The position numbers and the translations under genes were made by a program. Shown piece by piece: positions 1-64,000 of a stretch of 64,000 bases of DNA. The DNA comes from Pedobacter ureilyticus (lineage in GTDB: Bacteria > Bacteroidota > Bacteroidia > Sphingobacteriales > Sphingobacteriaceae). Positions within the stretch are counted from its first letter, which is position 1. Every line of letters begins with the position of its first letter. The notes beneath the pieces are model-generated. The model was not told the DNA's origin, ran no database searches, and saw only the letters and a program-made list of their open reading frames with translations. The DNA is taken from the NCBI RefSeq assembly GCF_005925345.1, contig NZ_SSHJ01000007.1:128479-192478 (forward strand), written 5' to 3'.

Positions 1-1407
1 TATGACCAATCCAACGGGTATGTTGCCCTTGGTGTTCACCAGTTTTGTTATCCTGTTAAGCACTACCGAATAACAGGCAGAGTTGATGCTCTGCGTTAAG
101 GGGTCATTAGCGAGCACTAGGATCGATGGATTTTTCCTATCGCTTATTTTCAGTTCAAAATCATCACCTGAAAACACCCAGTACGTTTCTTTGGTAGCAA
201 GGCGGCTGATAAAAATTTTCAAGGTGCCGATCTGTCCCTCTAATTGGTCGAATGCTTTTGCATTGTAGGCACTTCTGAAAGGAGAGAGAAGCGAAACCAA
301 TTCAGGTTCTGAAAACAGCGTATTAAATATTTCTTCATAAGACAGATTTAGAAAAGAAAGCACATGGGGCAAACTGGCATACCGTCCATGTTCAAACGTT
401 CCGAAAAAATAGATGCAGGCCGACAGAAAATTTATGGCCGATTGGGTAAAGAACTGGTCGCTGCCACTGGATTTGTCGCCTTTTTTCATAGCCTCTACCA
501 ATCCTTCTGCTGTTTCAGAGGCATCGGCCAATGTTTGCAGGTACATACTTTTCCAAGGATTTATTCTTCTGCTTTTTTCAGGTTCGTTCAGGTTGATAAC
601 ATGAAACTTATAATCAAGGCACTTACCGTTCTGTTTCGCCAGTAGGTAATGATGATATGCAACTTTCGCCAGGTCAGGATACTTTATATCATATATGCAC
701 AAAGTGAAAGATTTAGCTATAAACTGCTTTATTACTGGTATGATTACCGAAAAGGTCTTACCCCCACCAGGTACTGAAATTAAAAGCAGCCCCCTGAACA
801 AATTTGAAAGCGTAATAAACCCTTTTCGGACCTTTTTCCTATAATAGAAAAGCATTGGAATATTAACCGAGTATGGCGTATCAATTGGCTCGGTTGGTTG
901 CATAAACGCTTCACCCTCAATGTTCCACTTGTCCTTGCCCAACTTGGAACTAATCATCTTTGATACATTATCCATTGCTACATGGATCAAAAGGGTGCCT
1001 GCAACGGCAGTAGTGATATAAGCAATGTCAAACCAGCCTGCACCAAACCATACTTCGGCCTGTTGCCTGCCCTGGAACCAGATGCCTGAAAAGAAAATTA
1101 ACAGACCTAACGCAAGGGGATAAACAATCTGTGATTTAGGATTAAGGTCTTTCTTTTTTCTGCTGAGGGTACCTACTGAAACCAGGCAGATCAACGTTAG
1201 CGTAAAAAGTTTGCTGTAAACGAGCTGGTGATAAAAAGGTATCCTTGCAAGCCTTACAGAAAAAAAGCGCAGGCCGCTGTTTTCCGTGTGGTTTTGATCC
1301 AATAATTTGTCAGCATAGAAAAAAAGGAAAATCTCAATCAGGACGGACAAATAGATGCCAAATTGCAGGAACCTGTGCAGGCTCTGCTGTTCTTTGGTTT
1401 CTTCCAT
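1..1407 (-). CDS. MobC/VirD4-type conjugative coupling protein (C-terminus outside window)
   Basis: The reading frame is open for 469 codons from an ATG at 1407 to the window edge, so the C-terminus is missing. Hydrophobic segments lie at about residues 15-31, 62-80 and 93-110. A Walker A motif (PGGGKT) is at about 213-218, followed by a VirD4-like ATPase region. Proteins of this family bring the relaxase-DNA complex to the type IV secretion channel at the inner membrane. Its place beside traN in a Bacteroidetes tra block fits MobC. A terminator separates it from traN, so it may have its own promoter. In CTnDOT mobC sits next to mobA and mobB; here it is about 12 kb away from them. Confidence 0.85.
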   Translation of the reverse strand, partial: MEETKEQQSLHRFLQFGIYLSVLIEIFLFFYADKLLDQNHTENSGLRFFSVRLARIPFYHQLVYSKLFTLTLICLVSVGTLSRKKKDLNPKSQIVYPLALGLLIFFSGIWFQGRQQAEVWFGAGWFDIAYITTAVAGTLLIHVAMDNVSKMISSKLGKDKWNIEGEAFMQPTEPIDTPYSVNIPMLFYYRKKVRKGFITLSNLFRGLLLISVPGGGKTFSVIIPVIKQFIAKSFTLCIYDIKYPDLAKVAYHHYLLAKQNGKCLDYKFHVINLNEPEKSRRINPWKSMYLQTLADASETAEGLVEAMKKGDKSSGSDQFFTQSAINFLSACIYFFGTFEHGRYASLPHVLSFLNLSYEEIFNTLFSEPELVSLLSPFRSAYNAKAFDQLEGQIGTLKIFISRLATKETYWVFSGDDFELKISDRKNPSILVLANDPLTQSINSACYSVVLNRITKLVNTKGNIPVGLVI

Positions 1408-1444
1408 AAAAATTGATTTTGATTAAGGCCCCGGAAAATTTTAG

Positions 1445-1477
1445 GGCAAAAAAAACCGCTAAGGATTTTAGCGGTTT
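1445..1477 (-). terminator. Intrinsic terminator after traN
   Basis: A 10-bp stem (1453-1462 with 1468-1477, arms AAACCGCTAA and TTAGCGGTTT) is followed on the minus strand by a run of eight T. It lies between the traN stop and the mobC start and probably ends the main tra transcript. Confidence 0.85.
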
Positions 1478-1499
1478 GTATAAGATTTTATTTTGGAAC

Positions 1500-2342
1500 T
1501 CAAAAGGAATCAGCCTTTAAAATATCGCTGTATTTCAATTGAAGCGTTAGAAGTCTTCCGGAAATCTGTTTTTCGGTAAGCTCTATATTCAGAACTTTAT
1601 TGCCTGGAAAGGTCAATTTTTTGAGTACATAGATATTCCTGTACTGCTTTTTAAAAGAGGTAGAATTATAAAGCTGCCATACTGGTTTGACCTCAACCGA
1701 TTGTACGTTTGTCGCTTTGGCGATTTTTTTATCTTCAATCTTGAAGCGCTGTTCATCGATCTGGTAAGAAAGATTGGTAGAATTATAATAGGTTATATCT
1801 AGAAAAACATATTCCCCGGCGGTAAAAACATTATTAAGCTGCGCCTGTATACCGAAATCCTTGTTTTTTCTTATTGGCCTGTTCTTTGGTGAATTTAGAA
1901 GCCTTATTGCGGAAGCATACATTTCTTTTGACGTTAAAGTCATTCCGGGAACATTGAGGGGCCGCATTTGCTCGGGCAATACATTAATCTGGGAAAGAAA
2001 AGGGAATGTCTGATTATTAATAAAGTGCAGGTTATATTGCGCTATGAAACTTTCGCCCACAATGGTTATTATACCGAGATAGCCATTTGTTAAGTGTTTG
2101 TTGCTAACTGTATCGGCTATATATTTTATACGCAATAAATTTTTCAGTGGCAGATCACCAGCAATTGCATGCGATGAAATATCAACATATTGGATGGGTT
2201 CGGGCGAAATAAAATGCAGGGGGCTTCCACTACTGATTAAAATGTCTGGAAGATCGGTACGGTTAACTCCGCTATTTAGCTGCGCAAAAAGCAAATGGCA
2301 AGTACATAGAATTGCCATTAGGAAAGAAATTAGCTTCTTCAT
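1500..2342 (-). CDS. traN: Conjugative transposon protein TraN
   Basis: This 280-residue protein has an N-terminal signal peptide (about residues 1-20) and the mixed beta-rich composition of the Bacteroidetes TraN family (DUF4138). TraN is thought to be an outer-membrane or periplasmic part of the conjugation channel, analogous to VirB9. It follows traM with an 11-nt gap and is the last gene before a terminator. The length is close to the usual family size. The assignment rests on family resemblance and gene order (J-K-L-M-N), which is conserved in CTnDOT-like elements. Confidence 0.85.
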   Translation of the reverse strand: MKKLISFLMAILCTCHLLFAQLNSGVNRTDLPDILISSGSPLHFISPEPIQYVDISSHAIAGDLPLKNLLRIKYIADTVSNKHLTNGYLGIITIVGESFIAQYNLHFINNQTFPFLSQINVLPEQMRPLNVPGMTLTSKEMYASAIRLLNSPKNRPIRKNKDFGIQAQLNNVFTAGEYVFLDITYYNSTNLSYQIDEQRFKIEDKKIAKATNVQSVEVKPVWQLYNSTSFKKQYRNIYVLKKLTFPGNKVLNIELTEKQISGRLLTLQLKYSDILKADSF

Positions 2343-2353
2343 ATTGAATAGGA

Positions 2354-3577
2354 TTAATATTTGTTCTGCTTGTTTTTTAGTTCTTCTGGGTCAATGAGAT
2401 AGACTTGTGTATTGTATTTCAGCTTGGCCTTATTGCTCCGTATCAGCTTTCCTACGGCTGTAGTGGTAGACTGGAACATCTTTTGGAGCAGGCTCATGAC
2501 CAGTTGGTTATTGTTCTCTGCTTGTTGCTGAATGGTCATGCCCTGGCTTGCATCACTGCCCAAGACTTTTGAAAACTCCCTGAATGCTGATGCCGGAACG
2601 TAAAGTCCAGGCAATCCGTCATTATCGTAAAGGTCTAATCTGATGGGGAGAATATTGTTGTTCTGAAAAATTGAAGTAACAGTAAGATTAACCCTTTGCC
2701 CAGTGAAACCAGTGACATGAGCATAGAGGTATGTTCCTTTTTTTACGATGAATTTCCCAGCGGTGACGTCATCCAATAGTCTGATGCGCAGGCGTGAACC
2801 AGCATAGCCGGTGATATTCTGGTCTACAATTGCACGAATAAAGCTTTCCTCGCTATCCGGAATAATGGTATTAAAATATTCAGTAGAACCTGTGCTTTTG
2901 GAGACACTTAGTTTTTTTTGGTTTTTCTGCTCGCGTTCAGCGATTGCAATTGCTTTATTCCTTGCCTGTTCAGCTTTATAATCGGGGTCGTTCGCTTTTC
3001 CCAAACTATCGATCAAGGTCATCTGTTCCCTAAAAATCTTCATTGGGTCGGTTTGCCCCGTATTGGCATTTGATACCTGACTATTGCTGCTTTCTTTGGG
3101 CTGGTATTTTAATTTTGCAAGTGCTGTGGCCAGATCTCGGTCTGCGTCATAGGCCCTTGAAATGTTTCGCCTTTGACCAGCATCGGGAAAAGTTGAGCGG
3201 GGTTTAGGCGGTTGGTTGGCAGTAGTTCCAAATTTCCTTTTCATTTCCTTGTCTATGGAATCCAGCATACGTTTTTCCATCTGGTTATAAAGGTCAGGAA
3301 CCTGTTGTTTAATTGCCTGTTCTTCGCCGATACCGCCTACTGCGGTATAGCCGTCTGCATCTTTGTACTGTTTACGATATGCATCCAGCTTATCTTCAAT
3401 TCCTTTGTTCTTTACGCCATCTGATACGTCGGCTAAATTTTCCTGTAGTGCGTTCCCTTTCTCCACTACTGGCACTTCCTTGCCAAAACTGCTTTTCCAT
3501 ACATAAAAGAACAGGCACAAAAATGGCAGAAGTATCAACGGAAGCATGTAACGCGGTTGCTTAAAATTGATTTTCAT
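2354..3577 (-). CDS. traM: Conjugative transposon protein TraM
   Basis: With the start at 3577 the protein has 407 residues: a short cytoplasmic tail, one membrane helix (about 11-27), a long charged and Gln/Asn-rich linker, and a C-terminal beta domain (about 240-370) typical of Bacteroidetes TraM, a VirB10-like scaffold. The frame is open further upstream to 3637, but that start lies inside the preceding gene. The ATG at 3577 follows the upstream stop by 10 nt and places the membrane helix near the N-terminus, as usual. A second possible start is the ATG at 3598, which overlaps the upstream stop. Confidence 0.85.
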   Translation of the reverse strand: MKINFKQPRYMLPLILLPFLCLFFYVWKSSFGKEVPVVEKGNALQENLADVSDGVKNKGIEDKLDAYRKQYKDADGYTAVGGIGEEQAIKQQVPDLYNQMEKRMLDSIDKEMKRKFGTTANQPPKPRSTFPDAGQRRNISRAYDADRDLATALAKLKYQPKESSNSQVSNANTGQTDPMKIFREQMTLIDSLGKANDPDYKAEQARNKAIAIAEREQKNQKKLSVSKSTGSTEYFNTIIPDSEESFIRAIVDQNITGYAGSRLRIRLLDDVTAGKFIVKKGTYLYAHVTGFTGQRVNLTVTSIFQNNNILPIRLDLYDNDGLPGLYVPASAFREFSKVLGSDASQGMTIQQQAENNNQLVMSLLQKMFQSTTTAVGKLIRSNKAKLKYNTQVYLIDPEELKNKQNKY

Positions 3578-3587
3578 AATTATCGGT

Positions 3588-4010
3588 TTATTTGACATTG
3601 AGTTGTCGATGAATTTTTTCCAGTTGACCAATAGCATTTTTTACGATCAGGCTATCGGCGCTCGTTAACGTATCTTTTTGAAGTACAATATTGATCTCGT
3701 TTTGCAGATCAAGAACTTTTTTTAACGCTTGGCCTGCACCAAGTATCTGACCGAGGCTCTGTGTTATTGGAGCGGCAGTACCAGTGAGCAATTGCGCTGG
3801 TTCGTCCTTTTTGACCCTCATAACCGTAAATGCCAATATGCCCGAAATCAGCATACTGCCAAGCATGATTAAGAATATCTGTTTGGGGTACTTTTCGCAT
3901 ATATGCCTGGTCCGGCTTCCAAAGCGGGCAAAATAAATGGCGAACTCCTTTGAAATTTCATTCCAAAGTACCTTATCGGGTTTAAAATGAGTTTTTCTGT
4001 ACATTTTCAA
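3588..4010 (-). CDS. traL: TraL-like conjugation membrane protein
   Basis: A 140-residue protein with a basic N-terminal tail, one membrane helix at about residues 43-65 and a C-terminal region that looks helical. It sits between traK and traM, where CTnDOT-like elements carry traL, and overlaps the 3' end of traK by 29 nt, which suggests translational coupling. I recognise it mainly from position and architecture. TraL proteins of this group have no known enzymatic function and are assumed to be part of the inner-membrane complex. Confidence 0.65.
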   Translation of the reverse strand: MKMYRKTHFKPDKVLWNEISKEFAIYFARFGSRTRHICEKYPKQIFLIMLGSMLISGILAFTVMRVKKDEPAQLLTGTAAPITQSLGQILGAGQALKKVLDLQNEINIVLQKDTLTSADSLIVKNAIGQLEKIHRQLNVK

Positions 4011-4602
4011 GATCTTTATTTTCTAGTGTTTTCCAGCGGGTAATGAGCACCGCATGGGGATTATTGTCGGACCGTGTTTCAAGGTCTTTCATATAGCCTT
4101 CGGTTACCAGCGAACGTATAATCGTGGAACTTCTGCGGTCAATTTTTTGCCTGCCATAATAGCGAAAGTACTTTCTGGCCTCGTCGATGACGATGGAATC
4201 GGTCTGAATGGTCAATACTGCACTGGAAGAAAGTATTGAATTAAAAAATCCCTTTTCTTTCAGGTTATTGTATTGGAGCGCTCCACTTTCATCAACCAGG
4301 TACATTGCCCTTTTCATCTGATATTCGATATATTTATCATCAGGAGTTAGAGAAAAGAAAAGACTGTGGAACAGGTTGATGTGCGAACGATATTCCGCGG
4401 CCCTGTTTAACTGTATACTGGTCTGCCTGGCGAGCAGCGGAACACTGTTTGCATCAAGGACATATACGGTTTTACGCGCATCTGAAACCTGCTTATAGGC
4501 AAAAAACGAAACCATCAAGACAATAAGAGCGGTCAATATAAAACTGCCAGCAGAGAGGAATGTAGCCAGGCGAACCTTGGCCTCAATATTTTTGATAATC
4601 AT
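3982..4602 (-). CDS. traK: Conjugative transposon protein TraK
   Basis: A 206-residue protein with a single N-terminal membrane helix (about 15-36) followed by a soluble domain, as in Bacteroidetes TraK, the counterpart of VirB8 in the type IV secretion channel. Its start shares one base with the traJ stop (position 4602), and its end overlaps the next gene, so the J-K-L genes are very tightly coupled. The length matches the family norm of about 200-210 residues. Confidence 0.88.
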   Translation of the reverse strand: MIIKNIEAKVRLATFLSAGSFILTALIVLMVSFFAYKQVSDARKTVYVLDANSVPLLARQTSIQLNRAAEYRSHINLFHSLFFSLTPDDKYIEYQMKRAMYLVDESGALQYNNLKEKGFFNSILSSSAVLTIQTDSIVIDEARKYFRYYGRQKIDRRSSTIIRSLVTEGYMKDLETRSDNNPHAVLITRWKTLENKDLENVQKNSF

Positions 4603-5738
4603 TATTTCATCATTTTGGTAAGCATTCTTGAAAGATTTGATGCGCCACGTCCCATTGTTGATGTGGCAGAACTGATGCCGGATGTAGACACGATCCAGGT
4701 GCTGATGCTTGGTACGGTAAGCATGGTCAGGCCACCGATCAGAAAGGTTACGATTACCATCCCAAACGACAGAAGACCATTGCCAGCAAACCAGCCAAGC
4801 TTTTCAAGGCTTTCACCTGAACTGCCGACCAGTTCCTTGTAACGGCTGATTTCGGCCTCCATCGCATAGTGCTGGAATAATGAAGCAACATAAAGAACCA
4901 AAAAACCAATGCCTGTATACAGGTTTACAGAAATAAACCGGGCTACCCAAGTACTAAAACTGTCCCTGAAAGCAGGAAGAATACTGATCGCTACCGAAAA
5001 TGGGCCCAGGATAATCAGAATAGTTGAAAAGATGATTTGAATAATAAAGATGATGTAAACGCAAATGCGCAAAATCCAAAGCGCAAGAGTTTCAAGAATA
5101 GATGTAGCCAGGAGTTGAAGACCGACCTGCATACGGTTTCGGAGTTCGACAATTGGGTTCCAGACTTCGGCAAAACCTTCCTTAACAGTAGATTTTACAC
5201 TTTCCCAGGCATTTTCGTACCAGGTATCTGCTTCCTGCTTCGCCGTTTCGGTCTGTGCCTGAACGGTAAGCAACTGATCAGCGACCTGAACCATGAGCTG
5301 CGCCCTTTCCATGCGCAGGTTATTAACCTGCGTTTGGCTGCCCTCAAACATAAGCTCGGTCTTGTTTGCAATCAAATCGGTAGGATATGCAACCACCCTG
5401 GTAAATGTAGACCACCAGAGAATGACCATCACCAATCCAAATGGTCTCAATAATGGCATAATTTCCATTTTCTTATCACCCGACATCATTTCATAGGATT
5501 TAATCGCAAAAAAAATGAGCATGAATATGGCGGCCAATGCCTGTGCATCTGCAATAAAGGCATCATAATGTGTCCAGATCGTGTTTTTCATAGTCTTCAA
5601 AAAGTGCATCATGCCTTCTTCATACACGCCGTTGCCCTGCAAAAAATTGAAAGTTTTTTTAAAGCTGTCCGGTACATCACCGGAACCTGATTGCACAAAA
5701 AAACCGGCAGTGCCGGTCATTAAATTTGATATGTTCAT
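4602..5738 (-). CDS. traJ: Conjugative transposon protein TraJ (VirB6-like)
   Basis: This 378-residue polytopic membrane protein carries several helices, with a dense cluster at about residues 210-290 and others near 65-110 and 315-345. This is the pattern of Bacteroidetes TraJ, the VirB6/TrbL-like inner-membrane component through which DNA is thought to pass. It follows the 259-residue gene by 9 nt and overlaps traK by one base. Confidence 0.88.
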   Translation of the reverse strand: MNISNLMTGTAGFFVQSGSGDVPDSFKKTFNFLQGNGVYEEGMMHFLKTMKNTIWTHYDAFIADAQALAAIFMLIFFAIKSYEMMSGDKKMEIMPLLRPFGLVMVILWWSTFTRVVAYPTDLIANKTELMFEGSQTQVNNLRMERAQLMVQVADQLLTVQAQTETAKQEADTWYENAWESVKSTVKEGFAEVWNPIVELRNRMQVGLQLLATSILETLALWILRICVYIIFIIQIIFSTILIILGPFSVAISILPAFRDSFSTWVARFISVNLYTGIGFLVLYVASLFQHYAMEAEISRYKELVGSSGESLEKLGWFAGNGLLSFGMVIVTFLIGGLTMLTVPSISTWIVSTSGISSATSTMGRGASNLSRMLTKMMK

Positions 5739-5747
5739 TTTGCTTGC

Positions 5748-6527
5748 TTAAAGTTTGAATTTGGCTAAAATGTCGTTGGCAATTTGTTGATCTGTTCGAT
5801 AACCCTGATTTTGTACAATGGGTTTTTCCCTGGTTTTCATTTTACCCGCCGTCTCGCTAAGTGAAAGGAACTTTCGGGAATATTGCCTCTTGGCCTCCCA
5901 GGAAGCCAGTAATTTTCGGTATTCCAAAAAAAGGCGATGGTAGGCGATTATCCTTGATCCCCGATCTAAGGTGGAGCCTTGTGCGGTTTCAAGTCTTTCG
6001 CGGATTGCGGCAGCTTCCGTACGGAACCACTCATATACACCTGTGCGTACCAGATAATCCTTTTCTTTTTGTGTTATACCATTTAATAGGGCATTATCGC
6101 TCTGGTTTAATAAAGGTTCAAATTCATGTCTATAGTATAATTGCCAAAGGGGATCTATTTCTGAAAAAACAGCTGAATAGTTTGAAGCTTCTGTTAGAGC
6201 GGTATTCCTTAAGGTATCGGAATGTAGCTTATAGGCAGTGGCTGTATTCTGCATTGCTGCTGCAAATGCAAGGCGTTGGGTTTGTGGGCCTATTGGACCT
6301 AAAGGACGCAAATCCCTTTTTGGGTAATCAGGATGCCATGCCCAGGTAAGCCAATATTCAGGGTTTAGCCCTAAAAACCCGCTGGTCGGTGTAAATTTTT
6401 TCTTGTCCCATTGCTTAAATACCATGCGTTCCTGTTGATTGGTGATATGTTTATCTTTGATTGCTTTCTGTGCATAAGTTTGTAATATCAGGCAGGAAAG
6501 CAGTATTATTAAAAGGTGATTTTTCAT
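5748..6527 (-). CDS. Secreted protein of the tra block, function unknown
   Basis: A 259-residue protein with a signal peptide (about 1-19) and no other membrane segment. It is rich in Arg, Gln and aromatic residues and probably helical in its second half (about 120-225). I do not recognise a named domain with certainty. Its start overlaps the preceding paralogue's stop by 4 nt (ATGA type), so it is co-translated with the TraI-like genes and should act in the periplasm with the conjugation channel. Confidence 0.7.
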   Translation of the reverse strand: MKNHLLIILLSCLILQTYAQKAIKDKHITNQQERMVFKQWDKKKFTPTSGFLGLNPEYWLTWAWHPDYPKRDLRPLGPIGPQTQRLAFAAAMQNTATAYKLHSDTLRNTALTEASNYSAVFSEIDPLWQLYYRHEFEPLLNQSDNALLNGITQKEKDYLVRTGVYEWFRTEAAAIRERLETAQGSTLDRGSRIIAYHRLFLEYRKLLASWEAKRQYSRKFLSLSETAGKMKTREKPIVQNQGYRTDQQIANDILAKFKL

Positions 6528-7201
6528 TGTTTATCTTTTAAATATTTAACATTATTTATGATCTCGCCGGAAATACGCATATCCTGATTTAAAAAATCCC
6601 GATATGGGTTTGCCATTTTGAGTATTCCGTTCATCTTGGCCCAATACATAGATTTGCCCATGCTGTAGCATAATGCCCTGATGACCTTTAGCTCTAAGAT
6701 GATTTTACGCAACAGGGCATCGCGTTTTTCAAAGTCCATAAGTACATTGTTGCCTTCTTTTAAAACGAATGCCGAAACTTCGGTTACCAGATTAATCCCT
6801 CTTGTTTTCATTTGTCGCGCTACGTCTTCGGCAAAAAGAAGCAGATAAGGTTCCGATCCTGCGATGGAAATCATGCTATTGCTTTCACGAATGATCTCAT
6901 TGCTTATTTCTGCTATCTGATATACTGCTATTCCGCTTTTAAGTGCCTGATTGACCTGGGTAAGCGAATTATGAATAAGGGTCTGCACCATAACCACCGA
7001 TCCGATATTGATATTAATATCATCCAGGCTGTTGCGTATATTATTTAGGTACCCGTTATGCGTATTTTCTGCGGCCAGGCGGACCGCGCCATTCTCATTT
7101 ACAATATTGAAATGGTTTCTATCGAAAACAATCCTTTGGCCGAACGACTTTGCTGTTGCACCAAAAATTAATAGGGAAACAAATATTATATATGGCTTCA
7201 T
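6524..7201 (-). CDS. TraI-like periplasmic conjugation protein, copy 3
   Basis: A 225-residue secreted protein (signal peptide about 1-21) with a long, mostly helical body. It shares with the copy at 7854-8516 a region around residues 120-190 (LLLFAE, then an S-FVL-G-N-LMD block) and a common C-terminal ending (aspartate, two Ile, Asn, then YLK). By position and build it resembles the VirB5/TrbJ-like TraI proteins of Bacteroidetes elements, thought to form pilus-tip or periplasmic parts. It overlaps its neighbours by 4 nt on both sides. Confidence 0.75.
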   Translation of the reverse strand: MKPYIIFVSLLIFGATAKSFGQRIVFDRNHFNIVNENGAVRLAAENTHNGYLNNIRNSLDDININIGSVVMVQTLIHNSLTQVNQALKSGIAVYQIAEISNEIIRESNSMISIAGSEPYLLLFAEDVARQMKTRGINLVTEVSAFVLKEGNNVLMDFEKRDALLRKIILELKVIRALCYSMGKSMYWAKMNGILKMANPYRDFLNQDMRISGEIINNVKYLKDKQ

Positions 7202-7857
7202 GGTTTACCGTTCTTTAAAATGTCCACATTTCTGATAATATCATCGATCAGCTGCTTATCCCTATTTACAAAGTCCTTAAAGGGATCGAGCGAACGTTTG
7301 TAATTTGCCTGTTGCATACAGATAGCCAAACCTTTGCTGGCCCCTTCTATAAGCCGGAGTTCAGTAAGGGCATGGGAAAACAGTATTTTCCTGTCACTTG
7401 CTTTCATCTGGTTGATTTCTCCGATGCTTAAAGCAAGTCCCGCAATATAATTGGCAAGCATTTTTGCCCTGTGCACCAGATCAATTTCGGTTTGCAGGGC
7501 GATAGCTATAAGAAGAGGGTTATCAGCTGCCAAATTATAGATGATGCTTTGTTGCCTGATGATCTCTGAAACCAAAGGACTTGCATCTAAACCAATCTGC
7601 GCCACATCTATTGCTAAACCGATGGTATGGAAACGGCTTTGCAATTCCCTGTATTTGGTTTTCAGCTTGCCCATCTGCGTTTTGTTAACCTCTTCATTGG
7701 CAGATGTAACAGCCTGCTTGTTCTTTGCCTCATCCTGCCTGCTGTGTTCGCTTTTGCTTTCGGAAACCAACTGGTGCAGAAGTTCGACGTTAAGTTGCGA
7801 ATAAGCATTAACTGAAATGCTATAAAAAATGATGGCTATAAATATTATCTTTTTCAT
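7198..7857 (-). CDS. TraI-like periplasmic conjugation protein, copy 2 (divergent)
   Basis: A 219-residue secreted protein (signal peptide about 1-20) with a charged, Lys/Glu/Gln-rich helical segment at about 30-75. It is the most divergent of the three tandem paralogues, but keeps the helical body, the PLLI-IALQTE block at the place of LLLFAE in the others, and the C-terminal D-IIRN-LK ending. It overlaps both neighbours by 4 nt. It is likely a periplasmic or surface subunit of the conjugation apparatus. Confidence 0.7.
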   Translation of the reverse strand: MKKIIFIAIIFYSISVNAYSQLNVELLHQLVSESKSEHSRQDEAKNKQAVTSANEEVNKTQMGKLKTKYRELQSRFHTIGLAIDVAQIGLDASPLVSEIIRQQSIIYNLAADNPLLIAIALQTEIDLVHRAKMLANYIAGLALSIGEINQMKASDRKILFSHALTELRLIEGASKGLAICMQQANYKRSLDPFKDFVNRDKQLIDDIIRNVDILKNGKP

Positions 7858-8516
7858 TGCTTTAGATATTTAGCGTTCCTTATGATGTCGTCGGCAATCT
7901 GCTTGTCAATATTGATAAAGCCTGCGTAGGGATTAAGGGAGTTTAGGATGCCACGCTGCTTTGCCCAGAACATGGTTCTTTGCATTCCATAGGCTACGCC
8001 CCGCAAGATCATGAGCTCTGTTCTTATCCGGTTCAGGAGCTTTGCCCGTTCCCCGGAATCCATAAGATTATTTAAGCCTCCCTGCAAAACAAAAGAGCTG
8101 ACCTCTACTGCAAGTGCCGTTCCGCGGCGCTTAAACTCTCTTGCGCCATTTTCGGCAAACAATAGCAGCGCTGGATTGCTTTGCGCCAAAACAACCGCTT
8201 TGTTGACATCCGTAACAATATCTACACTGATTTCCGATATATCCTGAATGGCTAATAAAGACCTTACCGCAGCGGAAACCTCGCTTAGGCCCCTGTAGAT
8301 CTGCTGCTGTAGGTCGTTTACAATGACCAATTGCCCGGTAACTGCGAGCTGGCCGCGCTGGATCAGGGTTAGGTTATCATTTGTTCTATTGAGCTGTCCA
8401 TTGATGACCCCTGAATGGGCAGCCATTGCACCAGCGGTTGCGGGATCAACATATATTTGGGCAAATACCGGGCACCCGAAAAGGAACAGCCCGGCTATTG
8501 ATAGGATTGTTTTCAT
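7854..8516 (-). CDS. TraI-like periplasmic conjugation protein, copy 1
   Basis: A 220-residue secreted protein (signal peptide about 1-19) directly after TraG, where Bacteroidetes conjugative elements carry traI. The mature part is helical, with the block around residues 115-155 and the C-terminal ending shared with the two following genes. TraI proteins of this type are considered VirB5-like. The start overlaps the TraG stop by 4 nt. Three tandem copies are unusual compared with the single traI of CTnDOT. Confidence 0.75.
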   Translation of the reverse strand: MKTILSIAGLFLFGCPVFAQIYVDPATAGAMAAHSGVINGQLNRTNDNLTLIQRGQLAVTGQLVIVNDLQQQIYRGLSEVSAAVRSLLAIQDISEISVDIVTDVNKAVVLAQSNPALLLFAENGAREFKRRGTALAVEVSSFVLQGGLNNLMDSGERAKLLNRIRTELMILRGVAYGMQRTMFWAKQRGILNSLNPYAGFINIDKQIADDIIRNAKYLKQ

Positions 8517-11014
8517 ATAAGATCGGGTTTAAAATATTCGACAAAAGGTGTGACCGGGGAATCAGTACTATTTACCTTATGAACAAACGCTTCTAGGGCA
8601 AGGCCGCTTTTTTCAAAATCTGAAACAAATTTCTCTAATCCGTCCTGATAGTTACCGTTAGCCTTAACATATACTTCAATTGCATTCTTTTCGGGCTTTT
8701 CAGTGGTATAGGTAAGATATTGGTAAATAGAATTTTCTACGCCATAAACTTCTCCCGTAGCGCCCCGGCGAATGTAAACTTCTTTAAAACGGGCCCTGCC
8801 TTCTTTATTGTCGAGATTGTTAATGGTAAATATCTTCTTTTGCTCGGTTTCGGTAATGGATAAAAGCTTGGCTATCTCTTTGTAGTTTTCTTTAAACTTG
8901 CTTTGGTCAAGCAGGAAAATAGTATCGGAATTACTAATGATGCTATCCTTAACCACCGCATTGCCTATGATGTCTCCAAGCTCCTGGGTAACAACAATTG
9001 CTTCGCCCCAAAATTTTCTGACCGTTTTGTAGAGATAAAGAATATAGCCTGCCATTAAAGGGGATGCGATTGCCTTCCAAGCCTCTTCAATTATCAGGGC
9101 TTTACGCTGCGAAGAACGGTGCCGCATCTTCTGGATAAAAACGTCCATAATCGAAAGCGTGACTATTGGAAACAAAATCTTGTTCTCCTTCAAATTGTCA
9201 ATTTCATAGACAATGAACCGCTCGGAAAACAGCGATTTATCCGTTGCCTCGTTGAGAATTGTGTCAAATTCTCCGCCCAGGTAAAACTTTTTGAGAACGT
9301 AACGGAACTCGTCAAGCTCAAAAGGTATTTTTTCATCCCTTTTGATCTCTGGTATCCTTTCAAGCGCAAACTCATAGAATGAGTTAAAGTTTAATTGCGA
9401 TACCCTGTTTTTTTCGTTGGCATCAGGGTTAAAGTATTGACTGTAGTATCCGGAAATTACGTTTGAGATCACATCGCGCTCTACAGTGCTCACCGTTCCT
9501 TCGGCACCCTTCCAAAGCAGGCTGATCAACGTACATAAAAAATCCTTCTTCTCGATGTTGTACTCACTTTCGGCAATCGCAAAAGGGTTCATTGTGATTG
9601 GCTTATTCTCCGACCAGGTAATGTACTTACCATGATAGTATGAGCATAAACCGGAATATGAATGCCCGGTATCTACAATGACCACATCCATATTATAAAG
9701 CATATACTGTTCTACCAGCGCATTGATGAGATAGGACTTTCCAGCGCCTGATGGCCCCAAACAGAACCGATTGCGCGCACTCATGCGCCCTGATCGAACG
9801 GGCAAATCCGATAGGTCTATTGCCACAGGCACCCCTTGACGGTCAGTAAATCGGATCAGAAAATCAGACGGTTCGTCCTTAACCAGGGCTTCTTTAAAAA
9901 ACAGGCATAACGCGGCATCTGCCGTTGTCAAAAACCAATCATACTTCTGTAGTTCAACACCGTTCCCAGGAAGTGCACAACGGAAAAGTTCAAACTGATT
10001 ATAGGCATTTCTTGATGGAATGATACCTTGCTGGAAAAGCGCCGCCTCAATAAAGTTGGTTGCTCTTTCGACATGCTCTTGGCTGGCACATACGATCAAA
10101 GAGTAGTGCGCATTTACCAATAGCTGATTTTCCCTTGCGACATCCACCAAAAGCATATCGATGTCTTCCACGCACATCAGGTTGGCAGGATCTGGCACAC
10201 CGGAATGGCGTTTTCGTTTCAGTTCCAACTTATTGAGCGTCATTTGTTGTGACGGTATTTCCAAAAGTTGATTATAGATGATGACCTTATACCCTGGAAC
10301 CTGATGCAAAAACGAGAGATTGTCTACCGGAAAATCCCTCATGCCTTTGTTATCCTGCTTTTCAGTGTATGTGCCGACTTTTTCGGGAAGTTCCACCGCG
10401 TCGGTATTTACAATGCTTAGGCACCTGATAACCGCATCGCCAAGGTTAAGCTGGCTGTCGTTGCAACGCATATTGTTCAGGGCTATTGTTGGAGAGGCAA
10501 ACTCCATACTAAGCACCTTGCTTACATAACGGTTAATCTCCACCTCGGTAAGGTATTGGGGCCTAAATCCGGCACCAGCCAACAGGTCAGAAAGCTTTCC
10601 TATATTCTGGAAAAAATCGGCCAATACCTTTTTATCAAAGGTGTAAAACGCACCCTTCTTGACCTGTCGGGTAATGATAAGATAGGTCTTAATATCGGTG
10701 TATTCCCTTCCTTCAAAATGGGCATGGTATTTTTGCTGAAGAAATTCATCAGCAGGTATAGGCTTATATTTTTTACGGATAAAGACATCCTGTTTTTGTA
10801 TGATATGGCCTTCACCCAAAATCTTGATGATATTAAGCAGCACACTTTGATATGCAGTATAGGCTTCGGGATCGGCGCTATATTGCAGAACAGGGTTATC
10901 TATATGTAGGATAACCGAAAAATCGCCTTTCTCACCATATAGAAGCTGCATACCATTATAGGCATCAATGCCGGCGTAGGGCATTTTAAATGCTGTTTTT
11001 CTTTCTCGTTGCAT
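8513..11014 (-). CDS. traG: TraG, VirB4-family conjugation ATPase
   Basis: An 833-residue cytoplasmic ATPase. A Walker A motif (GPSGAGKS) lies at about residue 420 and a Walker B-like segment ending in EEAWKA at about 643, the pattern of the VirB4/TraG family that powers pilus assembly and substrate transfer. The N-terminal 400 residues form the usual VirB4 non-catalytic domain. The length matches Bacteroidetes TraG. The gene overlaps traF by 29 nt. Confidence 0.93.
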   Translation of the reverse strand: MQRERKTAFKMPYAGIDAYNGMQLLYGEKGDFSVILHIDNPVLQYSADPEAYTAYQSVLLNIIKILGEGHIIQKQDVFIRKKYKPIPADEFLQQKYHAHFEGREYTDIKTYLIITRQVKKGAFYTFDKKVLADFFQNIGKLSDLLAGAGFRPQYLTEVEINRYVSKVLSMEFASPTIALNNMRCNDSQLNLGDAVIRCLSIVNTDAVELPEKVGTYTEKQDNKGMRDFPVDNLSFLHQVPGYKVIIYNQLLEIPSQQMTLNKLELKRKRHSGVPDPANLMCVEDIDMLLVDVARENQLLVNAHYSLIVCASQEHVERATNFIEAALFQQGIIPSRNAYNQFELFRCALPGNGVELQKYDWFLTTADAALCLFFKEALVKDEPSDFLIRFTDRQGVPVAIDLSDLPVRSGRMSARNRFCLGPSGAGKSYLINALVEQYMLYNMDVVIVDTGHSYSGLCSYYHGKYITWSENKPITMNPFAIAESEYNIEKKDFLCTLISLLWKGAEGTVSTVERDVISNVISGYYSQYFNPDANEKNRVSQLNFNSFYEFALERIPEIKRDEKIPFELDEFRYVLKKFYLGGEFDTILNEATDKSLFSERFIVYEIDNLKENKILFPIVTLSIMDVFIQKMRHRSSQRKALIIEEAWKAIASPLMAGYILYLYKTVRKFWGEAIVVTQELGDIIGNAVVKDSIISNSDTIFLLDQSKFKENYKEIAKLLSITETEQKKIFTINNLDNKEGRARFKEVYIRRGATGEVYGVENSIYQYLTYTTEKPEKNAIEVYVKANGNYQDGLEKFVSDFEKSGLALEAFVHKVNSTDSPVTPFVEYFKPDLI

Positions 11015-11294
11015 AAGTGATTTTTAATTGAACTGGGTGGACAATCACCCCCTTGTAGCGTTTTTTACTGTGTAGGCCGTCTTTTTGGCGGAAAAAGGTA
11101 TAGCCAAGCCCGGAGCAGATCAACAAAATGGTAAGGAAGCCACCCAGGTACATGCTGGTAAGCGCCCCGATAAGGCCACCGATAACAAGGCCGCCAACCA
11201 GTGAACCTATGCCCCAGTAAATAAATTTCCCTTTAAAGCCACGATAAATAAGGGGCTTCTGGAGCCCCTTATAAATGGAATATCTAGGCACCAT
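10986..11294 (-). CDS. traF: TraF, small conjugation membrane protein (DUF4133)
   Basis: A 102-residue protein with a short basic N-terminus and two closely spaced membrane helices (about 25-45 and 47-67), followed by a basic tail. This is the build of DUF4133 proteins, annotated TraF in Bacteroidetes conjugative elements and similar to VirB3, which works with the VirB4 ATPase. It lies between traE and traG and overlaps traG by 29 nt and traE by one base. Confidence 0.85.
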   Translation of the reverse strand: MVPRYSIYKGLQKPLIYRGFKGKFIYWGIGSLVGGLVIGGLIGALTSMYLGGFLTILLICSGLGYTFFRQKDGLHSKKRYKGVIVHPVQLKITYATRKKNSI

Positions 11295-11602
11295 TATACA
11301 CCGAAGAAGGCTTTAATGACCACAGATACAAGAACCAGAAAGAGGCATGAACCGCCCCAGCTCATAAGTTCCTTGTTGATGTCCTGGTCGCCTGCATTCC
11401 ATTTGATGTACACGCGTACTCCACCGATTAGGCCGACCACTGCACCGATGGCCAGGATCAGGGTTGAAACCGGATCAACATAACTGGTCAGCGAAGAGGT
11501 TGCGGCATTGATACCCGTAGAGCCGCCACCTTGGGCAAAAGAAGATTGGGCCAGCAGTGAAAGCATGGCAATTGCGAACAGTCTTTGATTTTTTACTGTC
11601 AT
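11294..11602 (-). CDS. traE: TraE, small conjugation membrane protein (DUF4134), copy 2
   Basis: A 102-residue protein with a cleavable signal peptide (about 1-23) and two membrane helices in the mature part (about 45-63 and 80-101), joined by a loop with the RVYIKW motif. This matches DUF4134/TraE, the VirB2-like pilin candidate. It is a paralogue of the gene just upstream, with the same GA-G-GG-RVY-W-G framework. Confidence 0.85.
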   Translation of the reverse strand: MTVKNQRLFAIAMLSLLAQSSFAQGGGSTGINAATSSLTSYVDPVSTLILAIGAVVGLIGGVRVYIKWNAGDQDINKELMSWGGSCLFLVLVSVVIKAFFGV

Positions 11603-11641
11603 AGATTAAGAAATTAAAAAGTGAAAAAATTGAAATGCTGA

Positions 11642-11962
11642 TTAGTGTATCCCGAATAGCGCTTTGAGAACTGCCCCCAGAATGGAAAGGAATAGGCATG
11701 AAAAGAACCAGCCCATGACCTGGGCATCTATGTGATGTTTGCCTGACTGCCAGTTAGCGTAAACACGTAGACCGCCGAGCATACCGCTGATAGCTCCCAG
11801 TACAAGCACCATATCTGATAAGCTGAAATACCAGCGGTTGACCTCGCCACTGGCGCTGTAAAATTCGCCTATCCCTGGTGGCGTTTGGCAAATTCCCATT
11901 AAGGGCAGGCCAAAAAAAAAGACAACCGAAGTTGTCTTTTTTAAAAATGTTCCGAACTGCAT
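11642..11962 (-). CDS. Second TraE-like protein (DUF4134), copy 1
   Basis: A 106-residue paralogue of TraE with the same layout: a signal peptide (about 1-25) and two membrane helices around a RVYANW loop. In the mature protein it is more aromatic near the N-terminus. Tandem DUF4134 genes occur in several Bacteroidetes elements; one may be the major pilin and the other a minor or adaptor subunit (inference). It is separated from traE by 39 nt and from the upstream gene by 7 nt. Confidence 0.8.
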   Translation of the reverse strand: MQFGTFLKKTTSVVFFFGLPLMGICQTPPGIGEFYSASGEVNRWYFSLSDMVLVLGAISGMLGGLRVYANWQSGKHHIDAQVMGWFFSCLFLSILGAVLKALFGIH

Positions 11963-11969
11963 TGCTACC

Positions 11970-12299
11970 TTAGTAAGGAATGGTTTTGGTAAATTCGATC
12001 AGATCTGATTGCGCCAGGGAAAAAAGCTGTTTTAGACTTACTCCGCCCGTAGCATGGATTAGGCCAGAAGAGATAGTCTGTCTATTGTTGGAGCTGGCGG
12101 CCTTTGATTTCTTTTCTTCCTTTTGCACATCATTTTCAACAACAGTTTCGGGCTGATGCTCTTCGAAAAAGGTAAGTTCCTCCTGACCGGAGTTTTCAGC
12201 ATACATTGGCTTGGGCCTTAGCAGGTCAAGTAATATATTTATCAGGTAATAAATAAAATAAGCGACCAAAAGGTAAAGGATAAATTGGTTCCAGTTCAT
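11970..12299 (-). CDS. Single-pass membrane protein of the tra block
   Basis: A 109-residue protein with one N-terminal membrane helix (about 5-25) and an acidic, then Lys-rich cytoplasmic tail. It occupies the place of TraC/TraD-type small proteins in CTnDOT-like tra operons. I do not recognise a named domain. Its start overlaps the preceding gene by 4 nt, which shows co-translation. Confidence 0.65.
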   Translation of the reverse strand: MNWNQFILYLLVAYFIYYLINILLDLLRPKPMYAENSGQEELTFFEEHQPETVVENDVQKEEKKSKAASSNNRQTISSGLIHATGGVSLKQLFSLAQSDLIEFTKTIPY

Positions 12300-12661
12300 A
12301 ATTCGATTGTTTTAATGTTTTGTTTGATGTATTGGATTAGTTCGGGGTGCTGGTTTAGAAAATATTGCAGGCTATAAGCGATTAGTTTATTCATGTCAAT
12401 GGATTTGGCAATTTTTAGCTGCTTCAATAAGAAGACAGTTCTGTCATCAAGTCGTATCAAGAGTTTTTCTTTTCCGGTCAGATCATAGCTTAGCATGCTT
12501 TCAAACAGCTTTTCCACAGATGGATCAATTGGAATTGCATTTTTTGATGATGGTTTTTCTCTCTTCGCTGAAAGGCCTTTTGATTTACTGGCAGACTTGG
12601 AGTTTCCATCTTTTTTTATGGTTTCCCTTAATTCGTCTGCAAGGGTTTTAATCTGGTTCAT
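12296..12661 (-). CDS. TraB-like ParA partner (DUF3408-like)
   Basis: From the ATG at 12661 the protein has 121 residues: a Lys/Ser-rich disordered N-terminal half and a C-terminal half (about 45-121) resembling the ribbon-helix-helix-like DUF3408 proteins that follow ParA in Bacteroidetes conjugative elements. The frame is open to 12676, but the ATG at 12661 forms an ATGA overlap with the parA stop, which decides the start. It is probably a DNA-binding partner of the ParA-type ATPase. Confidence 0.7.
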   Translation of the reverse strand: MNQIKTLADELRETIKKDGNSKSASKSKGLSAKREKPSSKNAIPIDPSVEKLFESMLSYDLTGKEKLLIRLDDRTVFLLKQLKIAKSIDMNKLIAYSLQYFLNQHPELIQYIKQNIKTIEL

Positions 12662-13293
12662 GTTTTCTCCTCCCAATCGATATATTGGTTATAAATGTGG
12701 TCGAGAACCGGAAGCACAACTGGCATAAGGATTAGGGGAGTTTGGAAGGTACTTATTCGCTGAAAATCTACGCGATCAGCGAGTGCTGGAGCAATAACAC
12801 CAAACCGCTGAATGACCTTTTCTATCTCCGAACGTGTTTCATATTTTACGGTATTCTTAATGCGGTTGGGAATAAAGATAAATGGGGCCCGTTCGTTGAT
12901 CTTACGCAAGACCATTGCAAAAAGGATCGTAGAATCTACTGAAAATTCATCGTATGCAAATGGACAGATTACGACATCTGCGGCTGCAAAAACTGGCAAA
13001 AGGCCGTCATCATCCATTTTGCCGGGCAGATCTATTATTATAATTTCACCAGCCCGGTTGGTAAGGGAACTATGCAGGGATGGGAAGATTTTAAGTTCAG
13101 CAGGCACGACATCATAAAGTGGTTCATTTTCCAAAATTTTTGCCTTTTCAGCTTTTGAGGAAATGGATTGTTGATAGTCCATATCCAACACTGTTACCTT
13201 TCTTTTTTTGACCTGTGTAAGGTAGTTCGCAAAAAGTAGCGTGAGCGTACTTTTCCCTGCACCCCCTTTTTGATTTCCTATTAAAATGACCAT
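12658..13293 (-). CDS. ParA-family ATPase (TraA-like)
   Basis: A 211-residue P-loop ATPase. The deviant Walker A motif (KGGAGKST) is at about residues 8-15, and a D-DYQQS motif and an IIDLPG segment follow, as in ParA/MinD proteins. The frame is open to 13320, but the ATG at 13293 puts the P-loop near the N-terminus, as is usual. In Bacteroidetes ICEs this gene is called traA. It may position the relaxosome or stabilise the circular form (inference). No parS-like site was recognised. Confidence 0.9.
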   Translation of the reverse strand: MVILIGNQKGGAGKSTLTLLFANYLTQVKKRKVTVLDMDYQQSISSKAEKAKILENEPLYDVVPAELKIFPSLHSSLTNRAGEIIIIDLPGKMDDDGLLPVFAAADVVICPFAYDEFSVDSTILFAMVLRKINERAPFIFIPNRIKNTVKYETRSEIEKVIQRFGVIAPALADRVDFQRISTFQTPLILMPVVLPVLDHIYNQYIDWEEKT

Positions 13294-13332
13294 AATCGTT
13301 CTGATAAGTGGGTTATACAATATTTGTAAGTA

Positions 13333-14526
13333 TTATCTTGTATTTGTTCTTGCCTTGCGCTTACGTTGACGGTTCCTGCCAAGTATGGCCTCATCATCAA
13401 TATCTTCCGCAAGATCGAGGCTGATTTCTGGCAGAAAAAATGTTGCTTCATATCCACCAGTAAATGCAGGCGTTGTATCTATTTGCTGTTCAGACTGCGC
13501 AGGTAAACCTTCAATATCTCTATCGACTTCCACCGATTGTACCTTTTCGATTTTGGGTTCCTCAAGATTATTGGTAAGAAATTTTGTTGGATCGATCAAT
13601 TTTTCCAATGGCATAAGTTCACCGCCTTTGTAGACAGATTTATGGTTTCTGGAATGGTCTATTACTGTATAGCCATAAGGCGGCATACCTGGCTGACCAT
13701 GAAAAAGTATCTGTACCCCTAGTTTTGTTGACAATTCCTCGGCAAGATCAGAAGTGTAGCCTGTCGGTTTGGCACTCATTCCCTTAGGTACAGGTTTTGA
13801 AACCGAAACAACGGCGGGATTGTGAATTTTGCTGTACTTTTCTATTATCGCTCGAAGCTGCGCCAATCTGTCAATATCCTTTTTATAGGTTTTCCTTCGT
13901 GCATCAACCAAAGCCAGTTCCACTGTTCCCTGATGCAGGCCATACTTAGAGATTTTGTATTTATCACCATCTAGCTGCAAACTATATCCTTGGCATTCCA
14001 AAAGCATCATAAATTGGGGCCTTGTAGAAAAATTATAGCTTAGGGCCCTTTCTATGTCTTTATCAACTTGCTTCTTTTCGGTAAGGTCTATCAATTGATT
14101 GAGCACCTGATAGGCCCTTATCTTTTCGTAGCTGTCATTGATCTTTTTACCGTTTTCATCGATACGTGTAGAAACAATGTGAATATGATTGTTGGATGTA
14201 TCTTTATGGAATACCAGCATATAGGGCTGCTTTTCATAGCCCATGCCCCTAAGCCAATTTGTTGCAAGCTCGGTAAGCTGTTCTTTGGTATGTGATCTAC
14301 CCTTACAGGATAAAACGGCATGAAACTGGGGGTACTTGATCCTGGCACTTGTTGCAGAACGTGCCTCAAGGTAATTAACGTAATCTCTTGGTTTCAAATG
14401 TTCCAAAGCCTGTAATGCCCCGAAGTTTTCTACCTTCATCAGTTCGCCTTTATCACTCTCTATTTTATCTGTATTGTAACTTATACCGTTAAATTTAGCA
14501 GATGGACGTAGTATTTTTACGATCAT
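13333..14526 (-). CDS. mobB: MobB-type relaxase
   Basis: A 397-residue relaxase/mobilisation-domain protein. The metal-binding histidine motif (NNHIHIV) lies at about residues 113-119, with the preceding FHKD segment, as in MOBP-like Bacteroidetes relaxases. The enzyme nicks oriT, stays bound to the 5' end and is carried into the recipient. The C-terminal 150 residues look like a linker with a basic end (about 385-397). It follows mobA by 2 nt and precedes parA. Confidence 0.92.
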   Translation of the reverse strand: MIVKILRPSAKFNGISYNTDKIESDKGELMKVENFGALQALEHLKPRDYVNYLEARSATSARIKYPQFHAVLSCKGRSHTKEQLTELATNWLRGMGYEKQPYMLVFHKDTSNNHIHIVSTRIDENGKKINDSYEKIRAYQVLNQLIDLTEKKQVDKDIERALSYNFSTRPQFMMLLECQGYSLQLDGDKYKISKYGLHQGTVELALVDARRKTYKKDIDRLAQLRAIIEKYSKIHNPAVVSVSKPVPKGMSAKPTGYTSDLAEELSTKLGVQILFHGQPGMPPYGYTVIDHSRNHKSVYKGGELMPLEKLIDPTKFLTNNLEEPKIEKVQSVEVDRDIEGLPAQSEQQIDTTPAFTGGYEATFFLPEISLDLAEDIDDEAILGRNRQRKRKARTNTR

Positions 14527-14528
14527 AG

Positions 14529-14915
14529 TTAACCTTTCATTAGCCGTAAAATCTGCCGGAAGAGTTTTTCAAGCTCCTGCTGAACTTTAAGGTATTCCGT
14601 AAAAAGGCTATTAAATTCAGTCGTCACCTCATGCCCAAGCATTCCTCGTTTGTGAAGCACATTGGCATGTCTTGCCAACTGATTGATATTGTTACCGGAC
14701 CGTCCCAGTTCAGCGCCGATAAGATCAAGCTGCTTCATGAGGTCTTTGGCGTTCACAAGCATCTTGGTGGAATTTTTAAGCACCCTGATACGCACAATGT
14801 CCGCGCGACTAATGCCGAGTGATTTTTCCAGTTCGAGAAACTGATGAAGTTCCGGTTCGCTCAACCTCAATTCAAATCGGCGTATTTTTCGTGGGAAAAG
14901 TTCATCCTTTGCCAT
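14529..14915 (-). CDS. mobA: MobA-type relaxosome accessory protein
   Basis: A 128-residue protein with an N-terminal ribbon-helix-helix-like segment (about 10-45) and the conserved L-RSGNNINQLA block (about 74-83) of MobC/MobA relaxosome proteins. These bind oriT, open the DNA at the nick and recruit the relaxase encoded next to it. The spacing to mobB is 2 nt, so they are co-transcribed. It is called mobA in CTnDOT nomenclature and would be called MobC in plasmid families. Confidence 0.9.
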   Translation of the reverse strand: MAKDELFPRKIRRFELRLSEPELHQFLELEKSLGISRADIVRIRVLKNSTKMLVNAKDLMKQLDLIGAELGRSGNNINQLARHANVLHKRGMLGHEVTTEFNSLFTEYLKVQQELEKLFRQILRLMKG

Positions 14916-14928
14916 GTTTCTTTTAGCT

Positions 14929-15969
14929 TTAAATTGAGCTGTCTGCTTTTTCGATGGCCCGAAAAATTTCTAGGGCCACTTGCGGAACAATTGCATTGCC
15001 GTATGCTTTTACGCTTTCGGCTCGCCATGCAGAAAAGGTAATTCCGTCCAATTCGAGGGGAAGCCCATCATTTCCGCCACAAAACGGGGGTTCAGTTGGC
15101 CATGTTTCCCAGCCGGGAACTTCGTTTTGCCAATTTGTTCTGCCGTTGGGAGCACCCGGAACAGGCGGCGCAATATCAATACTGGCATATTTTCCGCCAT
15201 TAGAGGATATGTTGGAGATTGTGCCTTTAGGGTATAATAGATCAGGAAGTCCGTCAAGGAAACCTGGCCTCCATTGCCGTTCTCGCTTTTCCGATCTGCC
15301 AGCTCCCTGCCTTGTTCTACCTGTTTTATTGTCATTCCCAAATTGCTTATTTCCGTAGCTGTCGGTGTGGGCAACAAACCAGACCCGGTCCCTTTGGTGT
15401 GGTGCGTTAATGGCAGCAGCCGGAATACACAAAACGATTGGCGTGCCGTCCTTAAGCTGCGGTAGTACATATCCTGCACCGTTAATTTCTGAAATGATGC
15501 TGGCGATAACTCTTCGTTGGAGCCTGATAATCGTACTGTCCGCCTGCTGGCCGTTGTCCTTACAAAAAAGCTCAATCGCTTTGATTTCCATTTCAGATAA
15601 ACTGTCTGGTTCGAGAATGCTGAACAGTCCAGCAACATTTTCAAGAACAATCCACTTAGGTCGTGCTTCTGTAATAACTCTGCAAGCCTCTGGGAAGAGA
15701 TAGCGGTCATCCGTTTTGCCCTTTCTTCTTCCTGCCTGGCTGAATGGCTGGCAGGGAAAACCTCCGCTGATGATGTCAACGCTTCCTCTAAACTTAGTTG
15801 CATTGAATTTAAAAATGTCGTCATAATGGTAAATGTTAGGCCAGTAATATTGTAGAATGGTTTTGCAAAAGGGGTTTTTCTCGCTTGAAAAAACATTTTG
15901 CCAACCTGCCCAAGTAGCAGCGATGTCAAAACCGCCAATACCGCTAAACAAACTCCCATGCCTAAACAT
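14929..15969 (-). CDS. Orphan C5-cytosine DNA methyltransferase
   Basis: A 346-residue Dcm-type enzyme. Motif I (FSGIGGFD) is at about residues 8-15, motif IV with the catalytic Cys (GFPCQPFS) at about 71-78, motif VI (ENV) near 102-104, and a QRDR-like motif VIII near 195-199. The target-recognition region (about 205-300) decides specificity, which I cannot predict. No restriction endonuclease lies beside it, so it is probably a protective or anti-restriction methylase carried by the ICE. It ends 13 nt before mobA and may lead that transcript. Confidence 0.92.
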   Translation of the reverse strand: MFRHGSLFSGIGGFDIAATWAGWQNVFSSEKNPFCKTILQYYWPNIYHYDDIFKFNATKFRGSVDIISGGFPCQPFSQAGRRKGKTDDRYLFPEACRVITEARPKWIVLENVAGLFSILEPDSLSEMEIKAIELFCKDNGQQADSTIIRLQRRVIASIISEINGAGYVLPQLKDGTPIVLCIPAAAINAPHQRDRVWFVAHTDSYGNKQFGNDNKTGRTRQGAGRSEKRERQWRPGFLDGLPDLLYPKGTISNISSNGGKYASIDIAPPVPGAPNGRTNWQNEVPGWETWPTEPPFCGGNDGLPLELDGITFSAWRAESVKAYGNAIVPQVALEIFRAIEKADSSI

Positions 15970-16170
15970 TGAACGCCCTTATTAAAAAATGTTTAGCATT
16001 GTGACACTGACGAGGGATAAATGGGCATGGCAATTTCATGCCCACCCTTGATCTAAGAGGATGGTTAAATATCATACACTGAATTTTTAGGGTTGAAAAT
16101 TTGAGGGAAATTTTTATGGCGGTTGTTTTGCCGCTTTGCAGGAAAAAAGGGAGTTGCGACCTTTTTTCTT
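15970..16170. other. Non-coding stretch upstream of the methyltransferase
   Basis: No supported gene was found. The stretch holds the promoter region for the minus-strand methyltransferase-mob transcript and, near 16040-16065, a short inverted repeat around GGGCATGGCAATTTCATGCCC. A short plus-strand frame starts at 16101, but it runs straight through the hairpins described next and is not believed. Confidence 0.5.
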
Positions 16171-16276
16171 CCTTAGCTCAGCCTTTCCCCATCTGGGTTA
16201 GGCAGGCTAAGGCAAGTTCGTTTTTGTCGTCAGCCCAGGCCGAAGGCGGGCTGTACGGACAAAAACACAACTTGCC
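16171..16276. promoter_or_regulatory. Two abutting large hairpins; candidate oriT or single-strand origin
   Basis: Hairpin 1 spans 16171-16212 (CCTTAGC with GCTAAGG, plus GCCT with AGGC). Hairpin 2 spans 16211-16276 and has three stacked arms: GGCAAGTT with AACTTGCC, GTTTTTGTC with GACAAAAAC, and CAGCCC with GGGCTG. The two share two bases at 16211-16212. The site lies in the non-coding stretch upstream of the mobA-mobB transcript, where an oriT would be expected. The structure is seen directly; the oriT role is inference. Confidence 0.5.
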
Positions 16277-16379
16277 CAAAACAAAACAAAAAGAGGCCGT
16301 TTTACCGTTTTTACGGAAAGTGCACTTTTTAGTATATCTAAGGCTGATATTTCGTTAGCCAGATGTGGGAATAGGTTTT

Positions 16380-16700
16380 AAACTAAGACCGAATATCTGT
16401 TTAGATACCTGTTTATATTATTAGATAGCTATTAATAAAATAAACATATATCCACATTAAGGGATAAACAGGTATGGGAATAAAGGGATAGCAGTAAATC
16501 CATATTGGCAGATATAGGCATAGTTGCTTTGCTGTATTGTCATCTACCCATATATACGGATAAATAGGCAAGCAAAGCAGTGCTTTAAGAAATGTGTAAA
16601 TATCCATATAGTTATATACTTAGATTGTTAAATAAAGGGTTAGATGGCCATACTTTAGGCTGAATATTTATATCTGCCTATACAAATAGTCTGATAGATA
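16380..16700. repeat. AT-rich degenerate short repeats
   Basis: This 320-bp stretch is built of loosely repeated words such as GGGATA, ATCCATAT, GATATAGGC and ATAGGCA on both strands, spaced about 15-30 bp apart. It also yields a spurious 64-codon minus-strand frame whose product is a repeating Pro/Ile/Tyr/Trp pattern. It lies between the hairpins and the toprim gene. The repeats could be iteron-like binding sites or decayed satellite DNA; no period is exact. Confidence 0.4.
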
Positions 16701-16707
16701 GAGTAGG

Positions 16708-17691
16708 CTAACGTTTCGGGCCTGTTCCAAAATTGCTTGTTTCCTGATCTGCGGATACCTGGGCATAGTCAGGCGGCTTCACGTCCTTTTTTATTTTTTC
16801 GTTATAATCTTTATGCCCTTGATATTCGTAAGAGCGGTCAACGGCATGGGGTATCTCTTTCAATAATTGAGCGGTACACCTTCTTCCCGGTCCATCATTG
16901 TCAAAATAAACATCAACTGCTGGAACATCACTAACACGTTCAATGATTTTATCCAAAAAAACTATCGTGTTTAAAATGATGACCGTAGGCATAACATGAG
17001 GCTGTTTTTCTTTTAACCAACTCAAAAAATCAAATCTTCCTTCAAACAGTACGACATGATCCGGATTTCCATCAATTACAGAAATCCCTTTGGCACCAAC
17101 ACTGCTCTTGAAACCCTTTGCATTAGAAAATTCCCAATTCCCATGTTCATTTTGCCAGCCAATGGCGTAAAATGTCCGCTGATCTCCCGTTTCGCTTTTA
17201 TGTCGGTAATAAACCTCACTTAAATAACCTTTTGCTACATCCAGGATGCCCCTTGATTTAAGATATTGGGTAAGTACATAGTTTGAGCCTATTGGCCTGG
17301 TATTTACCAATTCAAATTTGTAGCCTTCTTCTTCCTTTTCATGCGCGTACTTTACAGGTGGTATATATTCGGGGATCAATGAGGTATCCAGGTTACTGAC
17401 TTCTTTAATTTTGTGCAGGACTTCAACAAAGGTTAATTGGGGCCAATATGCCAAACCTAACTGCACAATACCGCCACCTTTAATGTTTGTTTGTCCGGGG
17501 CCACCGCGATCAATCCACTTACCGCCAGCATCCCAAACCGTAAAAGAGGGGGTATCTTTTTTGGTTTCCCGAAGCATACTGTGATAAAAGTGTTCCCTGC
17601 CAATCTTCCTTACGGGCTGATGGCCCAAACGGGACAAAAAATCGACAATGGAAATATTTTCCAATGTGGACATATCTAAAAACCCTGTCAT
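16708..17691 (-). CDS. Toprim-domain primase-like protein
   Basis: A 327-residue protein. The N-terminal part (about 10-105) resembles the zinc-finger-like CHC2 region of DnaG-type primases but lacks an obvious Cys cluster. The C-terminal toprim domain has the catalytic Glu in LFEGRFD (about 215) and the acidic DND motif (about 262-264). Such proteins are common in Bacteroidetes ICEs and may prime the complementary strand after transfer. It overlaps the upstream paralogue by 4 nt. Confidence 0.85.
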   Translation of the reverse strand: MTGFLDMSTLENISIVDFLSRLGHQPVRKIGREHFYHSMLRETKKDTPSFTVWDAGGKWIDRGGPGQTNIKGGGIVQLGLAYWPQLTFVEVLHKIKEVSNLDTSLIPEYIPPVKYAHEKEEEGYKFELVNTRPIGSNYVLTQYLKSRGILDVAKGYLSEVYYRHKSETGDQRTFYAIGWQNEHGNWEFSNAKGFKSSVGAKGISVIDGNPDHVVLFEGRFDFLSWLKEKQPHVMPTVIILNTIVFLDKIIERVSDVPAVDVYFDNDGPGRRCTAQLLKEIPHAVDRSYEYQGHKDYNEKIKKDVKPPDYAQVSADQETSNFGTGPKR

Positions 17692-18533
17692 GGCGAAACA
17701 ATAATTTTAGGTGGATTTATACCCTCAATGGAAGATAAGATCTCTGCATTCAAATGTTGTTTTCCAAAGAAAACTGCGACTTCATGAAATTTGGATGCCC
17801 GCTTTTTTGCGGCTTCTAAAAATTCAGGGGAATTTAAAATCAATATGCTGGGGCCAGGAAGTTTATTGGCAAATTTCCAGCTTAGATAGTCAAGGTAATC
17901 TTGAAACAAGATCAGGCTGCTTTCGTTGCCAGGAATAAATGTCATTCCCTTATGCCCCAAACAGCCTGAAAAATTCTTGCCCCTAACTTCCCAGCCGCCG
18001 TTTTCATTCTGCCATCCAGCTGCAAAAAAATCCTTGCGCCTGCGTTTTTCATCTACCACATAATAATAGACTTCCTTTAAATGGCCTATTGAAATTTCCC
18101 ATAATCCTTGCGATTGCAGAAAAGCCGTAATTTCTATATTACAACCAATAGGTTTTATTTCATCAATATTATAGAAAGGGATTTTCACGGCAAGTCTTTT
18201 TCTCCTGCCGTTTGTTGTTGGAATTTCAGTGGGTTGTTTTGATATTTGAAAAATTTGGCTGATTTTTTCTGTCACTTGGTCTGAATTAAGATCGGGCCAA
18301 TAGGCAACGCCAAAATCTATTACATTGCCACTTTTCTTTGTCAAACGGTCGTACCAGATATTTAACTGGTCATTTACTACCAACGTCGACTTGGTTTCGG
18401 CGCTTTTCAATACGTTAAAATAGTGATGCTCATTGCCATTGATTTTGGCTGGTTTGTGCCCCAAGTGATTTAGCAATACACATAGAGGTACCTGTTCCCT
18501 TGTGGAACCCGCATTTAAAAATGTAGTTTTCAT
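17688..18533 (-). CDS. Degenerate toprim paralogue, probably catalytically dead
   Basis: A 281-residue paralogue of the next gene. It keeps the N-terminal fold (DFGVAYWPDL matches QLGLAYWPQL), the central KEVYY and GWQNENG blocks and the toprim scaffold. However, the catalytic Glu is replaced by Gln (LFQDYLD, about 209), and the acidic DND motif is replaced by a GKQ segment (about 256). It is therefore expected to bind but not polymerise. The 4-nt overlap and shared ancestry suggest a heterodimer with the active copy (inference). Confidence 0.8.
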   Translation of the reverse strand: MKTTFLNAGSTREQVPLCVLLNHLGHKPAKINGNEHHYFNVLKSAETKSTLVVNDQLNIWYDRLTKKSGNVIDFGVAYWPDLNSDQVTEKISQIFQISKQPTEIPTTNGRRKRLAVKIPFYNIDEIKPIGCNIEITAFLQSQGLWEISIGHLKEVYYYVVDEKRRRKDFFAAGWQNENGGWEVRGKNFSGCLGHKGMTFIPGNESSLILFQDYLDYLSWKFANKLPGPSILILNSPEFLEAAKKRASKFHEVAVFFGKQHLNAEILSSIEGINPPKIIVSP

Positions 18534-18562
18534 GGTCTTATTTAAGTTTAATGGGAAATGGT

Positions 18563-18838
18563 TCAGATATATAGCATTGCATCCAGCGACTTTCGAATTG
18601 CTTCTACTTCGATACGATCAATGCGCCATGCAGCAGATTGGTTGCCGTCTTTACGTGGGGTGATTAAACCTTGATCGATCCACCTTTCAATATTCTTTCG
18701 GCCATAGCGTCTAAAAGCCTCGGACTTGTTCAAATAGGGCTTTATCTTTCCGGTCCTGGAAAGCGCTAGCTTGGCACCCATTTCGGCAGCATCCCGCAAG
18801 AGTATTCCTAGTTGGTGATCGGTTAATAAAATATTCAT
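18563..18838 (-). CDS. Small HTH DNA-binding protein, copy 2 (excisionase-like)
   Basis: A 91-residue protein with a helical N-terminus (about 5-30) and a winged-helix/MerR-like motif (SEAFRRYGRKNIERWIDQGL, about 38-57) followed by a basic wing (about 60-75). It is paralogous to the protein at 19149-19454. Small HTH proteins in this place of Bacteroidetes ICEs act as excision or transfer regulators; RteC of CTnDOT activates such genes. A 310-nt folded leader precedes it. Confidence 0.75.
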   Translation of the reverse strand: MNILLTDHQLGILLRDAAEMGAKLALSRTGKIKPYLNKSEAFRRYGRKNIERWIDQGLITPRKDGNQSAAWRIDRIEVEAIRKSLDAMLYI

Positions 18839-18860
18839 AAAGATTTAGCTTAAGAGAAAT

Positions 18861-19142
18861 GGGATGGGGAATAGAATTTCCCCTGGAGAACCGGCAACGG
18901 GTAACGAACCCGCTATAATCCGCTTTGCCGGTTTATCAATTCGGGACTACTAGCGTCGTATCCTACGATACGGGCCACTTGGGAACTATACACGATAGTT
19001 CCCTCGGCCTGCCAATGCGCTTTCAGCTATTGGTGCTTGATCCATTCCAGTTACAGGCAATGTTAGCCTGTAAAGTAGAATAGATACCTAACCTCACTTT
19101 CGCAAAATTTCCCGGCTCTTAGGCGGGTTAATGCTTCATCCC
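18861..19142. ncRNA. Candidate structured RNA between the two HTH genes
   Basis: About 282 nt of non-coding sequence hold at least seven perfect stems, closed by GGGATG (18861-18866) with CATCCC (19137-19142). Inside are AACCGGCAA (18889-18897) with 18925-18933, enclosing CGGGT/ACCCG; TCGTA/TACGA (18956-18968); GGCC (18973-18976) with 19006-19009, enclosing GGGAACTAT (18981-18989) with 18995-19003; CCAAT/ATTGG (19012-19033); TTACAGGC (19051-19058) with 19066-19073; and CCCG/CGGG (19111-19127). The strand is uncertain; flanking genes suggest minus. It could be a leader of the HTH gene or a free RNA. I do not recognise a known family. Confidence 0.6.
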
Positions 19143-19148
19143 TATACG

Positions 19149-19454
19149 TCAAAGACCTTTGGGAAATGAAGTAGCTTGCCTATCTGCCACAGGCAAATAG
19201 GTAATCCGGTTGCTTTTAGCAGCAATTGCCTCTAACTTAGCCCGGTCAAGGGATTTTCTGGAACCTCTTTCATTGCTTTGGATTGGACTTATCAGACCTT
19301 CACTGATCCAACGGTCCACATTGCCACGGCCAAAAAGCCTGTAGGCTTCTGCCTTGCTAAGCTGCTCCTGTAGCTGCCCACTCTCTAACAAGGCATTATT
19401 AACCCCTTGTTCAGTGGCATTTTTCAACAGATAAAACAGGTCTTTCAGCTTCAT
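19149..19454 (-). CDS. Small HTH DNA-binding protein, copy 1 (excisionase-like)
   Basis: A 101-residue paralogue of the HTH protein at 18563-18838, with the same helical N-terminus and winged-helix block (AEAYRLFGRGNVDRWISEGL, about 35-54) and a different C-terminal tail of about 20 residues. It is the first gene after rteC, from which a hairpin separates it. It is likely an excisionase-like or regulatory DNA-binding protein of the element. The stop codon is only 6 nt from the structured stretch. Confidence 0.75.
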   Translation of the reverse strand: MKLKDLFYLLKNATEQGVNNALLESGQLQEQLSKAEAYRLFGRGNVDRWISEGLISPIQSNERGSRKSLDRAKLEAIAAKSNRITYLPVADRQATSFPKGL

Positions 19455-19528
19455 AAGAGTTCCTTAAAATGTTGGTTTAACTATCATTTCCGGAACAAAG
19501 CAAAAAATTAGAGGGGGGCTAAAACAGT

Positions 19529-19563
19529 GACAGGGGATGACCAAAAGATGGTCACCCCCTGTC
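19529..19563 (-). terminator. Hairpin between rteC and the first HTH gene
   Basis: A strong GC-rich stem (GACAGGGG, 19529-19536, with CCCCTGTC, 19556-19563) extends inward as TGACC with GGTCA after one mismatch. On the minus strand it lies 28 nt after the rteC stop. It has no clear T run, so it may be a weak terminator, an mRNA-stabilising element or an operator. Confidence 0.5.
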
Positions 19564-19591
19564 TAACTCTTATATCAAAAAGAGTAAAATA

Positions 19592-20758
19592 TCAATTTTT
19601 ATAATTGGAAAGGTTGTAATTTTCGTTTAGCCAATTGAGCATTCCAATAAGATGGCCTTTTAGTTTTTGTGCGGTTGAAAATTCAACGTCTGTAGATTTT
19701 TTTCGTAAACTTTCTGCCGATATAAAAGATGTCTGCGGTGTAGAAAAATGTGTTGCAAAGAAATTGAATAATTCGCCAATGTTTTCTTTCGGCAATAAGC
19801 CTTTTTCAATTAGGACACGAATAAACAAGCTAAGCTGCGGCACAGATAAAAATACCTTTAGTCTGCCTTTTGTTTTTGGACCTTTATCATCTTCGATAAT
19901 AATCCTGCGTAAATCAATGACCTCTTTTAGGCTTTGTTTCTTTTGGGAAAGAAAAGTTTTGAATTGGCCTTCAATGGATGATAAGGATGAAAACATCTTT
20001 AATTTACTTTCGGGAAGGCCGTAAAACCGATCCTGTTCAGATATTATTACTTGGAGCTGGTCGTGAAGATCTGGCACAGCTTTAAGCCTGTTGTTTAGAT
20101 CGCTCGTATAGTAATAAAAAAAGTCCCTGGGATTAAAGCCATGCAAAAACAAAATCTTTATCAGTTCTAAAGTATCGAAAACATCGGTGCACTCGATTTC
20201 CTTTATAAGGTTTATGATATAATCAATCTCATACCTTGTAATTTCTTTTTTGTTTATAAAAAGATACAGATCTCTTATAAGCAGATCATATAATTTTTTA
20301 TCAATTTGAGACTGATTTAGAATTATGGAAAAATTACCAAAAGCTCCCTTAATCTGCATCTTTAATATCCCCATACCATACTTTGTAATTGGGATTTCAT
20401 GGTAAATTTCAGGTACGACTTGTTGAACCTTGTCGATAACTTTTTCAAGTGCATCCAAAAAATGTAGATAGACCTGCCTAAGGTTAGAGGAACTTATTTT
20501 TCTTTTCCAGCTTGGAGATAACCGAAACAGGTAACTATAAATTGTATTACTAAGACTGACGAATTGTCTAGCCTGCACTAGGATACGCTTTCGTGAAAAG
20601 TTCGCTTCGATGAAAAAAAGCTTGAGGTCTTTATTTAGTTGGTTTAAAAAGCCATTTTCCAGTTTTACAAGGTCATCACTAGTAATTGTGTCATTAACTA
20701 ATGCTTTTGGATGAATAATTTCATCGGTCCAGTTAAATATTTTAAAAGACTTATTCAT
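19592..20758 (-). CDS. rteC: RteC-like regulator of ICE excision
   Basis: A 388-residue, largely helical protein whose C-terminal 120 residues match the RteC pattern (a predicted winged-helix segment near 295-320, then a F-ATHFST...ISAESLRKKS block near 340-365). RteC of CTnDOT is a transcription activator of the excision operon and binds inverted repeats upstream of its target. Here it lies directly upstream of two small HTH genes, a parallel arrangement. The region in front of it contains interleaved inverted repeats that could be its operators (inference). Confidence 0.8.
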   Translation of the reverse strand: MNKSFKIFNWTDEIIHPKALVNDTITSDDLVKLENGFLNQLNKDLKLFFIEANFSRKRILVQARQFVSLSNTIYSYLFRLSPSWKRKISSSNLRQVYLHFLDALEKVIDKVQQVVPEIYHEIPITKYGMGILKMQIKGAFGNFSIILNQSQIDKKLYDLLIRDLYLFINKKEITRYEIDYIINLIKEIECTDVFDTLELIKILFLHGFNPRDFFYYYTSDLNNRLKAVPDLHDQLQVIISEQDRFYGLPESKLKMFSSLSSIEGQFKTFLSQKKQSLKEVIDLRRIIIEDDKGPKTKGRLKVFLSVPQLSLFIRVLIEKGLLPKENIGELFNFFATHFSTPQTSFISAESLRKKSTDVEFSTAQKLKGHLIGMLNWLNENYNLSNYKN

Positions 20759-20803
20759 GATAGGGATTTTTAAGATGTTTAAATACTGGCAAAATGAAAG
20801 GCC

Positions 20804-20888
20804 TTGTTTTGCATCTCAAAAATGTAAACTCTCTATTTACAATAAAATAGGGCAAAACAACCAAAAAATGTAAATAGTGGTTTTGCCC
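20804..20888. promoter_or_regulatory. Interleaved inverted repeats upstream of rteC
   Basis: CTATTTACA (20833-20841) is inverted at 20869-20877, and GGGCAAAAC (20850-20858) is inverted at 20880-20888. The pairs interleave in A-B-A'-B' order, which as RNA would be a pseudoknot and as DNA two overlapping operators. TGTAAA (20823-20828) and TTGTTTTGC (20804-20812) are further partial copies. The site lies within 130 bp of the rteC start. Confidence 0.5.
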
Positions 20889-21004
20889 CATCATTAGTGT
20901 TTAGAATTTTAGTTTTAAATTTGATGGGTAGATGGTTAGATAATATTTGTACATCTGTTAGCAATAGTAGCATATCTTATTGACAGGGTTAACATAGGGG
21001 ACAG
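20889..21004. other. Non-coding stretch between operator repeats and terminator
   Basis: AT-rich sequence without a supported gene. I see no further strong hairpin in it. It may contain the rteC promoter, but no clear TAnnTTTG box facing rteC was found. Confidence 0.4.
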
Positions 21005-21043
21005 AAAAGAAAAGCGGAGCATATTCCTCCGAATACCTCCGCT
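21004..21043 (-). terminator. Intrinsic terminator after the 130-residue protein
   Basis: The stem AGCGGAG (21013-21019) with CTCCGCT (21037-21043) is followed on the minus strand by a T-rich run. It ends the transcript of the gene at 21105-21497 and isolates rteC from it. Confidence 0.75.
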
Positions 21044-21104
21044 AAAATTAACGCTCTCACGAGCTAATATAGTGAAACTGGTGTTAGTACCAAATTACCT
21101 GTAC

Positions 21105-21497
21105 CTATATATTTGGATAACTGATCGTGAAGTCCAGTTTTTCAGCTTTTTCAAATCCATCTTGTTCAGAAAAACTGCTTATACTCCTTTTATCCAAGTC
21201 TAAAAGCTTGCCCCTGTCTCCATCAGCCGAATTTTTAGCCTGGTCTTTGAATAGTGCAATTGGCAATCGGTTTTCAAGAAAGTACTTGGTTTCTACTTGC
21301 GCATCATCAATCCATCTTTGATCAATTCCATCCAGGTATACAATTTGGGTTTCGGTCAACTCAAAGTGGTTCTTGATCCAAAGTCGAAAATCGGCACCAG
21401 CAGCATCAGCTTCAATTTGCAATTCAGCTTGTGGCAAAGCATACAATTCATTAATCAGGTCTTGCGCCCCAGCGGTTGTTAAAGGGAATTTAGTCAT
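21105..21497 (-). CDS. Hypothetical 130-residue protein
   Basis: A small, acidic protein with no signal peptide or membrane segment. It is largely helical in residues 10-75, and its Asp/Ser/Lys-rich C-terminus looks unstructured. I do not recognise it. It is a single-gene unit with its own terminator, divergent from the LytTR gene by 222 bp, and it opens the accessory part of the ICE. Confidence 0.6.
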   Translation of the reverse strand: MTKFPLTTAGAQDLINELYALPQAELQIEADAAGADFRLWIKNHFELTETQIVYLDGIDQRWIDDAQVETKYFLENRLPIALFKDQAKNSADGDRGKLLDLDKRSISSFSEQDGFEKAEKLDFTISYPNI

Positions 21498-21719
21498 GTT
21501 ATTATATATTTAGTTAACGTAAAAATGCGCTTAGGGATTGAGAAGCATCAATCTGGCCCAAAACTATTCACAATGGGAAGCAATAAAAACTTTTGGGAAT
21601 AGCGTAAATGGTGAATGGTAGTTTTAGATTGGCGAATGGTAGATAAGGATTAGTTTTTTGAAAAAAGCTGATAAAAAAAAGTTGCTTATTTTTGTGTATC
21701 ATACACCTATTGACCAAAT

Positions 21720-22613
21720 ATGAATACAAAAATTATCGCAATCGACAACCAAAAAAAAGTAAAATATCTTCATTGGGGCATAATTTTGCTCATCGCCCTG
21801 ATCATCTCCCATGTAATAGTAGTTGAAAGCCAAATGAAACCAGTACTGGTTTTGGTGCATCAGTATAATTATAAGGTAGCAATGGCTTTTAGTTGGCCTT
21901 TCACATTTTTGCTAATGCTGTGGATACATTTCTGCACCAAGAAACTTGATGTTTATGTACCCTGGACCTCCAAATGGGGTTGGCGTTTAGGTCTGCAATT
22001 CATCTTAGGGGTTTTGTTGGTACTGACATTGGATTACGCCGTGGTTAAGTCTTACTTTATAGCATTTGGTCAAGACTTTAAAAAAAGCGGATACATGGAA
22101 ATAGAATTTCCAATTGTAAGATGGATGGTATTGTTCATGAATGTATTATATATAGCATGGTTTTTCATTATTAATTTTCGGAACAGTACCAGAATGAACG
22201 ATGGCTTAAAAGATTATATAGCAAACCTGAATGACCAAAAGGAAAAGGCCCGTTTCTATGCACAAAAAATAGAGGCAAAACTCGGAAAGAAAATTATACA
22301 GGTTGAGCTTAACGAAGTCGCTTGTTTTGAACGTGAAGAAAATATAGGCTATGTTTATCTTTTGGATGGGCGTAAATTTAATGTGGATTTAAAGCTTAGT
22401 GAATTGGCAACGCTCTTAGACAGCTTTCCCTTCTACCAGATTAACCGCTCGGTGATGATTTCATTTTCTGCAATAGAGGGCTATGAGAAAGTTAAGAACA
22501 AACAGGCAAAAATTATCTTAAAAGATTTTCTCGAACTGGACGTATCGTTATTGGTAAGCCGAGACAGATTTGAGGGATTTAAAAAACGATTTGATCTTTT
22601 CAAGCTTTCCTAA
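21720..22613 (+). CDS. Membrane-anchored LytTR-type transcription regulator
   Basis: A 297-residue protein with four membrane helices in its N-terminal half (about 18-38, 50-70, 90-108, 135-155), a short coiled linker (about 165-190) and a C-terminal LytTR DNA-binding domain (about 192-292; INRSVMIS lies at about 241-248). There is no receiver domain, so the membrane part probably senses the signal directly. A TATTTTTG box (21687-21694) lies 26 bp upstream and may be the promoter. Confidence 0.85.
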   Translation: MNTKIIAIDNQKKVKYLHWGIILLIALIISHVIVVESQMKPVLVLVHQYNYKVAMAFSWPFTFLLMLWIHFCTKKLDVYVPWTSKWGWRLGLQFILGVLLVLTLDYAVVKSYFIAFGQDFKKSGYMEIEFPIVRWMVLFMNVLYIAWFFIINFRNSTRMNDGLKDYIANLNDQKEKARFYAQKIEAKLGKKIIQVELNEVACFEREENIGYVYLLDGRKFNVDLKLSELATLLDSFPFYQINRSVMISFSAIEGYEKVKNKQAKIILKDFLELDVSLLVSRDRFEGFKKRFDLFKLS

Positions 22614-22785
22614 ATATTTAGTTGTCCTGCTACGGATCACCACCTTAAAACTACCAATCAGCATTTTTAGCAACAAAATAATTTAGATTTTATAAGAAAA
22701 TAGCCAATTTTCCATTTAATCATCATGGTTACACCATGTCATGTGAAAATTCATTTTTTCGCGTGATCCCTATTTTGTTATGTTT

Positions 22786-23352
22786 ATGTCAGGTGCATTA
22801 AAGGAAAAAGAAAGAATTGTCCAAATTCTGCTTGAAGCTTTTGAACGCAACAAAAGCGTTAATTATATATGTTGCAATGATGGTCTTCGTTACCAGCGGA
22901 TCAGGTTACTTATGGAATATGCTTACGATGTTTGTAAAAAATACGGCAAGGTATATTTATCAGATAATAAGAATGCCTGTGCACTAATTTTGCTCCCAGC
23001 AAAAAAAACATTTTCGTTTCAGTCCATCATTTGGGATATTAAGTTGGTACTTAAGGTTATTGGACTTAATCATGTGCGTAAAGTATTAAGACGCGAACAG
23101 GAAATAAAAAAGCATCATCCTAAGTATCCTTTTTTTTATCTCTGGTTTATTGGTGTACTTCCGTCCCAACAGGGATCAGGAAACGGAACCTCATTGTTAC
23201 AACAGGTGCTTAACGATGCAAGGGACATGGGACTCCAAGTATATCTAGAAACCTCTACTTTGGAAAACCTTCCCTGGTATAAAGGTTTCAATTTCAAAAT
23301 TTATGGTGAACTGGATTTTGGCTATAGGTTTTTCTTACTTAAAAAATCATAG
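22786..23352 (+). CDS. GNAT-family acetyltransferase
   Basis: From the second ATG (22786) the protein has 188 residues; an ATG at 22780 is also possible. The acetyl-CoA-binding motif A (GVLPSQQGSGNGTSLLQ) is at about residues 122-138, followed by the usual YLETS strand (near 152-156) and the NLPWY segment. This marks a GNAT N-acetyltransferase. The substrate is unknown; the layout resembles the small-molecule GNAT group of Bacteroidetes. It lies in a plus-strand run with regulators. Confidence 0.8.
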   Translation: MSGALKEKERIVQILLEAFERNKSVNYICCNDGLRYQRIRLLMEYAYDVCKKYGKVYLSDNKNACALILLPAKKTFSFQSIIWDIKLVLKVIGLNHVRKVLRREQEIKKHHPKYPFFYLWFIGVLPSQQGSGNGTSLLQQVLNDARDMGLQVYLETSTLENLPWYKGFNFKIYGELDFGYRFFLLKKS

Positions 23353-23387
23353 CCTAATGAATAGAAGATGTCTAAATAAATTGAGAT

Positions 23388-24335
23388 ATGGTAGTTTTCA
23401 ATTCAGAATTACATGTGCTTACTTTCGTTTTTTGCCTCCTAGAGTTTGGAATGTGCTTTTACCAACTGATTTATTGGCTGTCACATCCTAAGGACAAACG
23501 TAGGTTATGGTATCTAATCCTGTTATTGCTGCTGCTTAACTATAACATAACAGGTGGATTGTTTCCCGATCCGCAATTTAAACTTTCCATTCAAGTACAA
23601 AATATTATTGCCTATGGAAGTGGTTTTTTAATGGCCTCTTATTTTCCATTCTATTTTTATAAGGCCTTTAACTTGGAAACTATACGATTTCATGCTTTTT
23701 ACGGGGTACTGTTATTCCTGCTTATACCATATATTATTTATTTCGTTATTATTTATCCCTTGAAAGGGAATTTAGCTTATGCCACAAGTTATGGACTAAT
23801 AGTTCCTGCCCTTTATTCTATTGTAGTGGTTTATGATCTGTTGCGTGCCATTAGGATTAAAATAAAAAAGCGAAAATCTTCGCCGTACCCTTATAAATGG
23901 CTCGAAATGTTTTGGGTGTATGCCGCTGTTAGTCCCTGGGTTTTCATGTCTGCCTTTGCCTATTTTAACATAACGCAATGGATAGAAGTTTTGGTTACCA
24001 ACCTGGGCTTTGTGATTATTACCTTATTATTTATTGCAAAGTCGATCAAAGATAGCAGAATGGAAGATGCCAAGAAACTTGCTATGGAAAATGAGAAAGC
24101 GGAGCTGTTTGAACATTATTGCGAGGATTTCAATTTAAGCAAAAGGGAAAGGGAAATTGCCTTGCTCTTATGCAAGGGACTTACTTATAGAGAAATTGCA
24201 GATACGCTTTTTATTTCGGAGAGTACAGTCAACAACCATGTACAGCATATTTTTTTTAAGACGGAAGTGAATAGAAAAATGGAACTACAGCAGAAACTAG
24301 GTTTTATTTATGTGGTTAATACCTATGGAAAGTGA
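23388..24335 (+). CDS. Membrane protein with C-terminal LuxR-type HTH
   Basis: A 315-residue protein with about seven membrane helices in residues 8-225 and a LuxR/GerE-type DNA-binding domain at 245-305 (KREREIALLLCKGLTYREIA, then STVNNHV). Proteins of this build are one-component regulators that sense a signal in or through the membrane. The frame is confirmed by the intact HTH. The next gene starts inside its end, so both are co-translated. Confidence 0.85.
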   Translation: MVVFNSELHVLTFVFCLLEFGMCFYQLIYWLSHPKDKRRLWYLILLLLLLNYNITGGLFPDPQFKLSIQVQNIIAYGSGFLMASYFPFYFYKAFNLETIRFHAFYGVLLFLLIPYIIYFVIIYPLKGNLAYATSYGLIVPALYSIVVVYDLLRAIRIKIKKRKSSPYPYKWLEMFWVYAAVSPWVFMSAFAYFNITQWIEVLVTNLGFVIITLLFIAKSIKDSRMEDAKKLAMENEKAELFEHYCEDFNLSKREREIALLLCKGLTYREIADTLFISESTVNNHVQHIFFKTEVNRKMELQQKLGFIYVVNTYGK

Positions 24336-24918
24336 TAGATATAAGGTTCATATAGATAGACTTTTGGATATTCTATACGGCTGGGTACCTTTTTCTGTAA
24401 CCTTTAGGGTTGCATTGGCCGATTTGTTAAAAGGTCAAAATGAAACTCCAAAATCATTGCTATTAACTCCACCTGAATATGCAATAAGAGCCTGGTTCAG
24501 CATAAACTGTTATGTTGTAGCCTATGCCTATAATGAAAGTGGTGATCTGAATGTTGTAAGGATCTATATGCCTGATGATATATTTACTGATCTAAATAGT
24601 TTTTTCCAAAACAAACCCGCAAAATTAAGACTTATGATTATTCAGGGCGAAGATCTGCTCTTTATAAAAAAGGAAGGATTTAACACCTTAAAATCCTTTC
24701 CGGAAACATTTGACCTGGTACAATATGTAATGCTGATGGAACAGGAAATAGAAGCCTGGCGTGTATGGATAATGACGCTAAAAGATGAACAAAAAATAGA
24801 GCAGTTTAGCCTACGCTATCCCATGAACCAATTGCCCAACCATATCTGTGCTTCATTTTTGCAAATGACCCCTTCTCGATATTCTGCGGCGAAAGCAAAT
24901 TTTAATCGCAACAACTGA
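24325..24918 (+). CDS. Crp/Fnr-like regulator with a degenerate cNMP domain
   Basis: From the ATG at 24325 the protein has 197 residues. An N-terminal beta-rich part (about 45-120) corresponds to a cyclic-nucleotide-binding fold, and the C-terminal end carries a helix-turn-helix (ICASFLQMTPSRYSAAKANF, about 174-193), as in Bacteroidetes Crp-like proteins. The usual cNMP-binding Glu-Arg signature is not evident, so it may not bind a nucleotide. It overlaps the LuxR-type gene by 11 nt. Confidence 0.6.
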   Translation: MESDRYKVHIDRLLDILYGWVPFSVTFRVALADLLKGQNETPKSLLLTPPEYAIRAWFSINCYVVAYAYNESGDLNVVRIYMPDDIFTDLNSFFQNKPAKLRLMIIQGEDLLFIKKEGFNTLKSFPETFDLVQYVMLMEQEIEAWRVWIMTLKDEQKIEQFSLRYPMNQLPNHICASFLQMTPSRYSAAKANFNRNN

Positions 24919-25073
24919 GATTTCTAGGATTAAGAGACTTTATATACAAAAAATATTTACTTTTAAAAAGTCCGACGGGATATTTTTTCCATTTTTTTTC
25001 ATCAGAGATTTACATTGTTAACGCAAAATGCTGTAACAAGACTAACCAAAATAGAAAATTAGATACGGTAGCA

Positions 25074-25532
25074 ATGGAAAATCAAATAACCTTGCAAAAG
25101 CGGTTTATTAATAAAAAGTTAGTGGTAGACCTAATCTGCTATGCTTTTTTCATATTGTTTCTATATGCCTCCACTAGCAAGCTGATTGATTATGAAAAAT
25201 CGGAATTGCAAATGTCTAAATCTCCCATTATAACGGATTTTGCATTTATTTTAGTTTGGCTGGTTCCATTAACAGAAATCGCAATTGCAATTATGCTGAT
25301 GATTTCACGAACCAGGAGATTTGCCTTATATGCCTCATTAGGTCTTATGTCGCTATTTACAGCATACATTATAGCCATTTTATACTTCACCGATAACATT
25401 CCATGCAGCTGCGGTGGAGTTTTAGAGAAGATGAGTTGGGACCAGCACCTGATATTCAATATCGTTTTTATGTGTCTTGGCATAACTGCAATACTATTAC
25501 AAACAAAAATCTATGAGAAAAAGATGGATTAA
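25074..25532 (+). CDS. MauE/DoxX-like redox membrane protein
   Basis: A 152-residue inner-membrane protein with four helices (about 17-36, 53-75, 82-103, 125-145). The short motif PCSCGG (about 112-117) followed by MSW-HL-FN is typical of MauE-type proteins in Bacteroidetes. MauE-like proteins help form disulfides or move reducing power across the membrane, and often accompany thioredoxin-like proteins. The small secreted Cys-containing protein downstream, and the TlpA-like protein on the opposite strand, may be partners (inference). Confidence 0.8.
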   Translation: MENQITLQKRFINKKLVVDLICYAFFILFLYASTSKLIDYEKSELQMSKSPIITDFAFILVWLVPLTEIAIAIMLMISRTRRFALYASLGLMSLFTAYIIAILYFTDNIPCSCGGVLEKMSWDQHLIFNIVFMCLGITAILLQTKIYEKKMD

Positions 25533-25625
25533 ATGTCCTCAATAAGATATTCCTATTGGCCAATTTGGATCAGGAGAAACCGAAAACCTGAAATAGAGTA
25601 GGTACTTAAATAAAACTATAATACA

Positions 25626-25877
25626 ATGAAAAAATTATTTTTTTCTGCTCTGGTTGCAGTAGTTGCTGTTGGCGGAGCTTTTGCCTCAAGTAGTATGAGA
25701 ACTGAAGGAGATTTGTACTCTGAGAATTCACCATCTCCTGATATTGCTTGTCATGGTGATGAAGCTGCTTGTTCAAGCGTGTATGGCAATATCCAAGTTT
25801 CTACAACCGCGCCGGGCACGCCTGGTCGCGTTTTATTTGACCTTCAAGGTTCAGGCTATACAGCGGATCTTCCATAG
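25626..25877 (+). CDS. Small secreted Cys-containing protein (DUF6520-like)
   Basis: An 83-residue protein with a clear signal peptide (about 1-20, cleavage after FA). The mature part of about 60 residues carries two Cys in a HGDEAAC context (C-HGDEAA-C), so it could hold a disulfide or bind metal. It resembles the small DUF6520 proteins common in Bacteroidetes, of unknown function, which often sit next to MauE-like genes. A strong terminator follows at once, so it is a well-defined short transcript. Confidence 0.75.
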   Translation: MKKLFFSALVAVVAVGGAFASSSMRTEGDLYSENSPSPDIACHGDEAACSSVYGNIQVSTTAPGTPGRVLFDLQGSGYTADLP

Positions 25878-25881
25878 GAAC

Positions 25882-25919
25882 AAATGGCCAACGATTAAAA
25901 TAATCGTTGGCCATTTTAA
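25882..25919 (+). terminator. Strong hairpin terminator
   Basis: A perfect 16-bp stem (25882-25897 with 25901-25916; core ATGGCCAACGATTA) with a 3-nt loop follows the stop of the small secreted protein by 4 bp. The T-rich tail makes it a terminator on the plus strand; because of its symmetry it may also work weakly on the minus strand. Confidence 0.85.
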
Positions 25920-25941
25920 CAATTGACTTAAGTAAGAAAGA

Positions 25942-26991
25942 ATGAAGCGGAGTATTCTATACCTTATCATTATCGCAGTGGTTACAATTACCATTTTTTT
26001 TAAATTCGCTTTTGATGAAGAGAAAAAGGGGTTCAACCGAATATTAATTTCTAAAAAGCTTCATATTGAAGAGAGGGTTCAACTACCCAACTCTAAATTT
26101 TATTTTGTTGGCTCTTCTGGTTCATGGATCTTTTTAAAAACATTATATGATGTCAAGCACATATATTATATAGACATCAATTCTAGTCATTTAAAATCTA
26201 TTGATTTAAAATTAAAGACTGGCTTTCAGAATTATCACCCTAAACTGAATGTTTCTGTCCAAGATTCTTTGATTTTCATATTAAACTATGGAAACAAAAA
26301 TCTGATTGTTAATAATATAGTTAACCACAAACAGTTCATTACTGATATGCCTACCAATGTCTTTGATCAGCCTGCTATTTTATTTTCCAATTCAATAATA
26401 AGTAGAGAAACAGTTAACACCGATAAGCTTACTCAAAGGGCAATTTCAAAGTTTGATTATATAAAAAAAGTACCGAAGGCAAAATATATCCTTGACAAGC
26501 AAGTCGATGGATACTTCTGTAATGATGGCATGTTGAAATGGGATGCAAAAAATGAACGGTTATTTTATATGTATTTTTATCGTGGATATTTATTGTGTTT
26601 GGACACCAACCTTAACTTGACCTATAAATTAAAAACCATTGATACAATTACAAGATCGAATATCACTTTAACTAAAAAAAAGCAGGTAGTTAATGGTGAT
26701 ACTATTATAACACAAACCCAAAAAAGACCACCGATTTATGTAAATAAAAGATTTTTTACTGATAAAGAACATGTATATATTATATCGGCGGTAAAGGCAG
26801 ATAATGAAAAACAATCTGACTTTAGAAAAAATCAGATTGTTGATGTATATGAAATAAAGAAAGGAAGTTACAAATACAGTTTTTATATTCCCGACTATAG
26901 AAGTGAAAAATTAAGGCAAATTACAGAATATCGAAATGAGATATACGCAATATATGGAAGTTATTTTGTTAAAATTTCCTCATTGAAATAA
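25942..26991 (+). CDS. Membrane-anchored protein with a beta-propeller-like body
   Basis: A 349-residue protein with an N-terminal membrane helix (about 5-23) and a periplasmic body rich in short beta strands and Tyr/Lys/Ile, consistent with a beta-propeller. I do not recognise a named domain. It is AT-rich like its neighbours. It follows the small DUF6520-like protein after a terminator, and such genes often accompany that family in Bacteroidetes. It ends 7 bp from the convergent TlpA-like gene. Confidence 0.6.
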   Translation: MKRSILYLIIIAVVTITIFFKFAFDEEKKGFNRILISKKLHIEERVQLPNSKFYFVGSSGSWIFLKTLYDVKHIYYIDINSSHLKSIDLKLKTGFQNYHPKLNVSVQDSLIFILNYGNKNLIVNNIVNHKQFITDMPTNVFDQPAILFSNSIISRETVNTDKLTQRAISKFDYIKKVPKAKYILDKQVDGYFCNDGMLKWDAKNERLFYMYFYRGYLLCLDTNLNLTYKLKTIDTITRSNITLTKKKQVVNGDTIITQTQKRPPIYVNKRFFTDKEHVYIISAVKADNEKQSDFRKNQIVDVYEIKKGSYKYSFYIPDYRSEKLRQITEYRNEIYAIYGSYFVKISSLK

Positions 26992-26998
26992 TAAAGTA

Positions 26999-28477
26999 CT
27001 ATTCAATTTCTAGGGCTTGATTAATAAGATTTAGAATGTTCATTGGGCCATTCATAGTAAAATTTGTTCCCTGATAAATATTCCCATTTTTGTCAATCAG
27101 CAACATAAATGGTAATCCTGCAATACTATAATACTTTCCAAAGTCCGACTGCAAGGCATTATTTAACCGAACGTTTAAATATTCTGAAGAAGTATATTTT
27201 CCACTTTTTATACCTTCCATCCACATATCTTTTTTATTAAAAGCTCCAATAGAAAGATAAATGAAATTCTTATTATTTTTTAATGAAGGATAAATCTTCT
27301 CATGAAAATCTTTGTGAAATATTGCGCACCATGAGCATCCTGTTACCCACATATCTAGTAGAATTACCTTTCCTCTTAGTGATTTGGTTGAAACTAAACG
27401 ACCATCTGTGTCAATTGCGGTAAAATCATATAATTGCGAACCTCGGGTTTTCTTAATTACACTTGAAACCCTTGTTTTTAGTGATGGGATCGTTAGGTAC
27501 TTCTCACTATCCCTTAATAAAAAGGCCCAGGTTTCTTGATTGAATAAAGTATAGCTATTTATTCCATAAGAATTTATAAATATATTGGCCAACATTTGTT
27601 CTCTCACCAAACCAGAATACTTGTTTTTTAAAATTTGATAGAAATCATTGAGCGTAACACTATCCGATTTAGTATTAAAGCTCAAATTATATCCCTCTCT
27701 TGTGGTCAATGTTCCTAAATATATTGGACAAAACTTCATATCCGAATTAACTTCGTAATCGAGTTCATTCATGTACTTAAGGTATTCCCTCCTTAAAATA
27801 TTTCTTGCGGTTTGGTTATTTTTGTATTGAACTGCATACCTATACCTTATTTGGGAGCTCCATTCAAACAAAATATCGCCATATTCATACCGTACTAAAT
27901 TTTGATCTCTTTTATTTAATCCCGATGCGCCAATAATTTTATTTTTTTTCATCAGTATTTCGACTGCCAATTCATTAAACTTCGATAAATTTTCTTCTAA
28001 GGTAGAAGCATCATTTAGTGAAACAGTCGAGTTCCTCAATTCTAATCTAAGGGTTTCTAACGTTTCGGCCATATTATATTTTGCTGATCCAAAACCCGAA
28101 TAACCAAAAGTTATTGAACCGTTGGCCTCTTCAATTATCGAAATCGAAACGCTATCAGTATTTTCAAAAAAGCACATTTTACCTCGACTAATTTTTCCAT
28201 TTCGATGAATACTTAATCTCATTTTCGAGGGTTCTTGATAGCTAGGAAGTTGAAAAGAGAAATTGCCGTTTTTGTCAGGTATCTTTCTAATGACATTCCA
28301 TTTTGAGTTATCCAATGAAAATGGTGTAAGATAACCAATAGCTATGGTATCGAAACTACCTTTTTCCTTATCGAATTTAATATGCCCATAAAATATTGGC
28401 TTATTTTTATCTTTTGCATTACTAACTAGTGCTATTGCCATGAGAGCAAGAGTTAGAATTTGTCTCTTGAAATTCAT
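26999..28477 (-). CDS. Secreted TlpA-like thioredoxin-fold protein
   Basis: A 492-residue protein with a signal peptide (about 1-21), a DUF4369-like beta domain (about 27-125), a helical spacer (about 130-350) and a C-terminal thioredoxin/TlpA domain (about 355-490) with the active-site motif CSWC at about 383-386 and the cis-Pro segment GLPFM near 452-456. Such proteins act as periplasmic or surface thiol oxidoreductases and are common next to SusC/SusD pairs in Bacteroidota. It is the last gene of the minus-strand module. Confidence 0.85.
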   Translation of the reverse strand: MNFKRQILTLALMAIALVSNAKDKNKPIFYGHIKFDKEKGSFDTIAIGYLTPFSLDNSKWNVIRKIPDKNGNFSFQLPSYQEPSKMRLSIHRNGKISRGKMCFFENTDSVSISIIEEANGSITFGYSGFGSAKYNMAETLETLRLELRNSTVSLNDASTLEENLSKFNELAVEILMKKNKIIGASGLNKRDQNLVRYEYGDILFEWSSQIRYRYAVQYKNNQTARNILRREYLKYMNELDYEVNSDMKFCPIYLGTLTTREGYNLSFNTKSDSVTLNDFYQILKNKYSGLVREQMLANIFINSYGINSYTLFNQETWAFLLRDSEKYLTIPSLKTRVSSVIKKTRGSQLYDFTAIDTDGRLVSTKSLRGKVILLDMWVTGCSWCAIFHKDFHEKIYPSLKNNKNFIYLSIGAFNKKDMWMEGIKSGKYTSSEYLNVRLNNALQSDFGKYYSIAGLPFMLLIDKNGNIYQGTNFTMNGPMNILNLINQALEIE

Positions 28478-28545
28478 ATATATAAAATAAAAGTTCTTTG
28501 TAATCGTAAATTAGATCACTAACAAAAAGTGAAAGGAATATGATT

Positions 28546-29949
28546 CTAGTATCCCGGATTTTGTGTTATGTTATTATTGTTCATTATTTCTGCAACTGGT
28601 ATTGGGAATAGCAGATAAATAGGGTTCCACTTGGGCTTAACTTGAGATAGTATTGCTGTTGCTTTACCTGATCGTTTCAAATCAAACCATCGATGCCCCC
28701 ATTCACAAAATAATTCAACTTTCCTTTCCTGTTGTATTGCATCAAGTAGATTTTCTTTGCCAATCTGTGGGATTTTTTGTTCGATTGGAATTAAACCTGC
28801 TCTGGACCTTACTATATTGAGGTCGTTTATGGCTTCCGTAAATTTACCTTGCTGACACTTGGCTTCTGATCGTATTAGGAATTGTTCAGCAAGACGAAAT
28901 ACCATTGAATATTCTGTGACGGTTGAAGACGATTTGACTTTATACTTGTAGGGAAAATAATATGTAGTGCCACCAACGGCTATGCTCCTTATCCAAGCGG
29001 TCTTTCTTTTGTCATTAGGTTCAAAGCCATTTTCAGCCAGTTGTGGACTTAGTGATACATTGGTGGGAGCTGTAGTTAATACTAAAAGGCTACCTGCAGG
29101 AGTATTTTTGCCCGCATCGGGCATCAATTGCCAAATAGCTTCTTGACTGGAACTCAAAAATACTTGTTCTAAATCAACAAGTTTATAAAGACTGTTTTTG
29201 GATATGACTAAGGACGAATATTTTTCTGCATTCTGCCAATCTCCCATGTATAAATAAACTCTGGAAAGTAATGCTTGTACAGCATGTCTATTTGGTCTTA
29301 CCCGTTCTGCCGTAACGTACGATTCGCCTAATAAAGTTTCCGCTAATGTTAAATCTTTGAGTATCTGGTCATACACTTCAGGAATTGTTGATCGTTTGAG
29401 TTTACTTGTTATTCTATAATCAGTGCTTAATTGTAGTGGAATTTCGCCATAAAGATTGACTAGGTAATAGTAGCAGAAGGCACGAATAAACAGTGCTTCG
29501 CCCATCAATTGATTTTTAACTGGTGGAGTTATGCCATTTTCTTTGTTTAATCCATCTAAAATAACATTAGCGTCATAAATTCTGGTGTATGAATAAAGTC
29601 CAGAATGATTTTCGGGAGTAATTTGATTATTGTATTGGGCCAGTTGTTGCCCATATCCGATAAATTCATCTGCTGTAAGTCCACAAATTGTTTGCAGGCT
29701 TGTTAAGTCCCCTGAATATACAGAAGCAGTTGACATTTGTTGATAAATTCCTAATAGCGCCGAAGTTGCGAGATCGTTGTTTTTGAACACATCTGTGACT
29801 ACAATGCTATTCTTAGGAGCATCAATTTCAACAAATTTCTTACATGAACTAAATAAATAGATGAAGGGTAAAATAACCAACCAAAACCAAATTGGCCAAT
29901 TTTTATGTTTACTGGCGGAAACAAATCCTATGTTGAATAAAGTTTTCAT
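28546..29949 (-). CDS. SusD/RagB-family surface lipoprotein
   Basis: A 467-residue protein with an N-terminal hydrophobic segment ending in a lipobox Cys (about residues 22-36, LFSSCKK), TPR-like helices and the C-terminal region of SusD proteins (R-ER-VELFCEWGHRWFDLKR, about 407-424). SusD proteins bind the substrate on the cell surface and form the lid of the paired SusC transporter. It lies 9 nt after SusC. The substrate cannot be predicted from the sequence. Confidence 0.92.
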   Translation of the reverse strand: MKTLFNIGFVSASKHKNWPIWFWLVILPFIYLFSSCKKFVEIDAPKNSIVVTDVFKNNDLATSALLGIYQQMSTASVYSGDLTSLQTICGLTADEFIGYGQQLAQYNNQITPENHSGLYSYTRIYDANVILDGLNKENGITPPVKNQLMGEALFIRAFCYYYLVNLYGEIPLQLSTDYRITSKLKRSTIPEVYDQILKDLTLAETLLGESYVTAERVRPNRHAVQALLSRVYLYMGDWQNAEKYSSLVISKNSLYKLVDLEQVFLSSSQEAIWQLMPDAGKNTPAGSLLVLTTAPTNVSLSPQLAENGFEPNDKRKTAWIRSIAVGGTTYYFPYKYKVKSSSTVTEYSMVFRLAEQFLIRSEAKCQQGKFTEAINDLNIVRSRAGLIPIEQKIPQIGKENLLDAIQQERKVELFCEWGHRWFDLKRSGKATAILSQVKPKWNPIYLLFPIPVAEIMNNNNITQNPGY

Positions 29950-29958
29950 GATAATTGT

Positions 29959-32900
29959 TTATAAGGTGATTTTTAAACCAACAGAAACTGTCCTCAATGG
30001 GGGTAGTCGATTGGAGAACTGGTTTTCAGGATCTAAACCAAGGTAATTTGTGAACGTTAACAGATTTTGGCCTTGAAGATTTAGTTCAAGTGCCTTAATC
30101 TTTTTTAATGGCAACCATTTGTTTGAAAAAACATATCGAATGCTAATATTCTTTAACCTTAGAAAAGAAGCATCGCCGATTGACTGACTGCCCAATCCAC
30201 TACCCAAAACGAAATTAGAAGTACTATTTGTAGAGAATTTGGGAATAGAAGTATCATCACCAGATTTTTGCCATCGCTCTAAAACAAATCGTGGTTGATT
30301 TCCATACAAACTGTTAAAATATCCTGGTGGGTTATCTGCAACGGTTGAGAGTGAACTTTTACCTTTTTGCTTAACAAAAGACAATAAAAAATCTACACTT
30401 ATTTGTTTAAATGTTACGGTATTAGAAATTCCCCCATAATACTTTTGACCTAGATATTCCACTAAATAAGCATCTGAAGAGTTTCTGACACCATTTTTGT
30501 CTATATCTTCATAGACATATAGACCAGACAGCGGATCGACCCAACTGTTCGGATATTTCTTTAAACTGTTTATTGGTTTACCAATAATAAAGGAAGTTGA
30601 GTAGGCAGAAGAAGTTAGATTTGGAAAATCTATTAGGCTATTGTTTGGCCTGGTAAAGTTTAAGTTTGCCGTCCACTGCCAATTCTTTTTATCTAGGATT
30701 TTAAAGGTCCCTTCAAATTCCCAACCAGTATTCTGTACTATTGCTGGTAAGTTCCCTGTCAATCCTCCACGTCCTACACTTATAGGTAGGTTTAACGAAA
30801 CCAATTGATTAGACGACCTGTTTCTAAAATATGCAATCTGTAAGTTTATTCTATCTTTTAGTAAGCCTAGCTCTATTGCTCCTTCTGTTTTTCGATTTGT
30901 TTCCCATGCGTAATCTGCATTAGCTAGTATGCTCGTCAACAATGTAGGAACTCCTTGGTAAGAAGGGTTGTTTGTCAGTAACTGCATATATTTATAATCG
31001 CCAATTTGATCATTGCCAGTTACCCCATAGCTCGCTCTGACTTTGCCAAAGCTTATAAACGGCAGGTTTCTTTTTATAAAATTTTCCTCCGAAAATATCC
31101 ACGCTCCTCCAACTGCGCCAAAATTTGCAAACTGCTTTCCAGGCCCGAATCTACTGCTACCGTCTCTCCTCCATGTCAGATTTATTAGATATTTATTCTG
31201 CCAATTGTAATTTACCCTTCCAAAAAATGCAGCATATTTATATTGTATGTAACTTGATTCTGAAATGCTAAATACTGAGGCGGCAGAGATTTCTTTCATT
31301 AGTTCATCACTATTAAAGTTTGATGCTCTGATATTTCGATATTCTGATGTACTTTTTTGAAATGTCATTCCTGCAAGAAGATCTAATTTTCCCTTTGAAA
31401 GCGTCGTATTATAATTTAATTGAGGTTCGATTATCCAAGAATTGACATAGTTGTTACCAAAAAGAGTTGCTCTGGATGCCGTCGTAGGATTAGTTGAGGG
31501 GGACTTCGCACTATTAGGACGAACATCTATTTCTTCGCTTTTAATCTGATTATAGCCAAGCGATGACCTAAATGACAATCCTTTAAAAATATCAAAGCTG
31601 ATATTCGCATTTCCTAACAAGTTGTCCCTCGAAGAATCTTTTGTGTTAAGGAGCTGGGCCATTGGGTTAGATGATGTTGGTATCGGAATACCGTTATAAT
31701 TCCAATTTAGGTTTCCATATTCATCATAAGAATCAGGAATATTCGGTGCTAGAAAAATATATTGTGTAAAATCAGTCGTTATATTACTAGCCGTTATTGA
31801 ATACATTGTAGTTAAGGCAATTTTTAAACGGCTGTTTAGCAAATCAAAATTTAAGTTATAATTTGCTCCACCTCTTCTAAATCCATTTTTCCCTGGAAAT
31901 ACGCTTCCCTCATTTAGATAGTTGCCACTAAGTATAAAATTTAAGCTTTTATTGCCACCTGATATATTTAATGAAGCATTAGTAGCAATGGCTGTTCCTC
32001 CAATTAGTTTTTCCTGCCAATCTGTATATTTTGATTTATCCCAAACACCATTTACATCATAATCGGTTGATGCTGGCAAAAGGCCATCATTTTTGAAAGC
32101 TTCCATTCTCATGTTTATATATTCACCGGTGTTCATCATATCTAAGCGATGACCGACCTGACTAAAACTCTGAGAAAGGTTTGCTGATACCTGGGTTTCT
32201 CCTGCTCTGGCCTTTTTTGTTGTGATTAAAACTACACCATTTGCACCACGTGAACCGTAAATAGCCGTAGCATCCGCATCCTTTAATATTTCTATACTTT
32301 GGATGTCACTTGGATTTAACATACTCAATGGGTTAACTCCTGTTGGGGTTTCCGATTGGCCTCCAACTATAGTATTTAAATTTAAAGTACTTAATCTTGT
32401 AGAAGGAAAATTTACTCCATCTATAATGTAAAGTGGATCGTTTCCACTCCGCAAGCTGTTTTGTCCTCTTATCTTAACTATAAATCCTGCATCCGAAAAC
32501 CCAGTAAGTTGGGTGATTTCTACGCCCGCTACTCTATTTTGAAGTGCCTGTAATGGATTTAAAACTGGTTGTTTTTCAATAGTTTCGGAAGTAATTCTAG
32601 ATATTGAGCCAGTTCTTTCTCGATCTTTAACGGTATAATACCCCGCATTTATCTCTATGCTTTTAAGCGTACTTGCTTCTTGTATCAAGGTAACAATTAA
32701 AAAAACGTCCCTAGTAACTGGCTTTTCAATTGAACTGTAGCCTAAATAGCTGAATTGCAATACTAAATTGTCATAATCAGAAACTACAATTGAAAACTCG
32801 CCAACACTATTTGTTTGTGTTGTTTTATTAGTGTTTTTTAATCTGACCGTTACGCCAGACATTGGTGATCCCTGCTCGTCTATTACTTTTCCTTTGGCCG

Positions 32901-33333
32901 GAAAGTCCAGAGCTTTGCTGTTTTCTTGAATATTATTGGGTTTATTCTTGCGTTTTATAACGACTGTTTTGTCAAAAATTTCAAAAGAATATGGCAAGCC
33001 TTTTAAGCACTGTTCAAGTACCTGCTGAATGCTCGCATTTTTGATTGACACTGAAATTTTGCTGGTCTTATCAATTTCCTCTTTATCGTACCAAAAGCTA
33101 AATCCAGTCTGTTTCTTTATTTCATTAAAAACAGTTTCTAGCGAAGCATCTTTTAATGTGAGATTTACGCTTTGTGCATTAACTGTTGCAGTAACCTTGA
33201 AACAGGTTAACAATAACAGCATTAATGCAACACTGACGCTCTTAGGGAGTTTGAGTTTTGCAATTGGCTTACATCCAGCCACTAGTAGCCACTTCCACCT
33301 AAAAAGGGGAGAGTGATGTTTAAAAAAAATCAT
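29959..33333 (-). CDS. SusC/RagA-family TonB-dependent transporter with STN domain
   Basis: An 1124-residue outer-membrane transporter: a signal region (about 25-52), a secretin/TonB short N-terminal (STN) domain at about 55-128, a carboxypeptidase-regulatory-like domain (about 145-225), a plug domain (about 235-370) with the SusC motif ATAIYGSRGANGVVLITTKK, and the C-terminal beta barrel. The STN domain lets the receptor signal to FecR, which matches the sigma and FecR genes upstream. The start at 33333 gives a long N-terminal tail; a shorter start is possible. Confidence 0.93.
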   Translation of the reverse strand: MIFFKHHSPLFRWKWLLVAGCKPIAKLKLPKSVSVALMLLLLTCFKVTATVNAQSVNLTLKDASLETVFNEIKKQTGFSFWYDKEEIDKTSKISVSIKNASIQQVLEQCLKGLPYSFEIFDKTVVIKRKNKPNNIQENSKALDFPAKGKVIDEQGSPMSGVTVRLKNTNKTTQTNSVGEFSIVVSDYDNLVLQFSYLGYSSIEKPVTRDVFLIVTLIQEASTLKSIEINAGYYTVKDRERTGSISRITSETIEKQPVLNPLQALQNRVAGVEITQLTGFSDAGFIVKIRGQNSLRSGNDPLYIIDGVNFPSTRLSTLNLNTIVGGQSETPTGVNPLSMLNPSDIQSIEILKDADATAIYGSRGANGVVLITTKKARAGETQVSANLSQSFSQVGHRLDMMNTGEYINMRMEAFKNDGLLPASTDYDVNGVWDKSKYTDWQEKLIGGTAIATNASLNISGGNKSLNFILSGNYLNEGSVFPGKNGFRRGGANYNLNFDLLNSRLKIALTTMYSITASNITTDFTQYIFLAPNIPDSYDEYGNLNWNYNGIPIPTSSNPMAQLLNTKDSSRDNLLGNANISFDIFKGLSFRSSLGYNQIKSEEIDVRPNSAKSPSTNPTTASRATLFGNNYVNSWIIEPQLNYNTTLSKGKLDLLAGMTFQKSTSEYRNIRASNFNSDELMKEISAASVFSISESSYIQYKYAAFFGRVNYNWQNKYLINLTWRRDGSSRFGPGKQFANFGAVGGAWIFSEENFIKRNLPFISFGKVRASYGVTGNDQIGDYKYMQLLTNNPSYQGVPTLLTSILANADYAWETNRKTEGAIELGLLKDRINLQIAYFRNRSSNQLVSLNLPISVGRGGLTGNLPAIVQNTGWEFEGTFKILDKKNWQWTANLNFTRPNNSLIDFPNLTSSAYSTSFIIGKPINSLKKYPNSWVDPLSGLYVYEDIDKNGVRNSSDAYLVEYLGQKYYGGISNTVTFKQISVDFLLSFVKQKGKSSLSTVADNPPGYFNSLYGNQPRFVLERWQKSGDDTSIPKFSTNSTSNFVLGSGLGSQSIGDASFLRLKNISIRYVFSNKWLPLKKIKALELNLQGQNLLTFTNYLGLDPENQFSNRLPPLRTVSVGLKITL

Positions 33334-33415
33334 ACTTTTGTAAGGTTTGGGTTAGTTGAACAAATTATCTTCACGGATACTGCTTTTTGCAGTTTGGTTA
33401 ATTCCCCAAATTATA

Positions 33416-33447
33416 CCGGATGTGTTCGAAGCACATCCGGCTTTTTT
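33416..33447 (+). terminator. Hairpin in the FecR-SusC gap
   Basis: The stem CCGGATGTG (33416-33424) with CACATCCGG (33432-33440) is followed on the plus strand by a T run, although no plus-strand gene precedes it. On the minus strand, the direction of transcription here, it lies between fecR and susC and is extended by outer CCCC/GGGG arms, with an A run before and no T run after it. It could be a processing or attenuation element. Confidence 0.55.
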
Positions 33448-33503
33448 ATATGGGGATTATTAACTAGCACTAAATTTTCCTTTATTTCATTGGCACTTCA
33501 TTT

Positions 33504-34607
33504 TTAAGGTTTAACAATCAGTTTGTAGGTTAAATTATCTTGTCTTTCGATGGTAAAGTTGATACCACTGTAAGCTAAAATCTTTAAAAGCACAGATAGG
33601 TTTGAACTTCGTGATATTCCACCGTTAAATTTTCTATCTGATATAGTGCCCCTATATTCCACATCTAAATTGTACCAGCGAGAAGCCTGTTTTAATATGG
33701 CTTTTATATCAGCATTTTTAAATTCCAATCTGCCATTTTTCCAAGCTAAGGCGGTTTCAAGATCAGCATCTTGAACTTTGATCCCCTGATGACTAACTAT
33801 TGATTGTCGATTGGGGCTAAGCATTATTTGTTTTGCTTTTTGGCTGGTTACTCTTACAGAACCTTCCAACAAAGTAGTAACAGTGTTGCCATCATCTTTA
33901 TAATCATTGATATTGAAATGAGTTCCCAAAACCTCAACGGTCTGTAAAGAGCTTTTAACAACAAATGGTTTAGTCTTATTAGGAGCCACCTCGAAGTATG
34001 CTTCCCCAATAAGTTCTACGATACGTTGCTTAGTATTTTCAAAAGAAATGGGATATTTCAATGATGATGAGGCATTTAACCAAACTTTTGTACTGTCCTG
34101 CAATATAATCTGATATTGGCCACCCCTTGGAGTGGAAAAGGTTTGTACACCAGATTTCTGTTCAATATTACTTACAGTTGTGCCATCTGAATAGATTAAC
34201 CCACTAGCCGTTACAATTACAATTTTCTTCGAGCCGTTTAAATTGATTGTTTTTCCATTATTTAATGTAATACTCGCCTGGTTGCTCCCAGGGGAAATAT
34301 CCGTTATAATTTGTTTGTTTGGTTCTAAACTTAACCTGTCGAAAATTTCCCACGTACCTACAGTAAGCAGAGTAACGGCGGCGATTGCGCCAATTCCTTT
34401 CCAAAGATTTATTTTGAGAACTTGCTTTTTGGATTTAGGCAATTCCTTATAGATTTCTTTGCCTATTTCTGCAATCATTTCATCAGAAATATCAATTTCA
34501 TGTTCATTAAAATCTAAAAATGAACTTTCTACAAGAGACTTTTCCGCCTCGGTACACTCACCTGCAATATATCTATTGAGCAGTTGTTTAGCTTCTTCCG
34601 TATTCAT
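33504..34607 (-). CDS. FecR-like anti-sigma factor
   Basis: A 367-residue protein with a cytoplasmic DUF4880-like anti-sigma region (about 1-75), a membrane helix (about 76-95), a FecR domain (about 150-250) and a C-terminal DUF4974-like domain (about 285-365). It holds the ECF sigma factor encoded upstream until the STN domain of SusC reports substrate. It lies 81 bp after the sigma gene on the same strand. Confidence 0.9.
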   Translation of the reverse strand: MNTEEAKQLLNRYIAGECTEAEKSLVESSFLDFNEHEIDISDEMIAEIGKEIYKELPKSKKQVLKINLWKGIGAIAAVTLLTVGTWEIFDRLSLEPNKQIITDISPGSNQASITLNNGKTINLNGSKKIVIVTASGLIYSDGTTVSNIEQKSGVQTFSTPRGGQYQIILQDSTKVWLNASSSLKYPISFENTKQRIVELIGEAYFEVAPNKTKPFVVKSSLQTVEVLGTHFNINDYKDDGNTVTTLLEGSVRVTSQKAKQIMLSPNRQSIVSHQGIKVQDADLETALAWKNGRLEFKNADIKAILKQASRWYNLDVEYRGTISDRKFNGGISRSSNLSVLLKILAYSGINFTIERQDNLTYKLIVKP

Positions 34608-34688
34608 GATACTGATGGGTTGATTGGAAGCTAGTACAGGAAAGCGTTTGTAAACTTGAAGATTTTTTTTACTTTTTATTTGGCACTA

Positions 34689-35252
34689 CTAAAATAGGAG
34701 TAGAATGTTCAGCTTTGCCTTTAGTATTTTGAGGGCATTACTGATCTGGTGGGAAACATTGCTTTCAGTAGTATCGAGTTTATTCGCAATTTCTTTGTTT
34801 GTGAAATGTTCCTTTCGGCTTAACATGAAAATCTCCTTCATTTTTTTTGGAAGATTTTGGACTTGCTTTTCAATATATTCTGCTAGCTGTCTTTCCCTTA
34901 TCTTATTATCGGCATGATCTGTTTTGGGCGCTAATGCTAGACCTTTAAGGACTTCTATATATTTTGCTTCAACCTTTTCATGGGCAAAAAAATTAAGCAT
35001 GCTAGTTTTAAGCGATATATATAAAAATTGAGATAGATTGCCGTTCTCTAAAATAGCTTCTCTTTTAAGCCAGAGTTTGGTAAACAGATCTTGCACAAAA
35101 TCCTTTGCCAAATCTTTATCCCTTAACTTTTTAAATGAAAAGGAAAACATCAAATAATAATACCGTTTGTAAATCTGGGTATAGGCCAAATGATCTCCAT
35201 CTCTTAGCAGAGTTACTAATTGACTATCGGTAAAGGTTTGATAACCAGACAT
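34689..35252 (-). CDS. ECF-type RNA polymerase sigma factor (ICE module)
   Basis: A 187-residue sigma-70 family ECF factor with region 2 (about 20-90, including DFVQDLFTKLW) and region 4 (about 125-180, HFTNKEIANKLDTTESNVSHQI). It is the first gene of the sigma-FecR-SusC-SusD-TlpA module and should activate its transcription when FecR releases it. It is autonomous within the ICE and resembles the chromosomal sigma factor at 53.9 kb only at the family level. Confidence 0.9.
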   Translation of the reverse strand: MSGYQTFTDSQLVTLLRDGDHLAYTQIYKRYYYLMFSFSFKKLRDKDLAKDFVQDLFTKLWLKREAILENGNLSQFLYISLKTSMLNFFAHEKVEAKYIEVLKGLALAPKTDHADNKIRERQLAEYIEKQVQNLPKKMKEIFMLSRKEHFTNKEIANKLDTTESNVSHQISNALKILKAKLNILLLF

Positions 35253-35302
35253 TGCTCATTATTATTTCTAATAACGAACCAAAGACCTGCGGATTAATAA
35301 CA
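35253..35302. other. Short spacer upstream of the sigma gene
   Basis: AT-rich sequence between the ECF sigma start and the folded stretch, with no gene. If the folded stretch is a guide-type RNA on the plus strand, this spacer would hold its 5' end. Confidence 0.4.
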
Positions 35303-35485
35303 ATAGGGCTGATAACCCGCCATGTCTATGCACTGTAGGCTCTGGTAAGCCAGCCTCTCCCAAAGGAGAGGTTCTCATACATAAAACATAAGCGAGTACC
35401 AGCCCTATAGTTTTTATAGGGTTTAGGCACTCTACTTACGCTCACATGAGAATTTACCAGATTTACAGTGTGAGGCTCGTAAGCC
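35303..35485. ncRNA. Candidate structured RNA with a possible pseudoknot
   Basis: About 183 nt contain a nested fold: CACTGTA (35331-35337) with 35464-35470, CTGGTAA (35342-35348) with 35454-35460, TTCTCAT (35372-35378) with 35446-35452, and hairpins CCTCTCC/GGAGAGG (35354-35371), CCCTATA/TATAGGG (35403-35421) and GGCT/AGCC (35474-35485). In addition, ATAGGGCT (35303-35310) can pair with AGCCCTAT (35401-35408), which would form a pseudoknot or a switch. The strand is uncertain. A HEARO/omega-type RNA is one hypothesis, from memory of that family's pseudoknotted layout only; no IscB-like frame is nearby. Confidence 0.55.
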
Positions 35486-35745
35486 GTATCTATCTTTTAG
35501 AATACGACAAATTTATAAAATTAATCAAATAACACGCTCTCTTTTGATAGGTATAAATTCTTATTTTGTTATGAATTAATACCGATACAAAACGTTTTCA
35601 TTCCATTATAACATTATTGTAGATCAAATATACTTAAATTATTACTAAAATAGCAATTTTTAATACTGATATAGTAATTATTATTTTTACATCAGTATTA
35701 TTTCATGGATATGGGCCAATTGTTACGGATTTTTATACAAATTCT
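35486..35745. other. AT-rich promoter-proximal stretch
   Basis: Very AT-rich sequence with no gene, between the folded stretch and the 104-residue gene. The words ACTGATATAGTAAT and ACATCAGTATT near 35660-35700 partly repeat each other in inverted form and may be an operator of the downstream gene. Confidence 0.4.
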
Positions 35746-36060
35746 ATGGCCACTAAAATAAATTCCGAGCGACTTAAAAGTACTCTTGTCTCACTTAAAG
35801 CAAGATTTGAAACAGGTACAATTACCAGTATGGATGATCTTACTGATATGTATATTACTGGATTAATTACAATATTAGGAATGGGATACGATAGTTTTAT
35901 AAATAAATGTACATCTCCTGAAAAATTTGTAGTTGAAGATTTAGTAAAAATGTCTCAAGTGTTTGATGTTGATATTAATTTGATAATGAAAGTTGTTTTA
36001 TCTCAAGCTACCAAAAACGTAAAACCAAAAGATGTTTCTCGGTTTTTAACAAGTAAATAG
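35746..36060 (+). CDS. Small predicted helical DNA-binding-like protein
   Basis: A 104-residue, mainly helical protein with no membrane segment. Residues 42-85 look like a degenerate Xre-type helix-turn-helix (helix, GYDSFINKC, second helix VEDLVKMSQVF). I do not recognise a named family. It lies alone, upstream of a broken toxin-antitoxin pair, and may be a regulator of the element. Confidence 0.55.
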   Translation: MATKINSERLKSTLVSLKARFETGTITSMDDLTDMYITGLITILGMGYDSFINKCTSPEKFVVEDLVKMSQVFDVDINLIMKVVLSQATKNVKPKDVSRFLTSK

Positions 36061-36142
36061 AGGCTTTATTTTGGTTTTTTTATTTTCGTATATTTGTCTT
36101 TAGTCATCATTTTAAGTAATCATTCAAACAAAGGGGGTAAAT

Positions 36143-36375
36143 ATGTATTCAGAAGCAAGAAAACTACATCTTATAGAAGACGTACTTAAAATTAAAAGTG
36201 AAGCTGTATTGACAGAAGTAGAAAACATTGTAAAAAAAAGGCTGTTCGTCCAAAACAAGCTGAAAAAGCATCAGCAAAGGATTTTTTAGGGCTTATTTCA
36301 GAAAAGGATATTAAATTGATGGAAAATGCCATTGAACAAGGCTGTGAACAAGTGAACCCTGATGACTGGAAATAA
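36143..36375 (+). pseudogene. VapB-like antitoxin gene with a frameshift
   Basis: The frame starts at an ATG at 36143 preceded by a purine-rich AAAGGGGG. After 32 codons it runs into a run of eight A (36232-36239) and then shifts. One extra A would restore a frame of 77 residues ending at 36375 with a typical antitoxin tail (MENAIEQGCEQVNPDDW). As written, translation ends in TAG at about 36287. The run makes a sequencing error, slippage or a real mutation all possible. Confidence 0.75.
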
Positions 36376-36535
36376 AATTGCATTAGATACCAATATCATT
36401 TCTGCACTCTTAAAGGGTGAAAGAATTATCGCCGAAAAAATAGGTGCAGCGGAAGAGGTATATATTTCAATAAATGTTTTGGGAGAACTTTATTACGGCG
36501 CAGAATATTCCACCAATGTAGAGGCTAATCCTTAA
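36362..36535 (+). pseudogene. Truncated VapC-like PIN-domain toxin
   Basis: The frame starts inside the antitoxin gene (14-nt overlap, different frame), as in intact VapBC operons. It encodes the PIN start (LDTNIISALLKG) with the first catalytic Asp and the GELYYGA segment with the conserved Glu, then stops after 57 residues, about half the normal length of about 130. The second half, with the remaining acidic residues, is missing, so the toxin should be inactive. Confidence 0.75.
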
Positions 36536-36616
36536 AATACCCTTCTGGTGTTTAATTAGCAGTAGATGTTTCCCATCTATCATTAATCGCCCAGCTGATA
36601 AAATTGTGAGAATGGA

Positions 36617-36763
36617 TTATTTTCTAGCCATTCGGTATATAAAAAGTATCCACACTCCAAATCCTACAATAAATGCAGGGAGCGGATTTTTCATAGTTGT
36701 ACCAGCCAACAGTGCGCCAGTACCTATTATACAAGTCAGGAAAAATAAAATTAAGTTTTTCAT
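36617..36763 (-). CDS. 48-residue membrane protein
   Basis: A short minus-strand frame from the ATG at 36763 encodes a protein with two predicted membrane helices (about 3-20 and 29-44) and a basic end (YRMARK). It is too short for a family call. It lies between the broken toxin and the integrase terminator. The composition is consistent with a real small membrane protein, but no independent evidence is available. Confidence 0.45.
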   Translation of the reverse strand: MKNLILFFLTCIIGTGALLAGTTMKNPLPAFIVGFGVWILFIYRMARK

Positions 36764-36797
36764 GATTATCAAATTTAATATTTTTTATCTAATTAAA

Positions 36798-36830
36798 ACC
36801 TGCATAGTTTACCAGATAAACTATGCAGGT
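36798..36830 (-). terminator. Terminator after the integrase gene
   Basis: A perfect 14-bp stem (36798-36811 with 36817-36830, arms ACCTGCATAGTTTA) with a 5-nt loop is followed on the minus strand by TTTTAATT. It lies 9 bp after the integrase stop. Confidence 0.85.
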
Positions 36831-36838
36831 AAATAATA

Positions 36839-38140
36839 TTAAGCGGCATTTCTTACCGATGTACTTCTCTTTTGTATTTTAAGCATCTTGGCATCTAACC
36901 TTCTTAATAGCGTCACAACCTTAATTTGTACTTCGTCAACTATGCGCCAATCTTTCTCAATATAAATGTCAGTCGTAGAATGTTCACTATCAACGTGGTT
37001 TAATGCCTGTGCTACATCATCTTTGCTCATTCTACAAGAGTTTCGGGCAATGGTAGCAAAACTATGTCTGGCCCAGTATAGGGTAAATTCATTGAAGCCT
37101 GTAATCTTTCTTAAATCTTTCATCCCCATTGCCAAAGCTTTGTTTAAGCCATTAGAATTGGTGTAACGTACAGAAAGTTTTTCTATATACTTTTCTAATA
37201 ATGGCCTTGCTTCATCTATAATCTTGATGCTAATAAAAGCATCATCTTTTCTTTGCCCTTCTGTTTTGGAACGGTTATAATCTATTCTACCATTCCTAAT
37301 GTTCCTCTTGGTCAAATTATAAAAATCAACCGCATTCATGCCACATAAATAGAAAGAGAGCATATATAGTTCCTTTGCCATTTCTGCCCGACTACCTTTT
37401 TTAGTTGCGCAATCCCTTATGGTTCTAATCTGCTCCAAAGTATTATTTCTCTTCTTGGTAAGAGGCGCAGAACCTATTTTATATTTTTTAAAAGGATAAT
37501 GTTTGATCCGATAAATTCCAAGGTCCTCATTATTATACATATTGCGCGCAGCATTAAACAGTGTTCGCAAATCACGCATGTGATTAAAAAGCCCACTGTC
37601 TGACAACCCTTTACTTGTTGTTTCTTTTACAAGATTTTTCTGCCCACTTGGACGTATCATTTTACGTTCGCTTCTCAAATAGCGCTCATAGGAGAGAAGC
37701 ATATTTGAATTGATTTCTGTTATGGATACAGCATCCCTTTTAAAATAGTCAATGAGGCTATTACGGACAACACGATGGTTATGTGCTGTACCTTTTTTTC
37801 CATCTTTTTCGCTTTGTAGAATATGTACAGAGCAAAATTTAATAAAATCTACATCGGCATCTTTGTCGCGTAGGTAATCTTTAAGACTTTCGGCATTAAA
37901 GAAGTTCAGTTTCTCACCGAGTTCACTGATTATCTTTCGATAGCCTTTTAATTGTTCGTCGATCAGGTCATTGATAAAATTATCCTTGATCTTCATCTTA
38001 GCAGTCAGTTGTTTTTTGACTACATAATGTACAGTGTCAATGTACTTTCTCTGGTTGTTGTGATGGACGCAGATTTTAACATTGTAGGTCCCATCTGCTT
38101 TCTTGTGGTGTTCGAACACCTTGGCGCTAACGGTTGCCAT
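36839..38140 (-). CDS. int: Tyrosine recombinase (CTnDOT-type integrase)
   Basis: A 433-residue recombinase with an N-terminal arm-binding domain (about 1-90), a SAM-like core-binding domain (about 105-210) and a C-terminal catalytic domain (about 225-415). The ARHSFAT box (Arg II) is near 354-360, and the catalytic Tyr is in TDIYI near 387. Where most relatives have Arg I, the sequence reads LCGMNAVDF, so Arg I is missing, as in IntDOT. The gene reads away from tRNA-Ile2, the expected layout for integration at the 3' end of that tRNA. Confidence 0.92.
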   Translation of the reverse strand: MATVSAKVFEHHKKADGTYNVKICVHHNNQRKYIDTVHYVVKKQLTAKMKIKDNFINDLIDEQLKGYRKIISELGEKLNFFNAESLKDYLRDKDADVDFIKFCSVHILQSEKDGKKGTAHNHRVVRNSLIDYFKRDAVSITEINSNMLLSYERYLRSERKMIRPSGQKNLVKETTSKGLSDSGLFNHMRDLRTLFNAARNMYNNEDLGIYRIKHYPFKKYKIGSAPLTKKRNNTLEQIRTIRDCATKKGSRAEMAKELYMLSFYLCGMNAVDFYNLTKRNIRNGRIDYNRSKTEGQRKDDAFISIKIIDEARPLLEKYIEKLSVRYTNSNGLNKALAMGMKDLRKITGFNEFTLYWARHSFATIARNSCRMSKDDVAQALNHVDSEHSTTDIYIEKDWRIVDEVQIKVVTLLRRLDAKMLKIQKRSTSVRNAA

Positions 38141-38160
38141 AATTCTTTAGGTTAGCACGC

Positions 38161-38278
38161 AAAACCGTCGTAACGTATTTGTAACGGTTTTACGTGAAGT
38201 TCAACAAAAAATTATGTAAAACCTGCCCTTAAAGTGGTTTTATGGGCATAGTTGCTGACGGTAATCAGCATCAGAAAA
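38161..38278. promoter_or_regulatory. Presumed attachment-site region with repeated arm-like motifs
   Basis: AAAACCGT (38161-38168) is inverted at 38184-38191 (ACGGTTTT), and the same word recurs as both arms of the tRNA terminator at 38285-38294 and 38310-38319. Arm-type binding sites for IntDOT-like integrases are short direct or inverted repeats near the integrase start, so these are candidate arm sites. The exact right end of the ICE is not visible without the empty site. Confidence 0.45.
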
Positions 38279-38280
38279 AC

Positions 38281-38319
38281 AAAAAAAACCGTCTCCAAAT
38301 TTCTTTGTAAGACGGTTTT
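38281..38319 (-). terminator. Terminator of tRNA-Ile2
   Basis: The stem AAAACCGTCT with AGACGGTTTT (38285-38294 and 38310-38319), 5 nt after the tRNA end on the minus strand, continues into a T run. It ends the tRNA transcript. Confidence 0.8.
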
Positions 38320-38323
38320 ATAG

Positions 38324-38397
38324 TGGGCCCAGCTGGGCTCGAACCAGCGACCAAGAGATTATGAGTCTCCTACTCTAACCAACTGAGCTATAGGCCC
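38324..38397 (-). tRNA. tRNA-Ile2 (anticodon CAU, lysidine type)
   Basis: A complete 74-nt cloverleaf: acceptor GGGCCTA with TGGGCCC, discriminator A, no encoded CCA, D-arm GCTCAGTTGGTTAGAGT, anticodon stem GGAGA with TCTCT and loop CTCATAA, and T-arm GCTGG/CCAGC around TTCGAGC. The anticodon CAT with the stretch CTTGGTCGCTGGTTC is the signature of tRNA-Ile2 rather than elongator Met; C34 would be changed to lysidine by TilS. It is the presumed integration target of the ICE. Confidence 0.9.
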
Positions 38398-38540
38398 TTA
38401 CGCAATTTTCTTGCTACCTGCGTGAGGCAAATTTAAACAAATTTTTCAAGTCAGCAACATCTTTTTTGTTCTTCGAAAACTTTCGAGTTTCTCAAAAGAA
38501 AGCAAACTTAAAAAGCTAATTTTCAATTCTTTAGCCCTTA

Positions 38541-38582
38541 GATTATGAGTCTTCTACTCTAACCAACTGAGCTATAGGCCCC
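38541..38582 (-). pseudogene. 5' half of a second tRNA-Ile2
   Basis: A 42-nt match to the 5' half of the intact tRNA (acceptor 5' arm, D-arm, anticodon loop), with one internal mismatch in the anticodon stem. The match stops just after the anticodon loop; the T-arm and 3' acceptor strand are absent. It lies 144 bp upstream of the intact tRNA in the same direction. It is probably a scar of an earlier integration or a decayed tandem copy. Confidence 0.8.
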
Positions 38583-38646
38583 GAAATCCGTATTAGGATT
38601 TGCGAGTGCAATGTTACATATTTGCAGCGAATTTTGGAACACAAAA

Positions 38647-39282
38647 ATGGAAAAAATTAAAAATATTATTTTCGATTACGGCAATGTAATATTCGCTATC
38701 GACTTTTTAAAAACGCAAAATGCTCTTGCACAATTAGGTATCCCTAACGTTACCGAATTCTTCGCCCATAAAGGGCATAATCAATTATTTGATGATTTTG
38801 AAACAGGTAGCCTCTCCCCTGCCCAATTTAGGGATGGAATTAGAAAAGCAGCCGATAAATTAGAACTTACAGACCAACAGATAGACGATGCATGGAACAG
38901 TCTTTTACTTGGTGTATCTGGCAATAACCATGATGTGCTACTAGAGGTCAAACAAAAATATCGCACCTTTCTGTTGAGTAACAACAATAAAATCCACTAC
39001 GATTGGATCATTGCCTACCTACAAAAAGACTACGGATTTAACAATTACGACGACTTTTTCGAAAGGGCTTATTTCTCTCAAGATACTAACATGCGCAAAC
39101 CTAATGTAGAAATTTTCGAGATGGTGCTGAGAGAAAATAACCTCAATCCAGAAGAAACACTTTTTATAGACGACAGTCCACAGCATATTGCAGGTGCAAA
39201 AAAAGCAGGTTTAAATACTCTACTTATGGATGTGCACCCCGAAAAGTTACACAGCTTCTTACAATATCATAAATTATTATAA
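38647..39282 (+). CDS. HAD-family phosphatase (YihX-like)
   Basis: A 211-residue HAD hydrolase. Motif I (FDYGNV) is near the N-terminus, with the catalytic Asp first; a cap domain covers about 20-85, motif II SNNN lies near 116-119, and motif IV (FIDDSP) near 173-178. It is similar in size to YihX, a sugar-phosphate phosphatase. The frame is open to 38611, but the ATG at 38647 puts motif I near residue 8, the normal place. Motif I reads FDYGNV instead of FDxDGT, as in several HAD subgroups. Confidence 0.88.
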   Translation: MEKIKNIIFDYGNVIFAIDFLKTQNALAQLGIPNVTEFFAHKGHNQLFDDFETGSLSPAQFRDGIRKAADKLELTDQQIDDAWNSLLLGVSGNNHDVLLEVKQKYRTFLLSNNNKIHYDWIIAYLQKDYGFNNYDDFFERAYFSQDTNMRKPNVEIFEMVLRENNLNPEETLFIDDSPQHIAGAKKAGLNTLLMDVHPEKLHSFLQYHKLL

Positions 39283-39306
39283 CTATTTTAGGGTAAAACA
39301 GTAAGC

Positions 39307-39624
39307 ATGAATACTAAAAAATACAAATCTCTACGAGAGTTTTACCCTTTCTATTTGAGCGAACACCAAAATACTACCAGCCGTATCCTTCATTTTACGG
39401 GTACGGCATTAGTAGTGATTTGCTTAATTGGTGGAATACTATTTCACGATCTACGTTTTATCATTGCTGTACCCTTTTTGGGATATGGCTTTGCTTGGGT
39501 TGGCCACTTTTTTTTCGAGAAAAATAAGCCAGCTACCTTTCAATATCCTGCCTACAGCTTAGCTAGTGATTTCCTATTGTTTTGGGATCTGCTCAATGGC
39601 AAGCAATCTTTCAAAGCAAAATAG
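39307..39624 (+). CDS. DUF962/Mpo1-like membrane protein
   Basis: A 105-residue protein with the DUF962 signature: the FYLSEHQNTTSRILHFTGT start (about 15-33) with its conserved His, two membrane helices (about 33-49 and 51-68), GH-FFEKNKPATF (about 66-78) and a short end. Mpo1 of yeast belongs to this family and oxidises 2-hydroxy fatty acids using Fe2+. It lies 24 bp after the HAD gene and is probably co-transcribed with it. Confidence 0.85.
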   Translation: MNTKKYKSLREFYPFYLSEHQNTTSRILHFTGTALVVICLIGGILFHDLRFIIAVPFLGYGFAWVGHFFFEKNKPATFQYPAYSLASDFLLFWDLLNGKQSFKAK

Positions 39625-39778
39625 CTTTTGCCTATCTCCGTATAGATAAAAGCACTTTGATAACATCAATCTTCTATTGTATCTTTAAAAAAAGGTGTTC
39701 GAAGATGCAAATATTATATACATTTCATTTGCAACAACAACCATATATTGTAGCCTTAATTCAGTTAACTAAAATTGA

Positions 39779-42058
<2,280 letters not shown>

Positions 42059-42085
42059 GCTATCCACGTTAAAGTATTTATTTTA

Positions 42086-42110
42086 GGCTGCGTAAATCGC
42101 AGCCTTTTTA
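42086..42110 (+). terminator. Terminator of katG
   Basis: The stem GGCTGCG (42086-42092) with CGCAGCC (42098-42104) and a T run lies 27 bp after the katG stop. Confidence 0.85.
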
Positions 42111-42456
42111 TTTGGAAAGCATTTATAAAAAGTCCTCCAATTGTAACAAAGTTCTTCTCATTTGCTTTTCTCAATTAACAAAAGCATATTTGTTTTAATG
42201 TGCAAAAAATCGACATATCAATTATCCATAGGCTTCTTTAAAAAGAAGAACGAGGCTATTGCGTCTTTTGCATTTTACAGCACACCTGTTTTGGGTATCA
42301 CTTTAAATCCTATAGCGCTTAATCAAAGCAAGGATTACCTAAAATAAACCCCGATATCTACATTTTTTTCTAAATGATTTCGGGGGATAACCATTCCTGA
42401 GTATTATTTTTTATGTCTCGTTTCCGAGGCTATCAATTCACTTTATTTTATTAATA
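42111..42456. other. Non-coding stretch between katG and the GreA/Rnk-like gene
   Basis: AT-rich sequence with no supported gene. A 61-codon frame at 42162-42347 has no conserved features and is not believed. The last 100 bases should hold the promoter of the GreA/Rnk-like gene; CCGAAATCATTTAG-like inverted words near 42350-42385 are weak. Confidence 0.5.
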
Positions 42457-42849
42457 ATGGAAACTAAATCAATTTTATTGTCTAAAAGCGATTACAAATT
42501 TTTAAACGAGCACTTGGAAAAGGCCATCATGAGCAATTACAACAAATCTCGCTTAAAGGAAGAAGTTAAAAATGCCCAAGTTTTTGAAGACAGCGAACTT
42601 CCAGAAAATGTGGTATCACTATACACCGAAACAAAGATTGAAAGCACTGGTGATGGTCAAATGTTTACCTTCAAATTAGTACACCCTAAAGATGCAGATA
42701 TAAAGCAGCAAAAAGTATCTATCTTTGCACCCATTAGCATTGCCCTTTGGGGTTACCAAACTGGCGATTTAATTAACTGGGAAATGCCCGATGGAATTAA
42801 AGAGTTTAAAATTATTTCTGTTAGAAAATTAACAGAACACGAATTGTAG
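42457..42849 (+). CDS. GreA/GreB C-terminal-like (Rnk-type) protein
   Basis: A 130-residue protein with a short helical N-terminus (about 5-45) and a C-terminal FKBP-like beta domain (about 50-128) of the GreA/GreB family (LVHPKDAD, then SIFAPISIALWGYQTGD). It lacks the long coiled coil of GreA, so it belongs to the Rnk-like group that binds RNA polymerase and modulates its activity. It is flanked by terminators and monocistronic. Confidence 0.85.
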   Translation: METKSILLSKSDYKFLNEHLEKAIMSNYNKSRLKEEVKNAQVFEDSELPENVVSLYTETKIESTGDGQMFTFKLVHPKDADIKQQKVSIFAPISIALWGYQTGDLINWEMPDGIKEFKIISVRKLTEHEL

Positions 42850-42921
42850 CATTCACGGAGCATTATTGCGTATATGTTTTATCAAGCTCAGCCTAACCCT
42901 TACATATTATCCCTTAAACAA

Positions 42922-42954
42922 ATGATCCCCCTGAGCTGAGCTTAGGGGGATCAT
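42922..42954. terminator. Bidirectional terminator between convergent genes
   Basis: An 11-bp stem (ATGATCCCCCT, 42922-42932, with AGGGGGATCAT, 42944-42954) lies between the GreA/Rnk-like gene (plus) and the lipoprotein gene (minus) and can serve both. Confidence 0.8.
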
Positions 42955-43019
42955 CTATCTGAAATAGAATAATCAAGTATTTAGACGTACTTATTATTTT
43001 TATGCCAATACGATATTAA

Positions 43020-44780
43020 TTAAGGAATATCGTATTTAAACACTTTTATCTTTGCATCAGTTACTGTGGCAATATATGGAATACCTTCTTCCGATATACG
43101 CATAGTAATTTTGTCAGGCACACCTGTTTGGAGTGTCGTAGCAGGATTCCAGTTCTGAGTATCATTATTAAATGTTTGAACTTTTAAACCATTAGCGTCA
43201 CCGTGGGCAAAGTAGAGTGTTCCATTTGGATGTAAAGCCAAAGCAATATTGTCCCTTTGCGAGTTAGAGGTAGCGGTATGGCTAATTGCATCCCCAATTT
43301 GTCTCCAAGAAGTACCATTGTACCTCATCACGTAAGACATCTTATTTGTTGTAGCTTGAGATTGAAATACCAAATATACCTCTCCGCTTTCAGAGGCATC
43401 CACATCCATAACAGCAGCACCTACAACAGAAGCATCAGGAGATACCATTGCGGTTCCAACTACTTCCCAATTTAATGAGGTCTCATTTAATCTATAAATA
43501 GTAGGCTTTCTGGTAGTAGAAATTCCATCCATTACGGCATAATAAAGTTTATTATCTCTGCCTTTTCTTATTCTAGTGTACAATGTTGCGGGCGATGCAT
43601 CTATAGACCTTAATGACCAGCTATTATTAATAAATAGTGCTGATTGTGTAGATCTATTGGCAACACCTCCTTCTGCTCTGGCAGCAGCATAACCAATTAC
43701 CGGCATACCAGATTGAGTAGTTGCAATGTGAAGATAATTTACACGTTGCGCAGTAGATTGTGGCCTAATTAAAAATGACCATTTGTCATTGCTATACTTC
43801 TGTACAGAAGCGTATTGTACAGAATCGCCCAAAGTATTGTAATCTTTATAACTAGCATAAAGCACACCACTGTCATCTATAGCAATACCAACAGCATCAA
43901 CTCTTCCAAAAGATATTCCTTGCGAATCGCCAATGGTACCCCACGAACTACCGTTGTAAGATGCCACAACAGCCTTTCTCGTACCGTCTCCATCGGCGGC
44001 AGTTCTACTAAATATAATTACTGGATTGTTAGACACAGGATTAATTGCTAAACTAATTTCCCCTACAGTATACGCAGCAATATTATCCGAAAGAATATCG
44101 ATCCATTCTGGAGCGGTTAAACGACCAACAGAAACTACAAACTCTTCTGGAACAGTTGTTTCTATATCGGTAACTTGATAAGTAACATCTGTGGTGAAAT
44201 TGTTAATAGATTGACTACTGGTTTGGATTACCCCCCCAACTTTCACTACCGCACCATCGGTTGTTACAAACCGTGCGACAAGTTTAGACACGTCGGCGTC
44301 TACAGGTAAGTTAACCTGAATTTTAAGACCATTAAATGTTCCAATATAATTTTTGAATAATAGATCTTCGTTATCTTCTGCATAAAAGCCAAATGATACT
44401 ATCGCTGCATTACGTAGCGCATAAACGTTAGCCATTGACATATCCGTAGGGGTTGCCACTCGGTACTCTACGGTATCACTTAAATCAACAGGAGTAATTC
44501 CACTTTGCTGAACATTGTTTCCGATGTATACAATAGACTGATCAGCTACGGTAAACGATGCAATAGCTTGTTTAAGATTAACTGAATTAGGTACACGGAT
44601 ATAAACGCTATTACCTTCTATTACACCTTTTACTTGTTTTGCAAGATCAGGATTAGAAGAAGTTTCTAATGTATAACTACTAAACATTGCCTTCCCCTCA
44701 TAACCTACTTCATACTTTTTACAAGCTGAAAAGCTAAGGCACATGATAGAAAGAAAAAATAAATAAATTGCTTGCTTCAT
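43020..44780 (-). CDS. Large surface lipoprotein with tandem beta domains
   Basis: A 586-residue protein with a lipoprotein signal (lipobox FSAC, Cys near 20). The N-terminal part (about 30-215) contains two DUF5018-like Ig-type beta domains (each with a VYALRN-like or TDVTYQVTD stretch). The C-terminal part (about 220-586) shows repeated beta blades with YNGSSW motifs, as in a beta-propeller. It lies 5 bp after the M16 peptidase and closes the SusC/SusD transcript, so it probably sits on the outer surface and helps bind the substrate. Confidence 0.75.
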   Translation of the reverse strand: MKQAIYLFFLSIMCLSFSACKKYEVGYEGKAMFSSYTLETSSNPDLAKQVKGVIEGNSVYIRVPNSVNLKQAIASFTVADQSIVYIGNNVQQSGITPVDLSDTVEYRVATPTDMSMANVYALRNAAIVSFGFYAEDNEDLLFKNYIGTFNGLKIQVNLPVDADVSKLVARFVTTDGAVVKVGGVIQTSSQSINNFTTDVTYQVTDIETTVPEEFVVSVGRLTAPEWIDILSDNIAAYTVGEISLAINPVSNNPVIIFSRTAADGDGTRKAVVASYNGSSWGTIGDSQGISFGRVDAVGIAIDDSGVLYASYKDYNTLGDSVQYASVQKYSNDKWSFLIRPQSTAQRVNYLHIATTQSGMPVIGYAAARAEGGVANRSTQSALFINNSWSLRSIDASPATLYTRIRKGRDNKLYYAVMDGISTTRKPTIYRLNETSLNWEVVGTAMVSPDASVVGAAVMDVDASESGEVYLVFQSQATTNKMSYVMRYNGTSWRQIGDAISHTATSNSQRDNIALALHPNGTLYFAHGDANGLKVQTFNNDTQNWNPATTLQTGVPDKITMRISEEGIPYIATVTDAKIKVFKYDIP

Positions 44781-44785
44781 AATTT

Positions 44786-47596
44786 CTAGTTTTTTTGATT
44801 TTCTAATTTGTCTTTAGGAGTAAGTATTGCAGTAACCTTTGTTCCTTCAAGTAGTAATTTTCTAATAGCTTGGCTGATATCTTTACTTTTTATTTTGTTG
44901 ACCATTTCTTGATATTTTGTAAATAATGACCAATCTTTAAAGCGGTAATAAATATGATTTCTAAGCTCGGCACTCCAAAACGTTTCTTTGTCTTTTTGTT
45001 TATCATAAGTAACTATCAATTGCTTTTTAATATTATCGAGTTCTTTTTCGATATAAGCTGGATTATTTACGATCAGACCTAATTCTTTATTTAACTCTTC
45101 TACAAGAAAGTCCTTCTTTTCTGGAGCACAACTAAAACCAATTCGAGCACGTAAAAGTGTTGACGGAATAGAGGTTGAACTCACATTCACAGCAACACCG
45201 TAAACACCAGAGTTTTTCTCTCTAAGGTTTTCTCTAAGTTTTACCTTCAGTACTTCTTGAATAACCTCATATTTTATTATTTCTGGATAATCATTTACAA
45301 TGTCTTTATTTTGAAAAATGATATTTACGGTAGCTCTATCGGTCTCTCCCGCTTTCATTAAAATTGTTGCATTCTCGCCAACGGGTAAAGGTTTAGGCTC
45401 CGCACTTTCAACAAGATTATTCGAAGGTAGACCACCTAGGTAAGTAGTTACGTATCTTTCAATAGAGTCTAGTTCAAAATCACCAATAACTACAAATTCA
45501 AATCCTTTAGCCGAATGAAATCTTTTGTTATAAGTTGCTACAATTTTATTTAAAATAAGGTCATTTAAAATTCTATCTTGGTCAATTTCTTCATTCTCTT
45601 CACCAGATAGCTTTTGAGCAATTAACCTGTTGTACTCGCTAGTAATTGAATTTTCCTTCTTCTTGACGTTTTCTAATGCTTTTCTTTTTTGCAATTCAAA
45701 AGCATCGTTATCTACACGAGGTTGTGTCCATTTCAGGTAAAGCAATTCAAACATTGTTTTCACATCTTTTAAATTAGCGCTAGCCGCTAAACCTTCTCTA
45801 TATTTAGACAGCACCATCATTGCGGTTGCGCTATTTCCTACCAAATATTTAGACAATGCTCTTCTCGAGAAATTACCTGCACCACTTGCGGCAATAATGC
45901 TTTGGGCAAAAGAAGCATTAACCAGATCGATAGAATCTAACACACTGTAGCCACCCTGTCTAAATCCAGTTAGTTGAATATGATTTTTACGTCCTTTGCT
46001 TTGTTTTAAATAAACAGTAGTTTGGTTCGCTAATTGCCACTTATGCAAATCAATTTCGGCAATATATTCCTTCTTTATTACTTTTGAAGGCATAGGACGA
46101 GAAGTCAGTAGTTGGCTAGGCACTATTTCATTGTCAGACCAACGTTCTAAATTCAGTTTCGAAATACTATCTTGCCATAACTGAAGTTGCTTTTGGTTAG
46201 GCAGCTTATTTTTTAATCTATCAGGCCCTGTTAACATTACCACTGTATTACCAGGGGTGTTTATTCTCTCAATAAATGACATGATGGTAAGCGAATCAAT
46301 ACTACTTTGTATTTGGTTTTGTAAAAGGCTTTTCTGTTCGGGACTTATCATTGTGTTACCACTAAAAAAATCATCTTTCAGAGCCTCTATAATAGTTATT
46401 GCATTTGTTTTATTATTTTGATTTGCTCTATTTATCTGCGCCAAAAAGCCTTTACGATAGTCTGTTATCTCCTCCAGTGTAAAACCATATTTCAATATTC
46501 TTTGTTGCTCAGTAATGTAGTTTTTAATCCCAGATTCAATATCATTCTCAAACAAAGAAGCACCACCAACAGCCACTTCTAAATTGGGCATTAAATCAAT
46601 ATCAGACATTGATCCAGATTTAAAAAGACTGTTAAGTTGGGCTAATCTTTCAAATCTCTTTTTCGATAAGCCATTGAAAAAACTCCTTACAAGTTGCGCT
46701 TTAAATTTATCTACCGAATTAATTTCTGAAATTGCAGTTAACTTAGTGATATATGAGTAATCTATATCATTTTCTTCCTTATCTGTTGCTATACTATATA
46801 AAGTATCTTTGTGCTTGGGCAAGTTATAAACTATTCTATCAGCCGCTTTTTTCGAGCTTTTAGCCTTACCAAACTGTTGTTTGATATATTTTTCGACATC
46901 ATTTACATTTTGATTTGAAACAATTGCTATCGCCAATAAATTCGGCCGGTACCACTCCTTATAAAAACTTTTGATTTCTGAATGTTTGAAATGCCTAAGC
47001 ACGTCGAGTGTACCTATTGGCTTGCGCTCGGCATAACGCGACTGATGAAATATTAAAGGAAGGTACTGTTCAGATAACCTGGCCGAAGCTCCCTGTTTTG
47101 TTCTCCACTCTTCAATCACTACTCCTCGCTCCTTTTCAATCTCCAAGCTATCAAATGAAAGTTCAAAAGCCCAATCGGCAACAATATCAATGGTCTTTTC
47201 TAATTGTTTTAAATTAGAAGTATTTACTGTGATTTTATATACTGTTTGATCGTAACTCGTATAAGCATTGAGGTCGGCACCAAATTTCACACCTAAAGAC
47301 TCTAGATAAGTAATGACCTCGTTTTTCGGCTAGTTCTTGCTTCCGTTAAAAGCCATGTGTTCTACAAAGTGGGCCAATCCACGTTGCGAATCTTGTTCTT
47401 GAAGCGAACCAGCTTTTACAAAAAGCTGAATGGAGCTTTGATGATCACCTGGATCACTTGGATAAATATAATAGCTGAAACCATTCTTAAGCACGCCCTT
47501 AGTCAGCTTTTCGTCTTGCACCAAGCGCTGGCCCGAAACAGAAATGCTCAGCATAATGAGTAATACAATAAACAGATAGTTTTGTAGTTTCTTCAT
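44786..47596 (-). pseudogene. M16 (insulinase-family) zinc peptidase interrupted by TAG
   Basis: The two parts (47330-47596 and 44786-47329) are in the same frame and would give 936 residues, the usual length of Bacteroidota M16 proteins. A TAG (minus strand, 47330-47332) falls 9 residues after the zinc motif HFVEH (about 76-80). After it the sequence goes on with PKNEV and the downstream zinc ligand region ERGVVIEEW. One base change from TAT or TAC would create the TAG. A start at 47290 would make a protein without the HxxEH motif. It has a signal peptide (about 1-22) and lies in the SusC/SusD transcript. Confidence 0.85.
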
Positions 47597-47598
47597 TC

Positions 47599-48057
47599 CT
47601 AAAATTTAACCACGGTAAGTTTTGATTGTAAACCGTCTGGACCAGGTAAGCCAATAGTGTAGTTTTTATTGTTTTTAACCAATTTGATCATCAAAGAATT
47701 ATCTTTAGTAGCATCAACAGGATGAGAGATCCAACGGATGGCAATAGGCACTTCTACAATTCCTGGTAGAAATTCCAATTGACGTTTAGCGCTTACGATT
47801 TCAAAATCTACACCTTCTTTAAGGCCTGCACCAACCATAAATTCATAGTCAAGTGTCATTGTTTCAAATTGGCGTTTTCCACTAAAGTAAACTTTGTACT
47901 CTACTGTTTCATTTCTATCGCTAGCTACTCTTACTGTGCTAGTATTATTTACATGAATGTAGAAAAAAGGATTATCATAAGGAGTAGCGGCATCTTTGTT
48001 ACATGATGCAGTTAACAAAACCACAAATAGTAAATACCACGATTTAATAAATTTCAT
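47599..48057 (-). CDS. DUF4843 lipoprotein
   Basis: A 152-residue lipoprotein (signal with lipobox TASC, Cys near 19) of the DUF4843 type: small beta-rich proteins that accompany SusD in Bacteroidota and are presumed surface proteins. The ATG at 48057 is 1 nt downstream of the SusD stop and is preferred over the upstream frame start at 48078, which lies inside susD. Confidence 0.8.
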   Translation of the reverse strand: MKFIKSWYLLFVVLLTASCNKDAATPYDNPFFYIHVNNTSTVRVASDRNETVEYKVYFSGKRQFETMTLDYEFMVGAGLKEGVDFEIVSAKRQLEFLPGIVEVPIAIRWISHPVDATKDNSLMIKLVKNNKNYTIGLPGPDGLQSKLTVVKF

Positions 48058-48058
48058 A

Positions 48059-49510
48059 TTATAGAGGATTTTGTTCAATTAAAGGATTAGCTACGATCTC
48101 CATTGCTGGAATTGGTAGCACAAATTTATTGTTAGGATAGGTCAACGTACAAGTATTTGAATTGCATTCAGTCCTATTTAGGTTCTCTTTGTAACGCATG
48201 ATATCGAAAATGCGTTGATTCTCAAAACCAAGCTCTTTACGTCTTTCCAATTTAATTTGTTGTAAAAGCACACCCGGATCTGCACTAGATAAGGTAATAT
48301 CTGCCGGTGCAACATTATAAGCTCTCGCACGTACAACCTTAATTTGGTTTGCAGCTAATTCATATTGTTGCTTGTGGTAGTAAGCTTCGGCTAGATTAAG
48401 GTAGATTTCAGCTGATCTGAACATTTTGAAATTTACAGGCCAATTTGCACGTACTACATCATCTGCTTTACCATATTTAATTGTATAATATGTATTTGGA
48501 GCACGCGTACTTGCTATAAATTGTTGAGATCTCACATCGCTATTATCAAATAAAGCCCTATACGTAGCATGCGGATATACATAAAAAGTTTCGGGATTAG
48601 ACAGAATATCTGTTAAATAGGTTGTAGCAGTTGCATTCAAATTAAGTTGCCATATTACCTCAGAACTAATACTAGTTGGTGTATTAGAGCCCATAAACAT
48701 ATTCAAATAGCCTGCCGAAGAAACTAATGGATATTTATTTTTCAGTGCTTGATTTTCCAACAGACCAATTACGCCATCCCAATCTTGCATATACAAGTAC
48801 ACTCTTGATAATAATGTAGTAGCTGCATCTGCCGAAACATAGATTTTGCTTTTTGAATTACTATAAGTTGAAAGTACTACTTGCGCTTCTTTAAGGTCGG
48901 TTATAATTCTAGCGTATGTCTCTTTCATAGTAGATCTTGGAGTAGTTACTCCAGGAAGTGGTGTTTTGGTAAAAATTGGCACACCAAGATGACTAGCATC
49001 AGTAGTATATGCATACGTTTGGCCATATACATTCGCTAAATCAAAAAAGCACATTGCTCTAAGCACTAATGCTTCGCCATACACGGTATTGATGTTTCCT
49101 TTATAAGCAGGAAAAGCCTCTAAAAGACTAGCTCTAGATTCGATTACATTATTTACATTATTTAATGTCTCATAAATATTTTCCCAAATTACCCTTACTG
49201 CACCTAGGCTCAAAGCAGGATCACTTTCATAATTATACTCTGCTAAAACGCCTGCCCCCAACGTTTGATTAAGTAAAACGTTATCTCCACGTAATTCTCC
49301 ATACAAACCATATTGAGAAAGATGGTATTTAGCAAATAGACTATAGCTTCCTACTAAAGCAGAGTTATAACCCTCTACATTGGTAAATAGCTTTTCTCCT
49401 GTAAGCGAACCAACAGGCTCTATCTCTAAAAAAGATTTACAGCTACTTATGATAAGTAAGGCAAAAACGAGTGCCATACGAACCAATTTTATATGTAATA
49501 TATTATTCAT
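48059..49510 (-). CDS. SusD/RagB-family surface lipoprotein
   Basis: A 483-residue SusD-type protein with a lipobox (ISSC, Cys near 24), TPR-like helices and the conserved C-terminal block (KLERRKELGFENQRIFDIMR, about 427-446). It binds the substrate and works with the SusC transporter encoded 11 bp upstream. The substrate is not predictable; the neighbouring M16 peptidase suggests a peptide or protein (inference). Confidence 0.92.
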   Translation of the reverse strand: MNNILHIKLVRMALVFALLIISSCKSFLEIEPVGSLTGEKLFTNVEGYNSALVGSYSLFAKYHLSQYGLYGELRGDNVLLNQTLGAGVLAEYNYESDPALSLGAVRVIWENIYETLNNVNNVIESRASLLEAFPAYKGNINTVYGEALVLRAMCFFDLANVYGQTYAYTTDASHLGVPIFTKTPLPGVTTPRSTMKETYARIITDLKEAQVVLSTYSNSKSKIYVSADAATTLLSRVYLYMQDWDGVIGLLENQALKNKYPLVSSAGYLNMFMGSNTPTSISSEVIWQLNLNATATTYLTDILSNPETFYVYPHATYRALFDNSDVRSQQFIASTRAPNTYYTIKYGKADDVVRANWPVNFKMFRSAEIYLNLAEAYYHKQQYELAANQIKVVRARAYNVAPADITLSSADPGVLLQQIKLERRKELGFENQRIFDIMRYKENLNRTECNSNTCTLTYPNNKFVLPIPAMEIVANPLIEQNPL

Positions 49511-49521
49511 TTCTATAATTA

Positions 49522-52500
49522 TTAAAATGTAAGATTTACGCCAGCAGAATAAGAAGTTTGTGCTGGTGCTCCTCTAAATGAATTGGCATAGGTATTTAGT
49601 TTAATAGTTTCGTACTCACCATTACCTAAATTATTTCTTTTACTTGTTCTATAAGGTGTCCACATTACTATATTATCAGCCATGATATAAACTGCAGCAT
49701 TTTTTAAGAATATTTTCCTTGCAAAATTATCAGGCAATTTATATTCTATACTTACGTTTTTTAATTGAATATTAGACCTATCTAACAAATACCTAGTAGA
49801 AGTTCTATTAGAGCTTGTTGAAATTGCAGATAATCTAGGATTAACTGATAAATCTCCTGGATATCTCCAATGATCTAACATATCAGTTGATAGGTTAGTG
49901 CTTAAAATATTTAACCCATCGTGCTCAGCTGCGTTTAATAATGAAGATAACTCTAACCCACCTTTAGAGTAAAGCACTAAAAAAGATAAGTTAAAGCCTT
50001 TGTAAGATAATAAGTTGGTTACACCACCATAAAAATCAGGATTTGGTCTACCAATAACCACCCTATTGTTAACATCAAACAACTTGGTAATATTACCATT
50101 CAAATCATACCACATTGGGTCACCTGTACTTGGGTCAACGCCAGCCCAACGAACTAGATATATAGATCTTGAATCTTCTCCAACTCGCATAATTGAGGTT
50201 AAATTTGATTGACCTATATCGGTAGCTAACGATAATACTTTATTTCTATTAAAAGAGATATTAAAATTTGTTGTCCAGCTAAAATTCCCTCTATCAATAT
50301 TTTTTGAAACTACTGTTGCCTCTAAACCTGTGTTTTGTAGTTTTCCAATGTTTCGGTAAATAGAGCGTTGTCCCGTGGTTAATGAAACATTTGCATCACT
50401 AATCAAATCCTTCGTTATATCTCTATAATATTCTAATCCTACGTTTATTCTATTGAATAGTGCTAAGTCTATACCTGTATTTAATTTGTAAGTTGTTTCC
50501 CATTTTAAACCACTGTTTCTACCTCTAGACATTGTGGCACCTATCACATCTCCGTAGGCGTTTGTTTCACTAAAAGAATATATCCCTTTAGCATAGTTAC
50601 CATTAAATCGTCCGTTTCCGGTAGTACCATAAGACACTTTTAGTTTTAAGAAATTGATTTCTTCTGGAACGTTATTTTTCCAAAAATCTTCATTAGAAAC
50701 GGTCCATGCACCGCCCAAAGCGTAGAAACCCGCCCATTTTACATCTTGTCCAAAATCAGAGTCTCCATCTCTTCTAAAGCTAAAACTTATGTTATATTTA
50801 TCTTTCCAAAGGTAAGATAGTCGTCCAAAATTAGATAGGGATGATGTTTCAGTTGTATTTCCCGTACTCCTTGTATTTGTAGCGATAGCCATTGACAGCT
50901 CCCTAACGTAATCATTCGGAAAATTAAAAGCACTGGCACGAATGAACGAACTATTACTTTTATTGGCCTCAAAACCCAATAAAGCACTAAGTGTTCCATT
51001 ATAAAGTTGCTTAGTATAATTTAAACTAGCATTTGAGGTCCAATTATACATTCTAGCTTGATTTTTATTTAAATATCCGTTGTCAGATTTTCCTGTTAAA
51101 TTTTGCATTGAGGAGTATCTCAATTCATTGATAGAAGAAAAATCTACACCAGAACGAGTAGTAAAATCTAAGCCAGGCATAATTCGATACGTAGCCTGTA
51201 TTTGTGAAAATGCTTGTAAAGTAGATTGATCATTATCATTTTGATAAGCCTCTGCTAAAGAAGGAAAAATACGGTTACCTTGATAATCATATAATGCATA
51301 GCTACCATCTGGATTATATGGCGATATCACAGGTAATTCGTCATAATAATTACTCCCTACACTCCACATATCGTTTACATTGTAAGATCCTCCAAAAACG
51401 AAATTGAAAGACAGCCTCTTACTTACATCTGTATTGATTTGAGAGCGTAAACTATAACGTTGAGTACTATTAGCAATGCTAGTTAGTTTTTGGTCATAAA
51501 AACTACCAGAAACATAGTAGTTTGTACTTTCATTTGAACCAGATAGAGATAAATTATGCGTATTAATTTGCCCCTGATCATAATAGGTGTCTAACCAATT
51601 TGTAGATACATTACCATAATCTGCAATTTTATCGCTCAACCCCATTTCATTCACAATTCTTCTGTATTGATCACCGTTAAGGACGTTAAATGTATTAAAT
51701 GGAGCTATTCTATCAATAGTTGTACGATAGTTATATTTAACAATTGGTGTTCCTTTTCCCTTTTTTGTACGAACTAAAATTACACCGTTAGAGCCACTTG
51801 AGCCATAAATAGCCGTTGCGCTCGCATCTTTCAAAACCGTTATAGATTCAATATCTTCTGGGTTAATATAAGTTAGTGGACTAATACTTGTTTCAGGACC
51901 TGCAATAGAATTGGTAGTTCCACCAGTATTAATAGGTATGCCATCCAATACCCATAATGGCTCGTTAGACATTACCCCATAAGGAGCAGAAGCCTCACCG
52001 CGTATGCGAGTGCTCATTCTTGGCCTTGGCGAGCCATTATTTTGATCTTGTGTATTAAATTCTAAGCCAGGCACTAAACCTTCCAATAAAGCATCAATAC
52101 GAAGCGCTGGTCGCTTTTCAAGGTCTTTCGCCGTAATTGTAACCGCGCTACCTATTTGGTTTTCTTTGGTTTCTTTAATACCATAAGCAGATACCACAAC
52201 TTCGTTTAATGTACCTGGTAGTTCTTGCAAAACAACGTCTATTCTAGTTGCAGCAGTTACATTAATTTCCTTCTTTTCATATCCAAGATAAGAAATTACT
52301 AAAGTTGTTGGCCCATTAATTTTTAACGAGAACAAACCTTTAAAATCGGTAGTAGTTCCTTTATTAGTTCCTTTGATAAGAACAGATACACCATTTACAA
52401 AAAATGGAACATTACTATCGTTATTTTTTAGTTTCACTATACCAGTAATAATCACTTCTTGTTGAGATACATTACTAGTTTTTGAATACAGCGTTACTGT

Positions 52501-52794
52501 TTTATCAACAATTTTGTAATTCACATTGATCTTGGAAGATAAAAGTTTAACCGTTTCTTCAAATGTTAAATTATCAAAATTGACACTTAAACTCTTATTG
52601 CTATTAAGTAGTTCATTATCATAGATAAAGTAATAATTAGCTTGCTTTTCCAACGATTCGATAATCGTCTTCAATGATTTGTTTTGAGCATTTAAATCAA
52701 TCTTTTGGAGGCTATTCGCATTCGCCCAACTGGGGAAATAAAAGCCTACTAACACAAGAAAGAATGTTAATAGTTTGGATAGCAGTTTGTTCAT
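49522..52794 (-). CDS. SusC/RagA-family TonB-dependent transporter with STN domain
   Basis: A 1090-residue outer-membrane transporter: a signal peptide (about 1-26), an STN domain (about 32-105), a carboxypeptidase-regulatory-like domain (about 115-195), a plug (about 205-345, with ATAIYGSSGSNGVILVRTKK) and a beta barrel. The STN domain shows that it also signals to FecR. It follows fecR by 21 bp and precedes susD. Confidence 0.93.
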   Translation of the reverse strand: MNKLLSKLLTFFLVLVGFYFPSWANANSLQKIDLNAQNKSLKTIIESLEKQANYYFIYDNELLNSNKSLSVNFDNLTFEETVKLLSSKINVNYKIVDKTVTLYSKTSNVSQQEVIITGIVKLKNNDSNVPFFVNGVSVLIKGTNKGTTTDFKGLFSLKINGPTTLVISYLGYEKKEINVTAATRIDVVLQELPGTLNEVVVSAYGIKETKENQIGSAVTITAKDLEKRPALRIDALLEGLVPGLEFNTQDQNNGSPRPRMSTRIRGEASAPYGVMSNEPLWVLDGIPINTGGTTNSIAGPETSISPLTYINPEDIESITVLKDASATAIYGSSGSNGVILVRTKKGKGTPIVKYNYRTTIDRIAPFNTFNVLNGDQYRRIVNEMGLSDKIADYGNVSTNWLDTYYDQGQINTHNLSLSGSNESTNYYVSGSFYDQKLTSIANSTQRYSLRSQINTDVSKRLSFNFVFGGSYNVNDMWSVGSNYYDELPVISPYNPDGSYALYDYQGNRIFPSLAEAYQNDNDQSTLQAFSQIQATYRIMPGLDFTTRSGVDFSSINELRYSSMQNLTGKSDNGYLNKNQARMYNWTSNASLNYTKQLYNGTLSALLGFEANKSNSSFIRASAFNFPNDYVRELSMAIATNTRSTGNTTETSSLSNFGRLSYLWKDKYNISFSFRRDGDSDFGQDVKWAGFYALGGAWTVSNEDFWKNNVPEEINFLKLKVSYGTTGNGRFNGNYAKGIYSFSETNAYGDVIGATMSRGRNSGLKWETTYKLNTGIDLALFNRINVGLEYYRDITKDLISDANVSLTTGQRSIYRNIGKLQNTGLEATVVSKNIDRGNFSWTTNFNISFNRNKVLSLATDIGQSNLTSIMRVGEDSRSIYLVRWAGVDPSTGDPMWYDLNGNITKLFDVNNRVVIGRPNPDFYGGVTNLLSYKGFNLSFLVLYSKGGLELSSLLNAAEHDGLNILSTNLSTDMLDHWRYPGDLSVNPRLSAISTSSNRTSTRYLLDRSNIQLKNVSIEYKLPDNFARKIFLKNAAVYIMADNIVMWTPYRTSKRNNLGNGEYETIKLNTYANSFRGAPAQTSYSAGVNLTF

Positions 52795-52815
52795 GGTTAT
52801 TTATTGTTGTTATAA

Positions 52816-53820
52816 TTATTTTACTACGACTACGTTTTTCTCTAGCACAATTTGTTCGTTAGATACTAGACTAAGCATATTCAGTACTTCGTAAATACTT
52901 GCATTGGCCCCTATTTTTCCTGAGATATGCTTATTAGATGCCGGCACATTTGAAGTGGTTACGTTATACCATTTAGATATTTTATCTAATATCTCGGCCA
53001 GTGTTTCATCTTCAAATGCAAAAACTTGCTCTTTCCACAACAGGTTATTTTCCTTAAAAGCTTCTGGTAGTATTTTTCCTTTATCAAGAGTAATTGACTC
53101 GCCCGCAATCAAGACAGCTTCGTTATCTTCTTGACTTATCGTAGAAACTTTTCCTTCTACCAGTGTTAAAGTTTCTTTTTGATTAGGATATGATTTTAAA
53201 TTGAACTTTGTGCCTAAAACTCTGACAGTTTGTTGGGTAGTCTCAACAAAGAAAGGCCTTGAACTATCTTTTGCAACTTCAAAAAAAGCCTCGCCAACAA
53301 GTCTTACTCTCCGTTCATTTGCATCAAAATTCAATTTTTCGAGCGAAGAAGCAGCATTGAGCCAAACTTTACTACCATCTTCAAGGGTTACATTAAATAT
53401 TTCAGCATTAGCGGAATGAACAGCAGTTATTTTATTGTCAGCATAATTTATTTTTCCTTCAATTTCTAAGGATGATTTTAAGCTATTATTAGTGGTTGTT
53501 AGTACATTTAGTTTAGGACCGCCATAAATTACATTATCATCTTGCTGTGTTTTAAAATAAAAAATACTAACGCCTGCAATTATGAGCACCGCCGCTGCAG
53601 ATATTATTCTTTTTGAATACAAATACAGGTTGTTCTTTCGATATTTACTGTCTATTTTTTTGCGGATGTTGTTTTTAACAACTTCCATTGAGTTTTCGAC
53701 AACAAGTACATCCTTATCATCTGAATGATACCAGTTATTAATTATTTCAAAGTCTTCTCGCTTTGAATGACCAGTAAAAAGTTTGTGTATAGCCTGCTTT
53801 ATTGAGTTCGTTAACTTCAT
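52816..53820 (-). CDS. FecR-like anti-sigma factor
   Basis: A 334-residue protein with an N-terminal cytoplasmic region (about 1-70), a membrane helix (about 71-88), a FecR domain (about 133-230) and a DUF4974-like C-terminal domain (about 255-330). It pairs with the sigma factor 57 bp upstream. Confidence 0.9.
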   Translation of the reverse strand: MKLTNSIKQAIHKLFTGHSKREDFEIINNWYHSDDKDVLVVENSMEVVKNNIRKKIDSKYRKNNLYLYSKRIISAAAVLIIAGVSIFYFKTQQDDNVIYGGPKLNVLTTTNNSLKSSLEIEGKINYADNKITAVHSANAEIFNVTLEDGSKVWLNAASSLEKLNFDANERRVRLVGEAFFEVAKDSSRPFFVETTQQTVRVLGTKFNLKSYPNQKETLTLVEGKVSTISQEDNEAVLIAGESITLDKGKILPEAFKENNLLWKEQVFAFEDETLAEILDKISKWYNVTTSNVPASNKHISGKIGANASIYEVLNMLSLVSNEQIVLEKNVVVVK

Positions 53821-53877
53821 ATTTCTAGGGTTATATACTTACAGTACAACAACTCTAGAAATACGCACGCTTTGAGA

Positions 53878-54432
53878 TTAAAAAAAATAAAAAATAATGG
53901 ATAGGTAGTCTCTTAACACTTTCAAAGCTTTAGAAAGTTGGTTTTCTACCGTCCTTTTAGAAATATTCATCTTTTCTGCAATCTCATCATTTGATAAATA
54001 ATCCTGACGTGAAGATTTAAATATAATCCGACATTGTTTTGGCAACTCTTCTACTTTATTAAAAAGATGTTCCTTCAAATTTTTCTCTTCAATAGCATCT
54101 TCCACAGCACGCTCCACCATTTCCGAATCATCAGGATATTCGTCTAGATATTGCATGCGATTGTACTTATAAATAGCACGTAAAATTGCATACTTTACGG
54201 CCTTAGTTAAATAAGCTTCAAGATTTTCAATAGATGCAGGATTTTTATGATTGAGAAGACTTAAAAATACGTCTTGAACACAATCTTCTGCCATAGACTG
54301 ATCGCGACATTTATGAAAAGCTATGGCAAACAAATTATTCCAATACTTATCGTACAATTTGGAAAATTTTGTTTTGTCATTTTTGAGTTCAGACAAGTAA
54401 TTCTTATCATCGTTTGAAACATCTATGTTCAA
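53878..54432 (-). CDS. ECF-type sigma factor (chromosomal module)
   Basis: A 184-residue ECF factor with region 2 (about 20-90, CVQDVFLSLL) and region 4 (about 130-175, YLSNDEIAEKMNISKRTVENQL). It leads the FecR-SusC-SusD-DUF4843-M16-lipoprotein operon. The gene is divergent from the phosphoesterase, with 218 bp between them. Confidence 0.9.
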   Translation of the reverse strand: MNIDVSNDDKNYLSELKNDKTKFSKLYDKYWNNLFAIAFHKCRDQSMAEDCVQDVFLSLLNHKNPASIENLEAYLTKAVKYAILRAIYKYNRMQYLDEYPDDSEMVERAVEDAIEEKNLKEHLFNKVEELPKQCRIIFKSSRQDYLSNDEIAEKMNISKRTVENQLSKALKVLRDYLSIIFYFF

Positions 54433-54650
54433 GTGCTTTTCATTTTAAACAAATATACTGATTTTATAAATCATAAAAATCTTGCATTTTATTAAATTAA
54501 TCATAACAATTCATCTATTTTTATTCGAAATTTTCATTTCCACATCAAATTATCGCATATTTTTCAGTTTTCAATTACAAATTACCCCGAAAAATTATAA
54601 CCAGTTAAAAATCCAAACCATTATCTTCGCCTCCACTTTTAGTAAATTTC

Positions 54651-56144
54651 ATGAAAAATAGAATAGCAATAACCACCCTACTCATTTCCTTTTTTATACT
54701 TATTCAAATACCTCAAATCGGGTATGCGATTGATAACATAATTACCATAAAAGGTAAAGTTTTTTATGATGCCAATAATAATGGCGTTCATGATTCTAAA
54801 GAAAAAGGTTTAAAAAACATTCTAATTTCAAATGGAAAAGATATTGTTAAAACAGATAAGAATGGTTTATATGCTATAAAAGCAACTATTGGTGAATCCA
54901 TTTTTCCAATTTTTCCATCCGAATATATTTGGAGTAAGTCAAAATCGAAGGTAATCAATGCGAATTATCTTTATTTAGATCCAAATCATACAATTCTAAA
55001 AGACACAATTTCATGGTACGTACCAGCTTTTAAAAACGAAACACCTAAATTATTTAGTGTTGGAGCTATTGGCGATATCCAAGTAGATAATGCAGAAGAA
55101 CTGAATTATGCCGCAAAAAGTATTTTTTCTGAATTAAATAATAGAAATGATATTAGTTTTAACTTGATGCTTGGCGATATAGTCAATGACAAGGTTGAGT
55201 TGCTACCCATCATGCATGAGATGATGAATCAGTTACCATCATCTTCCTGGACATTGGTAGGTAATCACGATCGAAATGTGGATAATCCACTATTTATGAA
55301 TGATGCTTTTAACCGAGTAAATGGAAGTGACAATTACGCTTTCAACTACGGAAAAACACATTTCATCGTATTAAACAATATTTTCGCTACAGATAAAAAA
55401 AGTTACGAAGGAAGATTAACGGACAAACAGTTAGAATTTTTGAAAAACGATTTGTCTTATGTTTCAAAAGAAAAAACAATTGTCATTAGTCAGCACATCC
55501 CTATGGTTGCTACTAAAAACAAAAAGGAAATATTACATTTACTTAAGGATTATAAGAGTGTTTTAATACTATCAGGACATACACACACGGTTAACAGATA
55601 TTTTTTTAATCATCCAAACATTCAAGAGCTAGGGGTTGGCGCAACTTGTGGAAATTGGTGGAGAGGCGAGAAAAATACAGAAGGAATACCAAGTGCTTTA
55701 ATGCAATGCGGCGCTCCAAGAGGGTATTTTGTAATAGATTTTGATGATGACAAGTATAACTTTCGCTTTAAAGGAGTTGGTTTAGATGAAACAAAGCAAA
55801 TGGCACTTACTACAGATAGCAATAGAATAGTAGTAAATGTGTTTGGTGGCGGAGATAGTACAACTGTTTGTATCAAAATTGATAACGGTGAATGGGTAAA
55901 AATGAACCATAAAAAAGAAATTGACCCAACAGTTTTAAGTATTGTAGAACTTAACCAGTCTAAAGTGTATCCTACTAAAGGTAATACAGCTAATCCGCTT
56001 CGTAAAAGATATTCTTCTCATATATGGGAAATAGCAAGGCAAAAAACATCGTCTCCAAAAACATCAGTGGTTTTAGTTAAAGCGCAAGATAGATTTGGTT
56101 TAAATGTTGAAGAGAAATTTCTATTGTACGAGCACCTTAATTAA
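54651..56144 (+). CDS. Secreted calcineurin-like phosphoesterase
   Basis: A 497-residue protein with a signal peptide (about 1-25), an N-terminal SdrD B-like domain (about 32-95, VFYDANNNGVHDSKEKGL, which binds Ca2+ in relatives), a metallophosphoesterase core (about 140-345) with GDIQ, GDIVND, GNHDRN, SQHIP and SGHTHT motifs for the two metals, and a C-terminal beta domain (about 395-495). It probably hydrolyses phosphate esters on the surface or in the periplasm; the substrate is unknown. Confidence 0.9.
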   Translation: MKNRIAITTLLISFFILIQIPQIGYAIDNIITIKGKVFYDANNNGVHDSKEKGLKNILISNGKDIVKTDKNGLYAIKATIGESIFPIFPSEYIWSKSKSKVINANYLYLDPNHTILKDTISWYVPAFKNETPKLFSVGAIGDIQVDNAEELNYAAKSIFSELNNRNDISFNLMLGDIVNDKVELLPIMHEMMNQLPSSSWTLVGNHDRNVDNPLFMNDAFNRVNGSDNYAFNYGKTHFIVLNNIFATDKKSYEGRLTDKQLEFLKNDLSYVSKEKTIVISQHIPMVATKNKKEILHLLKDYKSVLILSGHTHTVNRYFFNHPNIQELGVGATCGNWWRGEKNTEGIPSALMQCGAPRGYFVIDFDDDKYNFRFKGVGLDETKQMALTTDSNRIVVNVFGGGDSTTVCIKIDNGEWVKMNHKKEIDPTVLSIVELNQSKVYPTKGNTANPLRKRYSSHIWEIARQKTSSPKTSVVLVKAQDRFGLNVEEKFLLYEHLN

Positions 56145-56284
56145 AGAAAAGATCTCAGATGGAATTAAATAGTTTAAAATTATTTCGATGAAGAAACCTA
56201 CCAAAAATAAGCATTAATAATATCGATAACCTTTATAAGGTTGGTATATTTACCCAAGTTATAATTTAAAATAATCTTTAAGCA

Positions 56285-56398
56285 ATGACAACAGAGAAAC
56301 TAAAAAAATGGGTTAAAAAACTAGGTTTCTGGGGATTTTTATTCTTTTTAGTTAAAGGTTTGGTTTGGTTAGCTCTTGGCTATTTTATTGTAAAATAG
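56285..56398 (+). CDS. 37-residue membrane protein
   Basis: A 37-residue protein from the ATG at 56285: an amphipathic basic start (KLKKWVKKLG) and one membrane helix (about 13-35). This basic-WVKKLG-FF-FLVKGLVWLA layout is typical of small Bacteroidota membrane proteins. It lies alone between the phosphoesterase and the histidine kinase genes. Confidence 0.65.
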   Translation: MTTEKLKKWVKKLGFWGFLFFLVKGLVWLALGYFIVK

Positions 56399-56565
56399 CA
56401 ACTACAAAGCTAAAGCAGGTAGCAAAACCTACCTCAAAGTCTTATTCCTTTCGTTTTGATCCTTCACCTATTCATTTTCATAGAAATCATCCCCTACAAT
56501 TAATCAATAAACAACCTATAAGAATAACTACAAATCATTATATTTAGGCCGTTTTTGTGCTAAAG

Positions 56566-58434
56566 ATGAAAATTAAGTTTGCTTTTTTGCTTTGGATATG
56601 CTGTCTGGTTTCTTTGACTGGAAAAACCCAAACTTCTCCCAAAGTAGCATTTAGCTTATTTGAAGACACCACTGGCAACCTAAATTTACAGCAGGTAGTG
56701 CTCCAATACCACCAAAAAAAATTCAAAACCCTTTCCCTCCCATCTTTTAATCCTGGCTATACAGAGTCGGTTTTTTGGCTAGCTATTGATCCACAATTTT
56801 TACCCATCCATTCCAGCTGGCTATTAACCATAGATAACCCACATATCAATAGAATAACATGGTATCAACTCGATAAAACACAGAAATCAAGATTACTGTA
56901 CCAAACTGGCGATTTTTATCCCTTTAAACAGCGTCCATATCCCGAATTTACCAATTTTGCTTTCCCTATTAAGCAAAATAATGGGTTTTACCTATTGAAG
57001 ATAGATAAAAGGAAAGAAAGCCTCCAAGTACCTATCAATGTAATAAAATATGATGAACTGGCTCAGAGATATATCAAAGGAAACCTGATCAATGGTCTTC
57101 TGTCTGGTACTATCCTCATGATGATTTTTTTCAGCTTAACGTTATGGATCAGTACTGGTAAAAAAATATACGTTTTTTACGCTTTGTATATTGGTGCACT
57201 TTTATTGTGGATCTGGAGCAATAAAGGCCTAGGTTTCGAATATTTTTGGTCTAATAGCAGCTTTTTTCCAAGCAGGGCAAGACCAGTTACTTTGCTGCTA
57301 TACATCATTTTTAGTATCCAATTTATGCAGCTTTTTATTGGGCAAACCAAAAAGAACATCTTGTTTTACCCCAACAAAGTATTACAAGCTATAGGCATCA
57401 TATTTTTGCTATTTATACTATTTCCAACTCCGTACGAAACCTCTTTAATAACGGCAAGATACGTACAAAATATACTGATAGTGGTTGCTAGCACACAAAT
57501 GCTGTTGTTATTGGCTAGCGTTGTAGAAAAGATATACATAGGTGTTAAAGAAGCTAAATTTTACTTGGCTGCTTTTTTAGTATTGGCATTTTGTGGGGTA
57601 GCAGAACAAATGTATATGTACGGCTCAATAATGTTAAATTACTACGTAGCCCAATTTGCGCTGTTAAGCGGTTTGGTAATAGAAGCCGCTATCCTTATCT
57701 ATGGTTTGGCACAAAAATTTAACGGATATAGAAAAGAACGTGAAATTTTACTATTAGAAAAAAGTGAACAGCAAAAAACACTTACCGACACCATTGTAGA
57801 CGTACAAGAAAAAGAAAGGAAAATATTTGCCGACCGATTGCATGACGAGATTGGCGCTATGCTGTCGGTCGTTGCCCTACATCTTAACAGCTTAAAGCAA
57901 AACAACATCGCAATTACCGAAAAAAGTGAAAACAAACTGACACAAGCAGATCAGATGTTAACGCTGGTAGCAGATACGGTACGTACCATGAGCCATCAAA
58001 TAAGCCCAGTTGCCATAGAAAAGATAGGGTTTGTAAAAGCGCTAGAAAGCCTGATAGCTAGCATTAACAAAACTGATAAGATATATGTAGAGTTGGTTTG
58101 CATGGGCTTTGAGCAAAGCGAAAACTATCCCACAAATTACCTAAACAATATCTATCGTATTATACAAGAATTGCTGCAAAACATAATTAAACATGCAGAA
58201 GCTACCAATGCAATTATCCAGCTGATAGAACACGAGGACACGATAGTAGTTATGGCCGAAGATAACGGACTTGGACTAACATCCGAACGACTGAAAAACC
58301 CTGAAGGTTCGGAAATGAACAGTGTATTTTCTAAAGTGAATTACTTGAACGGAACAATTGAGATTGAAACACCTGGCAATGGCACACTAATTAACATTGA
58401 GTTGCCTAACCAAAACATGACCACGAAGAAATGA
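56566..58434 (+). CDS. 7TM sensor histidine kinase (7TMR-DISM type)
   Basis: A 622-residue membrane kinase: a signal peptide (about 1-20), a 7TMR-DISMED2-like periplasmic domain (about 25-150), seven membrane helices (about 170-380), a coiled linker, a HisKA_3 dimerisation domain with the phospho-His in DRLHDEIG (about 425-432) and an HATPase_c domain (about 515-615). The frame is open to a GTG at 56557; the ATG at 56566 is preferred. It is partner of the response regulator, with which it overlaps by 4 nt. Confidence 0.9.
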   Translation: MKIKFAFLLWICCLVSLTGKTQTSPKVAFSLFEDTTGNLNLQQVVLQYHQKKFKTLSLPSFNPGYTESVFWLAIDPQFLPIHSSWLLTIDNPHINRITWYQLDKTQKSRLLYQTGDFYPFKQRPYPEFTNFAFPIKQNNGFYLLKIDKRKESLQVPINVIKYDELAQRYIKGNLINGLLSGTILMMIFFSLTLWISTGKKIYVFYALYIGALLLWIWSNKGLGFEYFWSNSSFFPSRARPVTLLLYIIFSIQFMQLFIGQTKKNILFYPNKVLQAIGIIFLLFILFPTPYETSLITARYVQNILIVVASTQMLLLLASVVEKIYIGVKEAKFYLAAFLVLAFCGVAEQMYMYGSIMLNYYVAQFALLSGLVIEAAILIYGLAQKFNGYRKEREILLLEKSEQQKTLTDTIVDVQEKERKIFADRLHDEIGAMLSVVALHLNSLKQNNIAITEKSENKLTQADQMLTLVADTVRTMSHQISPVAIEKIGFVKALESLIASINKTDKIYVELVCMGFEQSENYPTNYLNNIYRIIQELLQNIIKHAEATNAIIQLIEHEDTIVVMAEDNGLGLTSERLKNPEGSEMNSVFSKVNYLNGTIEIETPGNGTLINIELPNQNMTTKK

Positions 58435-59075
58435 ACATCATAAAGATTTACATAGCCGATGACCACCAGCTACTAATAGACGGCCTTATCTCTGCTTTAA
58501 GCGACTACCCTTACTTAGAAATTGTTGGTACTGCTAACAACGGAAAAAAGGTTTTAAATGACATTTATTTGAGTAAACCAGATGTACTTTTACTTGATTT
58601 AAACATGCCACAAGCAGACGGCCTACAGGTAATCGAAAAAGTAAAAGCAACAGCAAATAATGTTAAAATTTTAGTGCTTTCTAACTATAATGCCAACCAT
58701 ATTATTAAAGAAGTGCAGCAAAAAGGTGCGGATGGATACTTATTAAAAAATGGTTCTATCAATGATTTGGTGACTGCCATACATCAAGTTGCCAACGGAA
58801 AATCTGTATTCGAAAACGTAATCCCAGCTACTCAAAAAAAAGAAGCAGGTTATTTTATGGATGATTTTATGAAAGAATACCTACTTACCAAACGGGAACA
58901 TGATATTTTACTGCTTATGGCCAAAGGAAAATCTAGCAATGAAATTGGCGATACGCTTTTTATAAGTGCCGCAACTGTAAGTACACATCGTAGAAACATC
59001 CTCAAAAAATTGGGTTTAAAAAGAACTTCTGAAATAATGAACCTGGCCGCTTCGAAAGGCTGGCTGAGAGAATAA
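58431..59075 (+). CDS. LuxR-type response regulator (NarL family)
   Basis: A 214-residue NarL/FixJ-type regulator with a receiver domain (about 5-120; DD near 10-11, phospho-Asp in DLNMPQADG near 57-65, Lys near 105) and a LuxR HTH domain (about 150-205). The start overlaps the kinase stop by 4 nt, so the two are a translationally coupled two-component pair. Confidence 0.93.
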   Translation: MNIIKIYIADDHQLLIDGLISALSDYPYLEIVGTANNGKKVLNDIYLSKPDVLLLDLNMPQADGLQVIEKVKATANNVKILVLSNYNANHIIKEVQQKGADGYLLKNGSINDLVTAIHQVANGKSVFENVIPATQKKEAGYFMDDFMKEYLLTKREHDILLLMAKGKSSNEIGDTLFISAATVSTHRRNILKKLGLKRTSEIMNLAASKGWLRE

Positions 59076-59132
59076 GGATGAAGAACAAAGATGAAAGACT
59101 ATTCCTTGTTCCTTCTTCCTTTATCAAAAAAA

Positions 59133-60317
59133 CTAAATCCCTCTCCTAGCCTTTTCTTTAGCAATTAAAGATAATTCGCGACCAGTTTGTCCAGCTACCG
59201 AAGTATTCTCTTGCGCTCTTCTAAATAGATAGGGCATTACGGCTTTAATTGGACCATAAGGCACATACTTGGCTACATTATAACCTGCGTTAGATAAATT
59301 AAAACTTAAATTATCGCTCATTCCTAACAATTGAGCAAAATAAACATGAGGATGATTGTGTTCTACTCCTTTATTATCAATTAATTCGGTTAACAACCTA
59401 CTACTCTCTTCATTGTGTGTACCACAAACAAAACCAATCCTATCGATACGGTCTACGCAGAAACGCAATGCAAGATTATAATCTTTGTCTGTTGCCATTT
59501 TATCTGGCTGTATGGGTGATGGATACCCCTGCTCTTCGGCACGTTTGCGTTCCTTCTCCATGTAAGCGCCACGAACTAACTTAGCTCCTAAAATAAAATC
59601 TGCTTCTTTGGCAATTAAGTAATCCGCTTCTAAGCCAGCTAATTTATCGTGACGGTAAATTTGGTAAGTATTAAATACAATGAGCTGCTCTTTATTAAAT
59701 TTCATCATCATTTCAATAGCTAACAAATCAATCGTATCTTGGATCCAAGTTTCCTCAGCATCAATCATTACCGGTACTTTTCTTTCAAATGCAGCACGGC
59801 AGATTTTTTCACAACGCTGTTTTACTCGCTCAAATTCGGCCTTTTCTGTTTCAGTTAGTTCTTGCTTAGCATCTAGCTTTTCCAACAAGGCAAATCGGCC
59901 AATACCCGTTACTTTAAAAACCGTAATCGGAATTCTAGGGTCGCCATCTGCACGTTCAACAGTTCTAATAATTTCTTCGCAAGTAAAATCAAAAACAGGC
60001 TCCTCATCCTCGCCTTCTACAGAATAATCTAAAATTGTGCCTACTTTCCCTTGGTGCAGTTGCGCTATAGTGTGCTCACATTCTGCAATAGTTTCGCCAC
60101 CACAAAACTGTTTAAAGATAGTCGCTCTAATGGCTCCCTTAATTGGCAAACCAATGTTTAGCATAAAATTGGTAATTGGCGGGCCAACTTTGGTTAAAAA
60201 ATTGCTTCCTATCATTTTAAAAAGCCAGTAAGCTTGTTTTAACTCGGCATTAGATTTATGCCTAAAGGCCACCTCAGTATTGTTGAAGTCTATTTTTTGC
60301 TTGGGAAAAGCATCCAT
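59133..60317 (-). CDS. Proline dehydrogenase
   Basis: A 394-residue FAD-dependent proline dehydrogenase with the beta-alpha barrel of the PutA/PRODH family. The substrate and FAD region is shown by MIDAEETW (about 192-199), GAKLVRGAYM (about 247-256), GTHNEESS (about 301-308) and RRAQENTSVAGQ (about 369-380). It oxidises proline to pyrroline-5-carboxylate at the membrane and feeds electrons to quinone. It is monocistronic, divergent from the S4 gene. Confidence 0.93.
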   Translation of the reverse strand: MDAFPKQKIDFNNTEVAFRHKSNAELKQAYWLFKMIGSNFLTKVGPPITNFMLNIGLPIKGAIRATIFKQFCGGETIAECEHTIAQLHQGKVGTILDYSVEGEDEEPVFDFTCEEIIRTVERADGDPRIPITVFKVTGIGRFALLEKLDAKQELTETEKAEFERVKQRCEKICRAAFERKVPVMIDAEETWIQDTIDLLAIEMMMKFNKEQLIVFNTYQIYRHDKLAGLEADYLIAKEADFILGAKLVRGAYMEKERKRAEEQGYPSPIQPDKMATDKDYNLALRFCVDRIDRIGFVCGTHNEESSRLLTELIDNKGVEHNHPHVYFAQLLGMSDNLSFNLSNAGYNVAKYVPYGPIKAVMPYLFRRAQENTSVAGQTGRELSLIAKEKARRGI

Positions 60318-60397
60318 TTTTATAAATAATTTTAGTCAGAACGCTGCAAAAATATAAATAACTAGACATCTTAACACGAAAGACTTTTAAATAATCG

Positions 60398-60405
60398 TAA
60401 ATTTG
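60398..60405 (+). promoter_or_regulatory. Possible -7 element of the S4-aroB transcript
   Basis: TAAATTTG fits the Bacteroidetes -7 element TAnnTTTG. It lies 7 bp before the S4 gene ATG, so the mRNA would be nearly leaderless. No matching -33 TTG was found at the usual distance, so confidence is low. Confidence 0.35.
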
Positions 60406-60412
60406 TTTCGTC

Positions 60413-60619
60413 ATGATACAATTTAAACTAGAAGGGGAATTTATCCCATTAATCGCCTTGTTAAAAGCTACCTCGTTGGTTCAAAGCGGTGGCGAAGCAC
60501 AAACCATTGTAGAAGAAGGGCTTGTTAAAGTGAACGGCGTTACCGAAGACCGTAAGCGATTAAAAGTACGTATTGGCGACAAAGTGGAATTTTTGAGCAA
60601 AACGATAGAAGTAATTTAA
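60413..60619 (+). CDS. Small S4-domain RNA-binding protein (YbcJ-like)
   Basis: A 68-residue protein that is a single S4 RNA-binding domain (alpha-L motif about 10-55, with GGEAQTIVEEGLVKVNG). S4 proteins of this size bind structured RNA and are often linked to ribosome biogenesis. Its TAA stop overlaps the aroB ATG by one base, so they are coupled. Confidence 0.9.
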   Translation: MIQFKLEGEFIPLIALLKATSLVQSGGEAQTIVEEGLVKVNGVTEDRKRLKVRIGDKVEFLSKTIEVI

Positions 60620-61677
60620 TGGAACCGTTAAAAAATAATGATCATTTTATCCATTTCGAAAGTGGATTAGCTCCATTAAACGATATTTTAGCCGAGAAAA
60701 AATACAGCAAAGTATTTGTATTTGCCGACTCTAATACCGCAGAAATTTGTTTGCCCGTTTTTAGGGAGTTTTTACCTGAACTCGAAAACTTCGATATTAT
60801 TGAAACCGACCCAGGAGAAGAAAACAAGAACATTGATTTTTGTATTGGCATTTGGAAAACTTTGTTGGATTTTGAAGCCGACCGTAAATGTTTAATGATT
60901 AATTTAGGTGGTGGCGTAATTACCGACATGGGTGGTTTTATCGCATCTACTTACAAGCGAGGAATTGATTTTATTAATATTCCTACTACGCTACTTTCTC
61001 AAGTTGATGCTTCTGTAGGTGGTAAAACTGGCATCGACATCGATAATGTGAAAAATATGGTAGGCACATTTAGCTTACCACAAGCGGTATTTATCGAAAA
61101 TGCTTTCTTGCAAACTTTGCCTCAACGCGAATTATTGTCAGGCTTTGCCGAAATGATAAAACATGGCTTAATTGCAGATGCTACTTACTACCAACAACTT
61201 AAAGACAGCGATTATACCAACATCAGCGCAGCAGCTATTTATCACTCTGTGAAAATTAAAAACGAAGTGGTATTGGCAGATCCGTTAGAAAAAGGACTAC
61301 GAAAGATTTTGAACTTTGGACATACCATTGGACATGCTGTAGAAGGTTATGCTTTAGTAAATGATAAAAAACCGCTTACTCATGGCGAAGCGATCGCTAT
61401 CGGGATGATTTGTGAAGCACATTTATCAGCTAAATATTGTAACTTATCGCAAGACGAGTTAACAGAAGTAGCGAGTTATATATTATCTCTATATCCAAAA
61501 TACCACATTAAACCAAAAAGTTTTGAAGACTTAATGGTATTAATGCAAAGCGATAAAAAAAACGAGGATGGTTTCATCATGTTCTCTTTATTAGACCAAA
61601 TTGGTAAATGCGTTTTTAATTGCAAGGTAACTAAAGAAGATATTTTTAACAGTTTAATGTATTACAATAGTTTGTAA
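60619..61677 (+). CDS. aroB: 3-dehydroquinate synthase
   Basis: A 352-residue enzyme with the AroB NAD-binding segment (GGGVITDMGGFIASTYKRG, about 98-116), the PTTLLSQVDASVGGKTG block (about 121-137) and the metal ligands in the H...GEAIAIGM segment (about 256-263). It converts DAHP to 3-dehydroquinate, the second step of the shikimate pathway. The pheA-DAHP synthase operon is 1.2 kb downstream. Confidence 0.95.
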   Translation: MEPLKNNDHFIHFESGLAPLNDILAEKKYSKVFVFADSNTAEICLPVFREFLPELENFDIIETDPGEENKNIDFCIGIWKTLLDFEADRKCLMINLGGGVITDMGGFIASTYKRGIDFINIPTTLLSQVDASVGGKTGIDIDNVKNMVGTFSLPQAVFIENAFLQTLPQRELLSGFAEMIKHGLIADATYYQQLKDSDYTNISAAAIYHSVKIKNEVVLADPLEKGLRKILNFGHTIGHAVEGYALVNDKKPLTHGEAIAIGMICEAHLSAKYCNLSQDELTEVASYILSLYPKYHIKPKSFEDLMVLMQSDKKNEDGFIMFSLLDQIGKCVFNCKVTKEDIFNSLMYYNSL

Positions 61678-61680
61678 CAA

Positions 61681-62631
61681 ATGACGTTTACCGGAAGTGA
61701 TATTTCTGTAGGCACACTTTTTAGTTTTGTGATTGTGCTTGCCATAGTTGAAATGTATTTTAGCTATGCGCACAACAAGCAACTTTACACTAAAAAAGAT
61801 ACTTGGAACAATATTTATTTAATGACCTGTGCCGTGCTGGTAAACTTAACCATGAAGTTTGCCACATTTTATCTCCTAGATTATTGCTATCAATTTAGAT
61901 TTTTTGAGATACATAACACATGGTTATACTGGATTTTATTGGTGCTTGCTCAAGATCTACTTTATTGGTTTTTACATACTACTGGGCATTACGTTCGTTT
62001 TTTTTGGGCAATGCACGTTACCCACCATTCGTCAGAACATTTTAACTTAACTACCGGGTTTCGCTCCACAGTTTTTGAACCACTGTATCGGGTGTTTTTC
62101 TATTTACCCTTAGCTTTCATGGGCTTTCACGCCATGGATATCTTATTTGCTTATCTAATCACGCAAATCTACGGCAATTTGGTACATACTAGAACAGTTG
62201 GAAAGCTGCACCCGATCTTCGAATATATCTTTGTTACACCTTCTCACCACAGGGTTCATCATGCATGTAACATACGCTATTTAGACAAAAACATGGGCAT
62301 GGTACTTATTATCTGGGATAGGATATTTGGCACCTTTCAAGAAGAACTACCCGAAGACGAAATAAAATACGGGCTTACTACACAAGTTGAAGATACTGGT
62401 GCTTTTAACCTCATTTTTCACGAATTTATTGCGCTAAAAAAAGATATCCAGAAGACAAACAATTTTTGGAATAAAATAAAATATATCGTTAATCCTCCTG
62501 GATGGAGCCATGATGGTAGTACGCAAATTGCCAAAACAATGAGAAAAGAACTAATGGAAACAGAAAAGAAAAACCATGCTATTGGAAATAGTGTGAAAGT
62601 TTTTTCTAGTTCTTATCAATCCAAAATCTAA
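61681..62631 (+). CDS. Fatty acid hydroxylase/sterol desaturase-family membrane protein
   Basis: A 316-residue di-iron membrane protein with membrane helices (about 8-30, 42-65, 80-100, 138-160) and the three histidine boxes: HTTGH (about 99-103), HVTHH (about 112-116) and HHRVHH (about 184-189). Proteins of this family hydroxylate or desaturate lipids. It follows aroB by 3 bp and may be co-transcribed. The substrate is unknown; carotenoid, fatty acid and ceramide-like lipids are all possible in Bacteroidota. Confidence 0.88.
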   Translation: MTFTGSDISVGTLFSFVIVLAIVEMYFSYAHNKQLYTKKDTWNNIYLMTCAVLVNLTMKFATFYLLDYCYQFRFFEIHNTWLYWILLVLAQDLLYWFLHTTGHYVRFFWAMHVTHHSSEHFNLTTGFRSTVFEPLYRVFFYLPLAFMGFHAMDILFAYLITQIYGNLVHTRTVGKLHPIFEYIFVTPSHHRVHHACNIRYLDKNMGMVLIIWDRIFGTFQEELPEDEIKYGLTTQVEDTGAFNLIFHEFIALKKDIQKTNNFWNKIKYIVNPPGWSHDGSTQIAKTMRKELMETEKKNHAIGNSVKVFSSSYQSKI

Positions 62632-62703
62632 AATTACCAAAATTCTATACCGTTTCGTTATTTGGTTCAAAAATGGCAAAATAAAATTATTTTCATTTAA
62701 CTA

Positions 62704-62734
62704 TTGACAAATTAAATTTGTTGGTGTACATTTG
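62704..62734 (+). promoter_or_regulatory. Promoter of the pheA operon
   Basis: TTG (62704-62706) and TACATTTG (62727-62734) match the Bacteroidetes -33 TTG and -7 TAnnTTTG boxes with 20 bp between them. The expected start site is about 62740, so the leader peptide start at 62752 follows after about 12 nt. Confidence 0.75.
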
Positions 62735-62751
62735 ACACCAGAAGACAAAAA

Positions 62752-62814
62752 ATGAATTTTAACACTACATATTGGTTTGGTTACTTTTACTACTTTAGTA
62801 AGAGCCAGGACTAA
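62752..62814 (+). CDS. Aromatic-rich leader peptide of the pheA attenuator
   Basis: A 20-codon frame with nine aromatic residues: Phe at 3, 9, 12, 15; Tyr at 7, 11, 13, 14; Trp at 8. The last codons (AGC CAG GAC) are also the antiterminator arm. The ATG is preceded by an A-rich stretch, as usual in Bacteroidota. Its role would be to stall the ribosome when charged Phe, Tyr or Trp tRNA is scarce, not to make a functional protein. Confidence 0.85.
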   Translation: MNFNTTYWFGYFYYFSKSQD

Positions 62815-62888
62815 TATGCTTAAAGTATAACAAGATATTTTAAAACATACGAAAAGGTCCTGGCTAAAAGTCAGGACCTTTTTTTGTT
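62803..62888 (+). promoter_or_regulatory. Attenuator: antiterminator and terminator of pheA
   Basis: The antiterminator is AGCCAGGAC (62803-62811) with GTCCTGGCT (62857-62865), a perfect 9-bp pairing. The terminator is AAAAGGTCCTG (62852-62862) with CAGGACCTTTT (62872-62882), followed by more T. The two compete for 62857-62862. A ribosome that reaches the leader stop (62812) masks the antiterminator arm, so the terminator forms; a ribosome stalled on the aromatic codons leaves the arm free. A weak protector pairing of TTGGTT (62772-62777) with the AGCCAG part is possible. Confidence 0.85.
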
Positions 62889-62898
62889 TAGCACAATT

Positions 62899-63732
62899 AT
62901 GAAGACAAAAACAAGGGTAGCGATACAAGGCATTAAAGCATCATTTCACGAAGAAGCAGCTTTCAAATTTTTCGGCAGAGATATCGACACGATTGAATGC
63001 AACTCTTTTAAACAGACCTGTGATGTTTTAGATGACGACAAAGCGGATTATGTAGTAATGGCAATTGAAAACTCTATTGCAGGTAGTCTATTGCCAAATT
63101 ACACCCTAATTCGCGAATTTAACTTCGCTGTTGTAGGTGAAGTATACCTGCCAATTCAGCTACACCTACTGGCTTTACCTGGAGTTAAATTTGAAGACAT
63201 TAAAATCGCCACCTCTCACCCTATTGCTATCAGACAGTGTGTAGATTTTTTTGAAGAGTTTCCTCAAATTCAAGTAATAGAAGGCAATGATACCGCTGCC
63301 TGTGCCAAAAAAATTAAAGATGGGCAACTGAAAGATACTGTGGCTATTGCCAATGCTTTGGCCGCCGAAACTTATGGCTTAAACATCATAGAAAGAAGAA
63401 TAGAATCTAATAAGAAGAATTTCACCCGTTTCTTAATCCTACAAAAAAGGAAAATGGTTACCGAAAAAGGAATAAATAAAGCATCTATCTGCTTTCAGGT
63501 GGGACACCATGTTGGCGCATTAAGTCAAGTATTACAAATTTTTGCCGAGCTGAACGTTAACTTAACAAAAATCCAATCTATGCCTGTTTTGGGGCGCCGA
63601 AACGAATACTATTTCTATGTAGATATTGAATGGAAGAACATGGAAAATTACGATACCGCGATTAGAAGAGCACTTAAATATACCGTAAACTTCAATATCA
63701 TGGGCGAGTATATTAAGAACGACAAAGTATAG
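62899..63732 (+). CDS. pheA: Prephenate dehydratase
   Basis: A 277-residue enzyme with the PDT catalytic domain (about 1-180: RVAIQGIKASFHEEAA at the start, the SIAGS segment near 62-66 and the NFTRFLIL segment near 175-182) and a C-terminal ACT domain (about 195-270) for phenylalanine feedback. The usual GPxG-like motif is QGIKA here. The frame is open to a TTG at 62884, but the ATG at 62899 is preferred. The gene is the first of the attenuated operon. It makes phenylpyruvate from prephenate. Confidence 0.93.
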   Translation: MKTKTRVAIQGIKASFHEEAAFKFFGRDIDTIECNSFKQTCDVLDDDKADYVVMAIENSIAGSLLPNYTLIREFNFAVVGEVYLPIQLHLLALPGVKFEDIKIATSHPIAIRQCVDFFEEFPQIQVIEGNDTAACAKKIKDGQLKDTVAIANALAAETYGLNIIERRIESNKKNFTRFLILQKRKMVTEKGINKASICFQVGHHVGALSQVLQIFAELNVNLTKIQSMPVLGRRNEYYFYVDIEWKNMENYDTAIRRALKYTVNFNIMGEYIKNDKV

Positions 63733-63836
63733 ACTAACTGTGGATTTGGTTAACTACTATCAAAACGATTAACCGATTTCAACAATTAACCGATTAAACA
63801 AATAAGTAATAACAACAATACAAATTATCCTAAAAA

Positions 63837-64000
63837 ATGAAATTAAATTTAAACATTGAGCCTTTAGAAAACTGGTTAACGGTAAGCAACCAACCTCTAT
63901 TAATCTCTGGGCCTTGTAGCGCCGAAACAGAAGACCAATTACTAACTACGGCACATTTATTAGCAGCAACTGGCAAAGTAAGCGTTTTAAGAGCTGGTAT
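63837..64000 (+). CDS. DAHP synthase (partial; probably fused to chorismate mutase)
   Basis: The frame runs 54 codons from the ATG at 63837 to the window end. LLISGPCSAET (about 21-31) is the start motif of type I-beta DAHP synthases, the first enzyme of the shikimate pathway. In Bacteroidota this protein is often bifunctional with chorismate mutase at the C-terminus, which is outside the window. It follows pheA by 104 bp and is presumably under the same attenuator. Confidence 0.9.
   Translation, partial: MKLNLNIEPLENWLTVSNQPLLISGPCSAETEDQLLTTAHLLAATGKVSVLRAG

Follow-up and report, generated by a model that had tools for sequence, protein, structure and literature searches.

Leader-peptide attenuation is a classic mechanism of E. 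coli, represented in Enterobacteria by trpL and pheL, and a comparative paper of 2010 by Lopatovskaya and colleagues may cover Bacteroidetes. In their general design the enterobacterial leaders have a short ORF with cognate codons, mutually exclusive 1:2, 2:3 and 3:4 stems and a terminator, and the element that we describe here, upstream of pheA of Pedobacter ureilyticus, has the same parts. Its leader precedes pheA as pheL does. Whereas trpL and pheL use one amino acid, leaders of this kind mix Phe and Tyr codons, often together with Trp.

The authors of a 2010 paper stated that the only leader-peptide systems they knew to have been demonstrated, apart from the Firmicutes case which they themselves presented, were in Proteobacteria and Actinobacteria (PMC2965389). 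Bacteroid-trp (RF01692), a leader-peptide RNA with a terminator from the same phylum as our element, is listed for Bacteroidetes in a further paper (PMC2864571); it is a Trp leader, whereas the element before pheA is a Phe/Tyr leader. For Flavobacterium psychrophilum one report gives strong indications that amino-acid operons are preceded by leader-peptide attenuators, and it names, in this species and other Flavobacteriaceae, a structured element 5' of pheA that is conserved in the family and has no Rfam match (PMC9723704). Our element likewise lies 5' of pheA and has no Rfam match, and the F. psychrophilum element is likely identical with the elements described here. Because leader-peptide attenuation in Bacteroidota has already been suggested in print, the attenuator described here is less singular than the initial annotation rated it: the mechanism is a known one, and its presence in this phylum had been suspected before. 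As far as literature searches go, the present work adds the class-wide extent, the three-helix anatomy and possibly a new tandem form in which both attenuators answer the same signal.

Gene neighbourhood and anatomy of the pheA leader

The window, by which we mean the whole 64,000-nucleotide stretch of DNA analysed, carries an aromatic gene cluster at its 3' end with every gene on one strand (+):

60619-61677, + strand: aroB, the first listed gene of the aromatic cluster
61681-62631, + strand: fatty-acid hydroxylase-like gene between aroB and the attenuator element; its stop lies about 220 nt before the terminator hairpin
62899-63732, + strand: pheA, prephenate dehydratase (PF00800, E 3.4e-53), the first gene under the proposed regulation
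63837-64000, + strand: start of a DAHP synthase/chorismate mutase fusion gene that runs past the window end

PheA also matches NCBIfam prephenate dehydratase models, at scores under their curated cut-offs. The gene order after the element is pheA, DAHP synthase/chorismate mutase, aroA and aroC, the last two on the same contig beyond the window. The genes share a strand, their order is consistent with an operon and the gaps between them measure about 100-180 nt, which suggests co-transcription. An initial annotation of the window had considered the operon content (pheA and DAHP synthase) to fit aromatic sensing; that the genes form an operon is a reading of their arrangement. The region upstream of pheA contains the following features:

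62704-62734, + strand: promoter of Bacteroidota type, with TTG at 62704-62706, a spacer of 20 nt and TACATTTG at 62727-62734
62752-62814, + strand: leader ORF MNFNTTYWFGYFYYFSKSQD of 20 codons, with ATG at 62752 and TAA at 62812-62814
62768-62818, + strand: 1:2 hairpin (protector), 22 pairs in the minimum-energy fold, with an inner hairpin 62784-62792/62796-62804
62803-62818, + strand: strand 2, the 5' side of the antiterminator, consisting of AGCCAGGACT and TATG; covaries in relatives
62820-62843, + strand: apical hairpin within the antiterminator (62820-62828/62835-62843), predicted from the fold of the window alone
62846-62865, + strand: strand 3, the 3' side of the antiterminator, with its main part 62856-62865 shared with the 5' side of the terminator
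62851-62885, + strand: intrinsic terminator with 15 pairs (62851-62883), a loop of 3 and a T run at 62879-62885

We take TTG and TACATTTG to be a promoter on the basis of the Bacteroidota consensus; the same site, 62704-62734, additionally scored as sigma-70-like. The leader MNFNTTYWFGYFYYFSKSQD contains four Phe, four Tyr and one Trp residue, so that 9 of its 20 residues are aromatic, and both promoter and leader are present before pheA at the coordinates given by the initial annotation. The 1:2 stem overlaps the leader codons in the fold of the window, and the stop codon TAA sits within strand 2. The segment AGCCAGGAC (62803-62811) is fully complementary to GTCCTGGCT (62857-62865), which is exactly the perfect 9-bp antiterminator claimed earlier; the actual helix is longer, with 10 bp (62803-62812 with 62856-62865) and an additional pairing of TATG (62815-62818) with CATA (62846-62849). 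For the terminator the T run was correctly annotated, and the stem has the 15 pairs listed above in place of the 11 bp reported. Antiterminator and terminator are mutually exclusive, as had been proposed, since the main part of strand 3 lies in the terminator 5' side. The 1:2 hairpin and the antiterminator extension with its apical hairpin are parts that the annotation did not contain. With them the layout is the full 1:2/2:3/3:4 design of trpL and pheL.

Positions 62741-62890 fold with a minimum energy of -47.3 kcal/mol, compared to -22.8 ± 3.4 kcal/mol for 200 shuffles (z -7.2, none as low), and a terminator search of the element found one terminator against a mean of 0.1 in shuffles. The whole window was searched for modules in which a terminator follows a short ORF that has six or more F/Y/W codons. 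On the + strand this gave two sites, the pheA leader and a TTG-start ORF at 25769; the − strand of the window held no such module. Only a single module is present before pheA in the window. Close in front of the ORF at 25769, positions 25570-25604 (+) match the DUF805b RNA (RF02914) with 42.7 bits, above the gathering score of 35.6.

The T-box and the enterobacterial leader families are counted among the 4227 families of Rfam 15, none of which reached its gathering cut-off in the region 62640-62920 (Thr_leader, 20.8 of 55 bits); the lack of any Rfam leader family at threshold is a difference from trpL and pheL. The top sub-threshold match was Bacteroid-trp, with 29.8 bits for 62727-62864 against a gathering score of 49. 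In the genomes of 41 relatives Bacteroid-trp was found over its cut-off in none and at E ≤ 0.001 in one.

Sites of other kinds were noticed in these searches. In a genome of the same genus (G008), the reverse strand of locus L113 at about 1480-1610 has a leader, MIIKNLNNNWWWHNEIR, and a terminator, upstream of genes that by eye resemble trpD and trpC; this leader scores 45.3 bits with the Bacteroid-trp model, under the cut-off of 49. When the window's own genome was searched with a covariance model of the pheA element (R1), 34 matches had an E of 10 or less, with 112.4 bits for the pheA leader and 46.4 bits for the next match. Among the eight best matches, which were read individually, one besides pheA was attenuator-like and the others look like different sites. 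This second likely attenuator (L206:1475-1611, on contig C51) has a Thr/Ile-rich leader, MTFNSSIITTIIITGGQAIGSNLV, and a strong terminator just 5' of a gene that begins like aspartokinase/ThrA (MKVLKFGGTSVG...); by eye, its terminator contains TCCCGAT, the complement of the candidate strand 2, ATCGGGA.

Conservation and covariation in near relatives

The near set consisted of 110 pheA upstream regions. Of these, L003-L032 are the best 30 of 42 genomes with a match among 59 searched, including the window's own genome, and L033-L112 are the best 80 of 240 genome contigs, mostly from Pedobacter and also from Nubsella, Daejeonella, Mucilaginibacter and others. The two parts probably share some species, and the 109 core sequences reduce to 85 distinct ones. 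Leader and terminator were found in 109 of the 110 regions and in 0.23% of shuffles; the reverse strands of the set gave 5/110 false matches. The single miss, L060, has just 144 nt of upstream sequence, in which the terminator is visible. The promoter pattern TTG-N17-23-TANNTTTG precedes the leader in 102 of 108 relatives' loci, a count that, like those of start codons and SD tetramers below, leaves out L042.

Helices were tested on an alignment of 85 rows (A1), each against 500 shuffles and against slid versions of itself. For the terminator, 99.1% of cells were paired and 43 were double-change cells; for the antiterminator the values were 96.6% and 22. Both covariation scores lay above all 500 shuffles, and slid versions reached at most 60.8% and 52.5% of cells paired, respectively. 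The initial annotation had pointed to the relatives for a check of covariation and leader conservation, and both are observed: terminator and antiterminator covary, and the leader is retained in 109 of the 110 loci with its aromatic codons conserved.

For the 1:2 stem the picture is weaker. The inner hairpin of 8 pairs was paired in 97.3% of cells, with slid versions at 62.3% or less, and two of its pairs show double changes, a number matched by 17 of 500 shuffles. The extended 1:2 stem, tested in a hand-written register with pairs 16/47 and 20/46, was 94.4% paired, and its covariation was not above shuffles (125/500 for cells paired, 487/500 for score). RNAalifold, with no structure supplied, also proposes the outer 1:2 stem, in which columns 20/47 change from G-C to C-G in nine rows. 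In these rows a leader codon reads Ala for Gly, strand 2 carries G where the other rows have C, and U stands in place of G in strand 3 and A in place of C in strand 4, so that one set of columns shifts together in all three exclusive helices and the antiterminator pair becomes G-U. The double change at 20/47 may represent one event, because the nine rows come largely from one record group (Daejeonella and the like). Judged from the alignment, the 1:2 stem is conserved and covaries weakly.

Codon usage in the leader follows the same structure, in counts that treat the sequences without regard to kinship, as do the start-codon counts. All 106 leaders use TAT for the first Tyr of the core, and 104/106 use TAC at core codon eight, both at paired positions. 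At the following Tyr codon, which has its third base in the hairpin loop, TAC occurs 51 times and TAT 45 times; the six genes of the window that served as a baseline have 52 TAT and 41 TAC. By these counts synonymous choice is fixed where the bases are predicted to pair and free in the hairpin loop. Of the 106 leaders scored at the Trp position, 71 have TGG and the remaining 35 a Tyr codon. The earlier view that the leader could sense all three aromatic amino acids is therefore too strong; its Phe and Tyr part stands, and these two form the core signal. Leaders start with ATG in 98 and with TTG in 10 of 108 cases, and the 12 nt preceding the start are 71% A (n=108). Unlike trpL and pheL, the leaders mostly lack an SD-like tetramer, which precedes the start in 3 and is missing in 105 of the 108 loci.

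Occurrence in the class Bacteroidia and tandem modules

Of 296 genomes sampled from the class, 89 had a match to the PheA of the window. The window's own genome and G155 and G319, where the match was a fragment or fell short of the gene start, were left out, giving 86 loci. A module of aromatic leader and terminator was found in 60/86 loci and in 19 of 27 families, against 2/1720 shuffles and 0/86 reverse strands. The peptides of other families have Phe/Tyr richness in common and little else. In 26/86 loci no module was detected, and negatives include the threshold misses L148 and L154 (five-aromatic leaders before a terminator) and L165 (weak terminator). Families in which no module was found were f12 (0/8), f16, f22 and f67 (0/2 each) and f25, f26, f54 and f71 (0/1 each). 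For f12 the aromatic leader module was missing in all eight pheA loci, L129, L131-L136 and L138. At L156:452-529, about 400 nt upstream of pheA and on the opposite strand to it, we noted a Flavo-1 RNA (RF01705, 78.6 bits).

Two families were sampled more deeply, f48 (best 30 of 46 genomes with a match), which we suspect to be Hymenobacteraceae, and f62 (best 30 of 38), suspected likewise to be Saprospiraceae. Modules were found in 30/30 and 26/30 of their loci. Complementarity of the terminator 5' arm to the leader end, counted where at least 190 of 200 shuffles were beaten and leaving out the modules of L215 and L252, was found for 107/109 modules of the near set, 40/52 of other families, 29/36 of f62 and 21/39 of f48, the weakest case.

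Two modules in series precede pheA in 4/86 class loci, 10/30 loci of f48 and 12/30 of f62, and none of 2920 shuffles contained two. The 24 distinct tandem genomes comprise 11 of f48, 12 of f62 and one of f21 (loci L180, L182, L185, L194, L216, L220-L223, L225, L226, L235, L237, L247-L249, L252-L254, L260, L263, L266, L269 and L270). Locus L188 is tandem by eye, with its first leader under threshold. Each module of a tandem has its own terminator, and the second leader starts a median of 20 nt after the first T run (range 0-71, 23 tandem loci). In 22/23 tandem loci no promoter of the phylum pattern lies between the first leader stop and the second leader start, and the second module is therefore probably reached by read-through of the first. 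The Phe/Tyr/Trp totals over 23 loci are 94/87/1 for first leaders and 122/88/4 for second leaders.

A literature search on tandem attenuators returned the Salmonella mgtCBR leader, where mgtM and mgtP form tandem attenuators with different signals, ATP and proline (PMC3641672). The mgtCBR leader and the tandem pheA loci share two short ORFs per leader RNA, each in an attenuator, and they differ in that both pheA modules are Phe/Tyr modules with their own terminators, whereas mgtM and mgtP differ in signal. We consider it reasonably likely that in families f48 and f62, as well as in one or more genomes of a third family, pheA lies behind two complete attenuators for the same signal, in series on one transcript. 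Such an arrangement would impose two starvation checks (an AND gate), with tighter repression and a steeper response, and the window, with its one attenuator, would show the basic unit of a class-wide system. The response curve of tandem attenuators with the same signal is directly measurable.

Ribosome position, proposed mechanism and alternatives

To relate the leader codons to the helices, a ribosome was modelled whose footprint was assumed to begin 14 nt upstream of the P site and to reach 11 nt past the first A-site base. For a transcript extending to 62868, the pair probability of the antiterminator was 1.00 whichever of the nine aromatic codons occupied the A site, and for codons 17-20 and the stop codon it was 0.00. 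In the model the switch point lies directly after the last aromatic codon, number 15, because the probability is 1.00 on the aromatic codons and 0.00 from codon 17 on (codon 16 left out). Without a ribosome the antiterminator reached 0.99 before the terminator 3' arm was made, and the finished RNA always favoured the terminator; the outcome therefore rests on kinetics. From aromatic codons to the stop codon, the free-energy gain of the antiterminator drops by at least 2 kcal/mol in 108/109 near-set modules, 41/52 modules of other families, 36/39 of f48 and 30/36 of f62; these counts leave out the modules of L215 and L252, and L101 was scored on another ORF than its leader.

A different measure of the antiterminator, pairing of the terminator 5' arm with anything upstream, had been used first and was rejected. 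At the window's stop codon it stayed at 0.84, against 0.00 for the specific pair, since the arm can pair weakly with other partners instead. By this measure a drop of more than 0.3 was seen in 54/109 near-set modules, 21/52 of other families, 19/39 of f48 and 23/36 of f62.

In the mechanism that we propose, RNA polymerase would start just 5' of the leader ORF, judging by the promoter, and a ribosome would translate the 20-codon leader. If charged tRNA-Phe or tRNA-Tyr (and, less surely, tRNA-Trp) is scarce, the ribosome would wait on an aromatic codon between codons 3 and 15 and cover strand 1. Strand 2 would then be free to pair with strand 3, no terminator would form and pheA would be transcribed. 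If aromatic amino acids are plentiful, the ribosome would reach codons 17-21 and cover strand 2, strands 3 and 4 would pair and transcription would stop at the T run. The element thus very probably turns the genes off when aromatic amino acids are abundant. We infer from the arrangement that the leader is translated, that ribosome and polymerase are coupled, that transcription terminates and that the system responds to amino acids. Anatomy and conservation support the initial assignment to the pheL/trpL type. Given the parts present, their conservation, their mutual exclusion and the geometry model, we estimate a probability of roughly 0.9 that a ribosome-mediated attenuator of trpL/pheL design controls pheA and probably also DAHP synthase/chorismate mutase, aroA and aroC.

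Strands 2 and 3 with the terminator alone would be enough for a factor-dependent attenuator or riboswitch, in which a protein or metabolite decides which of the two structures forms and the aromatic ORF is a coincidence. Nucleotide conservation in the leader region is in part independent of frame, as the leaders of L101 and L106 stop at YYPQ and yet retain AGTAAGAGC and the next bases of the stem. Against this, short ORFs packed with Phe and Tyr occur in 19/27 families with otherwise unrelated peptides, which is not expected of incidental ORFs; the leader stop codon lies within strand 2, and no Rfam family of any kind was over threshold. On these grounds such a switch is quite improbable. The near constancy of the peptide core in the Pedobacter group goes beyond the needs of codon counting, with 40 of 109 listed leaders ending in TYWFGYFYYFSKSRD, and could alternatively reflect arrest by the nascent peptide, i.e. 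TYWFGYFYYFSKSRD would stall the ribosome from within the exit tunnel, and the effector might be a free aromatic amino acid. The RNA accounts for this constancy, however, because the same bases form the 1:2 and 2:3 stems; moreover, synonymous choices are fixed at paired positions and other families retain Phe/Tyr richness and not the peptide sequence. We regard peptide arrest as very unlikely.

The hairpin might also merely end the transcript of the upstream gene at 61681-62631, which lies on the same strand and stops about 220 nt before it, the ORF being there by chance. The promoter pattern that separates that gene from the hairpin, in the window as in 102/108 relatives, and the conservation of leader and antiterminator with covariation render this explanation extremely improbable. 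Attenuation by a translating ribosome is thus the reading that we adopt.

For the organisms concerned, attenuation by the leader ribosome would place the supply of Phe and Tyr in control of the entry to the aromatic pathway, in a group that lies outside current RNA family models. Leader-peptide attenuation requires a ribosome that keeps pace with RNA polymerase. An attenuator that is widely conserved in Bacteroidia, with near-set leaders that mostly have no SD-like tetramer, would therefore be an argument that the phylum couples translation to transcription, and the pheA attenuator would be a ready reporter for such coupling.
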